64,000 nucleotides of DNA from Methylocystis sp. B8 (GTDB taxonomy: Bacteria; Pseudomonadota; Alphaproteobacteria; Rhizobiales; Beijerinckiaceae). Positions 1 to 64,000 of this stretch are shown piece by piece. Each line of letters opens with the position of its first letter. Within the stretch, counting starts at the first letter, position 1. The translations under genes were made by a program, and so were the position numbers. The stretch covers positions 1 to 64,000 of the forward strand of contig NZ_VBTZ01000004.1 of NCBI RefSeq assembly GCF_005771425.1, read 5' to 3'. The notes below the pieces were generated by a model, which did no database searches, had not been told where the DNA came from, and was given only the letters and a program-made list of their open reading frames with translations.

Positions 1-153
1 ATCGTCACCGAATGGGACGCCTTTCGCGCGCTCGATCTCGACCGGGTGAAGACTCTCCTGAAACAGCCGATCATCGTCGATCTGCGCAACGTCTACCGAC
101 CCGCCGACGTGCGCAAACGCGGCTTCACCTATGTGAGCGTCGGCCGCAAATAG
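1..153 (+). CDS. ugd: UDP-glucose 6-dehydrogenase, C-terminal fragment
   Basis: The gene starts outside the window; only the last 50 residues are present. They contain EWDAFRALD, a stretch ending LKQPIIVDLRNVY, and a GFTYVSVGR tail. These are typical of the C-terminal UDP-binding domain of UDP-glucose/GDP-mannose dehydrogenases, which oxidise UDP-glucose to UDP-glucuronate for surface polysaccharides. The stop codon TAG lies only about 20 bases from the convergent hemA stop. The choice of UDP-glucose over a related nucleotide-sugar dehydrogenase rests on these motifs alone. Confidence 0.8.
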   Translation: MVTEWDAFRALDLDRVKTLLKQPIIVDLRNVYRPADVRKRGFTYVSVGRK

Positions 154-173
154 CGGTCGTTGCCGAGGGAAAG

Positions 174-1460
174 CTACTGCGCCGCGAGTTTGATCTCGGG
201 ATAGCTGCACTTCTCGTCGCTCTTCTCCTCGACATGGAGATGCGACGGCGGCTCGACGAAGGGAATGCCCAATGTCTGCCAGACGTCGACGAGAGACTCG
301 ACGAGGCTCGCAATATGCGCATGCGTATGCCGGGGCGTCGGCGTGACGCGCAACCGCTCGCTTCCCTTGGCGACAGTCGGATAATTGATCGGTTGGATGT
401 AGATCGAGTGGCGCTGGAGCAGCATGTCGCTCGCAGCCTTGCAGAGCTCCGCGTCGCGCACCATCACCGGCACGATATGCGAGCCGTTTTCGAGTAGAGG
501 CAGGCCGGCGGCGGCGAGCGCATGCTTGGTGATATGCGTCGCCCTTTGATGCGCCGCGCGCAAATCCGGCCGGCGCTTCAACAGGCGCACGGCGGCGCAG
601 GCGGCGGCGGCGACGGCCGGCGGCAGCGCCGTCGTGAAGATGAAGGACGCCGCATAGGAGCGGATGGCGTCGACGACGACCGCGTCGCCGGCGATATAGC
701 CGCCCATCGTCCCGAAGCCCTTGGCGAGCGTGCCCTCGATTATATTGACGCGGTCCATCACGCCTTCGCGCTCGCAGACGCCGCCGCCGCGCGCGCCATA
801 CATGCCAACCGCATGCACCTCGTCGACATAGGTCATCGCGCCATAGCGCTCGGCGAGCGCGACAATGTCAGCGACGGGCGCGATATTGCCGTTCATCGAA
901 TAGAGGCTCTCGAAGACGACGAGTTTGGGTCGATCGCCCGCTTCGATCAGCAGTTCTTCAAGATGCGCAAGATCGTTGTGACGGAAGATCTTCTTTTCGG
1001 CGCGGGAGCGCTTCACGCCCTCGATCATCGAATTATGATTCGAGGCGTCGGAGAGAATGACGCAATTGGGCAGCAGGTCGGCGATGGTCGAGATCGCCGC
1101 GAGATTGGAAATCCAGCCAGAGGTGAAGACGAGCGCGGCCTCTTTGCCGTGAAGATCGGCGAGTTCGCGCTCAAGCTCGACGATGGCGTGGCTGGTGCCG
1201 GAGATGTTGCGGGTGCCGCCCGCTCCAGCGCCGACCCTCCCCGCCGTGTCGACCATCGCGGCGATCACATCAGGGTGCTGGCCCATGCCGAGATAGTCGT
1301 TGGAGCACCAGATGGTCACCGGCTCGACCGAGCCGTCGTCGCGATGCCAGTTCGCCAGCGGAAATGCTTCGACGTCGCGCTCCAGATGCGCAAAGACGCG
1401 GTAGCGGCGCTCGTCCTTCAGACGGGAGACGGCGGCCTCGAAGTAACGCCGATAGACCAT
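174..1460 (-). CDS. hemA: 5-aminolevulinate synthase
   Basis: This PLP enzyme condenses glycine and succinyl-CoA to 5-aminolevulinate, the first step of the C4 (Shemin) heme pathway used by Alphaproteobacteria. The protein has 428 residues. It shows the substrate-binding segment [10 protein letters not shown] (51-60), the glycine-rich [13 protein letters not shown] (77-89), the PLP aspartate in [12 protein letters not shown] (211-222) and the catalytic Lys247 in [13 protein letters not shown]. The open frame runs further upstream to 1688, but the MVYRRYFE start at 1460 matches the family N-terminus and is preceded by a TTGGAG ribosome-binding site. It converges on ugd. Other heme genes (hemE, hemJ, a hemY-like gene) lie at the far end of the window. 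Confidence 0.96.
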
Positions 1461-1773
1461 GCTCCAACCCTTTGATTTTTCTTTTGCCCCGAAGTCCGAC
1501 GACAAGGCCCCGTCCTTCCTGCCGTCTAGTTTGGACGGTTTCTTACATAGCCGATCCGCGCCTGGAAGGCGAGTGGCCGAATGACGCGCCTGCGCCTCTT
1601 TTCTCGTGGAATGCGGGGCCACTGGACAAGAAAATGATGGCGCCACGAAAGGACTTGGCGCCCATCTGCCGGACGCTTGCCCGTCCACCCTTCAGCGAGG
1701 CTTTATCCCATTGGGTTGCTTTATGACATGACCGTCAGCCTCTCCTGCGGTAACGAGAGGGTCGGGAGTGCGC

Positions 1774-2307
1774 ATGACGGCGATGAAGCTCTATACGAAA
1801 AAAGGCGACCGGGGCCAGACCAGCCTCTTTTCAGGCCGGCGGGCGGCGAAGTGCGACCCGCGGGTGGCGGCGGTCGGCGATCTCGACGAATTGTCGGCGA
1901 GCCTGGGTCTCGCGCGCGTCGCTTACCCTGACGCGAATGATCTTTTGTGCTGCGCGCAAAAGGCGCTCTACACGATCGGCGCCATCGTCAGCGCGGAATC
2001 ACGCCAAATTGACATCGTATTGGCCGACGCCGAGACCGAAGCGCTCGAAGCCGAGATCGACCGCGCAACCGACGCCCTGCCGCCGCTGCGCGATTTCATC
2101 TATCCGGGAGAGGCCGAGGCGAGCGCGCGTCTCCATATGGCCCGCGCCGTCGCAAGGCGCGCCGAACGCAGCATCGCGGCGCTCGAAGAGCCGGCGGCGC
2201 CCGAGAATGTTCTCGCCTATCTCAATCGCCTCAGCGATCTGTTGTTCGCATTGGCGCGGCTCGCGGATCAGCAAAGCGGCCACGCTGACAGGATGCTCGG
2301 CGGCTGA
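1774..2307 (+). CDS. PduO-type corrinoid adenosyltransferase
   Basis: The enzyme transfers the adenosyl group of ATP to cob(I)alamin or cobinamide, giving adenosylcobalamin. The 177-residue protein carries the PduO/MMAB signatures: TKKGDRGQTSLFSG near residues 6-19, the RAVARRAERS segment, and NVLAYLNRLSDLLFALAR close to the C-terminus. The ATG at 1774 has GGGAG five bases upstream; a GTG at 1768 is an alternative. It stands alone between hemA and an FAD oxidoreductase, but a B12-regulated transport region follows a few kb downstream. A copy of its 3' end occurs downstream of the TonB-dependent receptor gene (8617-8642). Confidence 0.93.
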   Translation: MTAMKLYTKKGDRGQTSLFSGRRAAKCDPRVAAVGDLDELSASLGLARVAYPDANDLLCCAQKALYTIGAIVSAESRQIDIVLADAETEALEAEIDRATDALPPLRDFIYPGEAEASARLHMARAVARRAERSIAALEEPAAPENVLAYLNRLSDLLFALARLADQQSGHADRMLGG

Positions 2308-2405
2308 GGCTTATTTGAGCGACGTCTACTTCGCGTCAGAAGCCGACGTTGAGGAGTGTCCAGGCGCCGGACCTGCAAGTTTGACCATGTATGGGCGCCG
2401 TTTTC

Positions 2406-2474
2406 TCAGTATTTGCGGCCGAGGCTAACGCTGAAACCGCGAGGCTCGCCCTGATAGAGCGCGTAGTCGGATGT
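2406..2474 (-). pseudogene. remnant of a TonB-dependent receptor C-terminus
   Basis: Read on the minus strand, this stretch encodes about 22 residues ending in YQGEPRGFSVSLGRKY and a stop codon. It looks like the last beta-strand of a TonB-dependent receptor, with alternating residues and a terminal aromatic. An in-frame stop lies just upstream and no longer frame continues into the adjoining oxidoreductase gene, so the rest has been lost. It does not match the C-termini of the two intact receptors in the window, so it would be a third one. The identification rests on the tail pattern only. Confidence 0.45.
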
Positions 2475-2479
2475 GAATC

Positions 2480-4102
2480 ATGCACGACGTCGTCATCATC
2501 GGAGGCGGGCACAACGGTCTTGTTTGCTCCGCCTATTTGGCGATGGCGGGCCTCAAGGTCATCGTGCTCGATCAGCGTTCCATCGTCGGAGGAGCCGCCG
2601 TCACGGAAGAGTTCAGTCCCGGCTTTTCCAATTCGGTCGCGTCTTATACCGTCTCCCTATTGAACCCGAAGATCATTCGCGACCTCGATCTCGCAGCCCA
2701 CGGTCTGCGCATCATCGAGCGTCCGATTTCCAATTTCCTACCGCTGGAGGACGGGCGCTTTCTAAAGGTCGGCGGCGGCCAAACGAAACAGCAGGTCGCA
2801 AAATTCTCGCAGAAGGACGCAGATCGTCTGGGTGATTATCAAGCGCGTCTTGATGCGGTCGCCGATGTCCTGCGCGCCGCCGTGCTCGAGACGCCGCCCA
2901 ATGTCGTTGAGGGCAGCCCATTTGCCGCAATTGCCGAATTGATCAAGGCCGGCAGGATAGGCAATAGAATTCGAGCGCTCGGACTCGACCTCCAACGGGA
3001 TTTTCTCGATCTCTTCACGGCCTCCGCCGGCGACTTCCTCGACGCCTGGTTCGAAAGCGCGCCGATAAAGGCTGCTTTCGGCTTCGACAGCATCGTCGGC
3101 AATTTTGCGAGCCCTTACGCCGCCGGCTCGGCCTATGTTCTGCTGCATCACTGCTTTGGCGAGGTGAATGGAAAAAAAGGCGCGTGGGGCCACGCGATTG
3201 GCGGCATGGGCGCCATTACCCAGGCGATGGCGAAAGCCGCCGTCACTCATGGCGTGGATATCAGACTTGCAACACGGGTGCGCCGAGTCATTGTCGAGAA
3301 TGGACGCGCCGTCGGCGTCAAGACGGACAAGGGCGAAACCATCTACGCCGCGGCCGTCGCCGCAGGGATTAATCCCAAGCTCCTCTACCTTGAACTCGTT
3401 GATTCCCTGAATTTGCCCGAGGGATTTCGGCGGCGCATGGAAAACTGGAGTTGCGGCTCGGGCACATTTCGCATGAATGTCGCGCTTTCCGAATTACCCG
3501 ATTTCACTGCATTGCCAGGACGCGCATGTGCGGAGCACCACGCTTCGGGCATCATCATCGCTCCGAGCCTCGCCTATATGGAGCAGGCCTATTTCGACGC
3601 CCGTACCTTTGGATGGTCGCGCCGTCCCGTCATCGAACTGGTCATCCCTTCCACAATCGACGACTCGCTCGCGCCGCGCGGACAACATGTCGCGAGCCTG
3701 TTTTGCCAACATGTCGCCCCACGACTGCCCGACGGTTCGTCATGGGACGATCACCGTGAAACCGTCGCCGATCTCATGATCGACACGGTCGACAATTATG
3801 CGCCGAACTTCCGGCGCTCGGTATTGGCGCGCCAGATCTTCTCTCCTCTCGACCTCGAAAGAACATTCGGCCTCATCGGCGGCGACATATTCCACGGATC
3901 GCTCGATCTGAGGCAAATCTTCTCGGCGCGTCCGATGTTGGGCCACGCGGATTACCGAGGTCCGATCGCGGGCCTCTATTTGTGCGGCTCGGGAGGGCAT
4001 CCAGGCGGAGGCGTCACAGGCGCGCCTGGCCACAACGCTGCCCGCGAAATCCTACGCGATGTCAGGCGCAAGCGCGTCGCCCCGACGCTTGGTCGACGGT
4101 GA
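2480..4102 (+). CDS. FAD-dependent oxidoreductase, PYROXD2/phytoene-desaturase-like
   Basis: The 540-residue flavoprotein starts with a Rossmann FAD-binding motif VVIIGGGHNGLVCSAYLA (4-21) and then VGGAAVTEEF, as in the carotenoid-desaturase/amine-oxidase superfamily. The GG-rich C-terminal segment GLYLCGSGGHPGGGVTG closes the FAD site and is typical of the PYROXD2-like branch. No crtB or other carotenoid gene is nearby, so a role in carotenoid synthesis is not supported and the substrate is unknown. The start at 2480 gives the usual family N-terminus, though the Shine-Dalgarno sequence is weak. Confidence 0.85.
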   Translation: MHDVVIIGGGHNGLVCSAYLAMAGLKVIVLDQRSIVGGAAVTEEFSPGFSNSVASYTVSLLNPKIIRDLDLAAHGLRIIERPISNFLPLEDGRFLKVGGGQTKQQVAKFSQKDADRLGDYQARLDAVADVLRAAVLETPPNVVEGSPFAAIAELIKAGRIGNRIRALGLDLQRDFLDLFTASAGDFLDAWFESAPIKAAFGFDSIVGNFASPYAAGSAYVLLHHCFGEVNGKKGAWGHAIGGMGAITQAMAKAAVTHGVDIRLATRVRRVIVENGRAVGVKTDKGETIYAAAVAAGINPKLLYLELVDSLNLPEGFRRRMENWSCGSGTFRMNVALSELPDFTALPGRACAEHHASGIIIAPSLAYMEQAYFDARTFGWSRRPVIELVIPSTIDDSLAPRGQHVASLFCQHVAPRLPDGSSWDDHRETVADLMIDTVDNYAPNFRRSVLARQIFSPLDLERTFGLIGGDIFHGSLDLRQIFSARPMLGHADYRGPIAGLYLCGSGGHPGGGVTGAPGHNAAREILRDVRRKRVAPTLGRR

Positions 4103-4180
4103 TCAGGAATTGCACGCAGGCAGCAACGAATGCGCAACTTCATGGTCAGGAAGCGGAGTCGGCGGTCTGCGCCAATGAAC

Positions 4181-4924
4181 TCAACGTTTTTCCTGGGGTG
4201 AATGACCACGATCGATCAATTGGAGCTGGCGTTTTATCAAGGTTCGGAAATGTGCCGCCTTCTCGGTGGGCACGGCGTAAATTGCGATAGCAAAACCTAT
4301 CGCTGCAGCGACAGCAGCCGTGATCATGAAAGAAATGAGCCAGCGCGCCATTTTGTGCGCCATTCCGACATGAGGGGTCTCGCCATTTCTGACTGCGCTG
4401 ATTGCGATACGGTCTCTTTGAAGTCCTTCTCCTTCATCGCGTCTTACGGTTTCGGCCTCCTTTCGCTCCGGCCATTGGTCGCTGCCGTGGCTTATGGCTT
4501 CTATCTCTTGAGATACGGCTTTCGCCTGAACAAACTCAGGTTGTTCTCTTGCGCGCCAGTCCTCGTTTCTTTGTTGAGAAGCGATGACAGTGGAATTGCT
4601 AAAAGAAACCTCTTCATCGTGCGGCTTTTCCTCTCGTGACGGGACACGGGCCGTCGCCTCGATCAGTTCTTTCAGGCGGCGCTCTTCTTCTCTTTGTTGC
4701 AGAGCGGCGAATCTCTGCTCCAAAGTGGCGAGTCTTTGTTCCAGAGTGGTGAACCTTTTTTGCAGAGCTGCGATAGTCCAATCGCTGCGGAGCGTCTCGT
4801 CGCCGCGAGGCGCTTCTTTATTTGAGGGGACAGAAGCCGCCTCATTCTGCTGTCTCCTCCGGCGCTCTTCTTCCCTTTGTTTGAACGCGGCGAGAGTCCA
4901 GTCGCTGAGAAGAATCTCGTTCAT
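4181..4924 (-). CDS. coiled-coil protein with internal repeats and one C-terminal membrane helix
   Basis: Unknown 247-residue protein. The first part repeats a module: LLSDWTLAAFKQREEERRRR near residue 4 and LRSDWTIAALQKRF around residue 45, followed by heptad-like RFTTLEQRLATLEQRFAAL. A degenerate third copy (SNSTVIASQQRNEDWRARE) lies around residue 105. The region is rich in Glu, Arg and Gln and should form a coiled coil. Near residues 190-215 a hydrophobic helix (WLISFMITAAVAAAIGFAIA) is followed by a short basic tail. The start at 4924 has a strong GGGGAAGAGG site. It is divergent from the small membrane protein at 5155. No family recognised. Confidence 0.7.
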   Translation of the reverse strand: MNEILLSDWTLAAFKQREEERRRRQQNEAASVPSNKEAPRGDETLRSDWTIAALQKRFTTLEQRLATLEQRFAALQQREEERRLKELIEATARVPSREEKPHDEEVSFSNSTVIASQQRNEDWRAREQPEFVQAKAVSQEIEAISHGSDQWPERKEAETVRRDEGEGLQRDRIAISAVRNGETPHVGMAHKMARWLISFMITAAVAAAIGFAIAIYAVPTEKAAHFRTLIKRQLQLIDRGHSPQEKR

Positions 4925-5154
4925 GCCTCTTCCCCGTTCTTCGGCCTCTAATTCCTCACCAGACTAAGAGTGTGGCGTGGCGTTGTCAGCGGTCAAATAA
5001 TTCTGTCCTTTTCCGGGAGAATCGCGCCGCTCACGTCTGAAATCGCCGAATCTGGAAGGCTTTCGGCCTTGCTCAGGGCCTTACGGATTTGGAATTTCGA
5101 GCCAGTTCAACGGGCGCAGGCGTTGCGCTTCGCTTTTAGAATTCAGGAGGATGA

Positions 5155-5607
5155 GTGGTGGGACGGGATTTCGCGGCATTCTTCGCGCCGTTTGCGCTGC
5201 TGCTGGGCGCTGGCCTCATCGCCGTCGGCGTCTTGTCGGTACTCGGCGTGCATTTTCTCGCCAGCGTTTGGCGCGAACGCATCGCCCTCGCGCTTGGGCT
5301 CGCGCTCATTGTCGCCACAGAAATCGCCTTCGCGTTCAGCGGTATGAGCCTTCGCTTTCTCAACGGTCAGAGAGCAGACGTTCTCCAATGCCGGCAGGAG
5401 GCGGAAACGAATTTCCCGCTGGAGCGGCACAAGAACAGTCCAATCATCAACGACGACATCATCGCCTGCATGAAGCGAAATGGATACGAATGGACTTCGG
5501 ACCATTGGCGCTGCGGAGAAGCGCCGGTTGCGACCAATCCTTTCTGCTATCTTCCGACTAAAGGGTTTGACCGCTGGCTCACACGCCTACAAATGGCGCT
5601 AGAGTAA
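5155..5607 (+). CDS. small two-helix membrane protein, unknown
   Basis: The 150-residue protein has two hydrophobic helices, about 8-35 (FAPFALLLGAGLIAVGVLSVLG) and 43-63 (IALALGLALIVATEIAFAFSG). A soluble C-terminal half follows with cysteines in VLQCRQE, IIACMKR, HWRCGEA and NPFCYLP, which may pair by disulfides if that half faces the periplasm. GTG codons at 5155 and 5158 follow an AGGAGG site at 5145-5150. An ATG at 5151 opens a different, less plausible frame. No family recognised. It is divergent from the coiled-coil gene at 4924. Confidence 0.6.
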   Translation: MVGRDFAAFFAPFALLLGAGLIAVGVLSVLGVHFLASVWRERIALALGLALIVATEIAFAFSGMSLRFLNGQRADVLQCRQEAETNFPLERHKNSPIINDDIIACMKRNGYEWTSDHWRCGEAPVATNPFCYLPTKGFDRWLTRLQMALE

Positions 5608-5875
5608 AGCCCACAAGGCCAAGAAGCGATCGGCTCTCTTGACGAGAAAAGTCCGTAACTTTTTGAGGAAAACAAATAGCCACCGTTGTGAGGAGCGAGC
5701 TGGGCGGGTGAGGCTTATTCGAGCAGTGGAGGCTGCTCCACGCCAAAAGCTGGCATCGAAACCTTAGACACGAGCTGTGATGTTTCTGCATCACTGTCGA
5801 GAAAAGCACGCACGACGAATAGCGTTCCGTCCAATCGGCTTGACTTGAAAATCGCATCCAACGCTTACTGTTAGC

Positions 5876-6046
5876 GACGGTTCCCGCAAGGGATCAATAG
5901 GGAATGCGGTGAGCGCATCGTCGCGCAATGCCGCTGCTGCCCCCGCAACTGTGAGTGGCGAGTCAAAGACCAAAAAAGCCACTGGAGCCAATGTTCCGGG
6001 AAGGCGGCCTTTGAGCGAGGACCCGCGAGCCAGGAGACCTGCCGTC
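5876..6046 (+). promoter_or_regulatory. cobalamin riboswitch upstream of the His-rich TonB-dependent receptor
   Basis: The conserved elements appear in order: a GGTTCCCGCAAGGGA-type P2 arm, GGGAATGCGGTGAG, CCCCCGCAACTGT, GCCACTGG (5978-5985), the GGGAAGGCGG segment (about 5998), and the B12 box AGCCAGGAGACCTGCC (6028-6043). Adenosylcobalamin binding in this class normally represses the downstream gene, here the receptor starting at 6175. The leader after the box is shared almost base for base with the second riboswitch of the window. Confidence 0.95.
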
Positions 6047-6047
6047 A

Positions 6048-6092
6048 TTCGTGGTCACGCGCGAAAGCGTCGGGCGGGGTGCACCGATGCGG
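6048..6092 (+). repeat. 45-bp perfect inverted repeat, left copy
   Basis: These 45 bases directly after the left B12 box occur again, without a mismatch, as the reverse complement at 13090-13134. They contain CGCGCGAAAGCG, a small stem, and CGGGCGGGGTGCACCGATGCGG. This is the region where the riboswitch expression platform must lie. Confidence 0.9.
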
Positions 6093-6174
6093 GTGAAGCC
6101 TATCTTGGCGCTTTGCGCGCTAAAGTAGGCGTGGCCCGTCGCAGTGACGGTCGAAGGTTGCTGCGAGCTTTGCA

Positions 6175-8589
6175 ATGCCAGTTCATTCAGTCGGGTTGCG
6201 CCTTATTTCGATACTCGCGGCGCTCTCTCCGTTAACTGCGCTAGCGCAGACCGCGCTCCCCACCATACAGGTCGGCGCGCATCGTGCCGCCCCCGCAGCT
6301 CACTCTCATGCGCCCGCGCGGGAACCAGCACGCGCTCATGCGTCGCCGCAACCGCCGCGCGCTTCACCGGTTGTCGCCGCAGTCGGCGAGCCTGGACCCA
6401 AACCGCCGCCAATCACCGCCGCAAGCGAGCAGTTCTTCACCGGCAAGGAGGTCAACGCGCTTCCTTTCGCGCGCCCCGGCGACGCGCTGGAGATTGTGCC
6501 CGGACTCGTCGTCACGCAGCACAGCGGCGAAGGCAAGGCGAACCAGTATTTCCTGCGCGGCTTCAATCTCGACCACGGCACCGATCTCGCGCTCTATCTC
6601 GACGGCATGCCGCTCAACATGCGCACCCATGGCCATGCCCAGGGTTACGCCGACAGCAATTTCTTGATCCCCGAGCTCTTGTCTTACGTTCTCGCCCGCA
6701 AGGGCCCTTATGACGCGCAAGACGGCGACTTCTCGTCGGCGGGCTCGATCTACATGCAATACAAAGACACGATCGACAAAGGCTTCTTTCAGGTCACTGG
6801 CGGCAGCTTCGCCTATGCGAGAGCTCTCGCCGTTGCCCCTTACAGGGATTTCGCCGGCGGCTCCGCCTATGGCGCCGTCGAAGCGCAATATTACAACGGT
6901 CCTTGGGAGCGCGGGGATAATATGCGGCGCCTCAACAGCGTGTTGCGCTGGTCGCGCGGCTCGCAGGAAGACGGCGCGTCGATGACCTTCATGGGCTACG
7001 CCAACAAATGGTATGCGACGGATCAGATTCCGCTTCGCGCCGTCAGCTCTGGTCTCCTGTCGCGTTGGGGCACAATGGACCCTACCGACGGCGGCGCGAC
7101 CTCGCGCTTTTCTCTTTCAACGCGCTGGAGTCAGATAGAAGGCAATCACGCCACGCGCGTGGAAGGGTACGTTGTCCACTCGACCTTGGATCTCTACAGC
7201 AATTACACCTATTTCCTGGGGCATCAGGATTTGGGCGACCAGATCCGTCAGTTCGACGACCGCACCATCGTCGGCGTAAACGCCCAGCATGGGATCAGAT
7301 GGATAGACATCAATGGCTCCCCAGTCGAGACGCGCATCGGCTTTCAAGGACGCTACGACGACATTCGTCTTGGATTGCAGGAGAGCGTCCGTCGACAGCT
7401 CTATGACACGCTCAGCAACAATGCCGTCGGCGAAGGCAGCATCGGCGTTTGGACCGATACCGCCGTCCGCTGGACGCCCTGGCTAAAGACCGTAACAGGC
7501 GCGCGCTTCGACTATTACAACGCCGCCGTAAGCTCCCTCCAGACCCTATTGGACGCGCCGAAACTCGAAGCGAGCACCGGTCTGCCGACGTTCCTCCTCA
7601 CGGGACCGTTCAATCAAGGCGTAAAGAATGCGGCGCTGTTCAGTCCCAAAGCGTCGATCATCGTCGGCCCCTTCTACAAAACGGAATTCTTCGCCAATTA
7701 TGGAGAAGGCTTCCACTCAACCGACGCCAGAGGCACGGTGCTGCGGTTCTCCGCATCTGAACTCGCAGACGATGACGGTTTCGTTCAAGGCGCTTCAATT
7801 CCGCTGCTCGTGAAATCCCGAGGCGCTGAGATCGGCGCCCGCACCAAATTCATCGAGGGGCTCAATTCCAGCGTCAGCCTATTTTGGCTCAATCTCGAAT
7901 CAGAAAACCAGTTCGTTGGCGACAGCGGCACGACCATCTTCGGTCGCCCCAGTCGCAGATATGGGCTTGAATTTGCCAACCAATACAGCCCGAATTCCTG
8001 GATCAGATTTGACGGCGATGTCGCGCTTGTTCATGCGCGTTACCGGGGCGTAGACGTTCCGCAGACCTTGGCGTGGCTCGATCTCGTCACGCCTGACGCA
8101 TTGCCTTATGGGACATTCCTCGGCAATGCGCCCGGCAACTATCTGTCGAATGCCATAGCGGTGACGGCGATGGGCGGATTGGAGCTCGGCGAGGCGACGG
8201 GTTGGTTCGGCGCGCTGAAGTATCGTTACTTCGGCGCCAGGGCTCTCACCGAGGACGGATATTTTAGGTCCCCGGCGACCGGAACGTTGAACGCGCGACT
8301 GGGCTATCGATGGAGCGATGGCTGGCGATTGCAGTTCGACGCCTTCAACGTTTTCAACTCTCGCTCCGACCAGATCACATTTGCATATGGCTCGCTCTTG
8401 CCGAGCGATCCGCTTTACCTGCAGTGCGCCGCTGGCGTCGCTCCCTCCCAAGTCTGCGGCGTCGGCGTGATGGATCGCCATTTCAAGCCACTTGAGCCTG
8501 CAGCCGTGCGCGTGACGCTGGCTGGGCCGCTGAACTTCGATCAACCGATCACCCGACTTCCTGATCTTTCTGAGCCTTTCTCGCGATAA
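6175..8589 (+). CDS. TonB-dependent outer-membrane receptor under B12 riboswitch control
   Basis: The 804-residue receptor has a signal peptide (LAALSPLTALAQ, cut near residue 25). An Ala/Pro/His-rich linker follows at about 35-75, then a plug domain with ALEIVPGLVVTQHSGEGKA, QYFLRGFNLDHGTD and DGMPLNMRTHGHAQGYADSN, and a 22-strand barrel. The riboswitch points to import of cobalamin, a corrinoid or cobalt. The sequence is clearly not BtuB-like in the plug and belongs to another receptor branch. Its leader matches the btuB leader up to the start codon (CGCAGTGACGG and TTGCTGCGAG-type blocks), which supports the ATG at 6175 despite a weak ribosome-binding site. Confidence 0.92.
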   Translation: MPVHSVGLRLISILAALSPLTALAQTALPTIQVGAHRAAPAAHSHAPAREPARAHASPQPPRASPVVAAVGEPGPKPPPITAASEQFFTGKEVNALPFARPGDALEIVPGLVVTQHSGEGKANQYFLRGFNLDHGTDLALYLDGMPLNMRTHGHAQGYADSNFLIPELLSYVLARKGPYDAQDGDFSSAGSIYMQYKDTIDKGFFQVTGGSFAYARALAVAPYRDFAGGSAYGAVEAQYYNGPWERGDNMRRLNSVLRWSRGSQEDGASMTFMGYANKWYATDQIPLRAVSSGLLSRWGTMDPTDGGATSRFSLSTRWSQIEGNHATRVEGYVVHSTLDLYSNYTYFLGHQDLGDQIRQFDDRTIVGVNAQHGIRWIDINGSPVETRIGFQGRYDDIRLGLQESVRRQLYDTLSNNAVGEGSIGVWTDTAVRWTPWLKTVTGARFDYYNAAVSSLQTLLDAPKLEASTGLPTFLLTGPFNQGVKNAALFSPKASIIVGPFYKTEFFANYGEGFHSTDARGTVLRFSASELADDDGFVQGASIPLLVKSRGAEIGARTKFIEGLNSSVSLFWLNLESENQFVGDSGTTIFGRPSRRYGLEFANQYSPNSWIRFDGDVALVHARYRGVDVPQTLAWLDLVTPDALPYGTFLGNAPGNYLSNAIAVTAMGGLELGEATGWFGALKYRYFGARALTEDGYFRSPATGTLNARLGYRWSDGWRLQFDAFNVFNSRSDQITFAYGSLLPSDPLYLQCAAGVAPSQVCGVGVMDRHFKPLEPAAVRVTLAGPLNFDQPITRLPDLSEPFSR

Positions 8590-8937
8590 TCGAACTCGCC
8601 GTCGCCGCCCAAAAACGTTCTCGCCTATCTCAATCGCCTGAGCATCGCCATCCGCGAAGACGGCGTCAGGCTGCGCGCGCTCACGCCTGATCGAAAGTTC
8701 TCACCTCCTCTGCGCACCCTGCCTGCCGGTCCCGCCGAAAAACGCGTGGAGAAACCTGCAGAAAGCCAGCCCCCAAGCAAAGGCGGCAGGCTGTTATTGT
8801 CTCCTCGGAACTCAAGCGCCCGCTTACTCGTTAACCGGAGAGAGCGAAGATTTATTGGGATGCGACGCTGAAATTTTTTGCCGAAACTGGCCACGGGACG
8901 AAGTCCATGGCCGATTGCTGCAAGGAGAATTGTCGTG
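8590..8937. other. intergenic stretch holding a remnant of an adenosyltransferase gene
   Basis: Between the receptor stop and the Cys-rich protein gene there is no intact gene. Bases 8617-8639 repeat 23 bases of the adenosyltransferase gene (2209-2231) exactly, and AGC follows one mismatch later. The plus frame here reads PPKNVLAYLNRLSI before it loses similarity. The rest looks like unrelated noncoding DNA, with the ribosome-binding site of the next gene (AAGGAGA at 8921-8927) at its end. Confidence 0.6.
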
Positions 8938-9525
8938 ATGAGCGCTGGAAGCCGATCGCTTTTGATTGCCATGATGCTCGCGACGGGTTTGATGACGAAG
9001 AATTTACGGGAGGCGCACGCCGATATTTCCCGAGGCTGTGCAGGCCAAATGTGGATATTCGACCGCGCGCGAGACAGCAGCAACGTGCAAAAGGAGCTCC
9101 TGGCCAGCATTGAAGGGCGTGGCAGTTGCAATCGTACCGAGAAGAGGAAATGCCGCAAGCGGGCTGCTGACGCGATCATACGTTGCGCGCGGGAAATGTG
9201 GGCGACGCGCAACACGGGAGTTATGCCCGCATCGTGCTTTCAGCAACAGGGCCAGTCGAACTTCGCCCGCGCGACTTTGGAAGGGATCTTTCCGTTTCTA
9301 CCTTCGGGACATGTGCTCGATCGCAGTCGCCGGGCCGTGTGCTGCAAGTTCAACAGCGTCGCAAGCCCGGTCCCGGCGCAGCTTTGGGTAGTCGTGATCG
9401 GCGAGACCGGATGCATCAGCAAGCCAAAGGCAGGGCAATTTCAGGAACAAGGCGGAAGCTGGCACTCCGTGGACGAGAACGCCTCGTTTAATTGTGTGGC
9501 GCAACGCGCAAGGGTGTGCCGCTGA
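8938..9525 (+). CDS. exported Cys-rich protein, unknown
   Basis: The 195-residue protein has an N-terminal hydrophobic segment (LLIAMMLATGLM) and a likely signal-peptidase site after AHA (residue 28). The mature part contains ten cysteines (34, 64, 72, 83, 100, 135, 136, 159, 186, 194), suggesting a disulfide-stabilised periplasmic or secreted protein. The start at 8938 has AAGGAGA nine to ten bases upstream; the open frame extends to 8878 without a better start. It lies between the two B12-regulated receptor units. No family recognised. Confidence 0.6.
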   Translation: MSAGSRSLLIAMMLATGLMTKNLREAHADISRGCAGQMWIFDRARDSSNVQKELLASIEGRGSCNRTEKRKCRKRAADAIIRCAREMWATRNTGVMPASCFQQQGQSNFARATLEGIFPFLPSGHVLDRSRRAVCCKFNSVASPVPAQLWVVVIGETGCISKPKAGQFQEQGGSWHSVDENASFNCVAQRARVCR

Positions 9526-9688
9526 AAATAAGCGTCTGAGAGTTACGGTGACAGGATATGCATTGCGCCATCGAAATTGGTGAGTTGCGAAAGGTTCACT
9601 CGTGCTCTCCTTGGCGTGATGGCCATGGCCGATGCGGCAAGCGGCGGCTTGGGGTCACGACCCCCCTTCAGCAACGGCTCCTTCGCGT

Positions 9689-10243
9689 CTAGGTCAGACG
9701 CGAAGCGAGAGTCTTCGACAGATCGCGACTCGCCGCTGCGGCGCCTGCGGCCTTCAGCATCAACAGCGCGACAAAAGCGCCGAGATTGACGAATAAGGTT
9801 CTTGAGACGACCGGCGCGGTGAAATGATCGACGCCGGGACCTGTCGCCGCAGTGACCGCCAAAACCAGGCTCTCATAGACCACGAAGGAAGCGAGAAAGG
9901 CCGCGAGCCCGCCGGCAAAACCATGAAAGCGGCGCGCGAGCACGCCGGCGCTTTCGCAAGAGAGCAAAGCGATGACGCCAAGTGCGCCGCCCCAAAAAAG
10001 CGTCATCGCGTCGGTCGGATAATGCATGAAGAGGAAGCCCAGCGCCTGGTTCGTTAGCCACACTGCGCCCGTCAGCAGCAAGGCGTCGCGACGAGAAGCG
10101 GTAAGCGCCGCGACAGCCGCGAAGCCCGCGAGCGGAACGGCGCAGGCGAACGCAAAACTCGAAAGAATTGTCGTAGCGATAAGCGTCGCCGCCCAAAGCG
10201 CGAAGCGACGATCTGGCGAAACAGCGGAAAGCATAGTTGTCAT
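9689..10243 (-). CDS. integral membrane protein, third gene of the btuB unit
   Basis: This 184-residue protein has about five hydrophobic helices: FALWAATLIATTILSSFAFA, VPLAGFAAVAAL, LLLTGAVWLTNQALGFLFM, MTLFWGGALGVIALLS and the segment after AGGLAAFLASFVVYESLVLAV. The ATG at 10243 follows AAAGGAG. It lies 77 bases downstream of the 199-residue gene and in the same direction as btuB. Size, topology and position behind a B12 riboswitch suggest an inner-membrane partner of corrinoid or cobalt uptake, similar in size to S-components such as BtuM. That function is inferred from context; I see no diagnostic BtuM motif. The frame extends upstream to 10738, but that part overlaps the preceding gene in another frame. 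Confidence 0.75.
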   Translation of the reverse strand: MTTMLSAVSPDRRFALWAATLIATTILSSFAFACAVPLAGFAAVAALTASRRDALLLTGAVWLTNQALGFLFMHYPTDAMTLFWGGALGVIALLSCESAGVLARRFHGFAGGLAAFLASFVVYESLVLAVTAATGPGVDHFTAPVVSRTLFVNLGAFVALLMLKAAGAAAASRDLSKTLASRLT

Positions 10244-10262
10244 ATCAGTCTCCTTTGAGTGA

Positions 10263-10307
10263 ATGCCGGCATGCGCCGGCTTTTCGTCCCGCATCGCGGG
10301 CGACGAA
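10263..10307 (-). other. two GC hairpins between the second and third gene of the btuB unit
   Basis: The 77-base gap holds a GCCGGC-ATGC-GCCGGC palindrome and next to it a second imperfect stem built from CGTCCCGC and GCGGGCGACG. A long T-run is missing on the minus strand, so full termination is not assured. It may attenuate or stabilise the message between the two cistrons. Confidence 0.45.
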
Positions 10308-10320
10308 ATTGGAAAAAGCC

Positions 10321-10920
10321 TCAGGCGTGTTTGAAGCGGGTCGCCGAGCGATCGATCGGATCGGGCTCGTGCAGGCCAAACCAGCGCGCGCGCAATTTGT
10401 CCCAGAGCGCGAGCCGCGACCAATCCGGTTCTTTCAGAAACCTGTCGGTCTTCGGCTCGAGAAACGGGTTCGGCAGCAGCACGGTGATCTGCTGTTCGTC
10501 GGCGCCGTTGAAGAGCTGCAATCCCCATGACATCGGCACACATGTCGATCCGAGCCTGCGATAGAGTTCGGCGCGCGACGTGCGCCGTCGCTTCGCGAGT
10601 TCGGGCGACGTCGGACGGCTGCGCGGGCCCTTGTTCGCGCCGATGCAGACGTGAAAATGCGTGACGCCGAAGGCGACGGTGAGATAGCCGTCGAGCAGAC
10701 TTATCCGCGTCGGCCGGCGATCGGCGTGGATTTCCCACGCCGCGCCTTGAATGATCGGTCCGAAGACGATCTCGCTCCAGTGATTTTCGAAAATATCGCG
10801 AATGAGTTCCTCGAGACTCGCCGGATCGGTCGGCAGAGAGAAGACATCGAGCGCCGCGCCGTCGGGCTCGATGACGCGTTTTAGCTTTACGCTTGGCGTT
10901 ACGTGTGCGTTCGTTTGCAT
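10321..10920 (-). CDS. unknown soluble protein, second gene of the btuB unit
   Basis: The 199-residue protein has no signal peptide or membrane helix. Recognisable stretches are DGAALDVFSLPTDP, IFENHWSEIVFGP, FGVTHFHVCIGANKGP (about residues 88-103, with a HFHVC cluster that could bind a metal), SWGLQLFNGADEQQ and VLLPNPFLEPKTDRF. The ATG at 10920 has GGGAGA upstream and lies only 14 bases after the btuB stop, so the two are surely co-transcribed and controlled by the same riboswitch. I do not recognise a characterised family. A role linked to corrinoid uptake or handling is inferred from the operon only. Confidence 0.8.
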   Translation of the reverse strand: MQTNAHVTPSVKLKRVIEPDGAALDVFSLPTDPASLEELIRDIFENHWSEIVFGPIIQGAAWEIHADRRPTRISLLDGYLTVAFGVTHFHVCIGANKGPRSRPTSPELAKRRRTSRAELYRRLGSTCVPMSWGLQLFNGADEQQITVLLPNPFLEPKTDRFLKEPDWSRLALWDKLRARWFGLHEPDPIDRSATRFKHA

Positions 10921-10934
10921 ATCGATCTCCCTCG

Positions 10935-13013
10935 TCACCAGGCGTATTTCACGCCGCCATAGAAGGCGCGCGCCGTCGTCGAATAATTGTAGACCTCCTC
11001 ATAGAGCGCATTGTTGAGATTCTCGATGCGCGCATGCAGCGTCAGCGAGTCGGTCAACCTGTAATTCGCGAAGAGGTCGAGCCGCACATAGGGCGCGAGC
11101 ATCACGCGCTTGTTGGAGATGAAATCAACGTCATGCACAGAACCGACGATATTCGCGCGCGCTTCGACCTCTAAGCCCGGCAGGCTGGTGTAGATGAGCG
11201 ACCACATTCCCTTGTGACGCGGACGGCGCAGAAGCGTGCGGCCCGCGTAGATGCTGTCGGAATCAAAATCGAGATTGCGCGCGGAGAGAAATGTGTAGCT
11301 TCCTCGCGCGAGCAGGGCGCCGGGAACGAGAGCCGCTTCGCCGGAGAATTCGACGCCGCGCGTGTCCGCCCGCCCGACATTGAAGTAGCAGCCGAAGATC
11401 TGCGTCGCCGTGCAACTTTCGGCCTTTCCGAACTGCACGAGGTTCGTGTAGCGATTGGTGAAGACGGACACTGACGCCGTGGCGAGACCGCCGAAAAAAC
11501 TCTGATCTATTCCGGCGTCGAAACCCAGCACGCGTTCCGGCGCGAGCGTCGGATCGCCATATTGGCTGAATCGTTGATAGAGCGAAGCCGTCTTGGCGCC
11601 CTTCGCGGCGGAGCCGCGCAACCGCATGCCGATCTCGTCGATGCGAAAATTTGCCATCGTCCGCCACGTCATGAAAGTCTTGTTTTGACTCACCGCGTCG
11701 ATTCGCCCGCCATAGGAAATGTCGAGACGATCGAGCAGCGTGAATTGATGCTGCGAATAGCCGGACCACGTCGTCTGTACGGCGCGCGTCGGCGTGAAGT
11801 CATCGACGATCCAGGCTTCGCGCGAATTCTGCGCCGTCTCGGTTTCGACGCGCGAGCCGAGCGTCGCGAGACCGAACGGTCCAAGCACGATGTCGCCCTG
11901 ATATTCGACGCCCCGGCGCCCGCCGAGAAAACCGAAGCGGCAGTTCTGCGAGGTGAAGGTCAAATTGTCGAAACAGGCTTCCGTCGACCAGACGTCGCGA
12001 TTGCCCCGATTGGCATAGAGCGTGAGCCTGTTGCGCAGAGTGTTGTCGAACATCTCAGCGCCGAGACGCACATAGCCCTGCATGAAGGTCGCATGATGGT
12101 GATTGAATGGATCGAACACGCTCCACGCATTGAAGGCGTATGGATTGTCGTAGCGGATGGCGCTGTCATAGCCGGCGAGGCCCGCCTCCATCCGCGCCCA
12201 GTCGGCGAATTCATAGCCGATGCGCCCGGTGACGCCGACATTGTTCGTCGGATCATCGGCCGGAAGCGGCGGAAGCAGCGTCGTCTGATCGCCGATGAAG
12301 ATCGGCCGCTGCTGACGATAACCGTAGCGCGGGAAACCATCGGCATGGAGGCCTGAGATCGACAGCGCGTAGGAGCCCTGTCCGTCGGCGCCGGAGATCG
12401 ACGCGCGCGACGACGCCGTCCCATAGGAGCCGCCTTCCGTCATGATCCAACCTTGCGGCGCGCCTTTGCCGCGGCGCGTGATGATATTGATCACGCCGCC
12501 CATGGCGTCCGAGCCGTAAAGCGCCGACTGCGGACCACGCAGCACTTCGATCCGCTCGATGTCGGTTGGAAGGAGCCGACCGAAATCGACCGAACCATCC
12601 GTGCTCGTCGGATCGCCGATACGAATGCCGTCGATGAGCACCAGAGTCTGGCCCGGCGTCGAGCCGCGCAAGACGACGGAGGTTTGCGTTCCGGGCCCGC
12701 CATTTGAAAAGACGTCGAGGCCCGGAACGCCGCGCAGAACGTCGTTGAAGCTAAGCGATCCGCGTTTCTGAATGTCATGCGCGTGAATGACGCTGACGGA
12801 AGCGCCGGTGCTCGCAACCGGCTGCTCGACGCGCGTCGGCGTGACGACGGTTTGATCCTCGATTGCGGCGCCGGGGGAGCCCGGTTGCGCCGGACTCAAT
12901 GGGCCGACTTCGATTGTAGGCAAGGATTGCTGCGCGAAAGCAGTGGAAGCGGAAAGCGATAAGGACAGCAGAAGCGCGCCGCGCAAGGCGGTCGTTGGAA
13001 TGTGGGAAGGCAT
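10935..13013 (-). CDS. btuB: vitamin B12 outer-membrane receptor
   Basis: BtuB moves cobalamin across the outer membrane using TonB energy. The 692-residue protein has a signal peptide ending STAFAQ, a short LPTIEVG segment, and the TonB-box region TVVTPTRVEQP. The plug follows with the typical motifs DVLRGVPGLDV, TSVVLRGSTPGQTLVLIDG and ERIEVLRGPQSALYGSDAMGG, and the barrel ends in FYGGVKYAW. The N-terminal LPTIEVG is also found in the receptor at 6175 (LPTIQVG), pointing to related leaders. It is the first gene of a three-gene unit behind a cobalamin riboswitch. Confidence 0.95.
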   Translation of the reverse strand: MPSHIPTTALRGALLLSLSLSASTAFAQQSLPTIEVGPLSPAQPGSPGAAIEDQTVVTPTRVEQPVASTGASVSVIHAHDIQKRGSLSFNDVLRGVPGLDVFSNGGPGTQTSVVLRGSTPGQTLVLIDGIRIGDPTSTDGSVDFGRLLPTDIERIEVLRGPQSALYGSDAMGGVINIITRRGKGAPQGWIMTEGGSYGTASSRASISGADGQGSYALSISGLHADGFPRYGYRQQRPIFIGDQTTLLPPLPADDPTNNVGVTGRIGYEFADWARMEAGLAGYDSAIRYDNPYAFNAWSVFDPFNHHHATFMQGYVRLGAEMFDNTLRNRLTLYANRGNRDVWSTEACFDNLTFTSQNCRFGFLGGRRGVEYQGDIVLGPFGLATLGSRVETETAQNSREAWIVDDFTPTRAVQTTWSGYSQHQFTLLDRLDISYGGRIDAVSQNKTFMTWRTMANFRIDEIGMRLRGSAAKGAKTASLYQRFSQYGDPTLAPERVLGFDAGIDQSFFGGLATASVSVFTNRYTNLVQFGKAESCTATQIFGCYFNVGRADTRGVEFSGEAALVPGALLARGSYTFLSARNLDFDSDSIYAGRTLLRRPRHKGMWSLIYTSLPGLEVEARANIVGSVHDVDFISNKRVMLAPYVRLDLFANYRLTDSLTLHARIENLNNALYEEVYNYSTTARAFYGGVKYAW

Positions 13014-13089
13014 AGCTGGACTCGCAGCGAACGTGGGCCGTCACTGCGAAAGGTCTCCGCCCATACGCCGATAAGGCGAGGGGCTTCGG

Positions 13090-13134
13090 CCGCATCGGTG
13101 CACCCCGCCCGACGCTTTCGCGCGTGACCACGAA
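13090..13134 (-). repeat. 45-bp perfect inverted repeat, right copy
   Basis: Reverse complement of 6048-6092, in the leader between the btuB riboswitch and btuB. Identity over 45 bases between two leaders whose aptamers differ in many places is more than structural constraint alone would predict, unless the expression platform is very tightly constrained. Confidence 0.9.
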
Positions 13135-13135
13135 G

Positions 13136-13312
13136 CGACGGCAGGTCTCCTGGCTCGCGGGTTGTCGCCTTAAGACCGCCTTCCCAGAGCCTAATCGCTC
13201 CAGTGGCTTAATGGTCTTCGGCTCGCCGCTTACAGTTGCGGGGGCAGCCGCGGAATTGCGCGCGAAGAGCGCGCTCACCGCATTCCCATTTTGATCCCGT
13301 TGGGAACCGTCT
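13136..13312 (-). promoter_or_regulatory. cobalamin riboswitch upstream of btuB
   Basis: On the minus strand the elements GACGGTTCCCAACGGGA, GGGAATGCGGTGAGC, CCCCCGCAACTGT, GCCACTGGAGC, GGGAAGGCGG and the B12 box AGCCAGGAGACCTGCC (13140-13155) occur in the correct order, about 125 bases before the btuB start. It should repress the btuB unit when adenosylcobalamin is plentiful. Confidence 0.95.
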
Positions 13313-13382
13313 GGCGTAAACTAGAAGGCCGATCGGTTTGCGAGTCAAGAGGACGTAATGATCGCTGAAAAGATCATCGGCC

Positions 13383-13535
13383 CCTCGCCCTTCGAGACGG
13401 CCTCGTCGAGGCCTCCTCAGGGTGAGGGGCCTCGAGTTACGAATTGAACAATCTGAGCCGCCCCAAACAGCCCTCATGCTGAGGAGCGAGCGAAGCTCGC
13501 GTCTCGAAGCACGAGGGCTGCGGTGCCTCAGCATG
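13383..13535. repeat. intergenic palindromic repeats (CTTCGAGACGG / CATGCTGAGGAGC type)
   Basis: Two adjacent elements fill the gap between the btuB riboswitch and the peptidase gene: 13383-13430 with CCTTCGAGACGGCC and CCTCCTCAGGGTGAGG, and 13470-13535 with CCCTCATGCTGAGGAGC, GCGTCTCGAAGCACGAGGG and CCTCAGCATGATGG. The same family recurs at 28609-28777. They form long hairpins and look like non-autonomous REP-type repeats. Confidence 0.8.
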
Positions 13536-13594
13536 ATGGAGGCTCGCGCGACTGCCGCTCGTTCTCTATCGAGTCGAGCGCAACAAAACTGCAG

Positions 13595-14983
13595 TCACGC
13601 CGCAGCGAGCGCATGCAGCACGCGCGCCCAGGAGCGCGCGCCTTTGTGGAACGACGCATAGGAATATTTCTCGTTCGGCGAATGAATGCGATCGTCGTCA
13701 TGCGCGAAGCCGATCATCAGCGAGTCCATACCAAGGTCGCGTTTGAACGCGCCGACGATCGGGATCGAGCCGCCGCAGCCGGCGAGCACGGCCTCCTTGC
13801 CCCATTCTTCAGCAAGCGCGCGGCGCGCGCGATTGAGCGCTTCAGAGCCGAAGGGAAGTTGCAGCGCGTTCGACGCGCCATGCGAAAGGAAGTCGGCCTT
13901 CGCATCCGCCGGCAGACGCTCGCGCACGAAGCTGCGGAAGCTTTCGAGAATAGCTTTGGCGTCCTGCTTGCCGACGAGGCGAAAGGAAAATTTCGCTGAC
14001 GCCTGCGCCGGCAGCACCGTCTTCGAGCCAGCGCCGGTATAGCCGCCGATGATTCCATTCACGTCGCAGGTCGGGCGCGCCCAGATCTGCTCCATGATTC
14101 CGCGCCCCGTTTCGCCGCCGACGCGCGTTAAGCCGATTTCCGAGAGCCATTTCGCCTCATTGAAATCGATGGCGCGCCATTGCTCGGCAATGTCTTCGGG
14201 AATTTCGGGCACGCCGGCATAAAAGCCCGGCAGCGTCACCTTGCCATCAACGTCATGCAGATCGGCGATGATTTTCGCGAGCACATGAATGGGGTTCAGC
14301 ACTGGCCCGCCGAACATGCCCGAATGCAGATCGCGACTCGGACCTTTGATGATGACCTCTTCGAGCGCGAGCCCGCGCAACATGACCGTGATCGCCGGCG
14401 TCGACGCGTTCCACATGCTCGTATCGCAGACGAGCGCGAGATCGGCCGCCGAGAGTTCGTCCTTATTCGCCGCGAGAAATCCGGGAAGCGAAGGCGATCC
14501 CGTCTCCTCTTCGCCCTCGAACAGAAAAGTGACGTTACAGGGAAGACCGCCATTCGCCTCGAAGGCGCGGCAGGCTTCGAGAAACGTCATCAGCTGGCCT
14601 TTGTCGTCGGAGGCGCCGCGGGCGACGATGTCCTTGCCCTCCTTGCCCTCGGAAAGGTGGGGCGCAAAGGGCTCGGTTTCCCACAGGTCCAGCGGATCCG
14701 GCGGCTGCACGTCGTAATGGCCGTAGAACAGCACATGCGGCGCATCCTTGCGCTTCGCTTTGGCGTGGCCGACGACGATCGGATGGCCGGGCGTCTCGCG
14801 CACCTCGGCTTCATAGCCGAGACCTGTGAGCTGATCCTTGAGCCAGTTCGCCGCGCGCAGACATTGCGCCGTATAGGCGGGATCGGTCGAAACCGAGGGA
14901 ATGCGCAGGAGATCGAACAGGCGTTCTCTCGAAGCGTCGAGACTGGCGTCTATCGTAGAGAGGACGGCGTCGATCGCAGCCAT
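13595..14983 (-). CDS. M20 family metallopeptidase (dipeptidase)
   Basis: The 462-residue cytosolic zinc peptidase has the M20 metal ligands in VLFYGHYDVQPP (His near residue 89), GASDDKGQ (Asp near 121) and FEGEEETGSPS (Glu pair near 155), and a late His in GFAHDDDRIHSPNE. The dimerisation domain includes RDLHSGMFGG. The length and the FYGHYDVQP form fit the carnosinase-like/CNDP dipeptidase branch. The ATG at 14983 has GGGAGC upstream. It stands alone between repeats and fumC; the peptide substrate is not predictable. Confidence 0.92.
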   Translation of the reverse strand: MAAIDAVLSTIDASLDASRERLFDLLRIPSVSTDPAYTAQCLRAANWLKDQLTGLGYEAEVRETPGHPIVVGHAKAKRKDAPHVLFYGHYDVQPPDPLDLWETEPFAPHLSEGKEGKDIVARGASDDKGQLMTFLEACRAFEANGGLPCNVTFLFEGEEETGSPSLPGFLAANKDELSAADLALVCDTSMWNASTPAITVMLRGLALEEVIIKGPSRDLHSGMFGGPVLNPIHVLAKIIADLHDVDGKVTLPGFYAGVPEIPEDIAEQWRAIDFNEAKWLSEIGLTRVGGETGRGIMEQIWARPTCDVNGIIGGYTGAGSKTVLPAQASAKFSFRLVGKQDAKAILESFRSFVRERLPADAKADFLSHGASNALQLPFGSEALNRARRALAEEWGKEAVLAGCGGSIPIVGAFKRDLGMDSLMIGFAHDDDRIHSPNEKYSYASFHKGARSWARVLHALAAA

Positions 14984-15050
14984 GAATGAGCTCCCGGTGA
15001 GAAGCCGAACCTAGTGCCTATGCATGGCGAGGGGAAGGCGGACCCCTCCC

Positions 15051-15131
15051 GTCATGGCCGGCCGTGAGCCGGCCATCCATGCAACAAGGCGCAATGCCTC
15101 GTGGATGGCCGCGACAAGCGCGGCCATGACG
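15051..15131. repeat. GTCATGGCCGG-type palindromic repeat
   Basis: The gap before the fumC stop contains GTCATGGCCGGCCGTGAGCC, CCATCCATGCAA and, mirrored, GTGGATGGCCGC and GCGGCCATGAC. The same family recurs around 24738-24898. It may end transcription of fumC, but it has no T-run. Confidence 0.75.
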
Positions 15132-15136
15132 CGCGG

Positions 15137-16534
<1,398 letters not shown>

Positions 16535-16588
16535 CGGCTCGCTCGCATAGAAAGGCGCGCTTCCCTATGCGGCATTTCCGATGACCGT

Positions 16589-17158
16589 TCAATCGTGCGG
16601 GGCTTCAGTCCACTGCTCGGCGGATGACCATTCGCGCCGCTCCGCCGTCGGGGGCGCCGACATCAGTTCGGAGAGCCGATTGCGCGCGCGGTTCACCCGG
16701 CTCTTCATCGTGCCTGGCGCACAACCGCAGATTTCAGCGGCTTCCTCATAGGACAGGCCGGAAGCGGCGACGAGGATCAGCGCTTCGCGCTGATCGAGCG
16801 GCAGCTTCTGCATCGCCTCTCGAAAGTCGAGAAAGTCCATATGCGCGTGCTGGGATTCCGGCGCGACCAATCGTGCGGCGATCACGCCGTCGGGATCGGG
16901 CGCCTCACGTCGGCGCTTGCGATATTCGCTGTAGTAAATGTTGCGCAGAATTGTGAAGAGCCACGCGGTGAGATTGGTGCCTTCTGAAAAGGTCGCGAGA
17001 CTCCCCCAGGCCTTCACCAGCGTTTCCTGAACGAGGTCGTCAGCGCGATCGGAATTGCCGCAGATCGACACTGCGAAAGCGCGCAAACTCGGGATAGCTG
17101 AGATCAACTCAGTCCTTAATCCCTGACCCGCGAAATGCGCTTCTTCGCTCGCCGTCAC
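16589..17158 (-). CDS. ecfG: general stress response ECF sigma factor EcfG
   Basis: EcfG directs RNA polymerase to general stress genes of Alphaproteobacteria. The 189-residue protein has the sigma2 region (CGNSDRADDLVQETLVKAW, about 34-52; LTAWLFTILRNIYYSEYRK) and the sigma4 region (LPLDQREALILVAASGLSYEEAAEICGC, then GTMKSRVNRARNRL). Its start codon overlaps the nepR stop (ATGA), a sign of translational coupling. It should be held inactive by NepR until phosphorylated PhyR, encoded divergently, binds NepR. The upstream promoter at 17593-17617 matches its own consensus, so the operon is probably autoregulated. Confidence 0.94.
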   Translation of the reverse strand: MTASEEAHFAGQGLRTELISAIPSLRAFAVSICGNSDRADDLVQETLVKAWGSLATFSEGTNLTAWLFTILRNIYYSEYRKRRREAPDPDGVIAARLVAPESQHAHMDFLDFREAMQKLPLDQREALILVAASGLSYEEAAEICGCAPGTMKSRVNRARNRLSELMSAPPTAERREWSSAEQWTEAPHD

Positions 17159-17520
17159 TCACTCTTCCTCGAGGCGCCTGATGTCGCCGACGAGGATAGC
17201 ACATTTGTTTCGAGTTGGTTCAAGAGTTTCAGAAACCGATCGGGAACAGGTTGAGCCACGACGTCGTCGTAAAGGTTGCGGAGCTCCCTTCCGATCGCGT
17301 CTTGGAATTCCACCGACCGCTGGCGCTGTGCCGGCTTTGCGCCGCAGCGCGCCTCCCCCCCTCGGCGAGGATCGCCGAATTCGTCACGAGTCATCACCCA
17401 TCCTGCAAACGTCTCCAGCCTGCGCGGGCCAGGTCTCGGAGAATACCGCCCGTCGCCCGCGAAAGCTTCGTCGTCTGCCTTCGCGCGTGCAACCATATTC
17501 TCCGGATTCTTTTTCCCCAT
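17155..17520 (-). CDS. nepR: anti-sigma factor NepR
   Basis: NepR binds EcfG in unstressed cells and PhyR-P under stress. The conserved region is at the C-terminal end of the 121-residue protein: IGRELRNLYDDVVAQPVPDRFLKLLNQLE, the two NepR helices. The first 70 residues are a longer, charged and probably disordered extension than in most family members; it contains TFAGWVMTRDEFGDP. The ATG at 17520 has GAGGG just upstream; an ATG at 17544 is less likely. The stop overlaps the ecfG start by four bases. Confidence 0.88.
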   Translation of the reverse strand: MGKKNPENMVARAKADDEAFAGDGRYSPRPGPRRLETFAGWVMTRDEFGDPRRGGEARCGAKPAQRQRSVEFQDAIGRELRNLYDDVVAQPVPDRFLKLLNQLETNVLSSSATSGASRKSE

Positions 17521-17592
17521 GGAGCCCTCTATTTTAATATGCATGATTTCTGGAGCCGCCGCGTTATAGTGCGCCGCAAGGACGATAGGCAA

Positions 17593-17617
17593 AACGCACC
17601 GCTGAAGGATTGGTTCC
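17593..17617 (-). promoter_or_regulatory. EcfG-dependent promoter of nepR-ecfG
   Basis: On the minus strand the sequence reads GGAAC, 16 bases, CGTT, the exact consensus and spacing of EcfG-type promoters. It lies about 75 bases upstream of the nepR start. This implies positive autoregulation of the operon. Confidence 0.85.
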
Positions 17618-17718
17618 CCAAAAAAGGCTGAGCAGTTTTGACGCATTGTCCAGGTTCTGAATCAGCTTAGCCCGCACTCGTCCCCTTCGGGGGCTCGATG
17701 CTGCTGGAGTTGTAAGAC

Positions 17719-18534
17719 ATGTCGGCATCAAAGGAAATTTCCGCGCATATTCCCTATTTGAGACGCTTTGCGCGCGCATTGGTCGGCGATCGGGAGGGGG
17801 GCGACGCCTATGTGCTGGCCACGCTTGAAACCGTCGTCGCGGAACCGGGGCGAATTTCCGACGCAGATGACCTGCGCGTCGCTGTTTACCGTCTGTTCCT
17901 GGACGTTTGGTCAGCGTCGCCGATCAATGCCCACATTGACCGTTCCGGTGCTCTGATCGAGACCGGCCGTCGCAATCTCGAGGCCATTTCGCTGAAGCCC
18001 CGAATAGCCTTTTTGCTGCAGGCGCTCGAAGGATTCGACCTCGATCAGATCGGACAGACGCTGAAAGTCTCGGAGCGAGAGGCTGGCGCTCTCATTGAGG
18101 CCGCCAATGGCGAAATCGCCGACCAGATCGCAACCGATGTGCTGATCATCGAGGACGAGCCGCTGATCGCTCATGACTTGAGAAGCATCGTCGAGGAGCT
18201 GGGACATCGGGTGGTCGGCATGCCCCGCACCCATGCCGAGGCGGTCGCCGCCATTCAGGAAAGCAATCCGGGGCTGATCCTCGCCGACATCCAGCTCGCG
18301 GACGGCAGCTCGGGGCTCGACGCCGTCAATGAAATCCTTAACTCTTTGTCTATCCCTGTGATTTTCGTCACTGCCTACCCGGAGCGGTTTTTGACCGGCG
18401 AACCGCCGGAACCCGCCTTTCTTATCGCAAAGCCCTTCAATGTTGAGAGCCTCAAGGCCGTCATCAGCCAGGCGCTGTTTTTCGATCGACGCGCCGGACG
18501 ACGCGAAAGAACAGAGCCGCGGATCGGTATGTAA
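17719..18534 (+). CDS. phyR: general stress response regulator PhyR
   Basis: PhyR has an N-terminal sigma-factor-like domain (about 1-130) that mimics EcfG, and a C-terminal receiver domain. The 271-residue protein has acidic residues Glu145/Asp146 (IIEDEPLI), phospho-acceptor Asp190 (LILADIQLADG), Thr218 (VTAYPERF) and Lys238 (IAKPF). When phosphorylated it binds NepR and frees EcfG. It is divergent from nepR-ecfG, the classic arrangement. No PhyK-type histidine kinase gene lies beside it in this window. Confidence 0.96.
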   Translation: MSASKEISAHIPYLRRFARALVGDREGGDAYVLATLETVVAEPGRISDADDLRVAVYRLFLDVWSASPINAHIDRSGALIETGRRNLEAISLKPRIAFLLQALEGFDLDQIGQTLKVSEREAGALIEAANGEIADQIATDVLIIEDEPLIAHDLRSIVEELGHRVVGMPRTHAEAVAAIQESNPGLILADIQLADGSSGLDAVNEILNSLSIPVIFVTAYPERFLTGEPPEPAFLIAKPFNVESLKAVISQALFFDRRAGRRERTEPRIGM

Positions 18535-18655
18535 TTACTAATTCTCTTGCAATTAGTTTGATTTAGCCGTCTCTTACAAAATCGCAGCGTCCAAGAAACA
18601 TTGGCCCCCGAGGGGAGTTATAGCCGTAGGCGCTGGGGGAATTGAGAGGCGGCCC

Positions 18656-18934
18656 ATGGAGGAGATGAAGAAATCCAGTCGCGGCTTCGCGTCTATGGAT
18701 CCCGAAAAGCAGCGCGCGATTGCGCGTAAAGGCGGCCAGAGCGTTCCTGACGAAAAACGCAGTTTTTCGCAAAATCCGGATCTTGCGGCCCGCGCAGGGC
18801 GTAAGGGCGGTCAGAGCGTCAATCCGGCTAAGCGGAGCTTCTCGCGCGACCATGCGCTGGCTTCGGAGGCCGGCCGCAAGGGCGGACATGCCTCGCATGG
18901 AGGCGGCGCCCAAAAACGTAGCGCGCCGCTCTAA
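18656..18934 (+). CDS. KGG-repeat small stress protein (GsiB/YciG-like)
   Basis: The 92-residue hydrophilic protein is built of repeats with the KGGQS / KGGH core: IARKGGQSV, GRKGGQSVN and GRKGGHASH, with SRGFASMDPEKQR at the front. Such proteins are seen under general stress control in many bacteria and are thought to be disordered protectants. Its place beside phyR-nepR-ecfG agrees with this. The ATG at 18656 is preceded by GAGAGG. I do not see an exact GGAAC-CGTT promoter in its upstream region. Confidence 0.85.
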   Translation: MEEMKKSSRGFASMDPEKQRAIARKGGQSVPDEKRSFSQNPDLAARAGRKGGQSVNPAKRSFSRDHALASEAGRKGGHASHGGGAQKRSAPL

Positions 18935-18943
18935 GAGCGGCGC
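18923..18943. terminator. hairpin between the KGG gene and ptsN
   Basis: GCGCCGCT-CTAAG-AGCGGCGC is a perfect 8-bp stem spanning the stop of the KGG gene and the end of ptsN, which converge here. No T-run follows, so it would be a weak or factor-assisted terminator for both. Confidence 0.5.
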
Positions 18944-18948
18944 GACCG

Positions 18949-19413
18949 TTACGCCGCAAAGGGTTTTGAGCGCTGCGCGATGAGCGAATAGAGCGCATCA
19001 TCGTCGCGCGTGGCGCGCATCGTTGCCACCAGACCCGGATCCCTCAGCATTCTGGCTGCGCAGGCGAGCGCCTTAAGGTGATCCGCCCCTGAACTTTCGG
19101 GCGTCAGAATCGTAAAGACGAGATCGACCGGCGCGCCGTCGAGCGAACCGAAATCGACAGGCCGGTCCAACCGTCCGAAGACACCGCAAATTCCCTTCAA
19201 TTTCGAAAGCTTGCCATGCGGGATGGCGATGCCGTCGCCGATGCCGGTCGAACCCAGCCGCTCGCGGTGGAGAAGCGAATCGAAGATTTCGCGGGCGGGG
19301 AGCCCGCAAATCTTCGATGCCCTGTCGCTGAGTTCCTGCAAGAGCTGCTTCTTCGTCGTAGCCTTTAGTGAGGCGCAGACCGAATCCGGCGAAACCAAGT
19401 CCGTTGGTCGCAT
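18949..19413 (-). CDS. ptsN: nitrogen-regulatory PTS enzyme IIA
   Basis: EIIA-Ntr is the last phospho-acceptor of the nitrogen PTS chain (PtsP, NPr, PtsN) and regulates rather than transports. The 154-residue protein has the catalytic His in GIAIPHGKL (about residue 66), preceded by RERLGSTGIGDG, and DHLKALACAARMLRD further on. The ATG at 19413 gives the usual MRPTDLVSP start. It is the last gene of the lptB-rpoN-hpf-ptsN string found throughout Proteobacteria. Confidence 0.94.
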   Translation of the reverse strand: MRPTDLVSPDSVCASLKATTKKQLLQELSDRASKICGLPAREIFDSLLHRERLGSTGIGDGIAIPHGKLSKLKGICGVFGRLDRPVDFGSLDGAPVDLVFTILTPESSGADHLKALACAARMLRDPGLVATMRATRDDDALYSLIAQRSKPFAA

Positions 19414-19599
19414 GCGACGATCATCCTGCTTCTCATGGAGGTCTAGGGTCGACGAAGACTCCGACCATCCTTGAAATTTCAACGTCTCGCTATTTCCGCC
19501 AGAACCCGAAGGGACATGGGAAAATGGCAAGATACATGCCGAGACGGCCGTCATTATGGCCGTCCTACGACGTTTTTTACGCAAGCGCGCTTCTTTTCG

Positions 19600-20193
19600 T
19601 CAGCGCGCGTCGCTCTCCGACTCGGGAGTGTCAATCCAGCCGATATTCTCGTCTCCTCGCCGATAGACGACGTTCACGCGACCGGTGTTGGCGTGCCGGA
19701 ACACCACGACGGGCGCGCCGGTCAGATCGAGATCGAGAACCGCCGCGGAAACCGAAAGTCGGCGCAGTTTGGTGGTCGATTCTGCGATGATCGCGGGGCT
19801 GAACTCCGCAGGGGCCTCGATCTCCTGATCGGGCGCCTCGAGGACGTGATAGGCGACGACCTCCGCTTGAGCGCCATCGCCTGAGCCTTGGCCATGTTCG
19901 TGGTGGCTCCTGAGCCGGCTCTTATAGCGGCGGAGACGCTTTTCGAGTCGGTCCGCCGCTTGTTCGAAACAGGCGTAAGGCTCCTGAGCGCGGCCGTCGG
20001 CCTGCAACACAATGCCCGAGGCGAGATGCAGGCTGCAGTCGGCCCGATAACCAGAGCCCTCCGGAGAAATGGTCACGTGACCGTTGACGTGGCCGTCGAA
20101 ATATTTTGCGGCCGCCGCCTCAAGTCTCTGCGTCACATGGGCGCGAAGAGATTCGCCGATGTTGAGATTTTTGCCGGAGACCCTGAGAGACAT
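19600..20193 (-). CDS. hpf: long-form ribosome hibernation promoting factor
   Basis: HPF binds the 30S subunit and dimerises ribosomes in stationary phase. The 197-residue protein has an N-terminal beta-alpha RaiA domain (MSLRVSGKNLNIGESLRAHV ... RLEKRLRRYKSRL, 1-100) and the separate C-terminal dimerisation domain (VVVFRHANTGRVNVVYRRGDENIGWID), so it is the long form. The MSLRVSGK start at 20193 matches the family; the open frame to 20415 is an N-terminal over-extension. It lies between rpoN and ptsN. Confidence 0.92.
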   Translation of the reverse strand: MSLRVSGKNLNIGESLRAHVTQRLEAAAAKYFDGHVNGHVTISPEGSGYRADCSLHLASGIVLQADGRAQEPYACFEQAADRLEKRLRRYKSRLRSHHEHGQGSGDGAQAEVVAYHVLEAPDQEIEAPAEFSPAIIAESTTKLRRLSVSAAVLDLDLTGAPVVVFRHANTGRVNVVYRRGDENIGWIDTPESESDAR

Positions 20194-20447
20194 TTTTCGA
20201 TCCGAACTTTTGTTGGGCGAGAGACGTTCTTGCCGCACGGAAGAGACGGCCGCGACCGCCGCGAGCCGTCCGACCAACCGCATCATGCGCCTTATCCGCC
20301 TGGAACTCCGCCCGAGGCTTCGGCGAACCGCCGACTGTCTAGCCAATGAGCCGAAATTCCGCGCAGCGTTAGAAGCCTCGGCGCCCGAAGTCAATGGATT
20401 CTTCAGCAATGGCAAGGCTTCTCGCCGATGTGAACAATCACGGACAA

Positions 20448-22013
20448 TTAATGGGTTGCCGCACGCGCTTGCGTAAGCTTGGCGCGGCGTCGATCGACTG
20501 ACGACGGAATGCGCAGACTGTCGCGATATTTGGCGACCGTGCGCCGAGCGATGTCGATGTCGTTCGCCTTTAGCCGCGCGACGATGGCGTCGTCCGACAG
20601 AATATCGTCGGGCGTCTCGCGATCGATCATCTGCTTGATTCGGAAACGCACGGCTTCGGCCGAATGCGCCGCTCCGCCACTCGTCGTCGCGATCGAAGCG
20701 GAGAAGAAATATTTGAGTTCGAAGACGCCGCGCGGGGTCATCATGTATTTGTTCGAAGTCACCCGCGACACCGTCGACTCATGCATGCCGATGGCGTCTG
20801 CGACCGTGCGCAGGTTCAACGGACGCAGATGTTCCACGCCATGCGTCAGGAAGGCGTCCTGCAACCGCACGATTTCCGACGCGACCCGCAAAATCGTGCG
20901 GGCCCGCTGCTCGAGGCTCTTAGTCAACCAGTTCGCGTTCTGCAGACAATTCGAGATGAAGCTTTTATCAGCGGGGCCTGCGGCGGCGGCGCTGACCTGC
21001 GCCGCATAGCTATGGTTGACCAGCACACGCGGCAGCGCGTCGGCGTTGAGCTCGACGCGCCAGCCGCCGTCCGCTGCGGGGCGCACGATCACGTCGGCGA
21101 CGAGCGGTTGAATCGGCGCGCCGCCGAAAGCGCGGCCGGGCTTGGGCTCCAGCCGGCGCAACTCACCCGCCATATCGGCGATGTCTTCTTCATCGACGCG
21201 GCAAAGCTTGGCGAGTTGCGCAAAATCGCGGCGCGCAACGAGCGGGAGATTGGCGACGAACGCCTGCATCGCCGGATCATAACGATCGCGCTCCTTAAGC
21301 TGGATCGCGAGACATTCGGCGAGATCGCGCGCGCCGACGCCAGAAGGATCGAAGGTCTGGATCGTCGCAAGAATCTGCTCCGCCTCGGCCATGTCGGCTT
21401 CAAGACGCGCGGCGATCTCAGCAAGGTTCTCGCGCAGATAGCCGCTCTCGTCGATCCCGTCGATGATCGCCTGGCCGATGATCCGATGACGGAGATCGGG
21501 GCAAGCGAGCGCCAACTGTTGTGCGAGATGCTCGTGAAGATTGGGCTGCTCGGCGACATAGGCTTCGAGATTAGGAGCCTCGCCGTCGGACGGTCCGCCG
21601 CCGGCGGCGCCGGTCCAGGACGTCGCGGAAAGTCCGGCGCCGTCAGGAGCCTCGTCCCGCGAGCGCTCACCGATGGTCGGTCCTTCGGCTTCGAAGGCGT
21701 TGCTCATGTCGGCGCCGAGATCAGCCGAAAGCGTCGCCGAGTCGACGGCGAGATCTTGCCGCGCCCAGTCGCCTTCCTGCGGCCCTTCGAAAGCGTCGGC
21801 GGCGCTCGACTGGGCGTCCTGGGCGTGGTCAACGGTCTCAACAGGACTGTCGCCGTCCTGAGCTTCGAGCAGCGGATTGCGCTCGAGCTCGTCATGCAAA
21901 TAAGCGGAGAGCTCCAAATTCGAGAATTGCAGCAGCTTGATCGCCTGGAGCAGCTGCGGGGTCATCACCAGGGCCTGGCCCTGACGCATCATCAATTTGG
22001 TGGAAATCGCCAT
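20448..22013 (-). CDS. rpoN: RNA polymerase sigma-54 factor
   Basis: Sigma-54 recognises -24/-12 promoters and needs AAA+ activators, typically for nitrogen and C1 metabolism. The 521-residue protein starts with the Gln/Leu-rich region I (MMRQGQALVMTPQLLQAIKLLQ). An acidic, variable region II follows (about 50-150), then the core-binding domain, the HTH (ADAIGMHESTVSRVTSNKY) and the RpoN box ARRTVAKYRDSLRIPSSVDR near the C-terminus. It follows lptB by 182 bases in the same direction. Confidence 0.96.
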   Translation of the reverse strand: MAISTKLMMRQGQALVMTPQLLQAIKLLQFSNLELSAYLHDELERNPLLEAQDGDSPVETVDHAQDAQSSAADAFEGPQEGDWARQDLAVDSATLSADLGADMSNAFEAEGPTIGERSRDEAPDGAGLSATSWTGAAGGGPSDGEAPNLEAYVAEQPNLHEHLAQQLALACPDLRHRIIGQAIIDGIDESGYLRENLAEIAARLEADMAEAEQILATIQTFDPSGVGARDLAECLAIQLKERDRYDPAMQAFVANLPLVARRDFAQLAKLCRVDEEDIADMAGELRRLEPKPGRAFGGAPIQPLVADVIVRPAADGGWRVELNADALPRVLVNHSYAAQVSAAAAGPADKSFISNCLQNANWLTKSLEQRARTILRVASEIVRLQDAFLTHGVEHLRPLNLRTVADAIGMHESTVSRVTSNKYMMTPRGVFELKYFFSASIATTSGGAAHSAEAVRFRIKQMIDRETPDDILSDDAIVARLKANDIDIARRTVAKYRDSLRIPSSVDRRRAKLTQARAATH

Positions 22014-22195
22014 TTCGCCCGACCCACTCGAACGCCAACCGCCTCTCTGCGGCCCGTTTTTTGCTTATAGCATTTCGAGGAAGAGTGCGCAGGGCCAAAA
22101 AAACAGCGCCGAGCCGAGCAAAACGCCCAATCATTCATCATTGATACAGACGGCGCGCCGCGCGTGAAACTACCGAAAACTGCGCCATACGGGCG

Positions 22196-23206
22196 CTACA
22201 TGCGGAAATCTTCGCCCAGATAAATGCGCCGCACATCCGGATTGGCGACGATTTCCTCAGGCGCGCCTTCGGTCAGCACATGGCCGTTGTAGATGATGTA
22301 AGCCCGGTCGGTGAGACCTAGCGTTTCGCGAACGCTGTGGTCGGTGATGAGCACGCCGATCCCGCGCGCTTTCAAGTGCCGCACGAGATCCTGAATGCCG
22401 CCGACGGCAATCGGATCGATGCCGGCGAAAGGCTCGTCGAGCAGCATGAAGGAGGGATGGCCGGCGAGCGCCCGGGCGATTTCGCAGCGCCGTCTTTCGC
22501 CGCCTGAAAGCGCCACGGCGGGCGTATGGCGCAGGCCGGTGAGGCGGAATTCTTCGAGAAGGGCGTCGAGCTCTTCTTCGCGCTTTTTGGCGTCCGGCTG
22601 AGTGATCTCGAGGACGGCGCGGATATTATCTTCCACCGACAAGCCCCGGAATACCGACGCTTCCTGGGGCAGATAGCCGATTCCGAGCCGGGCGCGGCGA
22701 TACATGGGCAGCGGCGTCACATCATAGCCGTCGAGCGAAATGACGCCCCTATCAGGCTTCACCAGCCCGGTGATCATATAAAAAACGGTGGTTTTGCCGG
22801 CGCCGTTCGGACCGAGGAGTCCGACCGCTTCGCCGCGCGCGACATGCAGACTCACGTCTTCCACGACGCGGCGGGATTTGTAGGACTTCGCGAGATTATG
22901 GACCGAGAGCAGGCCCTCGCCGTCGAATCCGGCTGGCTCGTGGTAGGCCGAGCGCGGCTCAAATGCGGCCTGCTGATCCGCGCTGGGAGTTGGTCCCCAA
23001 AAGGCCTTGTCCCGCGCTTCTTCGTCAGCGTCGGCGCCTAAATTTTCAGCGTCGGCGTCGATCCACTGGCCTTCGAAGATTTCGTCGGGCTTGCGGGACC
23101 GCCTGACGCCTTCTGCGAGCCGCGCCAGCGACTGGCCGGCGGCGCGAAAACGCATCGAAAGGGCGGAAAGATAGCTCAAGCGCGCCTTATCCGTCGCTCT
23201 AGGCAT
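22196..23206 (-). CDS. lptB: lipopolysaccharide export ABC ATPase with N-terminal extension
   Basis: LptB drives LPS extraction by LptFG. The ABC domain begins near residue 98 and holds Walker A GPNGAGKTT (132-140), the Q-loop YLPQEASVF, the signature LSGGERRRCEIARAL and Walker B FMLLDEPFAGIDP. The 336-residue protein is about 95 residues longer than usual because of a charged, Ala-rich N-terminal stretch (RKPDEIFEGQWIDAD..., DEEARDKAFWGPTP). No good internal start is visible. lptC and lptA, usually upstream, are absent; leuD lies there instead. Confidence 0.93.
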   Translation of the reverse strand: MPRATDKARLSYLSALSMRFRAAGQSLARLAEGVRRSRKPDEIFEGQWIDADAENLGADADEEARDKAFWGPTPSADQQAAFEPRSAYHEPAGFDGEGLLSVHNLAKSYKSRRVVEDVSLHVARGEAVGLLGPNGAGKTTVFYMITGLVKPDRGVISLDGYDVTPLPMYRRARLGIGYLPQEASVFRGLSVEDNIRAVLEITQPDAKKREEELDALLEEFRLTGLRHTPAVALSGGERRRCEIARALAGHPSFMLLDEPFAGIDPIAVGGIQDLVRHLKARGIGVLITDHSVRETLGLTDRAYIIYNGHVLTEGAPEEIVANPDVRRIYLGEDFRM

Positions 23207-23280
23207 CCAGGGTTTGGAAGCGACGCTCTATCCCATAAGCGCCGCTTCGGAAATATCGTGGCGGCGCCGCACTATCGCAA

Positions 23281-23886
23281 TTAGGCCCAAGGGCGCTTTG
23301 TTGCGGCCTGCTTTTCATAGTCATCAATCTTGTCGGCCTTTTGGAGCGTCAGCCCAATGTCGTCGAGACCATTCAGCAGGCAATGCTTGCGAAACGGATC
23401 GATGTCGAACTTGATGACGCCGCCGTCGGGCCCGCGAATTTCCTGCACCCCAAGATCGATGGTCAGCGTAGCGTTCGCGCCGCGCTGGGCGTCGTCCATC
23501 AGTCTGTCGAGCTCGGCCTCGCCGACCGTGATCGGCAAAATCCCGTTCTTGAAGCAATTGTTATAGAAAATATCGGCGAAGCTCGTCGAAATGATGCAAC
23601 GGACCCCAAAATCGAGCAACGCCCAAGGCGCATGTTCGCGCGACGAGCCGCAGCCGAAATTATCGCCGGCGACGAGAATGCTGGCTTGGCGGTAGGCGGG
23701 CTGGTTCAGCACGAAATCGGGGTTCTCCGAGCCGTCCTCGCGATAGCGCATCTCCGAAAAGAGACCCTTGCCGAGGCCAGTGCGCTGGATGGTCTTAAGA
23801 TACTGCTTCGGGATGATCATGTCCGTATCGACGTTCATGATCGGCAGCGGCGCGGCGACGCCAGTCAGCGTGGTGAATTTTTCCAT
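23281..23886 (-). CDS. leuD: 3-isopropylmalate dehydratase small subunit
   Basis: LeuD with LeuC isomerises 2- to 3-isopropylmalate in leucine synthesis. The 201-residue protein begins [31 protein letters not shown] and contains [18 protein letters not shown] (about 72-89), the aconitase-family swivel-domain signature, and [17 protein letters not shown]. The ATG at 23886 has TGAGGA upstream; the frame to 23949 lacks a better start. leuC and leuB are not in the window. Confidence 0.95.
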
Positions 23887-24071
23887 TTTCCTCAGGCCTG
23901 GGACGACACTGCCCCAGGCCCATGTAGCAAATCGGCCGGTCGGTCGCAAAGCGTCGAGACCCGCTCGCGCGCTCCGGGCCGGCCCAACCGCTCGTGGATT
24001 GGCGCCCGCTCTCGCGCGGGCGCGCGGCCTTCTGCTAACATGTCAGAACTCCGCGCCAAGTTGCTCGTGAA

Positions 24072-24710
24072 ATGCTGCAGCATCTGATTCCGCAAAATTA
24101 CAATTGGCCCGTCGAAGCGGTCGGCTATCTCGCCGCCGCGGCGAGCGTGTTCGTCTATGTGTCGAACACCATGATCCCCTTGCGCATCGCGGCGATCCTC
24201 GCCAATGCGCTGTTCGCCTTCTATTTCTTTCTCAAGGGACTCTATCCGCTCTTCGCGCTCAACGCCTTTCTGGTGCCGGTCAATGTGCTGCGGCTGCGGC
24301 AGATGCAGCGCCTCGTTGAGGACATTCGCGCCGCCGCCTCCGAGGATTTCGATTTCGAATGGCTGCGCCCCTATATGAAGCCGCTCAAACTTTCCGAAGG
24401 CTTCGTACTGCATCGCAAGGGCGATCTGTCGGAGGAAGCCTATCTTTTGGTGCGCGGCGACATCTATCTGCGCGAGCCGGACGTAACGCTGAAGCCCGGC
24501 GCGCTCTTTGGCGAGATGGGCATGTTCACCAATGAGAACCGCCGCACCGCGACGGCGGTAGCCGCGACCGACGTCGAACTGCTCTGCGTGCGCTATGACG
24601 ACCTCCTACAGCTCGCGGCGCAGACCCCGCAATTCGGCTTTTACCTGATGCGGCTCATGGTTCGGCGCATGCAGCACAATGTCGAGTTGGCGCGCGCAGG
24701 CAAAGGATGA
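24072..24710 (+). CDS. membrane-anchored cyclic-nucleotide-binding-like protein
   Basis: The 212-residue protein has hydrophobic helices at about 15-30 (AVGYLAAAASVFVYVSN) and 36-70 (IPLRIAAILANALFAFYFFLKGLYPLFALNAFLVPV). A CRP-like beta-roll follows (LKLSEGFVLHRKGDLSEEAYLLVRGDIYL ... LKPGALFGEMGMFTNENRRTATAVAATDVELL). The roll has the GE of the phosphate-binding cassette but no helix-turn-helix, so it is a sensor or transporter-like subunit rather than a transcription factor. The N-terminal part resembles two-helix Popeye-type membrane segments. Function unknown. It is divergent from leuD. Confidence 0.8.
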   Translation: MLQHLIPQNYNWPVEAVGYLAAAASVFVYVSNTMIPLRIAAILANALFAFYFFLKGLYPLFALNAFLVPVNVLRLRQMQRLVEDIRAAASEDFDFEWLRPYMKPLKLSEGFVLHRKGDLSEEAYLLVRGDIYLREPDVTLKPGALFGEMGMFTNENRRTATAVAATDVELLCVRYDDLLQLAAQTPQFGFYLMRLMVRRMQHNVELARAGKG

Positions 24711-24737
24711 GCGCGCCGCCTTGCGACATGCCTTGAG

Positions 24738-24898
24738 CGTCATGCCCGCGCTTGTCCCTTGGCGCGTCATGCCCGCGCTTGTCGCGGGCATCCACGCGGA
24801 CGTATCGGCTGCAGTTGAAAGACTGTAATACGATCCGCTGAATAGGGATCGCGCAGCATCATGGCGTGGATGGCCGATCCAAGTCCGGCCATGACGGG
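24738..24898. repeat. GTCATGCCCGCGCTTGTC-type palindromic repeats
   Basis: Two direct units GCGTCATGCCCGCGCTTGTC (about 24738 and 24763) are followed by GCGGGCATCCACGCGG and, after an unrelated centre, by GCGTGGATGGCCGATCC and GTCCGGCCATGACGGG. It is the same family as 15051-15131. The element ends about 35 bases before acs. Confidence 0.8.
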
Positions 24899-24931
24899 CT
24901 GGCGTTTGCTGACGCGCAGACGGAGAAACGA

Positions 24932-26866
24932 ATGTCACAAAAAATCTACCCCGTCCCGGACGACTGGAAAAAAAACGCGCGCATCGACGGGGAAAGCTAT
25001 CGCAAGCTCTATGAGCGCTCGCTGAAAGACCCAGACGGCTTCTGGACCGAACAGGCGCAGCGCATCGATTGGATCACGCCCTTTTCAAAGGTGAAGCGTA
25101 CAAGCTTCGATACGCATAATGTTGCGATACGCTGGTTCGAAGATGGCACCACCAATGTCGCGATGAATTGCGTCGACCGGCATTTGCCGGAGCGCGCCAA
25201 CAAGACCGCGATCATCTGGGAAGGCGACGATCCTTCCGTCTCGCGCCACATCACTTACGCCGAGCTGCATGAAGAAGTCTGCCGCTTCGCCAATGTGCTC
25301 AAGAAGCATGGCGTCAAGAAGGGTGACCGCGTCACCATCTATCTGCCGATGATTCCCGAAGCCGCCTTCGCGATGCTCGCCTGCGCCCGCATCGGCGCGA
25401 TTCATTCGGTGGTCTTTGGCGGCTTCTCGCCGGATTCGCTCGCCGGACGCATTGCGGACGCAGAGTCAAACGTCATCATCACCGCTGACGAAGGCCTGCG
25501 CGGCGGCAAGAAAATTCCGCTCAAGGCCAATGTCGACGCCGCGCTCGACAAGGTTTCCGTCAAAACTGTCATCGTCGTGACGCGCACCGGCGCCGAGATC
25601 GACATGCAGCCCGGCCGCGACTTCCGCTACGAGGAAGAAGCCGCGCGCGTACATGCCGATTGTCCCTATGCGGAGATGGACGCGGAAGATCCGCTGTTCA
25701 TTCTCTACACGTCAGGTTCGACCGGCAAGCCGAAGGGCGCGCTGCATACGACCGGCGGCTATCTCGTCTACGCCTCGCTCACCCATGAACTCGTCTTCGA
25801 CTATCGCGAAGGCGACGTCTATTGGTGCACGGCCGACGTCGGCTGGGTGACAGGCCACAGCTATATTCTCTACGGCCCGCTCGCCAACGGCGCGACGACG
25901 CTGATGTTCGAAGGCGTGCCGAATTATCCGAGCGTGTCGCGCTTCTGGGAGATCGTCGATAAACACAAGGTCGATATTTTCTACACGGCGCCGACCGCCA
26001 TCCGCGCGCTGATGGCCGCGGGCGAAGCGCCCGTCAAAAAGACGAGCCGCAAGTCGCTACGCTTGCTCGGCTCCGTCGGCGAGCCGATCAATCCCGAAGC
26101 ATGGGAATGGTATCACCGAATCGTCGGCGAAGGCCGCTGCCCGATCGTCGACACATGGTGGCAGACGGAAACCGGCGGCGTGCTGATCTCGCCTCTGCCC
26201 GGCGCGATTGATCTGAAGCCGGGCTCGGCGACGCGGCCCTTCTTTGGCGTCGCGCCCGAGATCGTCGATCCGCTCGGCAATGTTCTTGAAGGCCAATGCG
26301 AGGGCCTGCTCGTCATCGCCGATTCATGGCCGGGACAGATGCGCACCGTCTATGGCGATCATGAACGTTTCGCGCAGACCTATTTCTCTGCCTTCCCCGG
26401 CAAATATTTCACCGGCGACGGCGCCAAGCGCGATTCCGACGGCTACTACTGGATCACCGGCCGCGTCGATGACGTGATCAATGTCTCGGGCCACCGCCTC
26501 GGCACGGCGGAAGTCGAGAGCGCGCTCGTCGCGCATGAGAAGGTTTCCGAAGCGGCCGTCGTCGGCTATCCGCACGACATCAAGGGACAGGGCATCTACG
26601 CCTTCGTGACGCTCAATCAGGGCGTGGCGCCGAGCGAACATCTGCGCAAGGAGCTGGTGCATTGGGTGCGCCATGAGATCGGGCCGATCGCGACGCCCGA
26701 CATCGTGCAATTCGCGCCGGGACTGCCGAAGACGCGCTCCGGCAAGATCATGCGGCGCATTTTGCGCAAGATCGCCGAAGGAGAATTCGGCGCGCTGGGC
26801 GACACGTCGACGCTCGCCGACCCGGGCGTGGTGGAGGAGTTGGTGAAGAACAGACCGCCCTTGTAA
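24932..26866 (+). CDS. acs: acetyl-coenzyme A synthetase
   Basis: Acs activates acetate to acetyl-CoA through acetyl-AMP. The 644-residue protein has the adenylate-forming motifs [19 protein letters not shown] (about 261-280), [35 protein letters not shown], and near the C-terminus [13 protein letters not shown], whose second Lys is the usual site of regulatory acetylation. The ATG at 24932 has GGAGAAACGA directly upstream; the frame extending to 24866 lies in the repeat. It is a single-gene unit. Confidence 0.97.
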
Positions 26867-26939
26867 GGCCTAACTCAAATACAGCAGCACTCCTTTTTTG
26901 GTCCTAGTCGCGACTCATTCGAGCAGATCTAGTCAATTT

Positions 26940-27494
26940 TCATGCCGCCGCAGGGGCCGGCGGCGTCGGTGTCGGAATGACAATATCCTCCAGCATGTCA
27001 TTGGCTCCAATCTCCAGAGCGCGTTCAAGCAGGGCGTTGAAGTTCGCCTCCACCAGACCCGGCGTTTTATGTGCATGATGCCAACGAATCACCCAATGAG
27101 GATTCCAAATTAGGATGTGACTAATCGGACCTGCCGTTCCTGGTTTGATGTCGATGAAGGCGAGCTGGCGAAGTATCTGCATTCGGCCGCCCCACGTGTA
27201 AGCAGCACGCTGTCCGGTAAAACCTGCCGCATGGGCCATCTCCGGAGGCTTGGCGATGTTCACCATCGAATTATCCCAGGTGGAACACCAAAGTCCGAGA
27301 TAAGTCGATGAAACCGGCTTGCCGTTGCTCAAGTCGTCCATGATTTGCAACACGAGGGGCATCGTCTTCGGGATGGTAGCGAAGCCTTTGTTGGCCTTTC
27401 GGTGCCAAAGCCAAGGCTCCGCGCCCGGCCGTAAAAGCTCTCTTTGAACTAGTTGCTTCTTAACGATGGCGTTGCCGTTACGCTGTGTGCTCAT
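26940..27494 (-). CDS. orphan protein next to an AT-rich island
   Basis: The 184-residue soluble protein is unlike its neighbours in being rich in Trp and Ile (EPWLWHRKANKGFAT, YLGLWCSTWDNSMVNI, RAAYTWGGRMQILRQLAF, LIWNPHWVIRWHHAHKTPG) with a Pro/Ala tail (PTPTPPAPAAA). The start at 27494 has a GGAGGG site. Composition and the AT-rich DNA beside it suggest recent transfer. Trp-rich proteins like this are often encoded on plasmids or islands, but I do not recognise the family and give no function. Confidence 0.65.
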   Translation of the reverse strand: MSTQRNGNAIVKKQLVQRELLRPGAEPWLWHRKANKGFATIPKTMPLVLQIMDDLSNGKPVSSTYLGLWCSTWDNSMVNIAKPPEMAHAAGFTGQRAAYTWGGRMQILRQLAFIDIKPGTAGPISHILIWNPHWVIRWHHAHKTPGLVEANFNALLERALEIGANDMLEDIVIPTPTPPAPAAA

Positions 27495-27944
27495 TAGACC
27501 CTCCGCGTTAAAAGAGTCGCTTCCTCGGATCAGGGTAGCTCGATAAGTCCGGAGCGGGGCCGGGTTTGGACCCCGACCCCTTTCGACTACTGAAGCGAGT
27601 TTGGACCTCGCCGACGACGACGATTCCGACTCTATTTTTAAAATGCTTTGATTTCAATGATTTAGATATTTACTCGCGTCATCTTAGTTGCAATATTTTG
27701 CAATTCATTCTCTCTAGTTTTCAATATTTTTTGTAACTCACATAAGTGAGTTTCTTAAACGCTGACGCACCACTTACGCTTTCTTCTGATATTTCAATTA
27801 ACTAGATGCCCGCGCGCTGTCCTCATAGTGCTGATAGTCCTAAAACGTGCTGACAAGTGCTCGCCGTCCTCACCGGGAAAGTCCGAAAGGGGACGAGTGT
27901 TCCCCGGCTGGCAGAGGCACCTGCCCTTCAAGGCAACAGACGCG
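27495..27944. other. AT-rich intergenic island
   Basis: No gene is visible here. From about 27630 to 27800 the base composition falls far below the surrounding GC content, with ATTTTTAAAATG, TTTAGATATTTAC, GCAATATTTTGCAATTC and CAATATTTTTTGTAAC runs and a 7-bp stem AACTCAC-ATAA-GTGAGTT (about 27734-27751). The next 100 bases return to GC-rich sequence without a recognisable gene. It marks a boundary of acquired DNA or a decayed mobile element. Confidence 0.6.
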
Positions 27945-28511
27945 TTACTTCTTGTCGAAGAGCGCGAGCGCTTCCGGCGCGAGCACGCCGCCGGTGATCT
28001 CGACCGTCAGAAAGGGCGTGGCTTCGGCCACAGCGCGGCTCGTGATCATGATCTGGCCGAGCCGTTTCGATAATTGCGCGATCGAAGCGGCGTAGACGAC
28101 GCGCCCGATTCCGCACCAGACGATCGCGCCCATGCACATCGGGCAGGGCTCGCCCGACGTATAAAGCGTCGCGCCTTTAAGCTCCTTCGCCGGATTGTCG
28201 GCGACGAAGCGGCGGATCGCCACCATCTCGCCATGCGCCGTCGGATCATTGTTCGTCACGCCGAGATTGCGCCCCGTCGCGACGACATTGCCCTCGCGCA
28301 CGATCACTGCGCCGAAGGGAAAATCGCCTTTCGCGGCTTCCGCAATCGCGAGCCGCATGAAGCCCTCATCCTCCGGTCGGACCGGCGAGCGTTTCGCCTT
28401 GGCGTGCGCGGGCGAAGCGCCAATCGCAGCCGCGAGACCAACGCCCATTGTCGCCAGAGCGGAGCGCCGGTTGAAGCGACCGCCGCCGCAATCGCATGTC
28501 TTATGGCTCAT
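27945..28511 (-). CDS. Tat-exported nucleoside/guanine deaminase-like protein
   Basis: The protein belongs to the cytidine/deoxycytidylate deaminase superfamily: the zinc site is PTAHGEMVAIRRF (His-Ala-Glu type, about residue 92-97) and SGEPCPMCMGAIVWCGI (about 119-135). It is closest in pattern to guanine deaminases and tRNA-adenosine-deaminase-like proteins. Unusually, it starts with a Cys-rich MSHKTCDCGGG followed by a twin-arginine signal: RFNRRSALATMGVGLAAAIG and a cleavage site after AHA near residue 37. It would thus act in the periplasm. The ATG at 28511 is preceded by GGGGCGAGAA. 188 residues; monocistronic. Confidence 0.85.
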   Translation of the reverse strand: MSHKTCDCGGGRFNRRSALATMGVGLAAAIGASPAHAKAKRSPVRPEDEGFMRLAIAEAAKGDFPFGAVIVREGNVVATGRNLGVTNNDPTAHGEMVAIRRFVADNPAKELKGATLYTSGEPCPMCMGAIVWCGIGRVVYAASIAQLSKRLGQIMITSRAVAEATPFLTVEITGGVLAPEALALFDKK

Positions 28512-28608
28512 TTCTCGCCCCAGCCCGTCGAACGTCCTTGCGCCAACTTGACATGGCGAACCGCACAATGCCACTCGCGGCGCTTCGGAAGCTGGCGGGC
28601 GACTTAAG

Positions 28609-28777
28609 CCCTCATGCTGAGGAGCCTGCGAAGCAGGCGTCTCGAAGCACGAGGGCGCGACGAGATCAGTTTCCTCGTCCTTCGAGACGGCCCCACCGAT
28701 CTCGGGTTAACCCGAGATCGCGTTTCAAGCCCAAGTCGGGCAAGCCCGACCTGGGTGGGGCCTCCTCAGGATGAGGA
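28609..28777. repeat. long palindromic repeat (CATGCTGAGGAGC type)
   Basis: The outer arms are CCCTCATGCTGAGGAGCC / GCGTCTCGAAGCACGAGGG and CCTCGTCCTTCGAGACGGCC / GGCCTCCTCAGGATGAGG. Nested inside are CTCGGGTTAACCCGAG and GTCGGGCAAGCCCGAC palindromes. It has the same family arms as 13383-13535 but carries an extra insertion of about 75 bases. It fills most of the 308-base gap between the deaminase gene and fabD. Confidence 0.85.
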
Positions 28778-28819
28778 AACCAGTCGCCTTGCGCCAAAGT
28801 GCTAATGGGGCTGTTGCAG

Positions 28820-29767
28820 ATGACGAAGGCTTTCATTTTTCCGGGTCAGGGGTCTCAGACGGTCGGCATGGGCAAGGCGCTCAACGACGCCTTTGCGCCG
28901 GCGCGCGCGGTTTTCGCCGAGGTCGACGACGCGCTGTCGCAGCCGCTGTCGAAACTCATGTTCGAAGGACCGGAAAACGAGCTGACGCTCACCGCCAACG
29001 CCCAACCGGCGCTGATGGCGGTCTCTCTCGCCGCGATCCGCGCGCTGGAGGCCGAATGCGGCCTTGATCTTACGCGCGACGCCGCCTTCGTCGCCGGACA
29101 TTCGCTCGGCGAATATTCGGCGCTCGCAGCCGCCGGCGCGCTGACGATTTCCGACACGGCGCGACTGTTACGCATTCGCGGCGACGCCATGCAGAAGGCG
29201 GTCCCTGTCGGAGAAGGCGCGATGGCGGCGCTGCTCGGCGCCGACCTCGATCAGGCGCGCGCCATTGCTGAGGAAGCTGCGACGGCCGCCAATGGCGTCT
29301 GCCAGGTCGCCAATGACAATGGCGGCGGACAGGTCGTCGTTTCAGGCGCCAAGGCAGCCGTCGAGAAGGCGATCGACATCGCCAAAGACAAGGGGATCAA
29401 GCGCGCGGTGCTATTGCCGGTCTCCGCGCCTTTCCATTGCGCGCTGATGCAGCCCGCAGCGGACGCCATGCGCGACGCGCTTGCTAAAGCGGCGATCAGC
29501 GCGCCGGGCGTTCCGGTCGTCGCCAATGTGACGGCGGCGCCGACGCAGGACCCGGAGGCGATTCGCCGACTGCTCGTCGAGCAAGTCACCGGCGCGGTGC
29601 GCTGGCGCGAATGCGTGGCCTATATGGCCGATCACGGCGTGACGAAATTCGTCGAATGCGGCTCGGGCAAGGTTCTCGCGGGGCTATTGAAGCGTATCGC
29701 GCCGCAAGCCGCCGGCATATCGGTCGGCGCGCCAGCCGATTTCGACGCCTATCGCGCCTTCGCATAG
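28820..29767 (+). CDS. fabD: malonyl-CoA:ACP transacylase
   Basis: FabD loads malonate onto acyl carrier protein for type II fatty acid synthesis. The 315-residue protein has FIFPGQGSQTVGMG (5-18), the catalytic Ser95 in GHSLGEYSAL, and the catalytic His in PVSAPFHCALM (about residue 203). MTKAFIFPG at 28820 is the family start; an ATG at 28805 would add five residues. fabG, acpP and fabF follow downstream, but an outer-membrane protein gene on the other strand is inserted between. Confidence 0.96.
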   Translation: MTKAFIFPGQGSQTVGMGKALNDAFAPARAVFAEVDDALSQPLSKLMFEGPENELTLTANAQPALMAVSLAAIRALEAECGLDLTRDAAFVAGHSLGEYSALAAAGALTISDTARLLRIRGDAMQKAVPVGEGAMAALLGADLDQARAIAEEAATAANGVCQVANDNGGGQVVVSGAKAAVEKAIDIAKDKGIKRAVLLPVSAPFHCALMQPAADAMRDALAKAAISAPGVPVVANVTAAPTQDPEAIRRLLVEQVTGAVRWRECVAYMADHGVTKFVECGSGKVLAGLLKRIAPQAAGISVGAPADFDAYRAFA

Positions 29768-29880
29768 AGCGCGCTGCGAAAAAGTGGAATCCGGTTTTTC
29801 GCGTAAAGCGCGCTCTAAACTTTTAGAATCGATCACGTTATCTGCATTTGGGCGATTCCGCCCAAACGCAGCGTGATCTA
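29768..29880. repeat. intergenic repeat with inverted arms
   Basis: Directly after fabD, AGAGCGCGCT ... AAAGCGCGCTCT is an inverted pair around a GAAAAAGTGGAATCCGGTTT segment. Then GATCACGTTATCTGCATTTGGGCG is mirrored by CGCCCAAACGCAGCGTGATC. This type of element is widespread in Hyphomicrobiales genomes. It may serve as a 3' end for fabD. Confidence 0.65.
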
Positions 29881-29903
29881 GAGTCCTGGAAGACAGACAA
29901 AAG

Positions 29904-29930
29904 AAAAGGCCCGGTCGTAAAGACCGGGCC
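29904..29930 (-). terminator. rho-independent terminator of the Omp25-like gene
   Basis: On the minus strand the 9-bp stem GGCCCGGTC-TTTAC-GACCGGGCC (29908-29930) is followed by TTTTCTTTTG. It lies about 32 bases past the stop of the outer-membrane protein gene. Confidence 0.85.
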
Positions 29931-29961
29931 CATCCTCTCGACCGCAAGGCCGATGAGCGGA

Positions 29962-30750
29962 TTAGTACTTGGCCAACACCGGAGCCGGCGAGGCGAAGTT
30001 GAAGTGATAGTTCACGCCAGCGCGGATCGTGTGGAAGCGCGTGCGGTTGTTCGGGCTGTTGAGGCCGAAGCTGAACCATCCGTTGTTGCCCTGGCCGCTG
30101 ATCTGCGTGTACAGATACTCGACCTTGGCGGACCAGTTCGGCATGAACATGTATTCGGCGCCGCCGCCAGCGGTCCAGCCGGTCTGCACCGCGCTGTTCT
30201 GGTTCCACCAGCCGTTGCGCTGCACTTCGCCATAGGCGAAGCCGCCCGTGCCGTAGAGGAGCAGCTGCGGGCTCAGCAGCGTGATGCCCACGCGGCCGCG
30301 AACCGTGCCGAACCAGTTGATGCGGGCGGTGTCGACCGATCCGCCGAAGCCGAAGAACGGCAGGCCAGGGAAGAGCACGGGACCGACCAGGAACGGGAAC
30401 AGGAAATTGTTGCCGTTGCCGCCGGAGCCGATGCTGGTGCCCTGGAAGTCGGTCTCCACGCCCACGACGAACATCGGCGTGACCTGGAAGTTATAGCCGA
30501 TCTGGCCGCCGCCGACGACGCCGCCGCGACCGCCGCTGCCGCCGCCCCAACCAAAGTTCCACACGTTGGAGGAGGTGCGATCCTGGAAGCCGCCGCCGAG
30601 GTTAAGACCGGCGTAGAATCCGGTCCAGGTCATGACCGGCGGCGGGGGGATGTAAGGCGGGGGCGCCTTGTGGGAGGGGAGGTCGGCGGCGCTCGCAGCG
30701 CCGGCGAAAAGCGCCGTCGCCAGAGCCAGAGCCGAAATCGCTGTCTTCAT
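29962..30750 (-). CDS. Omp25/RopB-like outer-membrane beta-barrel protein
   Basis: The 262-residue protein has a signal peptide cut after GAASA (about 21). The typical ADLPSHKAPPPYIPPPPVMTWTGFYAG N-terminus of the family follows, then an eight-stranded barrel with WFGTVRGRVGITLL, LLLYGTGGFAYGEV and AEYMFMPNWSAKVEYLY, and a final strand VNYHFNFASPAPVLAKY. These are abundant surface proteins in Hyphomicrobiales. The ATG at 30750 has AAGGAT upstream. It interrupts the fab cluster on the opposite strand. Confidence 0.92.
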   Translation of the reverse strand: MKTAISALALATALFAGAASAADLPSHKAPPPYIPPPPVMTWTGFYAGLNLGGGFQDRTSSNVWNFGWGGGSGGRGGVVGGGQIGYNFQVTPMFVVGVETDFQGTSIGSGGNGNNFLFPFLVGPVLFPGLPFFGFGGSVDTARINWFGTVRGRVGITLLSPQLLLYGTGGFAYGEVQRNGWWNQNSAVQTGWTAGGGAEYMFMPNWSAKVEYLYTQISGQGNNGWFSFGLNSPNNRTRFHTIRAGVNYHFNFASPAPVLAKY

Positions 30751-31168
30751 CTTTCTATCCTTCAGTTCGAGCCAACTTAAATTAATAGGTGCGCCAGTCC
30801 CGTGACTCTCTCGGACGTTCGTTGACGCTGACCCCAAGCACGGCGGAGTGTGGTCAAATTTCACGCGGGAAACAACAAACAGAAGGTAAAATCGGGCCCA
30901 AAAAGGCCAAAAGATTTCTAGTGTTGCACTTGGGTCACATGGGGATTTAACGGTCATCCCGATGCACGAACTGAGCAATTCGGCCTCGAATCCGTCGTTT
31001 GCGAAACGAAGTCGAGATAGCGCTCGTCCATTCACCCGCCTTCGGACCGGGCGCCGATGCGAGCGCCTTTTCGAAGCCGGCCATCTGACGTTGAACCGCG
31101 ACTGAAAAAAGGCCACTCGCCAAACTGAGCTATAAGGCTCACGCCATGGGCAGGTGGGAGGAGAGGGA
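30751..31168. other. divergent intergenic region between the Omp25-like gene and fabG
   Basis: About 420 bases without a convincing gene. It must hold the promoter of the abundant outer-membrane protein on the left and that of fabG on the right. I see no clear operator, hairpin or repeat; a GGGAGGAGAGGG ribosome-binding site ends it. Confidence 0.5.
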
Positions 31169-31906
31169 ATGTTCGATCTAAACGGCAAGACCGCGCTGGT
31201 GACGGGCGCAAGCGGAGGAATCGGCGCTGCGATCGCGCGCGCGCTTCATTCGTCCGGCGCGACCGTGGCGCTTTCTGGCACGAGGAAAGAGGCGCTAGAG
31301 GCGCTTGCCGGCGCACTGAATGGCCGCACGCACATCTTGCCTTGCAATCTTTCTCAAAAAGAAGAGACCGAGAAGCTCGTGCCGGCCGCGGAAGCGGCGA
31401 TGGGCGGGCTGGATATTCTTGTCAACAACGCCGGAATCACCCGCGACATGTTGTTCATGCGGCTTAAGGACGAGGATTGGGAGGCCGTCATCAACGTCAA
31501 TCTGACGTCGGCCTTCCGATTGTCGCGCGCGGCGCTGCGCGGAATGATGAAGAAGCGCTTTGGCCGCATCATTCAAATCACCTCTGTCGTGGGCGTGACA
31601 GGCAATCCCGGCCAGGGCAATTACGCCGCCGCCAAGGCGGGCATGATCGGCATGTCAAAATCGCTTGCGGCGGAAGTCGCCTCGCGCGGCGTAACGGTCA
31701 ATTGCATTGCGCCAGGTTTCATCGAAAGCCCGATGACCGACGCGCTGACCGCCGCGCAGAAAGAAGCGATTCTTCGAATGGTCCCGACCGGAAGGCTTGG
31801 AACCGGCGCTGATGTGGCCGCCGCCTGCGTCTATCTCGCGAGCGAGGAGGCGGGATACGTCACCGGGCAGACCTTGCATGTTAACGGCGGCATGGCGATG
31901 ATCTAG
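31169..31906 (+). CDS. fabG: 3-oxoacyl-ACP reductase
   Basis: FabG reduces 3-oxoacyl-ACP with NADPH in fatty acid elongation. The 245-residue SDR protein has the cofactor motif TGASGGIG (12-19), NNAG (86-89), and the catalytic Ser139, Tyr152 and Lys156 (NYAAAKAGM). The C-terminus GQTLHVNGGMAMI is typical of FabG. The ATG at 31169 with GGAGGAGAGGG upstream is preferred to 31154. acpP and fabF follow, and fabD lies upstream of the inserted omp gene. Confidence 0.96.
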   Translation: MFDLNGKTALVTGASGGIGAAIARALHSSGATVALSGTRKEALEALAGALNGRTHILPCNLSQKEETEKLVPAAEAAMGGLDILVNNAGITRDMLFMRLKDEDWEAVINVNLTSAFRLSRAALRGMMKKRFGRIIQITSVVGVTGNPGQGNYAAAKAGMIGMSKSLAAEVASRGVTVNCIAPGFIESPMTDALTAAQKEAILRMVPTGRLGTGADVAAACVYLASEEAGYVTGQTLHVNGGMAMI

Positions 31907-32205
31907 CAAGGACGAACGCTGCGCGGAACGCGTCTGCGGCGACCTTTCGCCGCGTCCGCGGCGAGCGCGGCGCGCCTCTCGCCATGCCCAGGGAAGTATG
32001 CTACCAGAGCCTCGCCGCTGAGGGGCGGCGTCGCCGCGATTTCAACCCGGGGCGCAAGCCGCCACACGTCTTGCGCATATCAGGGCGGTCGGCGAGCGAT
32101 TGCAAGTTAAAGGGATGAATGGCGATTGCGGAGCGCGCCAGCCGGCCTGCTTCAAGTCGTCACACGGCGCGAGTAAGCGCCAAATGCAGACAGGGATCAA
32201 AGAAG

Positions 32206-32445
32206 ATGAGCGATGTCGCCGAGCGCGTGAAAAAGATTGTTGTCGAGCACCTCGGCGTCGAAGCCGACAAGGTCGTCGACAAAGCCAATTTCATCGACGA
32301 TCTGGGAGCCGATTCGCTTGATACCGTCGAACTCGTGATGGCTTTCGAAGAAGAATTCGGCGTCGAGATTCCGGACGACGCCGCCGAGACGATCCTCACT
32401 GTCGGCGACGCCGTGAAGTTCCTGGAAAAGGCGAAGGCCGCCTGA
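32206..32445 (+). CDS. acpP: acyl carrier protein
   Basis: The 79-residue acidic four-helix carrier has Ser37 in [11 protein letters not shown], the site of 4'-phosphopantetheine attachment, and the standard start [18 protein letters not shown]. An ATG at 32119 extends the frame, but that part has no ACP similarity. It lies 299 bases after fabG in a gap with no evident gene, and 94 bases before fabF. Confidence 0.97.
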
Positions 32446-32539
32446 CGGACTAATAAAGATCCAAGCGCGCGGCGAATCTCTCGCGAGGCTTCGCCGCCAT
32501 CGCTATTTCGACAACGACAAAAAGTATGAGAGTTGAGCC

Positions 32540-33802
32540 ATGCGCAGGGTGGTCGTCACCGGTCTTGGCGTCGTATCTCCTTTGGGCTGCGGCGTAGAGA
32601 CGAACTGGCGCCGTCTAGCCGCCGGCGAATGCGGCTTCAAGCGTATCGATACATTCGAAGTCTCCGACCTCGCCTGTCAGATCGCCGCGGTCGTGCCGCG
32701 AGGCGATGGCGCGAACGGCACGTTCAATCCCGATGACTGGTTCGACCCCAAAGAACAGCGCAAGGTCGATGATTTCATCATCTATGGCGCGAGCGCCGCG
32801 ACGCAGGCGCTAAAAGACGCCGGCTGGGTTGCCGACACGCCTGAAAAGCAGGAAACGACCGGCGTTCTGATCGGCTCGGGCATCGGCGGACTCGGCGGCA
32901 TTTACGAAACCTCCGTCACCTTGAGGGAGAAGGGACCGCGTCGCGTGTCGCCTTTCTTCGTCTCGGGCAGAATCATCAATCTCGCGGGCGGCTATGTGTC
33001 GATCATGCATGGCCTGAAAGGACCGAATTCTGCGGTGGTGACGGCTTGCGCGACCGGCACGCACGCCATCGGCGACGCGGGCCGCATCATCGCGATGGGC
33101 GACGCCGACGTGATGGTCGCGGGCGGCGCCGAATCGCCTGTCAATCGCATTGGCGTCGCCGGCTTCGCCGCGTGCCGAGCGCTTTCGACCGGTTTCAACG
33201 ATCGTCCCGAAGCCGCCTCGCGGCCTTACGACAAGGATCGCGACGGATTTGTGCTTGGCGAAGGCGCCGGCTGCGTCGTGCTCGAAGAATATGAGCACGC
33301 GAAGGCGCGCGGCGCGAAAATCTATGCCGAGCTCATCGGCTACGGCATGTCAGGCGACGCCTATCACATCACCGCGCCGACGCCCGATGGCGACGGGGCC
33401 TATCGCTGCATGAAGGCGGCGCTGAAGCGCGCCAACATTTCGGTGGCGGACATCGATTACGTAAACGCGCATGGCACGTCGACGCCGCTCGGCGACGAGA
33501 TCGAACTCAAGGCCGTCGAACGTCTTCTCGGCAATGTCGAAGCCAAACTCGCCATGTCGTCGACGAAATCTGCGATCGGCCATCTGCTCGGCGCCGCAGG
33601 CGCGGTCGAGGCGATTTATTCGATCCTCGCGATGCAGGCGAATGTCGCGCCGCCGACTCGCAACCTCGACAATCCTTCCGTCGAAACGGCGATTGATCTC
33701 GTGCCGCACAAGGCGCGCGAAAAGGAAATCAATATCGCGCTGTCGAATTCCTTCGGCTTCGGCGGCACGAACGCCTCGCTGCTGTTTCGCCGCGCCTCTT
33801 GA
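32540..33802 (+). CDS. fabF: 3-oxoacyl-ACP synthase II
   Basis: FabF (KAS II) condenses malonyl-ACP with acyl-ACP. The 420-residue protein has the catalytic Cys170 in VVTACATGTHAIG, and the two active-site histidines in NAHGTSTPLGD (about 310) and KSAIGHLLGAAGAVEA (about 347). The tail NSFGFGGTNASLLF is typical. Start at 32540 gives MRRVVVTGLGVVSPLG. mltG follows after 140 bases, the common order fabF-mltG-yicC-gmk in Hyphomicrobiales. Confidence 0.97.
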   Translation: MRRVVVTGLGVVSPLGCGVETNWRRLAAGECGFKRIDTFEVSDLACQIAAVVPRGDGANGTFNPDDWFDPKEQRKVDDFIIYGASAATQALKDAGWVADTPEKQETTGVLIGSGIGGLGGIYETSVTLREKGPRRVSPFFVSGRIINLAGGYVSIMHGLKGPNSAVVTACATGTHAIGDAGRIIAMGDADVMVAGGAESPVNRIGVAGFAACRALSTGFNDRPEAASRPYDKDRDGFVLGEGAGCVVLEEYEHAKARGAKIYAELIGYGMSGDAYHITAPTPDGDGAYRCMKAALKRANISVADIDYVNAHGTSTPLGDEIELKAVERLLGNVEAKLAMSSTKSAIGHLLGAAGAVEAIYSILAMQANVAPPTRNLDNPSVETAIDLVPHKAREKEINIALSNSFGFGGTNASLLFRRAS

Positions 33803-33942
33803 TCGCTCAAAGTCGGTCAGCTCATTTTGAGGAATCGCCGGCCAGACCGGGCGTTCCTGAATTCGCCACAATGAGGCATAGTGTAAGTCCTCGGCGCTAG
33901 TTAGCCGCGCGACATCTTCAGCTTTGTAGTGGGCGTATTGCG

Positions 33943-36453
33943 ATGAGCGAAGCGGACGAAAAAAGCGCGCCCGAAAAGCAAGCAGCCGCTGGCGTACCGC
34001 CCACGGCGGATTCCGCCGTGGTAAAGGCGGAAACCGCGTCCTCTCGCGACGACGACGCCCCAGCTTCCCCGCAAAGCGCCCCCACAGAAGACTCCGCTGC
34101 GCCGCAGGGCAAAGCTGCAGATATCGCTTCGACGCCCTCGGCAAAACCCTCAACAGCGGCGCCTGCGCCGGAATCTGGAAGCACGCCGCTGTTGCGACCC
34201 GCGAAACCCCTGGCGGCGGCGCCAAAGTGGCCAAGTCCGCCTCACCCCACAGCCAAGCCCCACACGCCGCCCGAGCCGCCCAAAGCTCCCGTAGCCGAAG
34301 CTCCCTCCGCGAAGCCCGCGGAAACTTCCGCCGTAAAGCCCGCGGCGGTTTCGACTCTATCCCAGGCCCCGAGCCTGTCGCCGCCAGCTTCCGCAACGCC
34401 GGCAACGCCCTCACCCTTCCGCGTGAATCCGCCGCCGAAGGAAGAAGCGCCGGCGGCGGCGAGGATATACGCTCCGCCGACAAAACCAGCTCCGGCGCCT
34501 GCGGAACCGATATCGCCTCCTCCTCCGCCTGAGACGGCGCCGGCGCCACCCGTTCTTGCGACCGAAGCGCCGCCCGTCAAGCCGCCGCCAGAAGCGCCCG
34601 CTGCGGCGCCGCCTCCTGTCGCTCCCGCGGGCGCGAGCATTTTTGAACGACGCGCGCCGCCGCAAAGCGCCAAACAGGTCCAACGGCCGCAGACCGCGCC
34701 CGCGCCGCCGCCGAAAAAGCGAAAAAAGCGACGCGAAGGCACGCTTTCGATGGCGAGCGGCTTTTTGAGTTTCGTGCTCGTCGCGCTTGTCGCCGGCGCC
34801 TTCGGGCTTATCGCCGCAACGCATAAGTTGAAGGAGCCGGGCCCGCTCCTAGCCGACAAGGTCGTCTATATCCCGCCGCGCAGCGATTTGCTTGAGATCA
34901 TTTCTCAGCTCCAGCGCGAAGGCGTGATTTCCAGTCCGACGCTCATGCAGCTCGGCCTGCTTCTCGAAGGCAAGCTCGGAAAGCTGAAACCCGGCGAATA
35001 TGGCTTCAAGAAAAACATCAGCCTGCGCGATGTGATCGATCAGATCGCCTCCGGTCGTCAGATCATGCACAGCGTGACGATTCCGGAAGGTTTGACCTCG
35101 GAACAGATCGTGCAGAAGTTGAAAGAAGCTGACCTGCTCGCGGGCGACATCAACGACCTTCCCAAGGAAGGCGCTTTGCTGCCCGAAACATACAAATTCC
35201 CGCGCAACTATCCGCGCGCGCGTCTCATCGCCAAAATGCAGGAGGACCAGCGCAAGACGCTCGAAGCGATCTGGGCGAAGCGCGCGCCCGATCTGCCTTT
35301 GCGCACGCCCTACGAACTGGTGACGCTGGCCTCGATCGTCGAAAAAGAGACCGGCAAAAGCGAAGAGCGGCCGCGCGTCGCCGCGGTCTTCCTCAACCGG
35401 CTGCGCAAGGGCATGCGTCTTCAGTCCGATCCGACGATCATCTACGGACTCGTCGCCGGCAAGGCGACGCTCGGACGACCGATCATGCGCGCCGAGATCG
35501 ACAAGTGGACGCCCTACAACACCTACGCCATCGACGGTCTGCCCCCGGGGCCGATCGCCAATCCGGGCCGCGCTTCGCTCGAAGCGGCGGCGCATCCGGC
35601 GCCGACCCGCGACCTCTACTTCGTCGCTGACGGCACGGGCGGCCACGTCTTCTCCGAATCCCTCGACCAGCATTCGCGCAACGTCCAGAACTGGCGGCGA
35701 CTGGAGAAAGAAAAGAACGACGAAACGATTGATCGCGCGACGCCGGGCGTCCCCGCGCCGGCCGCGCCAAAACCCGAAAAACGCACGCAGGCTCCAATTG
35801 GACGTCTCGTCAATGTCGCGGAAAATCACGAAGATTATCCGCCGGGCCGAGCCATGGCGCCCGATGACGGTCCGACCCACCGCCTCGGCAAATTCGGTTA
35901 TGCCGAAGCCGATTTCCTTCTCGGCGGCCATGGCGACCGCACGCAAGTTCTAACGGCGGAATTTGTCGCTTTGAGATCTGCGCGCCCGTTCTTTACCGAC
36001 GAAACCACGCAGCCCCGCGCCCAACGATTGTTTGATCCCTCGCTCCTCGCCAGCCGTCCGCCGCCGCCCGCCGATGAAGAGGAGGAGCGGCTCAATCCGG
36101 ATATGACGACGACAACTGTCTCGCGCCAAAGCCCGGAGGCGCAGCCTGACGCCGGCTCCGACATGGCGGCATATCCTATTTCGCCTGCGCAGCGCGCCGA
36201 GCAGAAAGCGCGCGCAGCGCGCCTCGGACTTGCTGCGGGCTCGGACGAGCTTCCCGGCGAAGCGCTCGCTCAAAGAGCCGCTCAGGAAGCCGCGCCGCCG
36301 CCGGAGGCCACGGCGTTGGCCCCGACTGGCGGTCGGCCCTCTCATCCGCGCGCTTTCGACGCCTCAGAAGGCACTGCGCTCGACCCGCTGCGTGACAAGA
36401 GCTGGGATCTCACCTCAGCTAAGACGGTCCCTTCGACTGCCGATTTGCGGTAA
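33943..36453 (+). CDS. mltG: endolytic murein transglycosylase MltG with very long flanking regions
   Basis: MltG cleaves nascent glycan strands and sets their length. The recognisable domain (about 300-610) contains KLKPGEYGFKKNISLRDVI, VTIPEGLTSEQIV, the catalytic region TLASIVEKETGKSEERP (Glu467/Glu469) and LRLQSDPTIIYG-like RLQSDPTII, DGLPPGPIANPG. One membrane helix lies at about 273-292. The 836-residue protein is more than twice the usual length: an Ala/Pro-rich cytosolic N-terminus of about 265 residues with a basic KKRKKRREG stretch before the helix, and a C-terminal tail of about 220 residues outside the membrane. The frame has no interruption. Confidence 0.93.
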   Translation: MSEADEKSAPEKQAAAGVPPTADSAVVKAETASSRDDDAPASPQSAPTEDSAAPQGKAADIASTPSAKPSTAAPAPESGSTPLLRPAKPLAAAPKWPSPPHPTAKPHTPPEPPKAPVAEAPSAKPAETSAVKPAAVSTLSQAPSLSPPASATPATPSPFRVNPPPKEEAPAAARIYAPPTKPAPAPAEPISPPPPPETAPAPPVLATEAPPVKPPPEAPAAAPPPVAPAGASIFERRAPPQSAKQVQRPQTAPAPPPKKRKKRREGTLSMASGFLSFVLVALVAGAFGLIAATHKLKEPGPLLADKVVYIPPRSDLLEIISQLQREGVISSPTLMQLGLLLEGKLGKLKPGEYGFKKNISLRDVIDQIASGRQIMHSVTIPEGLTSEQIVQKLKEADLLAGDINDLPKEGALLPETYKFPRNYPRARLIAKMQEDQRKTLEAIWAKRAPDLPLRTPYELVTLASIVEKETGKSEERPRVAAVFLNRLRKGMRLQSDPTIIYGLVAGKATLGRPIMRAEIDKWTPYNTYAIDGLPPGPIANPGRASLEAAAHPAPTRDLYFVADGTGGHVFSESLDQHSRNVQNWRRLEKEKNDETIDRATPGVPAPAAPKPEKRTQAPIGRLVNVAENHEDYPPGRAMAPDDGPTHRLGKFGYAEADFLLGGHGDRTQVLTAEFVALRSARPFFTDETTQPRAQRLFDPSLLASRPPPPADEEEERLNPDMTTTTVSRQSPEAQPDAGSDMAAYPISPAQRAEQKARAARLGLAAGSDELPGEALAQRAAQEAAPPPEATALAPTGGRPSHPRAFDASEGTALDPLRDKSWDLTSAKTVPSTADLR

Positions 36454-36468
36454 CGCCGACGCGGCGAT

Positions 36469-36502
36469 AGTGAAGCGCGGCGCGAGCAAGCCGCGCTTCA
36501 CT
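36469..36502 (+). terminator. perfect hairpin between mltG and yicC
   Basis: AGTGAAGCGCGGC and GCCGCGCTTCACT form a 13-bp perfect stem with an 8-base loop in the 75-base gap after mltG. TCGTCCTCTC follows without a true T-run, so it could stabilise the mltG message or partly terminate it. Confidence 0.6.
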
Positions 36503-36528
36503 TCGTCCTCTCGGACCCGCCGCAGCAA

Positions 36529-37431
36529 ATGACCATTCTTAAACAAGCAAGCATTCTCAGCATGACGGGATTCGCCCGCGTCCAAGGCGCCGTCGGCTCT
36601 TTCCGCTATGCGTGGGAGCTCAAAAGCGTCAACGCGAAAGGGCTCGATCTGCGTCTGCGCACGCCGCCTGATTTCGACTCCGTGGAAATCAAAGCGCGGG
36701 AAAAAATCGCCGCGCGGCTGGCGCGCGGAGCGGTCTTCGCCAATCTCGCCGCGAAGCGCGAAGACGAAAGCCAGGTCGCTCGTCTGAACCGCGCCGCTCT
36801 CGACGCGCTTCTCGCCGGGCTTTCCGAACTGCCGCCGTCCAATGTGGGACCCGCGACGCTCGATGGTCTTCTCGCCGTGCGCGGGGTGGTTGAGATCGTC
36901 GAGCCGGAGCTCTCAGAGGCCGAACGCGCGGAAATTGAGACACAAATTCTTGCATCGCTTGACGAAGCGCTGGACGCGCTGATCGCAGCGCGCAAAGCGG
37001 AAGGCGACGCTCTTGCGACGATTCTTCGTCAACGGCTCGATCGCATATCGATCCTCGCCGCGCAGGCCGACGCGGCGCCAGCGCGCCAGCCCGAAGCGAT
37101 TCGTGCGCGGCTGAAGCAGCAACTCGCGCGACTCCTGGAGAATGCCGAAGGCTTGGATTCAGTGCGGCTGCATCAGGAGGCGGCGCTGCTTGCGGTTCGG
37201 ACCGATATTCGCGAAGAGCTCGACCGGTTGAAGGCGCATGTCGAGAGCGCTTCCAAACTTCTTACCGCGGGCGGGCCGGTCGGCCGCCGCCTGGATTTCC
37301 TCGCGCAGGAGCTTGGCCGGGAGACCAATACGCTCTGCGCCAAATCGAACGACGCCGGACTCACGGCGATTGGGCTCGAACTCAAAATCGAGGTCGAGCA
37401 GCTGCGCGAGCAGGCGCAAAATATCGAGTGA
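36529..37431 (+). CDS. yicC: YicC family protein (endoribonuclease-type)
   Basis: YicC-family proteins are implicated in RNA turnover. The 300-residue protein has the conserved SMTGFARVQG near the N-terminus, WELKSVNAKGLDLRLR, and the C-terminal GRRLDFLAQELGRETNTLCAKSND plus LKIEVEQLREQAQNIE (the DUF1732 part). The ATG at 36529 is used; an ATG at 36562 starting directly at MTGFAR is possible, since neither has a strong ribosome-binding site. It sits between mltG and gmk, as is usual. Confidence 0.92.
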   Translation: MTILKQASILSMTGFARVQGAVGSFRYAWELKSVNAKGLDLRLRTPPDFDSVEIKAREKIAARLARGAVFANLAAKREDESQVARLNRAALDALLAGLSELPPSNVGPATLDGLLAVRGVVEIVEPELSEAERAEIETQILASLDEALDALIAARKAEGDALATILRQRLDRISILAAQADAAPARQPEAIRARLKQQLARLLENAEGLDSVRLHQEAALLAVRTDIREELDRLKAHVESASKLLTAGGPVGRRLDFLAQELGRETNTLCAKSNDAGLTAIGLELKIEVEQLREQAQNIE

Positions 37432-37433
37432 AT

Positions 37434-37506
37434 GGTGAATAGTGAGTAGTGAGTAGACACAAGGGCCGCTACTGACTACTCACTATTCGCTACTCGCTAC
37501 TCTCTC
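37434..37506. repeat. GTGAGTAGTGAGTAG inverted repeat
   Basis: GAATAGTGAGTAGTGAGTAG is mirrored, after a short GC-rich centre, by CTACTGACTACTCACTATTC, then GCTACTCGCTACTCTCTC. Each arm is itself a near-tandem of GAGTAGTGA-like 7-mers. It fills the gap between yicC and gmk and lies within 10 bases of the gmk start. Confidence 0.75.
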
Positions 37507-37515
37507 TTGAAAAAC

Positions 37516-38157
37516 ATGCCTCCGATCCAATCCAGCCGCCGCGGCATAGTCCTCATTCTTTCCTCGCCCTCGGGCGCGGGGAAGACGACTCTGACGCGAA
37601 TGCTGTTGCAGGATCGCGATCTCGACTTGACGCTGTCGATTTCAGTGACGACACGCTTACGGCGCTCGAGCGAAGTTGACGGCATCCATTACAGCTTCAT
37701 CACCGAACGTCGCTTCATCGCCATGCGCGACTCCGGCGAGCTCTTGGAATGGGCCGAGGTTCACGGCAATTTCTACGGCACGCCGCGCGCGCCGGTCGAA
37801 GACATCCTTGCGCAAGGCCGCGATTGTCTCTTCGACATCGACTATCAGGGCACGCGCCAGGTGCGCGAGAAGATGGGCGCGGACGCCGTTACCGTCTTCA
37901 TCTTGCCGCCGTCGATGGACGAATTGCGCGCGCGATTGGAGCGCCGCGCTGAAGATTCACGGGACGCGATCGAGCGACGGCTGGAGAATGCGCGAAAGGA
38001 GATCGCGCGCTGGAAAGATTACGACTATGTGATCGTCAATGACGATCTGCAGCGCGCCTTCGAAGATCTGATCGCGATTCTGTGCGCCGAGCGACAGCGA
38101 CGGCCAAGGCGCGACAAGGAAATCGAACAATTCGTCGCCAAGCTCTTAAGCGAATAG
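37516..38157 (+). CDS. gmk: guanylate kinase
   Basis: Gmk phosphorylates GMP to GDP. The 213-residue protein has the P-loop LSSPSGAGKTTLTR (about 15-28), the GMP-binding SVTTRLRRSSEVDGIHY, FLEWAEVHGNFYGTP-type LLEWAEVHGNFYGTPRAPVE, and DIDYQGTRQVRE. The ATG at 37516 is chosen over the in-frame TTG at 37507; neither shows a good ribosome-binding site because the repeat ends right there. Confidence 0.95.
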   Translation: MPPIQSSRRGIVLILSSPSGAGKTTLTRMLLQDRDLDLTLSISVTTRLRRSSEVDGIHYSFITERRFIAMRDSGELLEWAEVHGNFYGTPRAPVEDILAQGRDCLFDIDYQGTRQVREKMGADAVTVFILPPSMDELRARLERRAEDSRDAIERRLENARKEIARWKDYDYVIVNDDLQRAFEDLIAILCAERQRRPRRDKEIEQFVAKLLSE

Positions 38158-38188
38158 TTCTTCGCATTTGGCGCGCTATGTTCTCCAC

Positions 38189-38548
38189 ATGGCGGCTATC
38201 GCTCTCAAGCGCGTTTATGACTCCGCAAAGGCGGAAGACGGAACGCGCGTTCTCGTCGATCGTCTTTGGCCGCGCGGCCTAAGCAAAACCAAAGCGCACA
38301 TCGATTTTTGGGTGAAAGATGTCGCGCCGAGCGATACGCTGAGGCGCTGGTTCGGTCATAGACCGGAACGCTGGGAAGAATTTGAGAAGCGCTATCGTGC
38401 AGAGCTCGCCACGCCCGAGACGCAGCAGCAAATCGACGCGATCCGCGATCTTGCTCGTAAAGATCACGTCACGCTGCTTTACGCGGCGCATGATGAGGCC
38501 ATGAACAACGCGGTCGTGCTGCGCGATTATCTGCGCAAACGTCACTGA
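38189..38548 (+). CDS. DUF488 / YeaO-like protein
   Basis: The 119-residue protein has the YeaO pattern [54 protein letters not shown] and [22 protein letters not shown]. The biochemical role of the family is not established. The ATG at 38189 replaces a TTG at 38168. Its end overlaps the convergent rsmA end by 7 bases. Confidence 0.88.
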
Positions 38549-39471
38549 GCCGAAAGCGCGTTGGAGAGAGCGACGAAGCCCGCGACGTCGATTTCTTCGG
38601 CGCGCTTCGTCTCCTCTATTCCAGCCGCTGCAAGGAGCGCCGAGGCGTCAACGCCGAGCGACTTCAAACTCTGCCGCAACATTTTTCGGCGCTGTCCGAA
38701 AGCGGCCTGCGTGACGCGCGACAAAGCGCGCGGATCGCATTCAAGCGGCTTAGGATTGGGCGTAAGCTCGACAACGGAAGAGGTTACTTTCGGCGGCGGC
38801 GTGAAAGCGGCGGGCGACACGTCGAAAAGAATGCGCGCCTTCGTGCGCCAGCCGCACAGCACCGCGAGCCGACCGTAATCGGCGCGCTCCTTTGGCGTCG
38901 CGACGATTCGCAGCGCCACCTCTTTTTGAAACATCAGAACATAACGATCGAAGACAGAGGGCCAAGGCTCCGCCTCTATCCATTTCGTCAAGAGAGCAGT
39001 GGCGATGTTGTATGGAAGGTTTGCGCAGATTCGAGCTCGAATCTTCAGACCGTCATTGCGAGCGGAGCGAAGCAATCCAGAGTCGTGGGGCGTCCCGTGG
39101 ATTGCTTCGCCTTCGGCTCGCAATGACGGCGACTGTTCCAGGACCAATGCCGCAACATCGATCTCCAGCGCATCGCCTTCGACGATCGTCAGTCGGCCGG
39201 GATGATATGCAGCGATCTCTTCCAGCGCCGCTAGACAACGAGAATCGCGTTCGACCGCGATGACGCGCGCGCCTTGCTCGAGCAATGCGCGCGTCAATCC
39301 CCCAGGCCCGGGGCCAATCTCGACGACGAGCGTATCCTCGAACGGCCCTGCGGCGCGCGCAATACGTGCGGTGAGATTGAGATCGAACAGAAAATTCTGT
39401 CCAAGCGATTTCTTCGCGTCGAGTCCGTAGCGGGCGACGACGTCTCGCAGAGGCGGCAGCGAGTCGCTCAC
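38542..39471 (-). CDS. rsmA: 16S rRNA dimethyladenosine transferase with an in-frame palindromic-element insertion
   Basis: RsmA (KsgA) dimethylates A1518/A1519 of 16S rRNA. The 309-residue protein has [11 protein letters not shown] (20-30), the SAM motif [15 protein letters not shown] (49-63), and the catalytic [11 protein letters not shown] (151-161). Between the acidic [13 protein letters not shown] and [12 protein letters not shown] lies an unusual stretch, [19 protein letters not shown] / RSARNDG (residues 115-141), absent from normal family members. It is the translation of a palindromic repeat (39051-39129). The frame stays open, so the protein is probably made with the insertion. pdxA lies immediately upstream, with stop and start adjacent. 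Confidence 0.94.
39051..39129. repeat. palindromic repeat element inside rsmA
   Basis: CGTCATTGCGAGCGGAGCG and AAGCAATCC are mirrored by GGATTGCTTCGCCTTCGGC and CTCGCAATGACGG about 78 bases apart. This is the well-known CATTGCGAGC-type mobile palindrome of many alphaproteobacteria, here inside a coding region and in frame. Its length, about 78-81 bases, keeps the reading frame. Confidence 0.88.
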
Positions 39472-40467
39472 TTACGTCATGCGTCCTGCAAGTTTGATCG
39501 CTTCGATAAGACTCGTCGGATCGGCGACGCCTTTGCCGGCAATATCAAAGGCTGTGCCGTGATCGGGCGACGTGCGCACGAAGGGAAGACCGAGCGTGAC
39601 ATTGACCCCGCGCTCGAAAGCGAGCGTCTTGATCGGGATCAGCGCCTGATCATGCGTCGGACACAACGCCACGTCGTATTTTGTGCGGGCGGCTTTGTGG
39701 AACATCGTATCGGCGGGAAAAGGTCCAGACGCAATGACGCCACGCGCCCGTAATTCCGCGATCGCCGGCGCGATGACGTCGATTTCCTCGCGGCCGAGAG
39801 CGCCGTCTTCGCCCGCATGAGGATTGAGTCCTGCAAAGGCGAGCCGCGGCTTTGTGATGTGAAAGCGCGTCCCGAGGTCGCGCGCGACGATCTCGCCTGT
39901 CTCAATGATTAATTCGCGCGTCAATCGCTTGGCCACATCACCGAGCGGAATGTGAATCGTAAGCGGAACGACCGCGAGTTCTTGCGACCACAACATCATC
40001 ACCGCGCGATAATCGCCGCCATAATGGCGGTGCGCGAGCTCGGCCAAAAATTCCGTGTGTCCGGGATGTTTGAATCCGGCTTTGTACAGAATCGATTTCG
40101 CGATCGGATTGGTGACGACGGCGCGCGCTTCGCCCTTGGCGACGCATTCGACCGCTCGCTCGATCGATCTCAGCGTTGAAGGGGCGTCGGCGGAATCAGG
40201 ACTGCCGGCGACGACGCTCACGACGCGTCGCCCCGTATCCACGACAGGCAGCGCACGGGAGAATACGTCGCCCGCGTGCGCCGCCGTGGTCTGTTCGATC
40301 TCGATATCGAGCGCGAGATTGGCCGCGGTGCGCGCGATAAACGCCGGGTCGCTGAGCAAGAAGAAGGGCGGCAGATCGCATGAGTGACGCGCGACATAGG
40401 CCATGAGCGCGAGTTCCGGCCCAATCCCCGAAGGGTCGCCTTGTGTCAGAGCGATGGGCGGGGCCAT
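39472..40467 (-). CDS. pdxA: 4-hydroxythreonine-4-phosphate dehydrogenase
   Basis: PdxA makes the amino-ketone precursor used by PdxJ in pyridoxal phosphate synthesis. The 331-residue protein has LTQGDPSGIGPELAL (7-21), the metal-site segments HPGHTEFLAEL (about 133) and FAGLNPHAGEDGALG (about 210), and TMFHKAARTKYDVALCPTHDQALIP. The stop abuts the rsmA start, forming the usual pdxA-rsmA pair. surA and lptD, often upstream, are not present. Confidence 0.95.
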   Translation of the reverse strand: MAPPIALTQGDPSGIGPELALMAYVARHSCDLPPFFLLSDPAFIARTAANLALDIEIEQTTAAHAGDVFSRALPVVDTGRRVVSVVAGSPDSADAPSTLRSIERAVECVAKGEARAVVTNPIAKSILYKAGFKHPGHTEFLAELAHRHYGGDYRAVMMLWSQELAVVPLTIHIPLGDVAKRLTRELIIETGEIVARDLGTRFHITKPRLAFAGLNPHAGEDGALGREEIDVIAPAIAELRARGVIASGPFPADTMFHKAARTKYDVALCPTHDQALIPIKTLAFERGVNVTLGLPFVRTSPDHGTAFDIAGKGVADPTSLIEAIKLAGRMT

Positions 40468-40540
40468 GACGCCACTTTCTGAACCGCGCTTGGGAATATT
40501 CCCGACGCTGCATATGCGCGCGCAGAACGATCAAATCCAT

Positions 40541-40575
40541 AAAAAATGCGCGTCGCTCATTTTAAAGCGACGCGC
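40541..40575 (-). terminator. rho-independent terminator after grxD
   Basis: On the minus strand a 10-bp stem GCGCGTCGCT-TTAAAATG-AGCGACGCGC is followed by ATTTTTTATG. It begins about 30 bases after the grxD stop and closes the purL-bolA-grxD run. Confidence 0.88.
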
Positions 40576-40605
40576 AGCAATCGTGTAACCCGTCAACGGA
40601 AAGGC

Positions 40606-40950
40606 TTAGGCCTTTCCGATCTGCGCATGGGGCACGCCTTCCTTGTCCAACAAAGCGACAAGCTCGCCGCTCTGGAACATTTCCTTCGTGATGTCGCAGC
40701 CGCCGATGAATTCATTCTTTACGTAAAGCTGCGGGATCGTCGGCCAATTGGAATAGGCCTTGATGCCTTCGCGGATCACCCCATCGGCGAGCACATTGAT
40801 CGCCTTGTAAGGCACGCCCAGGTGATTGAGGATTTGCACCACCTGCATGGAGAAGCCGCATTGCGGCGCCTGCGGCGTGCCCTTCATGAAGAGCACGACG
40901 TCGGAGGATTCAATTTCACTCTTGATGCGGGCGTTAGCGTCGTCGGACAT
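40606..40950 (-). CDS. grxD: monothiol glutaredoxin Grx4 type
   Basis: The CGFS-type glutaredoxin carries a labile [2Fe-2S] cluster and passes it to target proteins. The 114-residue protein has [21 protein letters not shown] (CGFS at about 32-35), WPTIPQLYV and [10 protein letters not shown]. It lies directly downstream of a bolA gene, its physical partner, and the two are probably co-transcribed. Confidence 0.95.
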
Positions 40951-40998
40951 TTTCGTTTGCCTTTGTTGCGGCGTTCAAGGCGCCGGGTGAAGAGAGAG

Positions 40999-41229
40999 TT
41001 ATGGCGCCCGCGTCGTCAGCTGCAGCGCATGCAGTTCCCCGCCTAGGCGGTCGCCGAAAGCCGCGTTGACCATCTGATGCTGCCTAACGCGGGTGAGGCC
41101 GCGGAATTGCTCAGAGACGACCGTGGCCGCCCAATGATCGTCATCATTGACGAGCGCGGTCAGCTCCACCTGCGCGTCGGGAATGGCGGCCTTGATAAGA
41201 CGCTCGATTTCAACGGCTGGCATGGGCAT
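40999..41229 (-). CDS. BolA family protein
   Basis: The 76-residue protein has the BolA pattern: IERLIKAAIPDAQVELTAL, HWAATVVSEQFRGLTRVRQHQMVNAAFGD (FxG-x-RxxRHxxV-like), and LGGELHALQLTT. BolA-like proteins bind CGFS glutaredoxins through a shared Fe-S cluster; the partner gene grxD follows 48 bases downstream. The ATG at 41229 has an AGAGGTG site inside the end of purL; the purL stop lies at 41231. Confidence 0.92.
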   Translation of the reverse strand: MPMPAVEIERLIKAAIPDAQVELTALVNDDDHWAATVVSEQFRGLTRVRQHQMVNAAFGDRLGGELHALQLTTRAP

Positions 41230-41230
41230 T

Positions 41231-43474
41231 TTATGACACCTCTGTCGGGAAAGCGCCCGAAAACGCATTATCATCGCCGCCCATGAAGGCCGGCAGCGGG
41301 CTCTCGTGCCCCTCGCGCAACTCGGTCAGCAATATCGGCGCCTCTCCAGGAAGGATCAAGGCGTCGCCCCCGACGCGCCCGACCGCCTGGACGGGCGCGC
41401 CGGCCTCCGCGCACTCCTTCATAACGGCAGCGGCCTCGCCCTGCGCGACAGTCACAAGATAGCGCGCCTGATCTTCCCCAAAGAGCGCCGCGCGCCGAAG
41501 GCCCTCGGGAAGGTGTGTGATTTCGGCTCCCATGTCGCCCGCCAACGCCATTTCGGCGAGCGCGACGGCGAGGCCGCCGTCCGAAATATCATGCGCCGCG
41601 CTGACGCGCCCGGAAAGGATCAATCGCCGAACGAGATCGCCGTTCCTGCGCTCAGCGGCGAGATCGACGGGCGGCGGCGCGCCGTCGGCGCGTCCGCAAA
41701 GATCATGCGCATAGGCTGACTGGCCGAGCCAGCCCTTTGTCTGGCCGATGAGCAGGATGGTATCGCCCTCTCGCGCGAAGCCTGTTTGCGCCGCTTTGGA
41801 CACGTCGGCGATGACGCCAACGCCGCCGATCGCCGGAGTCGGCAAAATGCCAGCGCCCTGCGTCTCGTTGTAGAGCGACACATTGCCTGAAACGATTGGG
41901 AAATCGAGGGCGCGCGCCGCCTCGCCGATGCCCTGCAGGCAGCCGACGAACTGGCCCATATATTCGGGCCGCTCTGGATTGCCGAAATTCAGATTGTCGG
42001 TCAGCGCCAGCGGCGTCGCGCCCCGCGCCGTGATGTTGCGCCAGCTCTCGGCGACCGCCTGCTTGCCGCCCTCATAAGGGTCAGCCGCGCAATAGCGCGC
42101 GGTAACGTCGGTCGTGAGCGCCAACCCTTTGGGCCCCTCCTTCACCCGGACGACCGCGGCGTCGCCGCCGGGGGGGCGCACGCTATTGCCGAGAATGAGG
42201 TGGTCATATTGCTCCCAGACCCAGCGTTTGGAGCAGAGATTCGGCGTTGCGAGAAGTTTCAGCAGCGCATCGCGGTTCGAGAAGGGCGCCTTGATCGAGC
42301 CCGGGTCGGACGCGGTCTGCTGGGGCGTTTGCGTCCAAGGCCTATCATAAAGTGGAGCTTCGTCGCCCAATTCCTTGATCGGCAGATCGGCTTTGACCTC
42401 GCCCCTGTGCTTGACGACGAAGCGGAGCGTGTCGGTTGTTTTGCCGACGATCGCGAAATCAAGCCCCCACTTCCGGAAGATCGCCTCGGCCTGTTTTTCG
42501 AGTTCAGGCTTAAGAACCATGAGCATGCGCTCCTGGCTTTCGGAGAGCATCATCTCATAGGCGGTCATGCCCTCCTCGCGGCAAGGCACGGCGTCGAGGT
42601 CGAGCTCAATACCGAGATTGCCCTTGGCGCCCATCTCCACCGCGGAAGAGGTGAGGCCGGCGGCGCCCATGTCCTGAATGGCGATGACCGCGCCGGACGC
42701 CATCAGCTCAAGGCACGCCTCGAGCAGCAGTTTCTCCGAAAATGGATCGCCGACCTGCACAGTCGGACGTTTTTCCTCCGCGTCTTCTTCAAAAGACGCC
42801 GACGCCATGGTGGCCCCATGAATGCCGTCGCGCCCGGTCTTCGAGCCGAGATAGACGATTGGATTTCCGACGCCCGCAGCGGCCGAATAAAAAATCGAAT
42901 CGGTGCGCGCTAGCCCGACCGCCATCGCGTTGACGAGAATATTGCCGTCATAGGAAGCGTCGAATTCCGTCGAACCCCCGACTGTCGGCACGCCGAAACT
43001 ATTGCCATAGTTGCCGATGCCGGCCACCACCCCGGCGACGAGCTGCCGGGTCTTGGGGTGCGTGGAACGGCCAAAGCGCAGAAGGTTCAGGCAGGCGATC
43101 GGCCGCGCGCCCATCGTGAACACGTCGCGAAGAATGCCGCCGACGCCCGTGGCCGCGCCTTGATAGGGCTCGATGAAGGACGGGTGGTTGTGGCTTTCCA
43201 TTTTGAAAACGCAGGCGTCGCCGTCGCCGATATCGATCACGCCGGCGTTTTCGCCCGGACCGCGAATCACCCAAGGCGCCTTCGTCGGGAGCTTACGCAA
43301 GTGAATGCGCGACGATTTGTATGAACAATGCTCGTTCCACATGGCGGAGAAAATGCCGAGCTCGGTGAAGCTCGGCGTGCGGCCGATGAGCTTTAGGATG
43401 CGCGCATATTCATCAGGCTTGAGGCCGTGAGCGGCGGCGAGATCCGGCGTGACGGCGGGTTCAGTGGCGCTCAC
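41231..43474 (-). CDS. purL: phosphoribosylformylglycinamidine synthase subunit PurL
   Basis: PurL with PurQ and PurS converts FGAR to FGAM in purine synthesis. The 747-residue small-type protein has [15 protein letters not shown] (about 46-60), [56 protein letters not shown] and, in the second half, [16 protein letters not shown] and [16 protein letters not shown]. The [12 protein letters not shown] start at 43474 fits. purS and purQ are not upstream in this window, unlike in many relatives. It precedes bolA and grxD closely. Confidence 0.96.
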
Positions 43475-43816
43475 TTATCCTCGCATTGGCGGAATTTCTG
43501 CGCGGTTCGCAATTTTTCGCCGCGCTTTGGCGGCGAAAGGCTTACTGCGCAGGACTTGACGCGGCAAGCCGTGAGGCTGCCTAAAGTCAAACCTTCGGTT
43601 CTTTCCATGGCAGCGACTGCAGCAAAGCAAGGCGCCAGCTATCTCACATGGATTACAAGGATTGTTGCCGTAGAGACACAGCCGCCAAGAATGAGCAGCC
43701 CGTAGCCTAATTTTGCATCAGATGCGGTTGCATTACCAAAATTTTAGAGCAACGTGACAGTGACTTCGGCGCCTTTGTCGTCGACCGTCATCGCAGAATT
43801 TAATCCGGGGGTTCCG
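43475..43816. other. intergenic region between purL and the double-barrel porin
   Basis: About 340 bases without a clear gene. Near 43513-43540 there is a CGCCGC/GCGGCG imperfect stem. The rest probably holds the two divergent promoters; I see no riboswitch. Confidence 0.45.
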
Positions 43817-45547
43817 ATGAAGAATTTTGTCCGCGGCACATTGGCCGCTCTTATGGTCGGGAGCGCCGGCGCCGCGTTTGCCGCTGATCTGCCCGTTTAC
43901 AAAGCTCCGCCGCCTGCGCCGCCCGTATTCACCTGGACCGGCCTCTACGGCGGCGTGAACATCGGTTATGCCTTCGGCGACAGCTCTCGGGAAACGGGCG
44001 GCCTCGGCTATCTCACCCCCTTCCTGCCGGCCGGGGTAACGTTTGGAGCCCCGATAGCGCCATTTGGCTCGGCCTGGAGCGTCGACCAGAATCTGCATGG
44101 CGTCGCCGGCGGCGGACAGCTCGGTTACAATTATCAGTTCAACCCGTGGCTCGTCCTTGGCGTCGAGGCGGACATCCAGGCCACCGATGCGGTGTCCCAC
44201 AGCAACACAGCGATTGGCCTTGTCGACGCCTTCGGGCCCCACATACAGAGCATCAATTCGACGAAGAACGTCGATTGGTTCGGCACGGTGCGCGGCAGGA
44301 TCGGCCTAACTCTTCCCTCCATACCTAATGTGATGGTCTACGGCACTGGCGGCTTCGCCTATGGCCAAGTCATCAACAACGTCGGGTTCGCTGACAATTT
44401 CCTCACTCAGGGAATAAGCTCCGTCGGTCACGGCTATTTCGACAACACCAAAGTCGGCTGGGCGGCGGGCGGCGGCATCGAATGGTCGCCCTCGATGTTC
44501 CCGTCGTGGTCGCTCAAGGCCGAATATCTCTATGTCGATCTGGGCAATACGACGGTTAATTCGATACCGCTCAACGGCGGCTTTCCCGCGCTTGCAGGCT
44601 TCGGCGTCACGACTCCGATCTTCGCAGCGACGCATAGCTCACCGACCCGCTTTCATACAGTTCGCGCGGGCATAAACTGGCATTTCGACCCCTTCGCAGC
44701 TATAGCGCCTTCGAGCGTCGCCGGCGCTCTGCCCTCTATCAAGGGTCCGCCCCCGGCGGCTTTCGTGGATAGCTATCAGCCATTCCAAGTTCGCCTGAAG
44801 GTTGCCGGCGTCATTCCGTTGGCCGGCCATGGCACGGTTTTCGACTCGGGCGCTGGCTACCCTGGCCTTGGCTCCATTGGCGTGCTCTCGGGCCTTACTG
44901 GCTGGAATGGCGTGGTCGCCAACGCGAGCACGAACACCTCGACATCGATCATCCCAATGATTGATGCGGCCTATTACCTCACCAAGAACTGGGCCATCGA
45001 GGCGATTTGCTGCGTAACGCCCCATCATATCCAAGGCACCGGCACGATCGCCAGCGACTTCGCCCGCGCCTGGCTGTTCCCGCCGTCTGTCATGGCGCAG
45101 TATCACTTCACCAATTTCGGCGCTTTCCAACCCTATGTCGGCGTCGGCGTTAACTTCACGACCTTCTGGAATGTCCGTGTCAACAATGACACCTGGTCGA
45201 TTCCTTTCCCCGCTGGGGCGCCGCTTGCCGGCTTGGGTCTTGGGGGTGTCTTCAGCTCATTCCAATATGCCACGGTTACCCCTTCTTGGGGCGCGGTTGG
45301 ACAGGTCGGCTTCGACTATATGCTTAACGAGCATTGGGGCGTGAACCTTGACTTCAAATATGTCGGCATGCATCCGACGGTTCACTCCACGGTCGTCTCC
45401 TTTGCCCCGCAGGCGCCAGGGCTTGGATTTCCTGGATCTCCAGCGATCTTTATCCCGGTCAAGGTGTCTCTGCCGATCAATCCAATCGTCGTCTCGGCGG
45501 GTCTGACCTATCGCTTCGGCGGCAGCCTCCTGTCTCCGCTGTTCTGA
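43817..45547 (+). CDS. double-barrel outer-membrane protein: Omp25-like plus OmpW-like domains
   Basis: The 576-residue protein has a signal peptide (MKNFVRGTLAALMVGSAGAAFA). It then has the Omp25-type start ADLPVYKAPPPAPPVFTWTG and the first barrel, with WFGTVRGRIGLTLPS, MVYGTGGFAYGQ and a closing strand RFHTVRAGINWHF (about 278-290). After a linker a second domain resembles OmpW: PFQVRLKVAGVIPLAG, DAAYYLTKNWAIEAICCVTPHHIQG, FQPYVGVGVNFTTF, YMLNEHWGVNLDFKYVGMHP and a last strand VSAGLTYRF. The frame is continuous. ATG at 43817. Each domain alone is a common family; their fusion is unusual. Confidence 0.88.
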   Translation: MKNFVRGTLAALMVGSAGAAFAADLPVYKAPPPAPPVFTWTGLYGGVNIGYAFGDSSRETGGLGYLTPFLPAGVTFGAPIAPFGSAWSVDQNLHGVAGGGQLGYNYQFNPWLVLGVEADIQATDAVSHSNTAIGLVDAFGPHIQSINSTKNVDWFGTVRGRIGLTLPSIPNVMVYGTGGFAYGQVINNVGFADNFLTQGISSVGHGYFDNTKVGWAAGGGIEWSPSMFPSWSLKAEYLYVDLGNTTVNSIPLNGGFPALAGFGVTTPIFAATHSSPTRFHTVRAGINWHFDPFAAIAPSSVAGALPSIKGPPPAAFVDSYQPFQVRLKVAGVIPLAGHGTVFDSGAGYPGLGSIGVLSGLTGWNGVVANASTNTSTSIIPMIDAAYYLTKNWAIEAICCVTPHHIQGTGTIASDFARAWLFPPSVMAQYHFTNFGAFQPYVGVGVNFTTFWNVRVNNDTWSIPFPAGAPLAGLGLGGVFSSFQYATVTPSWGAVGQVGFDYMLNEHWGVNLDFKYVGMHPTVHSTVVSFAPQAPGLGFPGSPAIFIPVKVSLPINPIVVSAGLTYRFGGSLLSPLF

Positions 45548-45558
45548 CGATAGACAAA

Positions 45559-45625
45559 GAAACCGGCTCACAATGGGCCGGTTTCAGATCGCTAAAAACC
45601 CCCGGCTCGCGCCGGGGGTTTTTAG
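45559..45625. terminator. double terminator between the porin gene and parB
   Basis: Two hairpins follow each other: AAACCGGC-TCACAATG-GGCCGGTTT (45560-45584) and AAAAACCCCCGGC-TCGC-GCCGGGGGTTTTT (45594-45623). The second has T-runs on both strands, so it is bidirectional and serves the porin gene and parB. Confidence 0.93.
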
Positions 45626-45687
45626 ATTCAGTTGAGCGTTGCATAGTGGGGCCTGGCCCGGCGCCCAGTGGACGCGGCGTAAAAACC

Positions 45688-46563
45688 TTATCCGCCTAGC
45701 AACCGGCAAATCGACTCGAGCTGCTCCAACGAGCCATAGCGGATACGCAGCTCGCCTTTTTCTCCGTCAGGACGAAGTTCAACGCGCATCCCGAGCGCGT
45801 CGCTCAGAGTTTTTTCAATGGCGCGCGTATCGGCGTCCTTGGCGGAACGACCAGAACGTTTCGCCGGCCGAATATTCTTGATTTCGTCCTGAGCGAGCCG
45901 TTCGACGTCGCGGACGGTCATTCCTTTTTCGACGATGCGCCGCGCCACCGCGGCCGGGTCGGCGACGGCAAGAAGCGCGCGGGCGTGACCGGCCGAGATC
46001 GCGCCTTCGGCTACGAGCTTTTTCGCCTCTTCCGGCAGATTCAGCAGGCGAATCGTGTTGGCGATATGCGGCCGGCTCTTGCCAATGATCTTGGCGATTT
46101 CGCCATGAGAATAGCCGAACTCTTCGCCGAGCCGTTCGTAACCCTTCGCCTCTTCGATGGCGTTGAGATCCGCACGCTGAACATTCTCGATGATGGCGAG
46201 TTCAAGCGCCTCCTTGTCGTCAGCTTCGTGGATGACGACCGGAACGTCGGAGAGTCCCGCCATTTGCGCGGCACGCCAGCGCCGCTCGCCGGCGATAATT
46301 TCATAAGCGTCGGCGACGCCGGCGAGGGCGCGCACGACGATTGGCTGAATGACCCCCTTCTGACGGATCGAGGCGGTGAGTTCGGCGAGATCTTCCTCGC
46401 GAAAGGAAAGCCGCGGATTACGCGGGTTCGGCCGCAAAAACTCGATCGGCGCCTTTCGCGGACCCCTTGGCCGCTCGACCGTGGCGACGTCTGCGGCGGC
46501 GTCGCCGAGAAGCGCCGCCAATCCCCGGCCGAGCCGGCGCCGCGATTCCTCCGCCATCTGCAA
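45688..46563 (-). CDS. parB: chromosome partitioning protein ParB
   Basis: ParB binds parS and, as a CTPase clamp, spreads to form the partition complex. The 291-residue protein has LGRGLAALLGD at the N-terminus, the CTP-binding segment LTASIRQKGVIQPIVV and AGERRWRAAQMAGL, the helix-turn-helix EIAKIIGKSRPHIANTIRLLNLP, and a short C-terminal dimerisation part ending LRIRYGSLEQLESICRLLGG. Together with parA just upstream it forms the chromosomal par operon. Confidence 0.96.
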   Translation of the reverse strand: MQMAEESRRRLGRGLAALLGDAAADVATVERPRGPRKAPIEFLRPNPRNPRLSFREEDLAELTASIRQKGVIQPIVVRALAGVADAYEIIAGERRWRAAQMAGLSDVPVVIHEADDKEALELAIIENVQRADLNAIEEAKGYERLGEEFGYSHGEIAKIIGKSRPHIANTIRLLNLPEEAKKLVAEGAISAGHARALLAVADPAAVARRIVEKGMTVRDVERLAQDEIKNIRPAKRSGRSAKDADTRAIEKTLSDALGMRVELRPDGEKGELRIRYGSLEQLESICRLLGG

Positions 46564-46581
46564 AAAGCTCCTTTTTCTTTC

Positions 46582-47394
46582 TTAAGCCGCGCGCAGCCGC
46601 TTCTCGCGCTGGATCACCTCCGAGGCGAGTTTCAAATAGGCCTGACTGCCGGAGCATTTGAGGTCATAGAGCAGCACCGGCTTGCCATGCGATGGCGCCT
46701 CGGAGACCCTGACGTTTCGCGGGATCATGGTGTCATAGACCTTCTCGCCCATGAAGCGGCGCACATCGGCGGCGACCTGGTTCGCCAGATTGTTGCGCGG
46801 GTCATACATGGTCAGAACGACGCCATGGATAGACAACTTTTGGTTGAGCGTCTGTTTGACCTGATCGACAGTCGAGAGCAGCTGCGATAGGCCCTCCAGC
46901 GCGAAAAATTCGCACTGCAGCGGCACGACGACGGCGTCGCTGCTGGCTAACGCATTTATTGTCAATAGGTTAAGTGACGGCGGGCAGTCGATCAAGATAT
47001 AGTTATAACGGCGCTCCTCATCGTGATCGGCCGCCAACTCCGCAAACGCACGCTTCAACCTAAAGGCGCGATCCTTGTCATTAGCGATTTCAAGCTCGAC
47101 CCCGAGAAGATCGAGCGTCGAAGGCGCGATTGAGAGGCGCGGCACCGCTGTGGCGACGATGGCGTCGGCGAGACTCGATTCGCCGAGCAGCACGTCATAG
47201 GTCGAGATCGGCCGGTGCTGACGATCAATTCCGAGGCCCGTCGAGGCGTTGCCCTGCGGATCAAGGTCGATGACGAGAACTTCCTCGCCGACCGCGGCAA
47301 GCGCCGTTCCGAGATTGATGGCGGTGGTCGTCTTTCCCACGCCGCCCTTTTGATTGGCCAGCACAAGAATGCGCGGCGAAGAGGAAGCGGTCAC
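46582..47394 (-). CDS. parA: chromosome partitioning ATPase ParA
   Basis: ParA is the Walker-type ATPase that moves ParB-parS complexes. The 270-residue protein has the deviant Walker A motif ANQKGGVGKTTTAINL (about 13-28), VLVIDLDPQGNASTGLG (Walker A'), YILIDCPPSLNLLT (Walker B) and TMIPRNVRVSEAPSHGKP. The chromosomal (Soj-like) subtype has no N-terminal HTH. Its start overlaps the rsmG stop by four bases. Confidence 0.97.
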   Translation of the reverse strand: MTASSSPRILVLANQKGGVGKTTTAINLGTALAAVGEEVLVIDLDPQGNASTGLGIDRQHRPISTYDVLLGESSLADAIVATAVPRLSIAPSTLDLLGVELEIANDKDRAFRLKRAFAELAADHDEERRYNYILIDCPPSLNLLTINALASSDAVVVPLQCEFFALEGLSQLLSTVDQVKQTLNQKLSIHGVVLTMYDPRNNLANQVAADVRRFMGEKVYDTMIPRNVRVSEAPSHGKPVLLYDLKCSGSQAYLKLASEVIQREKRLRAA

Positions 47395-48029
47395 GATGGG
47401 GAAGCCTTGCGCTTGACGACGACGATGCGCGCGCCCTTGCGCGTGCGGCTTTCCGTCGATTCGCAGCTAAAGCTACCCAGCGCTTGAACCGCGGTCAATT
47501 CGTCTCGCCACTCTTCCCCTTTTAAAAATACGCCAATGGCGCCCTGCTGCAGCGGTTTTTCGGCAAGCTCAACCAGGCGCGTCAGCGGCGCGAGGGCGCG
47601 GGCGCTGACGCCGTCAATTTGGCCGGCCAGCGTTGGAATCACCTTCTCGATGCGCTCAGCGTGAACGATGGCTGGCGCGCGTGTTTCACGTGAAACAGCG
47701 CGCAGGAAGCCGGCCTTGCGCTGATCGCTCTCGATCAGGTGAATGACAGCGTTCGGCTGGTCCTTCAGGAGGAGAGCGGTCACCAGCGCTGGAAAGCCGG
47801 CGCCGGATCCCATATCCGCCCAGCGCCTGATATTCGGCGCGACGGCCTGAATCTGCGCGGAATCAGCGAAATGCCTTAGCCAAATTTCGTCGATTGTGGG
47901 GGAGGAAACGAGATTAATCTTTGCCTGCCAGCGCTTCAGCAGCGCCGCGTAGAGTTCAAGCTCCGCTTCGATTGGCTTGAGTTCCGGGAAGAGATCCAGC
48001 GCCTCCTCCCGGCCGGCGTCTGCTTTCAC
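47391..48029 (-). CDS. rsmG: 16S rRNA (guanine527-N7)-methyltransferase
   Basis: RsmG (GidB) methylates G527 of 16S rRNA. The 212-residue protein has [26 protein letters not shown] (about 33-58), the SAM motif [19 protein letters not shown] and [22 protein letters not shown]. The stop overlaps the parA start and the start overlaps the mnmG stop (48026-48029), so the genes are translationally coupled. The gene carries a perfect parS site inside (47682-47697). Confidence 0.96.
47682..47697. promoter_or_regulatory. parS site within rsmG
   Basis: TGTTTCACGTGAAACA is the perfect 16-bp palindromic consensus to which ParB binds. It lies inside rsmG, about 300 bases from parA. Confidence 0.95.
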
Positions 48030-49867
48030 GCGCGGCGCGCCCGCGCCGCCAGCAGCGTCAGCGCAGAAGGAGTCATGCCGTCGATGCGCTGCGCCTGGCC
48101 GATCGTGCGCGGCCTCAGAAAACTCAGCTTTCCACGCAATTCCGCCGACAGGCCGGCGATCGACGCATAGTCGAGACCCTCCGGGAGCGCCAAGCGTTCG
48201 TCGCGTCGATACGCGTCAATATCGGCCTGCTGCCTATCGAGATAGACGGCATAGCGCGCCTCGTTCTCGAGCCGCTCCCCAATTGCGGGATCAATTTCGC
48301 TGAGCTCAGGCCAAATCGAGGTTAGCCGATCCAGGGTGATGTCCGGAAAGGACAGCAGCGCATAGGCGGTGCGGCGCAAGCCGTCCTGATTGACCGGCAG
48401 GCCGTGTCGGCGCGCTGCGGCCGATGTCAGTTCCCGCGCCTGCAGCATCCTTCGCCCAGCCTCAAGGCTGGCGGCGCGGGCGGCATAATGGAACGCGCGG
48501 CAGGCGCTCACGCATCCGATCTCGACGCCCCGCGGCGTTAGGCGCTCGTCCGCGTTGTCTGCGCGCAGCGACAGGCGATATTCGGCGCGCGAAGTGAACA
48601 TGCGATAGGGCTCGCTGACCCCGCGCGTAACGAGATCGTCGATCATGACGCCGAGATAGGCTTCGGCGCGATCGAAGACGATTGCGCTCTTTCCAGCCAC
48701 ATGGCGCGCCGCGCTGATCCCAGCGACGATCCCCTGCGCCGCGGCCTCTTCGTAGCCCGTCGTGCCGTTGATCTGCCCGGCGAAGAAAAGTCCGCAAATC
48801 CGCTTGGTTTCGAGCGTCGCCGCAAGTTCGCGCGGATCGACATAATCATATTCGATCGCATAGCCCGGCCGCAGAATGCGCGCTTCCTCCAGCCCAGGAA
48901 TGGCGTTGATGAAGGCCTGCTGGGTCGCCAGCGGCAGAGAGGTCGAGACGCCGTTCGGATAGACGATGTGGTCGTCGAGCCCTTCGGGTTCAAGAAAGAT
49001 CTGGTGCGCTTCGCGGTCGGCGAAGCGGGTCACCTTGTCCTCGATCGAGGGACAGTAGCGAGGTCCTGGGCCGGATATCGCCCCCGTGCGCAAGGGCGAG
49101 CGGTGCAGATCGTCGAGGATGATCTGATGCGCGGCCGGCGTCGTGCGGGTGACTCCGCAGGCGATCTGACGGTTTTCAATCTTCGTCGTCAGATAGGAGA
49201 AGGGCTCGGGCGTCGGATCGCCCCATTGTTCTTCGAGCGCTCCCCAGCGGATGGTGCGCCCGTCGAGCCGCGGCGGCGTGCCGGTCTTGAGACGCGCCAC
49301 AGCAAAGCCCGCCGCCCGCAATCGTCGGCTCAACGCGTTTGAGGGCGCGTCGCCCATCCGGCCGGCCGGCGTGCGTTCGTCGCCGATATGGATCACCCCG
49401 CCGAGAAAGGTGCCGGTCGAAACGACGACGGCCGGGGCGCGAATTTCGCCGTTAGCGGTGACGACGCCGCGAATGGCGTCGTTTTCCATCAGCAGGTCTT
49501 CGACAGAGGCTTCGACGGTCGTCAGATTTTCCGTTTCGTCGAGCGCCGCTTGCATCGCCGCGCGATAGAGCCTGCGATCGGCTTGGGCGCGCGGACCCCA
49601 CACGGCCGGGCCCTTGGAGCGGTTGAGAACGCGGAATTGGATTCCGGCGGCGTCGGCGACGCGCCCCATCAGGCCGTCGAGCGCGTCGATCTCCCGAACC
49701 AGCTGGCCCTTTCCCAATCCGCCAATCGCGGGATTGCAAGACATTTCACCAATTTTTTTGCGGTTCTGTGTCACGAGCGCGGTGCGCGCGCCAAGGCGCG
49801 CCGCCGCGGCCGCCGCCTCGCAGCCGGCGTGCCCGCCGCCGATCACAATGACATCGAAGCTCTTCAT
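48026..49867 (-). CDS. mnmG: tRNA uridine-5-carboxymethylaminomethyl modification enzyme, FAD subunit
   Basis: MnmG with MnmE modifies U34 of several tRNAs. The 613-residue flavoprotein has the FAD motif [24 protein letters not shown] (6-29), [24 protein letters not shown] (about 44-67), [20 protein letters not shown] and [15 protein letters not shown]. The pair of GidA signatures and the length are standard. It lies between mnmE and rsmG, as near most alphaproteobacterial origins. Confidence 0.97.
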
Positions 49868-49876
49868 GCTTGGATC

Positions 49877-49892
49877 TGTTTCACGTGAAACA
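49877..49892. promoter_or_regulatory. parS site between mnmG and mnmE
   Basis: A second perfect TGTTTCACGTGAAACA lies in the 27-base gap between the mnmE stop and the mnmG start, 2.2 kb from the first. Confidence 0.95.
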
Positions 49893-49894
49893 TA

Positions 49895-51193
49895 TCATTT
49901 GCCAATACAGAAACGCGAGAAAACTGCGTCGAGAACGTCCTCGACGTCGACGGCGCCAACAATCCGGCCCAGCGCCTGACCGGCGCGGCGTAAATCTTCC
50001 GCCAGAAGCTCCAGCGCCCCTGCTCCGCCGATAACGGTTTCGACGCTGGCCACAGCCTGCTCAAGCGCCAGGCGATGCCTTTCCCTAGTAATCAGCGCCG
50101 CCACGCCGTCGCCCAATCTGGCGCGGGCATGCGCTTCGATCGCCGCAGCAAGGGTTTCGAGCCCCTCGCCGCTCAAGGCGCAGACCCCGATTGCGGCATC
50201 AACCGCTGGCCTGAGGTCGGTCTTGGTCGCGACGTGGATCGTTTCAATATCGCTGCGCGGCGGCGGCTCCGCCGCATCCGATAGCCATAGCGCCAGATCT
50301 GCGGTCTCGACCCGCGCGAGCGTCCGATCGACGCCGATCCGCTCAATTTCGTCCGCCGCCTCGCGCAGTCCCGCGGTGTCGATCAGCGTGACCGGAAGTC
50401 CGCCAATGTCGAGATGGGCCTCGATCATGTCTCGGGTCGTGCCGGGAATCGCCGAAACGATCGCGAGATCACGTTGGGTCAGAGCGTTGATCAGCGTTGA
50501 TTTTCCTACGTTTGGCCGCCCTAGAATGATGACCGTGAAGCCGTCGCGCATGCGCTCGGACGCCGGCGCGATCTGTAGCGCTGCACGCATGTCTTCGGCG
50601 ACAGGAGAAAGCATTTCACCGAGCTGCGCCTGTGAAAAACCGCCGACGTCGGCCTCGTCGCTGAAATCGAGTTCTACTTCAAGAAGCGCCAAAGCATCGA
50701 CCAGAGCCCCCCGCCAGCCTTCGACTTTGCGCCGCAGGGCGCCCCCGGCGACCCTCAGCGCTTGGCGGCGCTGCCCTTCAGTCTGCGCGTCGATCAAATC
50801 GGCGAGCGCTTCGGCTTGAGACAGATCGAGCTTGCCATTGGCGAAGCCGCGCCGGGCGAATTCGCCGGGCTCCGCCGGCCGCAGGCCGGGCAATCTCTGC
50901 AGCGCGGCAAGCGTACCCTCGATGACGGCGCTGCCGCCGTGGAGCTGCAGCTCCGCGTAGTCTTCGCCCGTCGAGGAGGCGGGTCCTGGAAAGAACAGCG
51001 CGATCCCGCGATCTAGCATGTCGCCACTCGCCGGATCGCGCAGGACCACAAATGTCGCCCGCCGCGGCTCGGGAAGCCTGCCGGCGAGCGCCTTGAGCGC
51101 CTCCCCCGCCCCCGGACCGGAAATCCGAATGATGGCGATCGCCGAGCGCCCGGCGCCAGTGCCAAGCGCAAAAATTGTGTCGGGCGACGTCAT
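49895..51193 (-). CDS. mnmE: tRNA modification GTPase MnmE
   Basis: MnmE is the GTPase partner of MnmG. The 432-residue protein has the N-terminal folate-type domain (DTIFALGTGAGRSAIAIIRISG), then the G domain with VIILGRPNVGKSTLINAL (about 210-227), TTRDMIEAHLDIGG (G2), DTAGLREAADEIERIG (G3), and the C-terminal FCIGK whose Cys is characteristic. The ATG at 51193 is the family start; the frame continues to 51523 but that part is composition-wise a shadow. The ATG overlaps the stop of a small upstream frame. Confidence 0.96.
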   Translation of the reverse strand: MTSPDTIFALGTGAGRSAIAIIRISGPGAGEALKALAGRLPEPRRATFVVLRDPASGDMLDRGIALFFPGPASSTGEDYAELQLHGGSAVIEGTLAALQRLPGLRPAEPGEFARRGFANGKLDLSQAEALADLIDAQTEGQRRQALRVAGGALRRKVEGWRGALVDALALLEVELDFSDEADVGGFSQAQLGEMLSPVAEDMRAALQIAPASERMRDGFTVIILGRPNVGKSTLINALTQRDLAIVSAIPGTTRDMIEAHLDIGGLPVTLIDTAGLREAADEIERIGVDRTLARVETADLALWLSDAAEPPPRSDIETIHVATKTDLRPAVDAAIGVCALSGEGLETLAAAIEAHARARLGDGVAALITRERHRLALEQAVASVETVIGGAGALELLAEDLRRAGQALGRIVGAVDVEDVLDAVFSRFCIGK

Positions 51194-51507
51194 GGCGTCC
51201 CAACCTCGCGACGATGAGGTGCAGCTAAGACAATTCCTGGCAGCCTGCCCGCATTCCAACAGACGAACCCAATAATGTTGCACCGCACAATAAACAGGCC
51301 CGGCGACGACAAGGCGACGCCTCGACGCGGCTCGACGAGCGCGCAGGCCTTGCCAGCGGCGTTGCGAAAGAAGACCGCACGCTCGCCAAAACGCGCATCG
51401 CGAGCGACGCGACCCGCTACAGACGCCACGCGAGGCCGACGATCGGCCACAGATTGGCGAAGTTTGAAAAGATTGCCCCACGCTTCGATCATCATCACGC
51501 GACTCAT
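51190..51507 (-). CDS. possible small gene coupled to mnmE
   Basis: The 105-residue frame starts MSRVMMIEAWGNLFKLRQSV and has a natural Ala/Val/Arg composition. It ends in TGA overlapping the mnmE ATG (ATGA), the usual sign of coupling. I do not recognise a family and a ribosome-binding site directly before 51507 is not obvious. It may be a real leader gene or chance. Confidence 0.3.
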   Translation of the reverse strand: MSRVMMIEAWGNLFKLRQSVADRRPRVASVAGRVARDARFGERAVFFRNAAGKACALVEPRRGVALSSPGLFIVRCNIIGFVCWNAGRLPGIVLAAPHRREVGTP

Positions 51508-51691
51508 GCCATGCGCCCGTCACGCCGGCTATCTCCTTTCATTTTCCTAAAAACGCTAAAACTCGACGGTCACGATCAAAAGTTGGGTTTAGCAGGAACC
51601 ATTCGACGCATTGGCCGTTTCTGGTTCGCGAGTCTTTTCAACCGGTCATTTCAAAGTTCATATCCGCCGACGTAAGCACCGGAGAATTTCC
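51194..51691. other. intergenic region between mnmE and the exported cassette
   Basis: About 500 bases that hold the promoters of the mnmE operon (left) and the cassette (right). Apart from the doubtful small frame at 51190-51507 I see no clear gene, repeat or terminator. An AAAGGAGATA stretch lies near 51525-51535 on the minus strand, nine bases ahead of a GTG at 51523. Confidence 0.45.
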
Positions 51692-52066
51692 ATGTCCGTG
51701 CTTCGTATCTCGTGTCCGAAAAAATTTGCGCGCGTCGAAACGACGTATCGTGCAACAATTTTATTGAGCATTGGCTTCATGCTTTATCTCTCTCTCCAAG
51801 CAGCGCGCGCGCAAAGCACGATCGCCGACTACGATCGCATCGTCGCCGAAGCCAAGCGATGTATGGCGGCAGACGAGCCATGCATAGTCGCTGGCGGCGT
51901 CAAAGGCTGCCGGTGTCCGACCGCCGTGCGCGCCAGCCAAGCGCAACGCGTATCGGCGATGGCGCAAGGCGCCACGTGTCCGCAGATTGAGCGGCTCTAC
52001 TGCCCGCCTTTACGCGCCCCGCGTTGCATCGATGGTCGATGCGCCGCGGACGTTAATTCTCCATGA
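51692..52066 (+). CDS. exported Cys-rich small protein, first gene of the cassette
   Basis: The 124-residue protein has a hydrophobic signal (TILLSIGFMLYLSLQA) with cleavage after ARA at about 40. The mature part has eight cysteines (57, 64, 73, 75, 96, 104, 112, 117), in CMAADEPC, KGCRCPT, CPQIERLYCPP and RCIDGRC, so it should be disulfide-bonded. The ATG at 51692 has GGAGAA upstream. Some 50 bases separate it from the next gene, which starts with its own strong site. No known family recognised. Confidence 0.65.
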   Translation: MSVLRISCPKKFARVETTYRATILLSIGFMLYLSLQAARAQSTIADYDRIVAEAKRCMAADEPCIVAGGVKGCRCPTAVRASQAQRVSAMAQGATCPQIERLYCPPLRAPRCIDGRCAADVNSP

Positions 52067-52114
52067 CTGCCGTTAAACGCCGCGCTTTTTTGCAATTATA
52101 TCGAGGAGGTGAAA

Positions 52115-52936
52115 ATGTTTGCGATTGTCCAAAAACATTTAGCGCGAGTTCAAAGCGGGGGCGCGCGGAGCTCTCTCGCCGCATGGCTCTTTCTCGTTCT
52201 GGCCGCGCAACCCGCATCGGCCGACAAGACATATTATCTCGATGAATCGACCGACTTTACTGGCAATGGTTGCGAGAACGCCGACCTGAACGATGTGACG
52301 TCGAGCCTGCGAAGCTCTCTCAACTCCAATGGCTGGAGCGGGCAACGATGGACCAATTCAAACGCCTGGCCGCAGGATTATTTTGAATCCACGATGGCTG
52401 GATTATCCGGCGTCGACAACCTGTATGGCGACAACTTTCTACTCACGGTATACGCCGGCCACGGCAATCGTGCGCTCGTTCAATTCGGATTCATGCGCAA
52501 CGGACGCTGCACGGTCAATCTTGAAACACAGGCGCGGCTCGGTCTGCAGGGCGGAAACAAGGCCGTGTATGCCATGTATGTCACGAGCTGCACGCTGAAC
52601 CTCGATTCGCTTTCGCGCAACTTCAATCACGAAATTCGACAGCAGTTCGGCTATCACAATTCGCCCTCGGTCAAGGACGACCAGCCGCGCGATTTTTTCG
52701 AGGAGACGAACTCGAAGACCAATGCGAGAGCCTGGATCGACGAGATGGAAGATCGTCCTGGCTGGTTTACTGGCGACAATTCGCCGATCGCGCTGACGCA
52801 CGGGCTCGACTCAAGTCACTGCGACTGGGTTCGTGACACAGCCAAATTGCGTGGCGACTCGCTGCTTTTCACGCCGCCGGAGCCCTGGGGCTGGTTCTGC
52901 TGGATTATGTACGATCATGGCGCCAGCGGCTGCTGA
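52115..52936 (+). CDS. exported caspase-like protein (DUF6345-like)
   Basis: The 273-residue protein has a signal peptide (AAWLFLVLAAQPASA, cut after residue 36). Two elements recall the clan CD cysteine proteases (caspases, gingipains): a beta-strand ending with a His-Gly pair, LLTVYAGHGN (His116), and a second strand ending with a Cys, AMYVTSCTLN (Cys159). The pattern and the SDSSHCDW and WGWFCWIMYDHGASGC end resemble the DUF6345 family, whose activity is not known to me. Six cysteines occur in the mature part. The ATG at 52115 follows AGGAGGT by four bases. Confidence 0.75.
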   Translation: MFAIVQKHLARVQSGGARSSLAAWLFLVLAAQPASADKTYYLDESTDFTGNGCENADLNDVTSSLRSSLNSNGWSGQRWTNSNAWPQDYFESTMAGLSGVDNLYGDNFLLTVYAGHGNRALVQFGFMRNGRCTVNLETQARLGLQGGNKAVYAMYVTSCTLNLDSLSRNFNHEIRQQFGYHNSPSVKDDQPRDFFEETNSKTNARAWIDEMEDRPGWFTGDNSPIALTHGLDSSHCDWVRDTAKLRGDSLLFTPPEPWGWFCWIMYDHGASGC

Positions 52937-52956
52937 ATATTTTTTAGGAGGCTACT

Positions 52957-53964
52957 ATGAAAAATTTTTATCTCACCGCCCTCTTCGCATTTTCCACGTC
53001 GCTTGCAGTGACGGAAGCGCGCGCGCAAGAAACTTCCGACGTTCCGAAACGCGTGGCGACCTTTGAAATGAACTGGAAGAAGCGCGACGGATCAGCGATC
53101 TCGGATTTGGCCCGCTCGGCTGCCGAAATCCTCACCGGTCGCGACCTCCGAGCGAAGACTCCCGTCGTCGAACCGGTGAAAAATATCCGCGCGGGTCGTA
53201 TGCAAGTGATGATTCCCGACGCGCCTTCGCTCGAAATGACCTATCTGCCCGATTACGATGAATTGAGGATCGTCGACACGGAACTTTTTTCCGCGCGCGC
53301 CCCCGAGCGTGATCTCGCCCAAAGCGACGCAATGAAAATCGCCCGCAACGCTTTCGACATGCTTGCACAACGGAAGCTGATCGATCCGGCCCAATATGAT
53401 TGGGAAAAAGCCGATGTGGGCTTCACCTGGGTTGGCGGCGCTTCGCGCGCGTCAAAAGCCAGCGAGCGCAAGCGTGTTGAATATCGCATCACTCTACGGC
53501 GCGTGCTCAATGGCATCGAACTGGCGAATGCCGGCCTGCGTTTGGCCGTGCACGCCAATGGACGCTTGTCCGGCCTGCGACTGGGCGGCGTGACTGTTGC
53601 ATCGAAACAGGGAAGGCAAATGGAAGAGCCAACCGGACGTGGTCGTTGGCTTGAGCCAAAACAGTCGATGGACGCTCTACGCGGCCGCTTTGAGCGCGAC
53701 ATCGTCGCAGCTCAAAAGGCCAAAGCGAACATCGCATGGTCCAAGATCATGTATGTCATGCCGGAGAAGGAGCGTTCATCCGTCGTCGAACCGCTCTATG
53801 TCGTGTCCTATTCGCTACAGACGCCAACGCCCGAAAACGAAATGGCGGTCAGCCGTCGCAAAACGATCGGTTTCTCGCTTGTCGATGCGAATGCTCCGCC
53901 GGTCGACCTTACGCCGCCAACGCACGAACCGGCGCCTGACCAAACCCAGAAGCCTGGAAAATAA
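52957..53964 (+). CDS. exported partner protein with PepSY-like segments
   Basis: The 335-residue protein has a signal peptide (ALFAFSTSLAVTEARA, about 1-23). Its mature part contains DAMKIARNAFDMLAQRKLIDP, RVEYRITLRRVLNGIELANAGLRLAVHANGRLSGLRL (the ELANAGLRLAVHANGRLSGL pattern resembles the FTP/PepSY propeptide repeats), and KIMYVMPEKERSSVVEPLYVVSYSL. Such propeptide-like domains often keep secreted proteases inactive. The ATG at 52957 has AGGAGG upstream and lies 20 bases after the caspase-like gene. A propeptide or chaperone role is inference from the pattern and the neighbour. Confidence 0.7.
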   Translation: MKNFYLTALFAFSTSLAVTEARAQETSDVPKRVATFEMNWKKRDGSAISDLARSAAEILTGRDLRAKTPVVEPVKNIRAGRMQVMIPDAPSLEMTYLPDYDELRIVDTELFSARAPERDLAQSDAMKIARNAFDMLAQRKLIDPAQYDWEKADVGFTWVGGASRASKASERKRVEYRITLRRVLNGIELANAGLRLAVHANGRLSGLRLGGVTVASKQGRQMEEPTGRGRWLEPKQSMDALRGRFERDIVAAQKAKANIAWSKIMYVMPEKERSSVVEPLYVVSYSLQTPTPENEMAVSRRKTIGFSLVDANAPPVDLTPPTHEPAPDQTQKPGK

Positions 53965-53992
53965 CGACGGACGTTAAGGACGTTCAGGGCGA

Positions 53993-55258
53993 CTAAGTAT
54001 TCATCGAATCGAAGAAGCCCTGATTGTTCTTCGTCTCGCGCAGCTTTCCGAGTAAGAATTCGATCGCGTCGACCGTGCCCATCGGATTGAGGATACGCCG
54101 CAGCACATACATCTTCTTGAGGATATCGCTTGCAACAAGCAGCTCCTCCTTGCGGGTGCCTGAGCGCGTGATGTCGATCGACGGGAAGACGCGCTTATCG
54201 GCGACCTTGCGGTCGAGAATGATCTCGCTGTTGCCGGTCCCTTTGAACTCTTCGAAGATGACTTCGTCCATGCGCGAGCCGGTGTCGATCAGCGCCGTCG
54301 CGATGATCGTGAGCGAACCGCCTTCCTCGATATTGCGCGCCGCGCCGAAGAAGCGCTTCGGCCGCTGCAGAGCGTTGGCGTCGACGCCGCCGGTCAACAC
54401 CTTGCCGGACGACGGCACGACGGTGTTGTAGGCGCGCCCGAGCCGCGTGATCGAGTCGAGCAGGATCACCACGTCGCGGCGATGTTCGACGAGACGTTTC
54501 GCCTTCTCGATCACCATTTCGGCGACTTGCACGTGACGCACCGCCGGCTCGTCGAAAGTCGATGACACGACTTCGCCGCGCACGCTGCGCTGCATGTCGG
54601 TGACTTCCTCAGGCCGCTCGTCGATGAGAAGAACGATGAGATAGCATTCCGGATGATTAGTCGTGATCGATTGCGCGACATTCTGCAGAAGAACCGTCTT
54701 GCCGGTGCGCGGCGGCGCAACCACCAGCGCACGCTGTCCTTTGCCGATCGGCGCAACGAGATCGATGACGCGGGAAGACAGATCCTTCTTGGTCGGGTCT
54801 TCGATTTCGAGCTTGAGGCGCTCGTCCGGATAGAGCGGCGTCAGATTGTCGAAGGGCACCTTATGGCGCACCTTCTCCGGATCTTCGAAATTGATGCTGT
54901 TGACCTTCAAGAGCGCGAAATAGCGCTCGCCCTCCTTGGGGCTTCGGATCATGCCCTCGACCGTGTCGCCGGTGCGCAGTCCGAATTTCCGGATTTGCGA
55001 GGGTGAGACGTAGATGTCGTCGGGACCGGCGAGATAATTCGCGTCGGGCGAGCGCAGAAAGCCGAAGCCGTCCTGCAACACTTCGACGACGCCTTCGCCG
55101 ACGATTTCGACGTCCCGGCTCCCGAATTGCTTCAGGATAGCGAAGAGAAGCTCCTGTTTGCGCAGGAGAGAGGCATTCTCGACTTCATGCTCTTCGGCGA
55201 AAGCGAGGAGTTCGGCGGCGGACTTGGCCTTCAAGTCCGAAAGTTTAATTTCCCGCAT
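53993..55258 (-). CDS. rho: transcription termination factor Rho
   Basis: Rho is the hexameric RNA helicase that ends transcription. The 421-residue protein has the N-terminal Rho domain and the RNA-binding OSB fold ([27 protein letters not shown]). The ATPase follows with Walker [37 protein letters not shown] (Q- and R-loop region) and [34 protein letters not shown]. The [18 protein letters not shown] start at 55258 fits. hemJ and hemE lie next to it, as near the origin in relatives. Confidence 0.97.
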
Positions 55259-55499
55259 TCAGGATGAACCTTGGGTATTTGGGCGCAGGTGGAGAGAAGC
55301 CGGGGATAAGCGGTGGGGCGGGGAATATGGCCTTCCCGAGCGCCGGCGGAAATTCCGGCGATGCCGCTACAAGCAGACACGGGCCTCAGAGGGATAAGCT
55401 CCCTTAGACAATTTTGAGATGCGAATCAAGAGCGCGCTTTAGCCCCTGAAAAAGCCGATCCGACCAGGACAGCCGTCCCTCTTGGTCGCTTCATATGAT

Positions 55500-55919
55500 T
55501 CAGAACGGCTTGACGATCACCAGAATGACCACGCCGATCATGAGCAAGGTCGGCAATTCATTAACGACGCGGTAATAGCGCGGCGAATGAACATTGGCGT
55601 CTTCCGCGAAACGGCGCAGCAGCGCGCCGTCATAGATATGTGCGGCGGTGAGAAGCACGACGAGCGTCGCTTTTGCGTGAAACCAGCCCGACGACAGCGC
55701 CCCTCCCTCGATCGCGAGATAGAGACCCGTGATCCAGGCGACGAGCATTGCCGGCGTCATGATATAGCGATAGAGTCGGCGCTCCATGATCTTGAAGGTA
55801 TCGGAAAGCGGGCCCGCGCTGGCGCTCGCATGATAGACGAAGAGCCGCGGCAGATAGAGAAGCCCCGCCATCCAGGAGATGATGGCGATGACATGCAGCG
55901 CCTTAATCCATGCGTACAT
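55500..55919 (-). CDS. hemJ: protoporphyrinogen IX oxidase, HemJ type
   Basis: HemJ is the membrane heme-b-dependent oxidase of the last steps of heme synthesis. The 139-residue protein has four hydrophobic helices and the conserved WIKALHVIAIISWMAGLLYLPRLFVYH (His and Trp in helix 1), then GWFHAKATLVVLLTAAH (His in helix 3). The ATG at 55919 is given; a GTG at 55925 overlapping the hemE stop is also possible. It is co-directional with hemE, whose product feeds the same pathway. Confidence 0.93.
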   Translation of the reverse strand: MYAWIKALHVIAIISWMAGLLYLPRLFVYHASASAGPLSDTFKIMERRLYRYIMTPAMLVAWITGLYLAIEGGALSSGWFHAKATLVVLLTAAHIYDGALLRRFAEDANVHSPRYYRVVNELPTLLMIGVVILVIVKPF

Positions 55920-55921
55920 GG

Positions 55922-56953
55922 TCACGCCCCCCGTCGCACGCGAGCGACAAGCCGTTCGACATTTTCAATCGGCGTTTGCTGCAAGATGCCATGACCGAGA
56001 TTGAAAATATGCGGCCGGCCTTTGAATGCCGCGAGAATGGAATCGATTTCGCGGTCGAGCGCATCTGCGCCAGCGACAAGCGCCAGCGGATCGAGATTGC
56101 CTTGCAGCGGAACATTGCGCGCAGTTTGGGCGACAGCCCATGCAGGATCGAGCGCCGTATCGATCCCATAGCCATCGGCGCCGACGGTCTGCGTGAGTTT
56201 CGGCAAATGCGCGTCGGCACCGCGCACGAAGGCGATCACCGGCGTTCGCTGATGACGCGCCTTGACGCCTTCAATGATGCGGCGAACCGGCTCAGCCGAC
56301 CAACGCTGGAATTCATGCGCCGGCAAGACGCCAGCCCAGCTGTCGAAAATCTGGACAACTTCAACTCCAGCGTCGATCTGACGCGCCAGATAGTCGATCG
56401 AAGCCTCAACCAGCTGGTCGATCAGCTTCGCAAATGCTTCGGGGTAGCGATAAGCGAAGAGACGCGCCGGCCCCTGATCCGGCGTTCCTTGTCCGGCGAT
56501 CATGTAACTCGCCACGGTGAAGGGCGCGCCGCAAAAACCGATGAAGGCGACGTCGGACGGAAGCGCCGCTTTCACCAGATCGATCGTCTCGAAGACGGGC
56601 GAAAGATGTTCAATCTTGAACTCGCCGAGTCGCGCAGCCTGCGCCGGCGTTTCGATCGGCTCGAGTCGCGGCCCGGCGCCGGTCTCGAACGACACAAGCT
56701 GACCCATGGCGTCGGGCACGACTAGAATGTCGGAAAAGAGGATAGCGGCGTCGAAGTGAAAGCGCCGGATCGGCTGCAGCGTCACTTCCGCAGCCTTTTT
56801 TGGCGAGTAGCAGAAATCGAGGAAACTTTCCGCGGTCGCCCGCACCTCGCGATATTCGGGAAGGTATCGACCGGCCTGACGCATCAGCCACAAGGGCGGA
56901 ATTTTTCGCGCTTCTCCACGCAGAACCGAAAGAAGCGCCTTTTCCTCCGCCAT
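55922..56953 (-). CDS. hemE: uroporphyrinogen decarboxylase
   Basis: HemE decarboxylates uroporphyrinogen III to coproporphyrinogen III. The 343-residue protein has PPLWLMRQAGRYLPEYR (about 20-36), FCYSPKKAAEVTLQPIRRF, DAAILFSDILVVPDAMGQ, FIGFCGAPFTVASYMIAGQGT and NLGHGILQQTPIENV at the C-terminus. The ATG at 56953 (MAEEKALL) has GGAGGG ten bases ahead; an ATG at 56980 would add nine residues. The longer frame to 57151 runs through AT-rich noncoding DNA and is rejected. Confidence 0.96.
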   Translation of the reverse strand: MAEEKALLSVLRGEARKIPPLWLMRQAGRYLPEYREVRATAESFLDFCYSPKKAAEVTLQPIRRFHFDAAILFSDILVVPDAMGQLVSFETGAGPRLEPIETPAQAARLGEFKIEHLSPVFETIDLVKAALPSDVAFIGFCGAPFTVASYMIAGQGTPDQGPARLFAYRYPEAFAKLIDQLVEASIDYLARQIDAGVEVVQIFDSWAGVLPAHEFQRWSAEPVRRIIEGVKARHQRTPVIAFVRGADAHLPKLTQTVGADGYGIDTALDPAWAVAQTARNVPLQGNLDPLALVAGADALDREIDSILAAFKGRPHIFNLGHGILQQTPIENVERLVARVRRGA

Positions 56954-57350
56954 CCCGTTTAATCCCTCCGTATCGTTCATTGGAGTCGGCGTAGCGTGAA
57001 TCGGCGTTAAAAGAAAATTCATTTTAAAAGGAATTGATTCTTTATTTGTATCTCGGAAGGCACGAAGGTTAATTTTCATTAACCAGTCGCCCACAGGCGA
57101 TCGGCGAACGCCCAGCGGCCTCGAGAAGCGCGGGAAAAATCCGGACGGCAAATGGAATCATCGGTATATCGGAAATTCTCGGCGCAGATGATTGTGGACC
57201 GCCTGTGAATCCCTGGAATGCCGGCTCCTTCCAAATTCCGTTCGACAGGACTTTGCCTGTTGAGCGCTTGGCCGAGCTTTTCCCGCTGACCGAAGCGCCG
57301 CAAATTTCAGCGGCGCTTTATCCCCGCTCTTCGGCTTATGCGCAGGGGCT
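56954..57350. other. candidate chromosomal origin of replication (hemE-maf gap)
   Basis: The gap between hemE and maf is the place of the origin in several Alphaproteobacteria. Here bases 57005-57085 are strongly AT-rich (GTTAAAAGAAAATTCATTTT, TTCTTTATTTG, GGTTAATTTTCATTAACC). Near-matches to the DnaA box occur at TTATCCCCG (57319), TGTGGATGT (just after, 57350), TGTGGACC (57194) and TGTGAATCC (57205). TTAA half-sites spaced by six bases (57069-57082) resemble CtrA sites, and three GANTC motifs are present. No box is a perfect match. Confidence 0.55.
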
Positions 57351-57360
57351 GTGGATGTGA
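57205..57360 (+). CDS. possible small gene coupled to maf
   Basis: A GTG-started frame of 51 residues (VNPWNAGSFQIPFDRTLPVE..., ending AYAQGLWM) ends in TGA overlapping a GTG of maf at 57357 (GTGA). Composition is protein-like but no family is recognised, there is no clear ribosome-binding site, and it lies inside the candidate origin. Confidence 0.25.
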   Translation: MNPWNAGSFQIPFDRTLPVERLAELFPLTEAPQISAALYPRSSAYAQGLWM

Positions 57361-57977
57361 TCGACCAGCAGACCTTTCCCTTCTGGCGCGAATCGGCGCC
57401 GCTGATTCTCGCCTCGAAAAGCGCTGGCCGCCGTCAGGCGCTGCTGCATTCGGGCGTGCCGTTCGAATCGATTCCGGCGGACGTTGACGAACGCGCAATC
57501 GAATCTAGTCTTGGAGGCGCTGACGCCGACGCGATTGCTCTAGCTTTGGCGCGCGCCAAGGCGCTCGCGATTTCCGCTCCAGGGCGGCTCGTTCTTGGCG
57601 CCGATCAGGTCGCAAGCTGCGAAGGCAGGATTTTCGGCAAACCCGCAAATATGCAGGAGGCCGAAGCACTCCTGCGGTTTCTTTCCGGGCGGCGACACCG
57701 GCTGCATTCGGCGATTGCGCTCGTCCGCGACGGCGCGATCATTTTCGAGACCGTCGGAGTCGCTGACCTGACGATGCGCAAGCTCACTGATGAATTCATC
57801 GCCGCCTATCTCGCGGCGGTTGGAAAAGATACGTTGACCTCAGCGGGCGCCTATCAGATCGAAGGCTTAGGCGCGCAACTCTTCTCGAAGGTCGAAGGCG
57901 ATCATTGGACAATCATGGGCCTACCCCTTCTGGCGGTTCTCGAGGCGCTTCGACGCGAGGGAGCGCTTCTCTCGTGA
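57351..57977 (+). CDS. maf: Maf family nucleotide pyrophosphatase
   Basis: Maf-family enzymes hydrolyse non-canonical or pyrimidine nucleoside triphosphates. The 208-residue protein has the start region PLILASKSAGRRQALLHSGVPFESIPADVDER (about 17-48), LVLGADQVASCEGRIFGKP and SAGAYQIEGLGAQLFSKVEGDHWTIMGLPL. GTG codons at 57351 and 57357 are the possible starts; AGGGG lies just upstream. Its stop overlaps the coaE GTG (GTGA), so maf-coaE-dnaQ form one unit. Confidence 0.93.
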   Translation: MDVIDQQTFPFWRESAPLILASKSAGRRQALLHSGVPFESIPADVDERAIESSLGGADADAIALALARAKALAISAPGRLVLGADQVASCEGRIFGKPANMQEAEALLRFLSGRRHRLHSAIALVRDGAIIFETVGVADLTMRKLTDEFIAAYLAAVGKDTLTSAGAYQIEGLGAQLFSKVEGDHWTIMGLPLLAVLEALRREGALLS

Positions 57978-58579
57978 GCGGGCAAAAGATGCTCCGCGTC
58001 GGTCTTACCGGCTCGATCGGCATGGGCAAGTCGACGACGACCGATATGTTCCGCGCTGAAGGCATAGAGGTGCTCGATTCGGATCGGCTCGTGCACGATC
58101 TCTACAAAGGCCCCGCCGCAGCTGAGATTGACCGCGCCTTCCCTGGCGTCGTCACCGATGGCGTTGTGGACCGGCAGCGGCTCGCCGACCGCGTTCTGAA
58201 CGATCCTGTGGCGCTCAAACGTCTCGAAGACATCGTGCATCCAATGGTGTGGAAGGCGCGCGACGCCTTGATCGAAGAGCGCCGAAAGATCGGCGACCGC
58301 ATCATCGTCTTCGATATTCCGCTGCTCTTCGAAACCGGCGCCGAAAATGAGTTTGACGCCATCGTCGTCGTCACCGCGCCGGAAGATGTGCAAAAGGCGC
58401 GGGTTCTTGCGCGTGGACGCATGACGGCGGAGAAATTTGCGTCCATTCTATCGAAGCAGACGCCTGATTCAGAAAAGCGCGCCCGCGCCGATTTCGTGGT
58501 GCATACCGACAAGGGTCTGGACGCAGCGCGCGAAGAGGTGCGAAACATCATAAAGGCGCTTGAAGCGCGGCTTGGATGA
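57974..58579 (+). CDS. coaE: dephospho-CoA kinase
   Basis: CoaE phosphorylates dephospho-CoA, the last step of CoA synthesis. The 201-residue protein has MLRVGLTGSIGMGKSTTTDMF (P-loop GSIGMGKST, about 14-22), LDSDRLVHDLY, VVDRQRLADRVLNDP and VFDIPLLFETGAENEFD. The GTG at 57974 overlaps the maf stop and has GAGGGAG ahead; an ATG at 57989 is an alternative. Confidence 0.95.
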   Translation: MSGQKMLRVGLTGSIGMGKSTTTDMFRAEGIEVLDSDRLVHDLYKGPAAAEIDRAFPGVVTDGVVDRQRLADRVLNDPVALKRLEDIVHPMVWKARDALIEERRKIGDRIIVFDIPLLFETGAENEFDAIVVVTAPEDVQKARVLARGRMTAEKFASILSKQTPDSEKRARADFVVHTDKGLDAAREEVRNIIKALEARLG

Positions 58580-58582
58580 AGA

Positions 58583-59296
58583 ATGCGCGAGATCGTTCTC
58601 GATACTGAAACGACGGGGCTCGATCCATCGAGCGGCCATCGCGTCGTCGAGATCGGGGCGGTCGAGATCTCCAATCTCATCCCGACCGGCCGCTATTTTC
58701 ATTGCTATGTCGATCCAGAGCGCGACATGCCGGAAGAGGCGTTTCGCGTGCATGGGCTCTCTCGCGAATTCCTCGCGCAGCACAAAGTCTTTAAGGAGAT
58801 CGCGGGCGCATTTCTCGATTTTATCGAGGATGCGCCGCTTGTCATTCATAACGCCGAATTCGACACGCGCTTTCTCAACGCCGAATTCGCGCTTATGAAT
58901 TTGCCGCCATTGGGCGGCGCGCGCATTGTCGACACGCTCGCCATGGCGCGCCGCCGCCACCCCGGCGGCCCCAACTCTCTCGACGCTCTGTGCCAGCGCT
59001 ACGCGATCGATCTTTCTCGTCGCGACAAACACGGCGCTCTACTCGACGCCAATCTACTGGCTGAGGTCTATGCCGAGCTTTGCGGCGGGCGGCAGGCGGC
59101 GCTGTCGCTTCGGACGGTCCATGCCGTGCGTATCGCCGCGTCAGGCGATTTGCTGACGCGTCGCGCCAAACCTCTCCCGCCGCGGTTGAGCGCGGCCGAG
59201 GAGGCGGCCCACGTTATTTTCGTCGCGACGATGAAATCGCCGATCTGGGATCGCTATCTCGCCACCGACGAAGCTGAGGCGAGCGTCGCTGGCTAA
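58583..59296 (+). CDS. dnaQ: DNA polymerase III epsilon subunit
   Basis: DnaQ is the proofreading 3'-5' exonuclease. The 237-residue protein has Exo[13 protein letters not shown] (Asp6/Glu8, about), Exo[16 protein letters not shown], and ExoIII with the catalytic His-x4-Asp region [21 protein letters not shown]. It follows coaE by three bases. The end overlaps the convergent secB end by four bases. Confidence 0.95.
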
Positions 59297-59781
59297 TTCG
59301 GCTGAGTTGTCGCCTGGCCCGCGGCTTCGGCCGTCTTTTGCTGATAGAGCGCGACGAAGTCGATCGGGTCGATATAGAGCGGCGGATAGCCGCCTTTGCT
59401 GGTCGCGTCCGCCACGATCTGTCTTACGAAGGGAAACAGCATGCGCGGACATTCGATCATCACGATCGGATGAATTTGCTCTTCGGGAATGTTCACGAGC
59501 CGGAACACGCCGCCATATTCGAGGTCGAGCTTGAAGAGCAGCCCATCTCCCTCGCCGGCCTTGCAGTCGAGGGTCAGCCCTACTTCAAAGTCCGTCGGCG
59601 CCAGTTGCTTGGCGTTGACGTTGACCTGGATCGAAATGTTGGGCGCCTTCTCCTGCGGACCGAGCGAACGCGGCGCATTGGGATTCTCGAAGGAGAAATC
59701 CTTCAAATATTGAGCGAGCGAATTGAGAGCCGGAGCGCCGCCCGGCGCTTCTTGCGCGCCGTTGCCATTCGTATCGGTCAT
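59293..59781 (-). CDS. secB: protein-export chaperone SecB
   Basis: SecB keeps preproteins unfolded and delivers them to SecA. The 162-residue protein has [16 protein letters not shown] (about 24-39), [88 protein letters not shown], all typical. ATG at 59781. The gene is placed beside dnaQ as in most relatives. Confidence 0.97.
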
Positions 59782-59861
59782 GTAAGGGTCTCCAGCAGAG
59801 CCGTTGCAACGAGAATTCGCGCCCGCCTAACACGTCTATTAGATGCGAACAAGGCGCGTCC

Positions 59862-60335
59862 TCATCGCTCCTGTTTCGCCGCGCCGCGCCGCGGCCTGCC
59901 CCCCGCGCTGCGCGCTTCGCGGCGCCATTCGCGAGGGTCGAGATCGATCAGGCGAGGGTCGGCGACGCCCGATCGAGCGCGTAATCGCCGCGCGACGTTT
60001 TCCCGCACTGAAGGGGATTTCAGCGCCAGTCCGACGAAATCGGAGGCGAAACCTGGCAGAATGAGAAGGATCGAGGCGAGCGCCTGCATCGCGCCGTCCA
60101 GCATCGCGCCGTCAACCATGACGCCGCTGTCGCCTTTCGCCTTGGCGGCGACCCGCGCGCGAAGGAAGTCGAGAAGGCGCTTGACGTCGGAAAGGCCGAG
60201 AAGCGAAGCGCCAATGGCGAGCGCAATCGCCACGAGAAGCCCCACGGCGCGCACGACGAGCGCGAAGGAGAGAATCTCCAGCACGATCCATGCTGCAAGC
60301 GCTGCGCCGATAAGCTTCGAATTCACCGAATTCAT
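59862..60335 (-). CDS. fxsA: FxsA family membrane protein
   Basis: The 157-residue protein has two membrane segments (ALAAWIVLEILSFALVVRAVG, GLLVAIALAIGASLLGL) and the FxsA pattern LSDVKRLLDFLRARV, AMLDGAMQALASILLILPGFASDFVGLALKSPSVRENVARRL. The name stems from phage T7 F-exclusion suppression in E. coli; its normal role is uncertain. ATG at 60335 (MNSVNSK). Divergent from the Tim44-like gene. Confidence 0.92.
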   Translation of the reverse strand: MNSVNSKLIGAALAAWIVLEILSFALVVRAVGLLVAIALAIGASLLGLSDVKRLLDFLRARVAAKAKGDSGVMVDGAMLDGAMQALASILLILPGFASDFVGLALKSPSVRENVARRLRARSGVADPRLIDLDPREWRREARSAGGRPRRGAAKQER

Positions 60336-60447
60336 CCGTGTCTTGCCTTCTACGCGCGCTCCGTCCGCGGCAATACGCCCGCCCCTTGATTCGTGACATG
60401 TGCGAAGCGACATGATAGCCGACCACAGATTTATTCGGGAGTTGCTA

Positions 60448-61149
60448 ATGCCGGGCTCCGGCGATCTCTTTGATCCGACCCTTATCGTTTTCGCGGCGCT
60501 CGCGGTTTTCGTCATCTGGAAGCTGCGCTCGGTGCTCGGAATGCGGGTGGATCGCGAAACCCCGCCGCCCGCCCGCTTTGCGCCGCGGCGGCCCGCGCCC
60601 GCCACGCTGGCGCCCATGCCGGGCGCTGCGCCCGTCGCAGAAACGCCTTCGCGGCCAAGCGGCGCCGAGCGTTGGGAGGGCGTGGCTGAGAAAGGCGTCG
60701 CTTCCGCCTGGAGCGGCCTCGACGCCGTGGCGGCCTCCGATCCCAGCTTCGACGGCAAAGCTTTCCTCAGCGGCGCGCGCCGCGCATACGACCTCATTGT
60801 CACCGCTTTCGCCAAGGGCGACCGGGAGACCTTGAAGCCGCTCCTGTCGCAGGACGTTTTCGATGGGTTCTCCTCGGAAATCGCGCGGCGCGAGCAGCAG
60901 GGCGAAACGATGGAGACCGCGGTGGTCGCGATCGACTCGGCGACGGTCGACGCCGCCCAGGCAGTCGCCGGCCGCAATGAGGTGACGGTGCGTTTCGTCG
61001 TCCGGCTGATGAGCGTGCGTCGGGACAAGGCCGGCGAAACCATCGATGGCGGGCAGACGCGCAAGGTCGTCGAACGCTGGACCTTCGCGCGCGATTCTAA
61101 GGCCAGCGATCCGAACTGGAAGCTCGTCGCGACGCAAGCCGAAGACTGA
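60448..61149 (+). CDS. Tim44-like domain protein
   Basis: The 233-residue protein has an N-terminal membrane helix (PTLIVFAALAVFVIWKLRSVLG), a Pro-rich linker, and the Tim44-like domain (about 100-230) with FLSGARRAYDLIVTAFAKGDRETLKPLLSQDVFDGF and RFVVRLMSVRRDKAG, RKVVERWTFARD. Such proteins occur in the conserved secB-fxsA-tim44-mltA-smr group of Alphaproteobacteria; the exact role is unclear. The ATG at 60448 with GGGAG upstream is preferred to 60400. Confidence 0.93.
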   Translation: MPGSGDLFDPTLIVFAALAVFVIWKLRSVLGMRVDRETPPPARFAPRRPAPATLAPMPGAAPVAETPSRPSGAERWEGVAEKGVASAWSGLDAVAASDPSFDGKAFLSGARRAYDLIVTAFAKGDRETLKPLLSQDVFDGFSSEIARREQQGETMETAVVAIDSATVDAAQAVAGRNEVTVRFVVRLMSVRRDKAGETIDGGQTRKVVERWTFARDSKASDPNWKLVATQAED

Positions 61150-61151
61150 GA

Positions 61152-62270
61152 ATGTCGACGGAAAATGCGCCGCAGTTTTCCGCTTCCGATCTGTTGCAAA
61201 GAATAGAGTTCGAAGAGATCGACGGCTTTTCGGCCGACGATCTTTCCGCGGCTTTCCAAGCTTTCCGGCGTTCCGCCGAAATCATCGTCGCCGGCGCGAA
61301 AGAGCAGCGCAGCGCGGTTCCGCCGCCGCAATCGCTCCTTGCAGCCGCGCGCGTGGCGCTCGACGGCGCCAATGATCCCGCCTCTTTCTTTCGGGACTGG
61401 TTTCGTCTTCACGTCATCAAGACGCCAGGCTTCGTCACCGCCTATTATGAAGTTGAGGTCGACGCGAGACTGTCGCCGGAGTCGGGCTTCGTAACGCCGG
61501 TTCTGTCGCGTCCTCTCGATCTCGTAACGCTGAACGACGCGCCTCTTGTATTGTCTTCCGGCGAGAAGCTGACAAGCGCGCGACGTCGGGCTGATGGCGC
61601 GCTGGCGCCCTATCCAGACCGGCGCGCGATCGAAGAGGAAGGCGCGGCGCCGAGCGCGCATCCTCTCGCCTATGTCCGTGATCCCGTCGAATTGTTTCTC
61701 ATTCAGGTGCAAGGTTCGGCGCGATTGCGTCTACCGGGCGGCCCCGCCCTGGCGCTCACCTATGACGGGCGCAACGGATGGCCCTACACTTCCATTGGTC
61801 GGCTGATGATCGAGCGCGGGCTGGTGGCGCAAGCCGAGATGTCGCTCGATGTGATGAAGGAGACGTTGCGAAGGCTCGGAACCGCTCCTGGCGAACCGGG
61901 TCGGCGGCTGATGCAGGAAAATCGCTCCTACGTGTTCTTTCAGATCGACAAATCGGAACGACGAAGGATTGGCCCAATCGGGGGTCAGGGCGCGCCGTTG
62001 ACGCCGCTTCGATCGATCGCCGTGGACCGTTCGATCTGGTGCTACGGCCTCCCTTTCTGGATTGATGCGCGAATTCCCTGGCAGGAAGAAACGGAAACGC
62101 AATTTCGCCGCTTGATGATCGCGCAGGACACCGGATCTGCCATAATTGGGCCTGCGCGCGCCGATCTTTTCTTCGGCGCGGGCGAAGCGGCGGGTCGTCG
62201 CGCTGGCGACGTGCGTCACGCCGCCCATATGATCGTGCTGCTGCCGAAGGACGTTGGGGACGGTCCGTGA
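61152..62270 (+). CDS. mltA: membrane-bound lytic transglycosylase A-like protein
   Basis: MltA cleaves peptidoglycan with formation of 1,6-anhydro ends. The 372-residue protein has FFRDWFRLHVIK, PGFVTAYYEVEVDARLSPES, YDGRNGWPYTSIGRLMIERG, and VDRSIWCYGLPFWIDAR with AQDTGSAIIGPARADLFFGAGEAAG (the 3D domain with its catalytic aspartates). No classic lipobox or signal sequence is seen at the N-terminus, as in relatives of this cluster. ATG is three bases after the preceding stop. Confidence 0.94.
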   Translation: MSTENAPQFSASDLLQRIEFEEIDGFSADDLSAAFQAFRRSAEIIVAGAKEQRSAVPPPQSLLAAARVALDGANDPASFFRDWFRLHVIKTPGFVTAYYEVEVDARLSPESGFVTPVLSRPLDLVTLNDAPLVLSSGEKLTSARRRADGALAPYPDRRAIEEEGAAPSAHPLAYVRDPVELFLIQVQGSARLRLPGGPALALTYDGRNGWPYTSIGRLMIERGLVAQAEMSLDVMKETLRRLGTAPGEPGRRLMQENRSYVFFQIDKSERRRIGPIGGQGAPLTPLRSIAVDRSIWCYGLPFWIDARIPWQEETETQFRRLMIAQDTGSAIIGPARADLFFGAGEAAGRRAGDVRHAAHMIVLLPKDVGDGP

Positions 62271-62812
62271 GGGAGGAAAATACTCGCCGCTATGCGCGCC
62301 GGCTTTCGCAGGCCGAAGCGGAGCTCTGGACGACGGTGACGGCCGACGTCCGGCCTTCGCGCGCGCGTCCGAAAAAGCCGGCGCCATCCTCGCCTTCCCT
62401 CGAGACGGGCGCGCCGCCTCCGGCGGCCTCTATCGCTCACGATCGGCCGCCAGCGCCAAAGCCTCCGCCAGGGCCGGTCGACATCGACTCGCGCACCTTC
62501 ACGAAGATCAAGCGCGGCCGACTCGAAGTCGACGCCAAGCTCGATCTTCACGGCATGCGACAGTCCGAGGCGCAGCGCGCCTTAACGGCGTTCCTGCGCA
62601 GGTGCCAAGGGAATGGCGCGCGCATCGCTATTGTCGTGACGGGGAAGGGGCTGACGCGGGAAGAGGGCGGCGTGCTGCGCCGCGTGGTGCCGATGTGGCT
62701 CGAAGCCCCGAATTTGCGCGACGTGGTCGTGGGCTTTGGCGAAGCCGCGCGCCATCATGGCGGCGAAGGCGCGCTTTATGTGCGCATCCGCCGCGCCGAT
62801 CGCGCGCGATAG
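62267..62812 (+). CDS. Smr domain protein
   Basis: The 181-residue protein has an Arg/Pro-rich N-terminus and a C-terminal Smr domain, likely a nuclease: LEVDAKLDLHGMRQSEAQRAL (LDLHGM), RIAIVVTGKGLTREEGGVLRRVVP (TGKG), and GGEGALYVRIRR at the end. The GTG at 62267 overlaps the mltA stop (GTGA). It is the last gene of the fxsA-tim44-mltA-smr unit. Confidence 0.93.
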   Translation: MREENTRRYARRLSQAEAELWTTVTADVRPSRARPKKPAPSSPSLETGAPPPAASIAHDRPPAPKPPPGPVDIDSRTFTKIKRGRLEVDAKLDLHGMRQSEAQRALTAFLRRCQGNGARIAIVVTGKGLTREEGGVLRRVVPMWLEAPNLRDVVVGFGEAARHHGGEGALYVRIRRADRAR

Positions 62813-62818
62813 AGCGCG

Positions 62819-64000
62819 CTAGCCCGCCGTCGCTTCCCCTGAGACATCGGACGAAGGCAAAGCGACAGGTTCGGCGGGGCGCGTCAAAAAGGCGGCCGGA
62901 ATATTAGGCTTGCCTTCTTCGGTCAAATGTTGTGCGGAGTCCGGCGGCGGCTTCCATTCGAAGGCGTCGAGCCGGCCGGTGACGGGTGAAATCGGCAGCC
63001 AGCTTTTCGAAACGACTCCGTCGGCGATCCAGACCGGATCGCGCGGCGCGCGCGAGCCGCGGGCGAGCCATTCGCGCACCGGACCCGACGGCCCTTGCTC
63101 GGCGTCTTCGATCTCGGCCATCAACAGGCAGGTATGCGCAGTCGGATGTCGTCCGTCGGCGACAAGCGGCGCGAGCGAATCTCGCGCTTTGGCGAAATTG
63201 CGGGCCGACAGGGCGACCTCGGCGACAATATGCCGGCTCTCGGGCGCATTGGGCGCGGCCCGCGCCAGCTTTTCCACTCGGGCGAGTTTTGCCGCGTTCG
63301 ACTCGCCCGACAGCGCCTCAAGATAGGCCGCCGCGAGATCGGGATGCGGCTTCGTGGCCCACACCGTTTCGATGAGCTTCAATGCGCTCTTTCGGTCGCC
63401 ATGGCGAACAAGCACCCGCGCCGCGGCCACAGCGGCGGGCGCAAAGCCGGGCCGCCGCTTCAAGGCCTGGCGCGCGAGATGCAGCGCGTCGTGCGGATGG
63501 TCGCGCTCCTTCTCCATCGCCATGGCGGTTTCGACAACCGCGTGCATATTTTGCGCCGTTTGCGCGTCGATGGCCTTGGCCACGAGGCTTGCCTCGATCG
63601 CTTCGCGCGCCTTTTCCCAATCGCCCTGCGCGGCGAGATGCTCGAGCATCGCGGATCCCGCCCAGGGCAGCGGCGCGATGTCATGCGCCTCCTTGGCGAA
63701 ATGATGCGCGGCTTCAGTGTCCTCGCGCCGGCGTGCTTCGATATGCAGCCCGCGCAGCCCGAGAAGTTTCGTCTCGGGCTTCAAGGTCATCTTGTGGAAG
63801 GTTTCTTCCGCGACGCGCCGGTCGCCAGCGAGCTGTGCGGCCTGCGCCTTCAGAAACTGCGTAAGCGGCTCGTTCGGCAGTAGGCGTTCGGCGACGTAAG
63901 CGGCCTTGCGGGCGCGGGCCGCGTCCCCGGAGCCGACCGCGATGAGGCCCTGCGAAAGGGCGTCAAAGCCTTTATCGCGGCGCTTCATCCGCGAACCGCC
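62819..64000 (-). CDS. HemY-like TPR protein, N-terminus outside the window
   Basis: The visible part of about 394 residues carries the TPR-like alpha-hairpins of the alphaproteobacterial HemY family: RDKGFDALSQGLIAVGSGDAARARKAAYVAERLL, EPLTQFLKAQAAQLAGD, PAPESR-like NAPESRHIVAEVAL, and SRAPRDPVWIADGVVSKSWLPISPVTGRLDAFEWKPP near the C-terminus. The frame is open to the window edge, so the N-terminal membrane helices and the true start lie beyond 64000. The M at 63988 is unlikely to be the start. Its relation to heme synthesis is by name and locus only. Confidence 0.85.
   Translation of the reverse strand, partial: GGSRMKRRDKGFDALSQGLIAVGSGDAARARKAAYVAERLLPNEPLTQFLKAQAAQLAGDRRVAEETFHKMTLKPETKLLGLRGLHIEARRREDTEAAHHFAKEAHDIAPLPWAGSAMLEHLAAQGDWEKAREAIEASLVAKAIDAQTAQNMHAVVETAMAMEKERDHPHDALHLARQALKRRPGFAPAAVAAARVLVRHGDRKSALKLIETVWATKPHPDLAAAYLEALSGESNAAKLARVEKLARAAPNAPESRHIVAEVALSARNFAKARDSLAPLVADGRHPTAHTCLLMAEIEDAEQGPSGPVREWLARGSRAPRDPVWIADGVVSKSWLPISPVTGRLDAFEWKPPPDSAQHLTEEGKPNIPAAFLTRPAEPVALPSSDVSGEATAG

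What the first reader, a model, noticed from the sequence alone, without database searches (positions are those of the whole stretch)
51692..53964. Three-gene cassette of exported proteins inserted in the origin-proximal housekeeping region
Three consecutive genes, each with a signal peptide and each with a good own ribosome-binding site, lie between mnmE and rho, a stretch otherwise made of conserved genes. They encode a small Cys-rich protein, a caspase-like GHG...SC protein and a partner with PepSY-like segments. All three would work outside the cytoplasm. The set looks like a secreted protease or toxin with its propeptide or inhibitor and a Cys-rich accessory protein. No homologue of the first gene is known to me.
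Basis: partly seen in the sequence, partly recalled or inferred. Interest (0 to 1): 0.78.

Follow-up and report, generated by a model that had tools for sequence, protein, structure and literature searches.

The report
Exported caspase-like protease with propeptide-like partner
Two closely related bacteria carry, between two housekeeping genes, a three-gene set whose second gene is predicted to make an exported protein-cutting enzyme with the fold of our own cell-death proteases, and whose third gene likely makes the separate partner that folds it and keeps it switched off.

The parts
51692..52066 (+). Gene 1: 124-aa exported Cys-rich protein, 8 conserved Cys (57, 64, 73, 75, 96, 104, 112, 117)
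   Evidence: ORF and RBS; the 8 Cys are invariant in 14 aligned sequences; 13 homologues, none with a given function; no Pfam family at E<0.05 in any of 14 members
51681..51685 (+). Shine-Dalgarno-like GGAGA of gene 1
   Evidence: read from the sequence
52115..52936 (+). Gene 2: 273-aa DUF6345 protein with predicted caspase-like fold and His116/Cys159 dyad
   Evidence: PF19872 36.3 bits vs cut-off 26.9; fold; dyad invariant in 116 of 116
52104..52111 (+). Shine-Dalgarno AGGAGGTG of gene 2
52460..52462 (+). Codon of His116 (predicted catalytic His, GHG motif after a predicted strand 110-114)
52589..52591 (+). Codon of Cys159 (predicted nucleophile, TSC motif after a predicted strand 152-156)
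52957..53964 (+). Gene 3: 335-aa exported protein with PepSY/YpeB/propeptide-like predicted fold, no cysteine
52946..52951 (+). Shine-Dalgarno AGGAGG of gene 3
51299..51461 (-). Remnant of a Rieske-type oxygenase gene that is whole between rho and mnmE in many relatives; left border of the cassette
   Evidence: blastn matches to relatives end near 51461; homology resumes at 53994, the rho end; full gene by motif in 15 of 32 resolved genomes

Best explanation
This is a three-gene, probably horizontally acquired set encoding a predicted exported cysteine protease with a caspase-like fold (gene 2), a separately encoded propeptide-like partner that likely folds it and holds it inactive (gene 3), and a small Cys-rich protein that would be an accessory (gene 1). 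Likely course: the three proteins are made from one transcript and cross the inner membrane by Sec. Gene 3, with a tandem PepSY/YpeB-like fold, binds gene 2 as a propeptide would, helps it fold and covers its active site. Removal or degradation of gene 3, as proposed for YpeB, frees the His116/Cys159 dyad outside the cytoplasm. Gene 1 may stabilise the complex or tune its redox state. Shown: sequence, gene layout, invariant dyad, recurrence and correlated divergence of the gene 2-gene 3 pair, purifying selection. Predicted: both folds, export. Inferred: proteolysis, binding, latency, release, and any role for gene 1.
Confidence: 0.57

Rival explanations
1. Gene 2 has the caspase-like fold but is not a protease: it acts as a binding scaffold or as a transpeptidase/ligase on envelope proteins, and gene 3 is a structural envelope partner.
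For: YycI and YpeB, the best-understood fold matches of gene 3, act by binding partners (YpeB abstract; YycI recalled). An asparaginyl endopeptidase turned into a peptide ligase is among the fold matches of gene 2. L072 naturally has Ser in place of Cys.
Against: The dyad is invariant in 116 of 116 close relatives, and by eye 5 of 6 divergent loci keep both residues, which a pure scaffold would not need.
Confidence: 0.18
2. A secreted antibacterial or anti-predator effector protease with gene 3 as its immunity protein.
For: Effector-immunity pairs are also adjacent, mobile and patchy (recalled); genes 1 and 3 are in 2 of 39 genomes of the genus, in a variable site. PepSY proteins are thought to be inhibitors (PMC2954215 passages).
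Against: No further Pfam domain on gene 2 that would deliver it, no PADLOC match. Gene 2 is very slow-evolving (dN/dS 0.073; mean identity 67% over 24 sequences), unlike polymorphic effectors (recalled). The predicted fold of gene 3 is that of YpeB and propeptides.
Confidence: 0.13
3. The three genes are merely co-transferred exported proteins without physical cooperation.
For: Gene 1 is rarely linked to the others outside the genus; 45 of 61 gene 2 clusters with a contig of at least 3 kb lack a listed partner; in three of six divergent loci the neighbour shows no profile likeness to gene 3.
Against: For genes 2 and 3: 23 coincidences vs 0.7, correlated divergence, an export-type neighbour in the same order or a fusion in 6 of 6 divergent loci, three of them with profile likeness. 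It remains quite possible for gene 1.
Confidence: 0.12

Closest known systems
Pfam DUF6345 (PF19872)
   Same: Gene 2 scores 36.3 bits against a cut-off of 26.9 over residues 62-213.
   Different: The family has no described function; the term DUF6345 is in 0 papers of the library. The window's subfamily is 59-73% identical to named members from other lineages (Flavilitoribacter, Thermodesulfobacteriota, Aquabacterium, Vicinamibacteria) but far from the divergent members.
Clan CD cysteine peptidases (caspases, legumain, MALT1, CHAT)
   Same: Predicted fold, His after one strand and Cys after another, Gly before His.
   Different: No sequence match to any named family of the clan. Single short exported domain; partner in a separate gene. 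Specificity unknown.
SleB-YpeB (spore lytic enzyme and its PepSY partner)
   Same: Export-type enzyme plus separately encoded PepSY-fold partner; the YpeB C-domain is the best named fold match of gene 3. YpeB is needed for SleB stability (abstract) and may hold it inactive until YpeB is proteolysed (abstract).
   Different: The enzyme is a caspase-like protein, not a peptidoglycan lytic enzyme; no spore context; identity of gene 3 to YpeB is about 10% over the aligned part.
FTP/PepSY propeptides of thermolysin- and fungalysin-type metalloproteases
   Same: Propeptide chains of vibriolysin MCP-02 and an Aspergillus metalloproteinase match the fold of gene 3, weakly; 2 of 30 relatives match FTP at E<=0.1.
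   Different: There the propeptide is in the same chain as a zinc protease (recalled); here it is a separate gene beside a predicted Cys protease.
Prokaryotic metacaspases / orthocaspases (Peptidase_C14)
   Same: Caspase-like fold and His-Cys dyad; some metacaspases have an N-terminal helix that might be a signal peptide (passages of PMC3501461).
   Different: Gene 2 does not match Peptidase_C14, and no PepSY partner of metacaspases was met in the passages that I read.

Membership tests
Pfam DUF6345 (PF19872) | Profile score over the gathering cut-off | tested here: met
   36.3 vs 26.9 bits, E 5.2e-9
Clan CD peptidases | Caspase-like fold | tested here: met
Clan CD peptidases | His-Cys dyad at the ends of two neighbouring strands, Gly before His | tested here: met
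   GHG and TSC invariant in 116 of 116, after predicted strands 110-114 and 152-156; that the two side chains face each other was not measured
Clan CD peptidases | Peptidase activity with P1 specificity | not testable with these tools
   needs purified protein
Peptidase_C14 (caspase/metacaspase) | Sequence match to the family | tested here: not met
   Pfam scan at E<=1 gave DUF6345 only; NCBIfam none
PepSY / YpeB / FTP propeptide superfamily (gene 3) | Fold | tested here: met
PepSY / YpeB / FTP propeptide superfamily (gene 3) | Pfam match of the protein itself | tested here: not met
   0 families at E<=1; 16 of 30 relatives match PF16244 and 2 of 30 match FTP at E<=0.1
Trans-acting propeptide/inhibitor pair (works like SleB-YpeB) | Adjacent gene, same order, recurrent | tested here: met
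   23 contig coincidences vs 0.7. In 6 of 6 divergent loci an export-type neighbour or fused region follows, with profile likeness to gene 3 in 3 of the 6
Trans-acting propeptide/inhibitor pair (works like SleB-YpeB) | Physical contact, inhibition or folding dependence | not testable with these tools
   no complex prediction offered; needs experiment
Known anti-phage defence systems | PADLOC model match | tested here: not met
   0 families for all three proteins at E<=0.1

The most novel reading that the evidence does not exclude
DUF6345 is an undescribed family of secreted caspase-fold cysteine proteases that work as split zymogens: a separately encoded PepSY/YpeB-type propeptide in the next gene folds and silences the enzyme in trans. 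The pair has spread horizontally across several bacterial phyla and in this lineage has gained a disulfide-rich third subunit. To my knowledge it would be the first clan CD enzyme governed by a propeptide of the metalloprotease type.
Probability: 0.43. Interest if true: 0.75.

Novelty: new variant of a known kind. Interest (0 to 1): 0.6.

Why it matters
It gives a concrete, testable function to a domain of unknown function, extends the caspase fold to small exported two-gene modules in environmental bacteria, and suggests that PepSY-type propeptides, known with zinc proteases and a spore lytic enzyme, also govern a cysteine protease. Two short genes in a laboratory E. coli strain are enough for the test.

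Tried and rejected
Considered and rejected or not followed: (a) anti-phage defence: no PADLOC match and all three proteins look exported. (b) Phage or plasmid cargo: no relative of genes 1, 2 or 3 in viral contigs and none of genes 2 and 3 in 72,556 plasmid records. (c) Gene 2 as an ordinary metacaspase: no Peptidase_C14 match. (d) Two weak gene 2 matches in G352 and G420 (E 5e-5 and 1e-4): the G352 one is, by eye, a lytic-transglycosylase-like protein that shares only a DF[ST]GNG...NGW stretch; not counted as relatives. (e) Naming gene 1: no Pfam family at E<0.05 for any of 14 members and no solved relative. (f) Gene 1 elsewhere in the phylum: only the own genome in 299, with at most 15 first-look candidates scored per genome. 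(g) More DUF6345 loci in the class of G180: only G180 itself in 303. (h) Solved structures by sequence for genes 2 and 3: none. (i) Linking the partners of the divergent loci to gene 3 by profile: hhalign failed; a shuffle test supports L067, L068 and L069 and not L070, L071 and L072.

Rows left out before counts: the contig-length comparison used the 120 listed gene 2 hits of 158, 106 of 109 gene 3 hits (P0121, which is the window, and P0161 and P0200, which have no contig length, left out) and 12 of 13 gene 1 hits (P0230 left out). The dyad count used the window plus the 115 of 120 listed proteins that are at least 230 aa. The gap tally resolved 32 of the 39 genomes of the genus; G012 was examined but unresolved and six were not examined. 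Alignments took the window plus 27 of 158 gene 2 hits and the window plus 29 of 109 gene 3 hits. The gene 2 search covered 37 of the 39 genus genomes.

Full report
OBSERVATION. The window has three consecutive + strand genes, 51692-52066, 52115-52936 and 52957-53964, between mnmE and rho, both on the - strand. Each has a Shine-Dalgarno-like stretch, the gaps are 48 and 20 bases, and each N-terminus looks like a Sec signal sequence (by eye and hydropathy).

THE SITE. In the window a remnant of the Rieske gene ends near 51461, and homology to relatives resumes at the end of rho, 53994. In the genus, gene 1 is found in 2 of 39 genomes, gene 3 in 2 of 39 and gene 2 in 2 of 37, always the same two. 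DUF6345 was found in 1 of 385 genomes of the class, the window's own, and in 2 of 299 of the phylum. G+C falls from about 0.65 on the mnmE side to 0.55-0.58 in the set, but rho on the other side is about 0.59, so composition says little. Horizontal acquisition into a variable site before the two species split is the simplest reading (inference).

SELECTION. Between the two species: gene 1 70.7% identity and dN/dS 0.421; gene 2 93.0% and 0.073; gene 3 84.2% and 0.172; mnmE 88.2% and 0.141; hemE 94.7% and 0.093; rho 100% and 0.006. Genes 2 and 3 are under constraint of the order of housekeeping genes; gene 1 is under less.

THE PAIR. Comparing listed gene 2 and gene 3 clusters by longest-contig length and source gives 23 coincidences (16 on contigs of at least 3 kb) against a mean of 0.7 (maximum 4) in 100 shifted controls. 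Named examples are Aquabacterium sp. A7-Y and a Vicinamibacteria MAG with locus tags VJU18_14105 and VJU18_14100. Over the window plus these 23 pairs, distances correlate with Mantel r 0.71, with 0 of 5000 permutations as high; shared descent contributes. Against this, only 16 of 61 gene 2 clusters with a contig of at least 3 kb and 9 of 28 with at least 10 kb have a listed partner; the faster divergence of gene 3 (44% vs 67% mean identity) may hide some.

DIVERGENT RELATIVES. In another family of the same phylum PF19872 is in 6 of 100 genomes. In all six loci the DUF6345 gene is followed directly, same strand, by an export-type gene of 309-357 aa (five loci), or carries a further region in frame (L069, 524 aa). 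Is that neighbour a relative of gene 3? A shuffle test with the gene 3 profile says yes for L068 and for the fused region of L069 (0 of 1000 shuffles as good), probably for L067 (3 of 1000), and gives no support for L070, L071 and L072 (617, 98 and 142 of 1000), where I see only a PepSY-like pattern by eye. Profile comparison with all five partners fails (5.6%), as does that with the fused C-terminus (4.5%). The fused protein matches DUF6345 at 36-241 and, under cut-off, YPEB_PepSY1-2 at 270-363; it has no signal peptide in its open frame. The two DUF6345 groups themselves are linked (hhalign probability 80%, E 1.4e-5), with the His and Cys motifs aligned. By eye five of the six keep both residues; L072 has Ser for Cys.

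GENE 1. Thirteen homologues, eight invariant cysteines in 14 sequences, no Pfam family at E<0.05, no solved relative. Outside the genus it shares a contig length with gene 3 once (P0239 and P0124, 6116 bases; 0.07 expected, 0.0075 at 3 kb or more) and with no listed gene 2. It is an accessory at most.

MECHANISM. I commit to a split zymogen: an exported cysteine protease of caspase fold whose folding and latency are governed in trans by a PepSY/YpeB-type partner. Probability 0.57. Proteolysis, contact and release are inferred.

NOVELTY. A search for DUF6345 found 0 papers. A search for 'caspase-like' together with 'PepSY' found one, on Leptospira invasion, seen in the listing only. A YcdB/YcdC search gave no relevant title among the 10 shown of 93. 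The library holds only open-licence papers, so absence there is not absence in print. I file it as a new variant of a known kind: a caspase-fold protease combined with a metalloprotease-type propeptide partner.

Noticed in passing
window 51461-53993 and the same gap in relatives (L018-L059): The rho-mnmE gap is a variable site across the genus: besides GNAT and Rieske genes it holds a 316-317-aa ORF in G018 and G021, TPR-like plus 343-347-aa ORFs in G030 and G024, and 7.2 kb in G007.
   Followed up: partly
G007:C1:600728-600859: A 44-residue fragment 73% identical to the C-terminal part of rho (residues 325-368) lies about 1.4 kb downstream of the whole rho in G007, as if an insertion had duplicated the end of rho.
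   Followed up: no
L072:3792-4634: A DUF6345 protein with FSSS in place of the SSC motif: a natural Cys-to-Ser difference at the presumed nucleophile, still followed by an export-type gene.
   Followed up: partly
L069:501-2072 (- strand): In-frame fusion of DUF6345 and a region that scores with the gene 3 profile above 1000 shuffles, in one 524-aa ORF without a visible signal peptide.
   Followed up: partly
window 52238-52350 (gene 2 residues about 42-79): The DFTGNG...NGW stretch of gene 2 resembles a stretch of a lytic-transglycosylase-like protein in G352 and a match in G420 (E about 5e-5 and 1e-4); possibly a shared metal-binding loop or convergence.
   Followed up: no
gene 2 residues 53, 132, 236, 262, 273: Five further cysteines besides Cys159 are nearly invariant (108-115 of 116), while gene 3 has none: an odd number that would leave one cysteine, or the nucleophile itself, free for redox control.
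   Followed up: no
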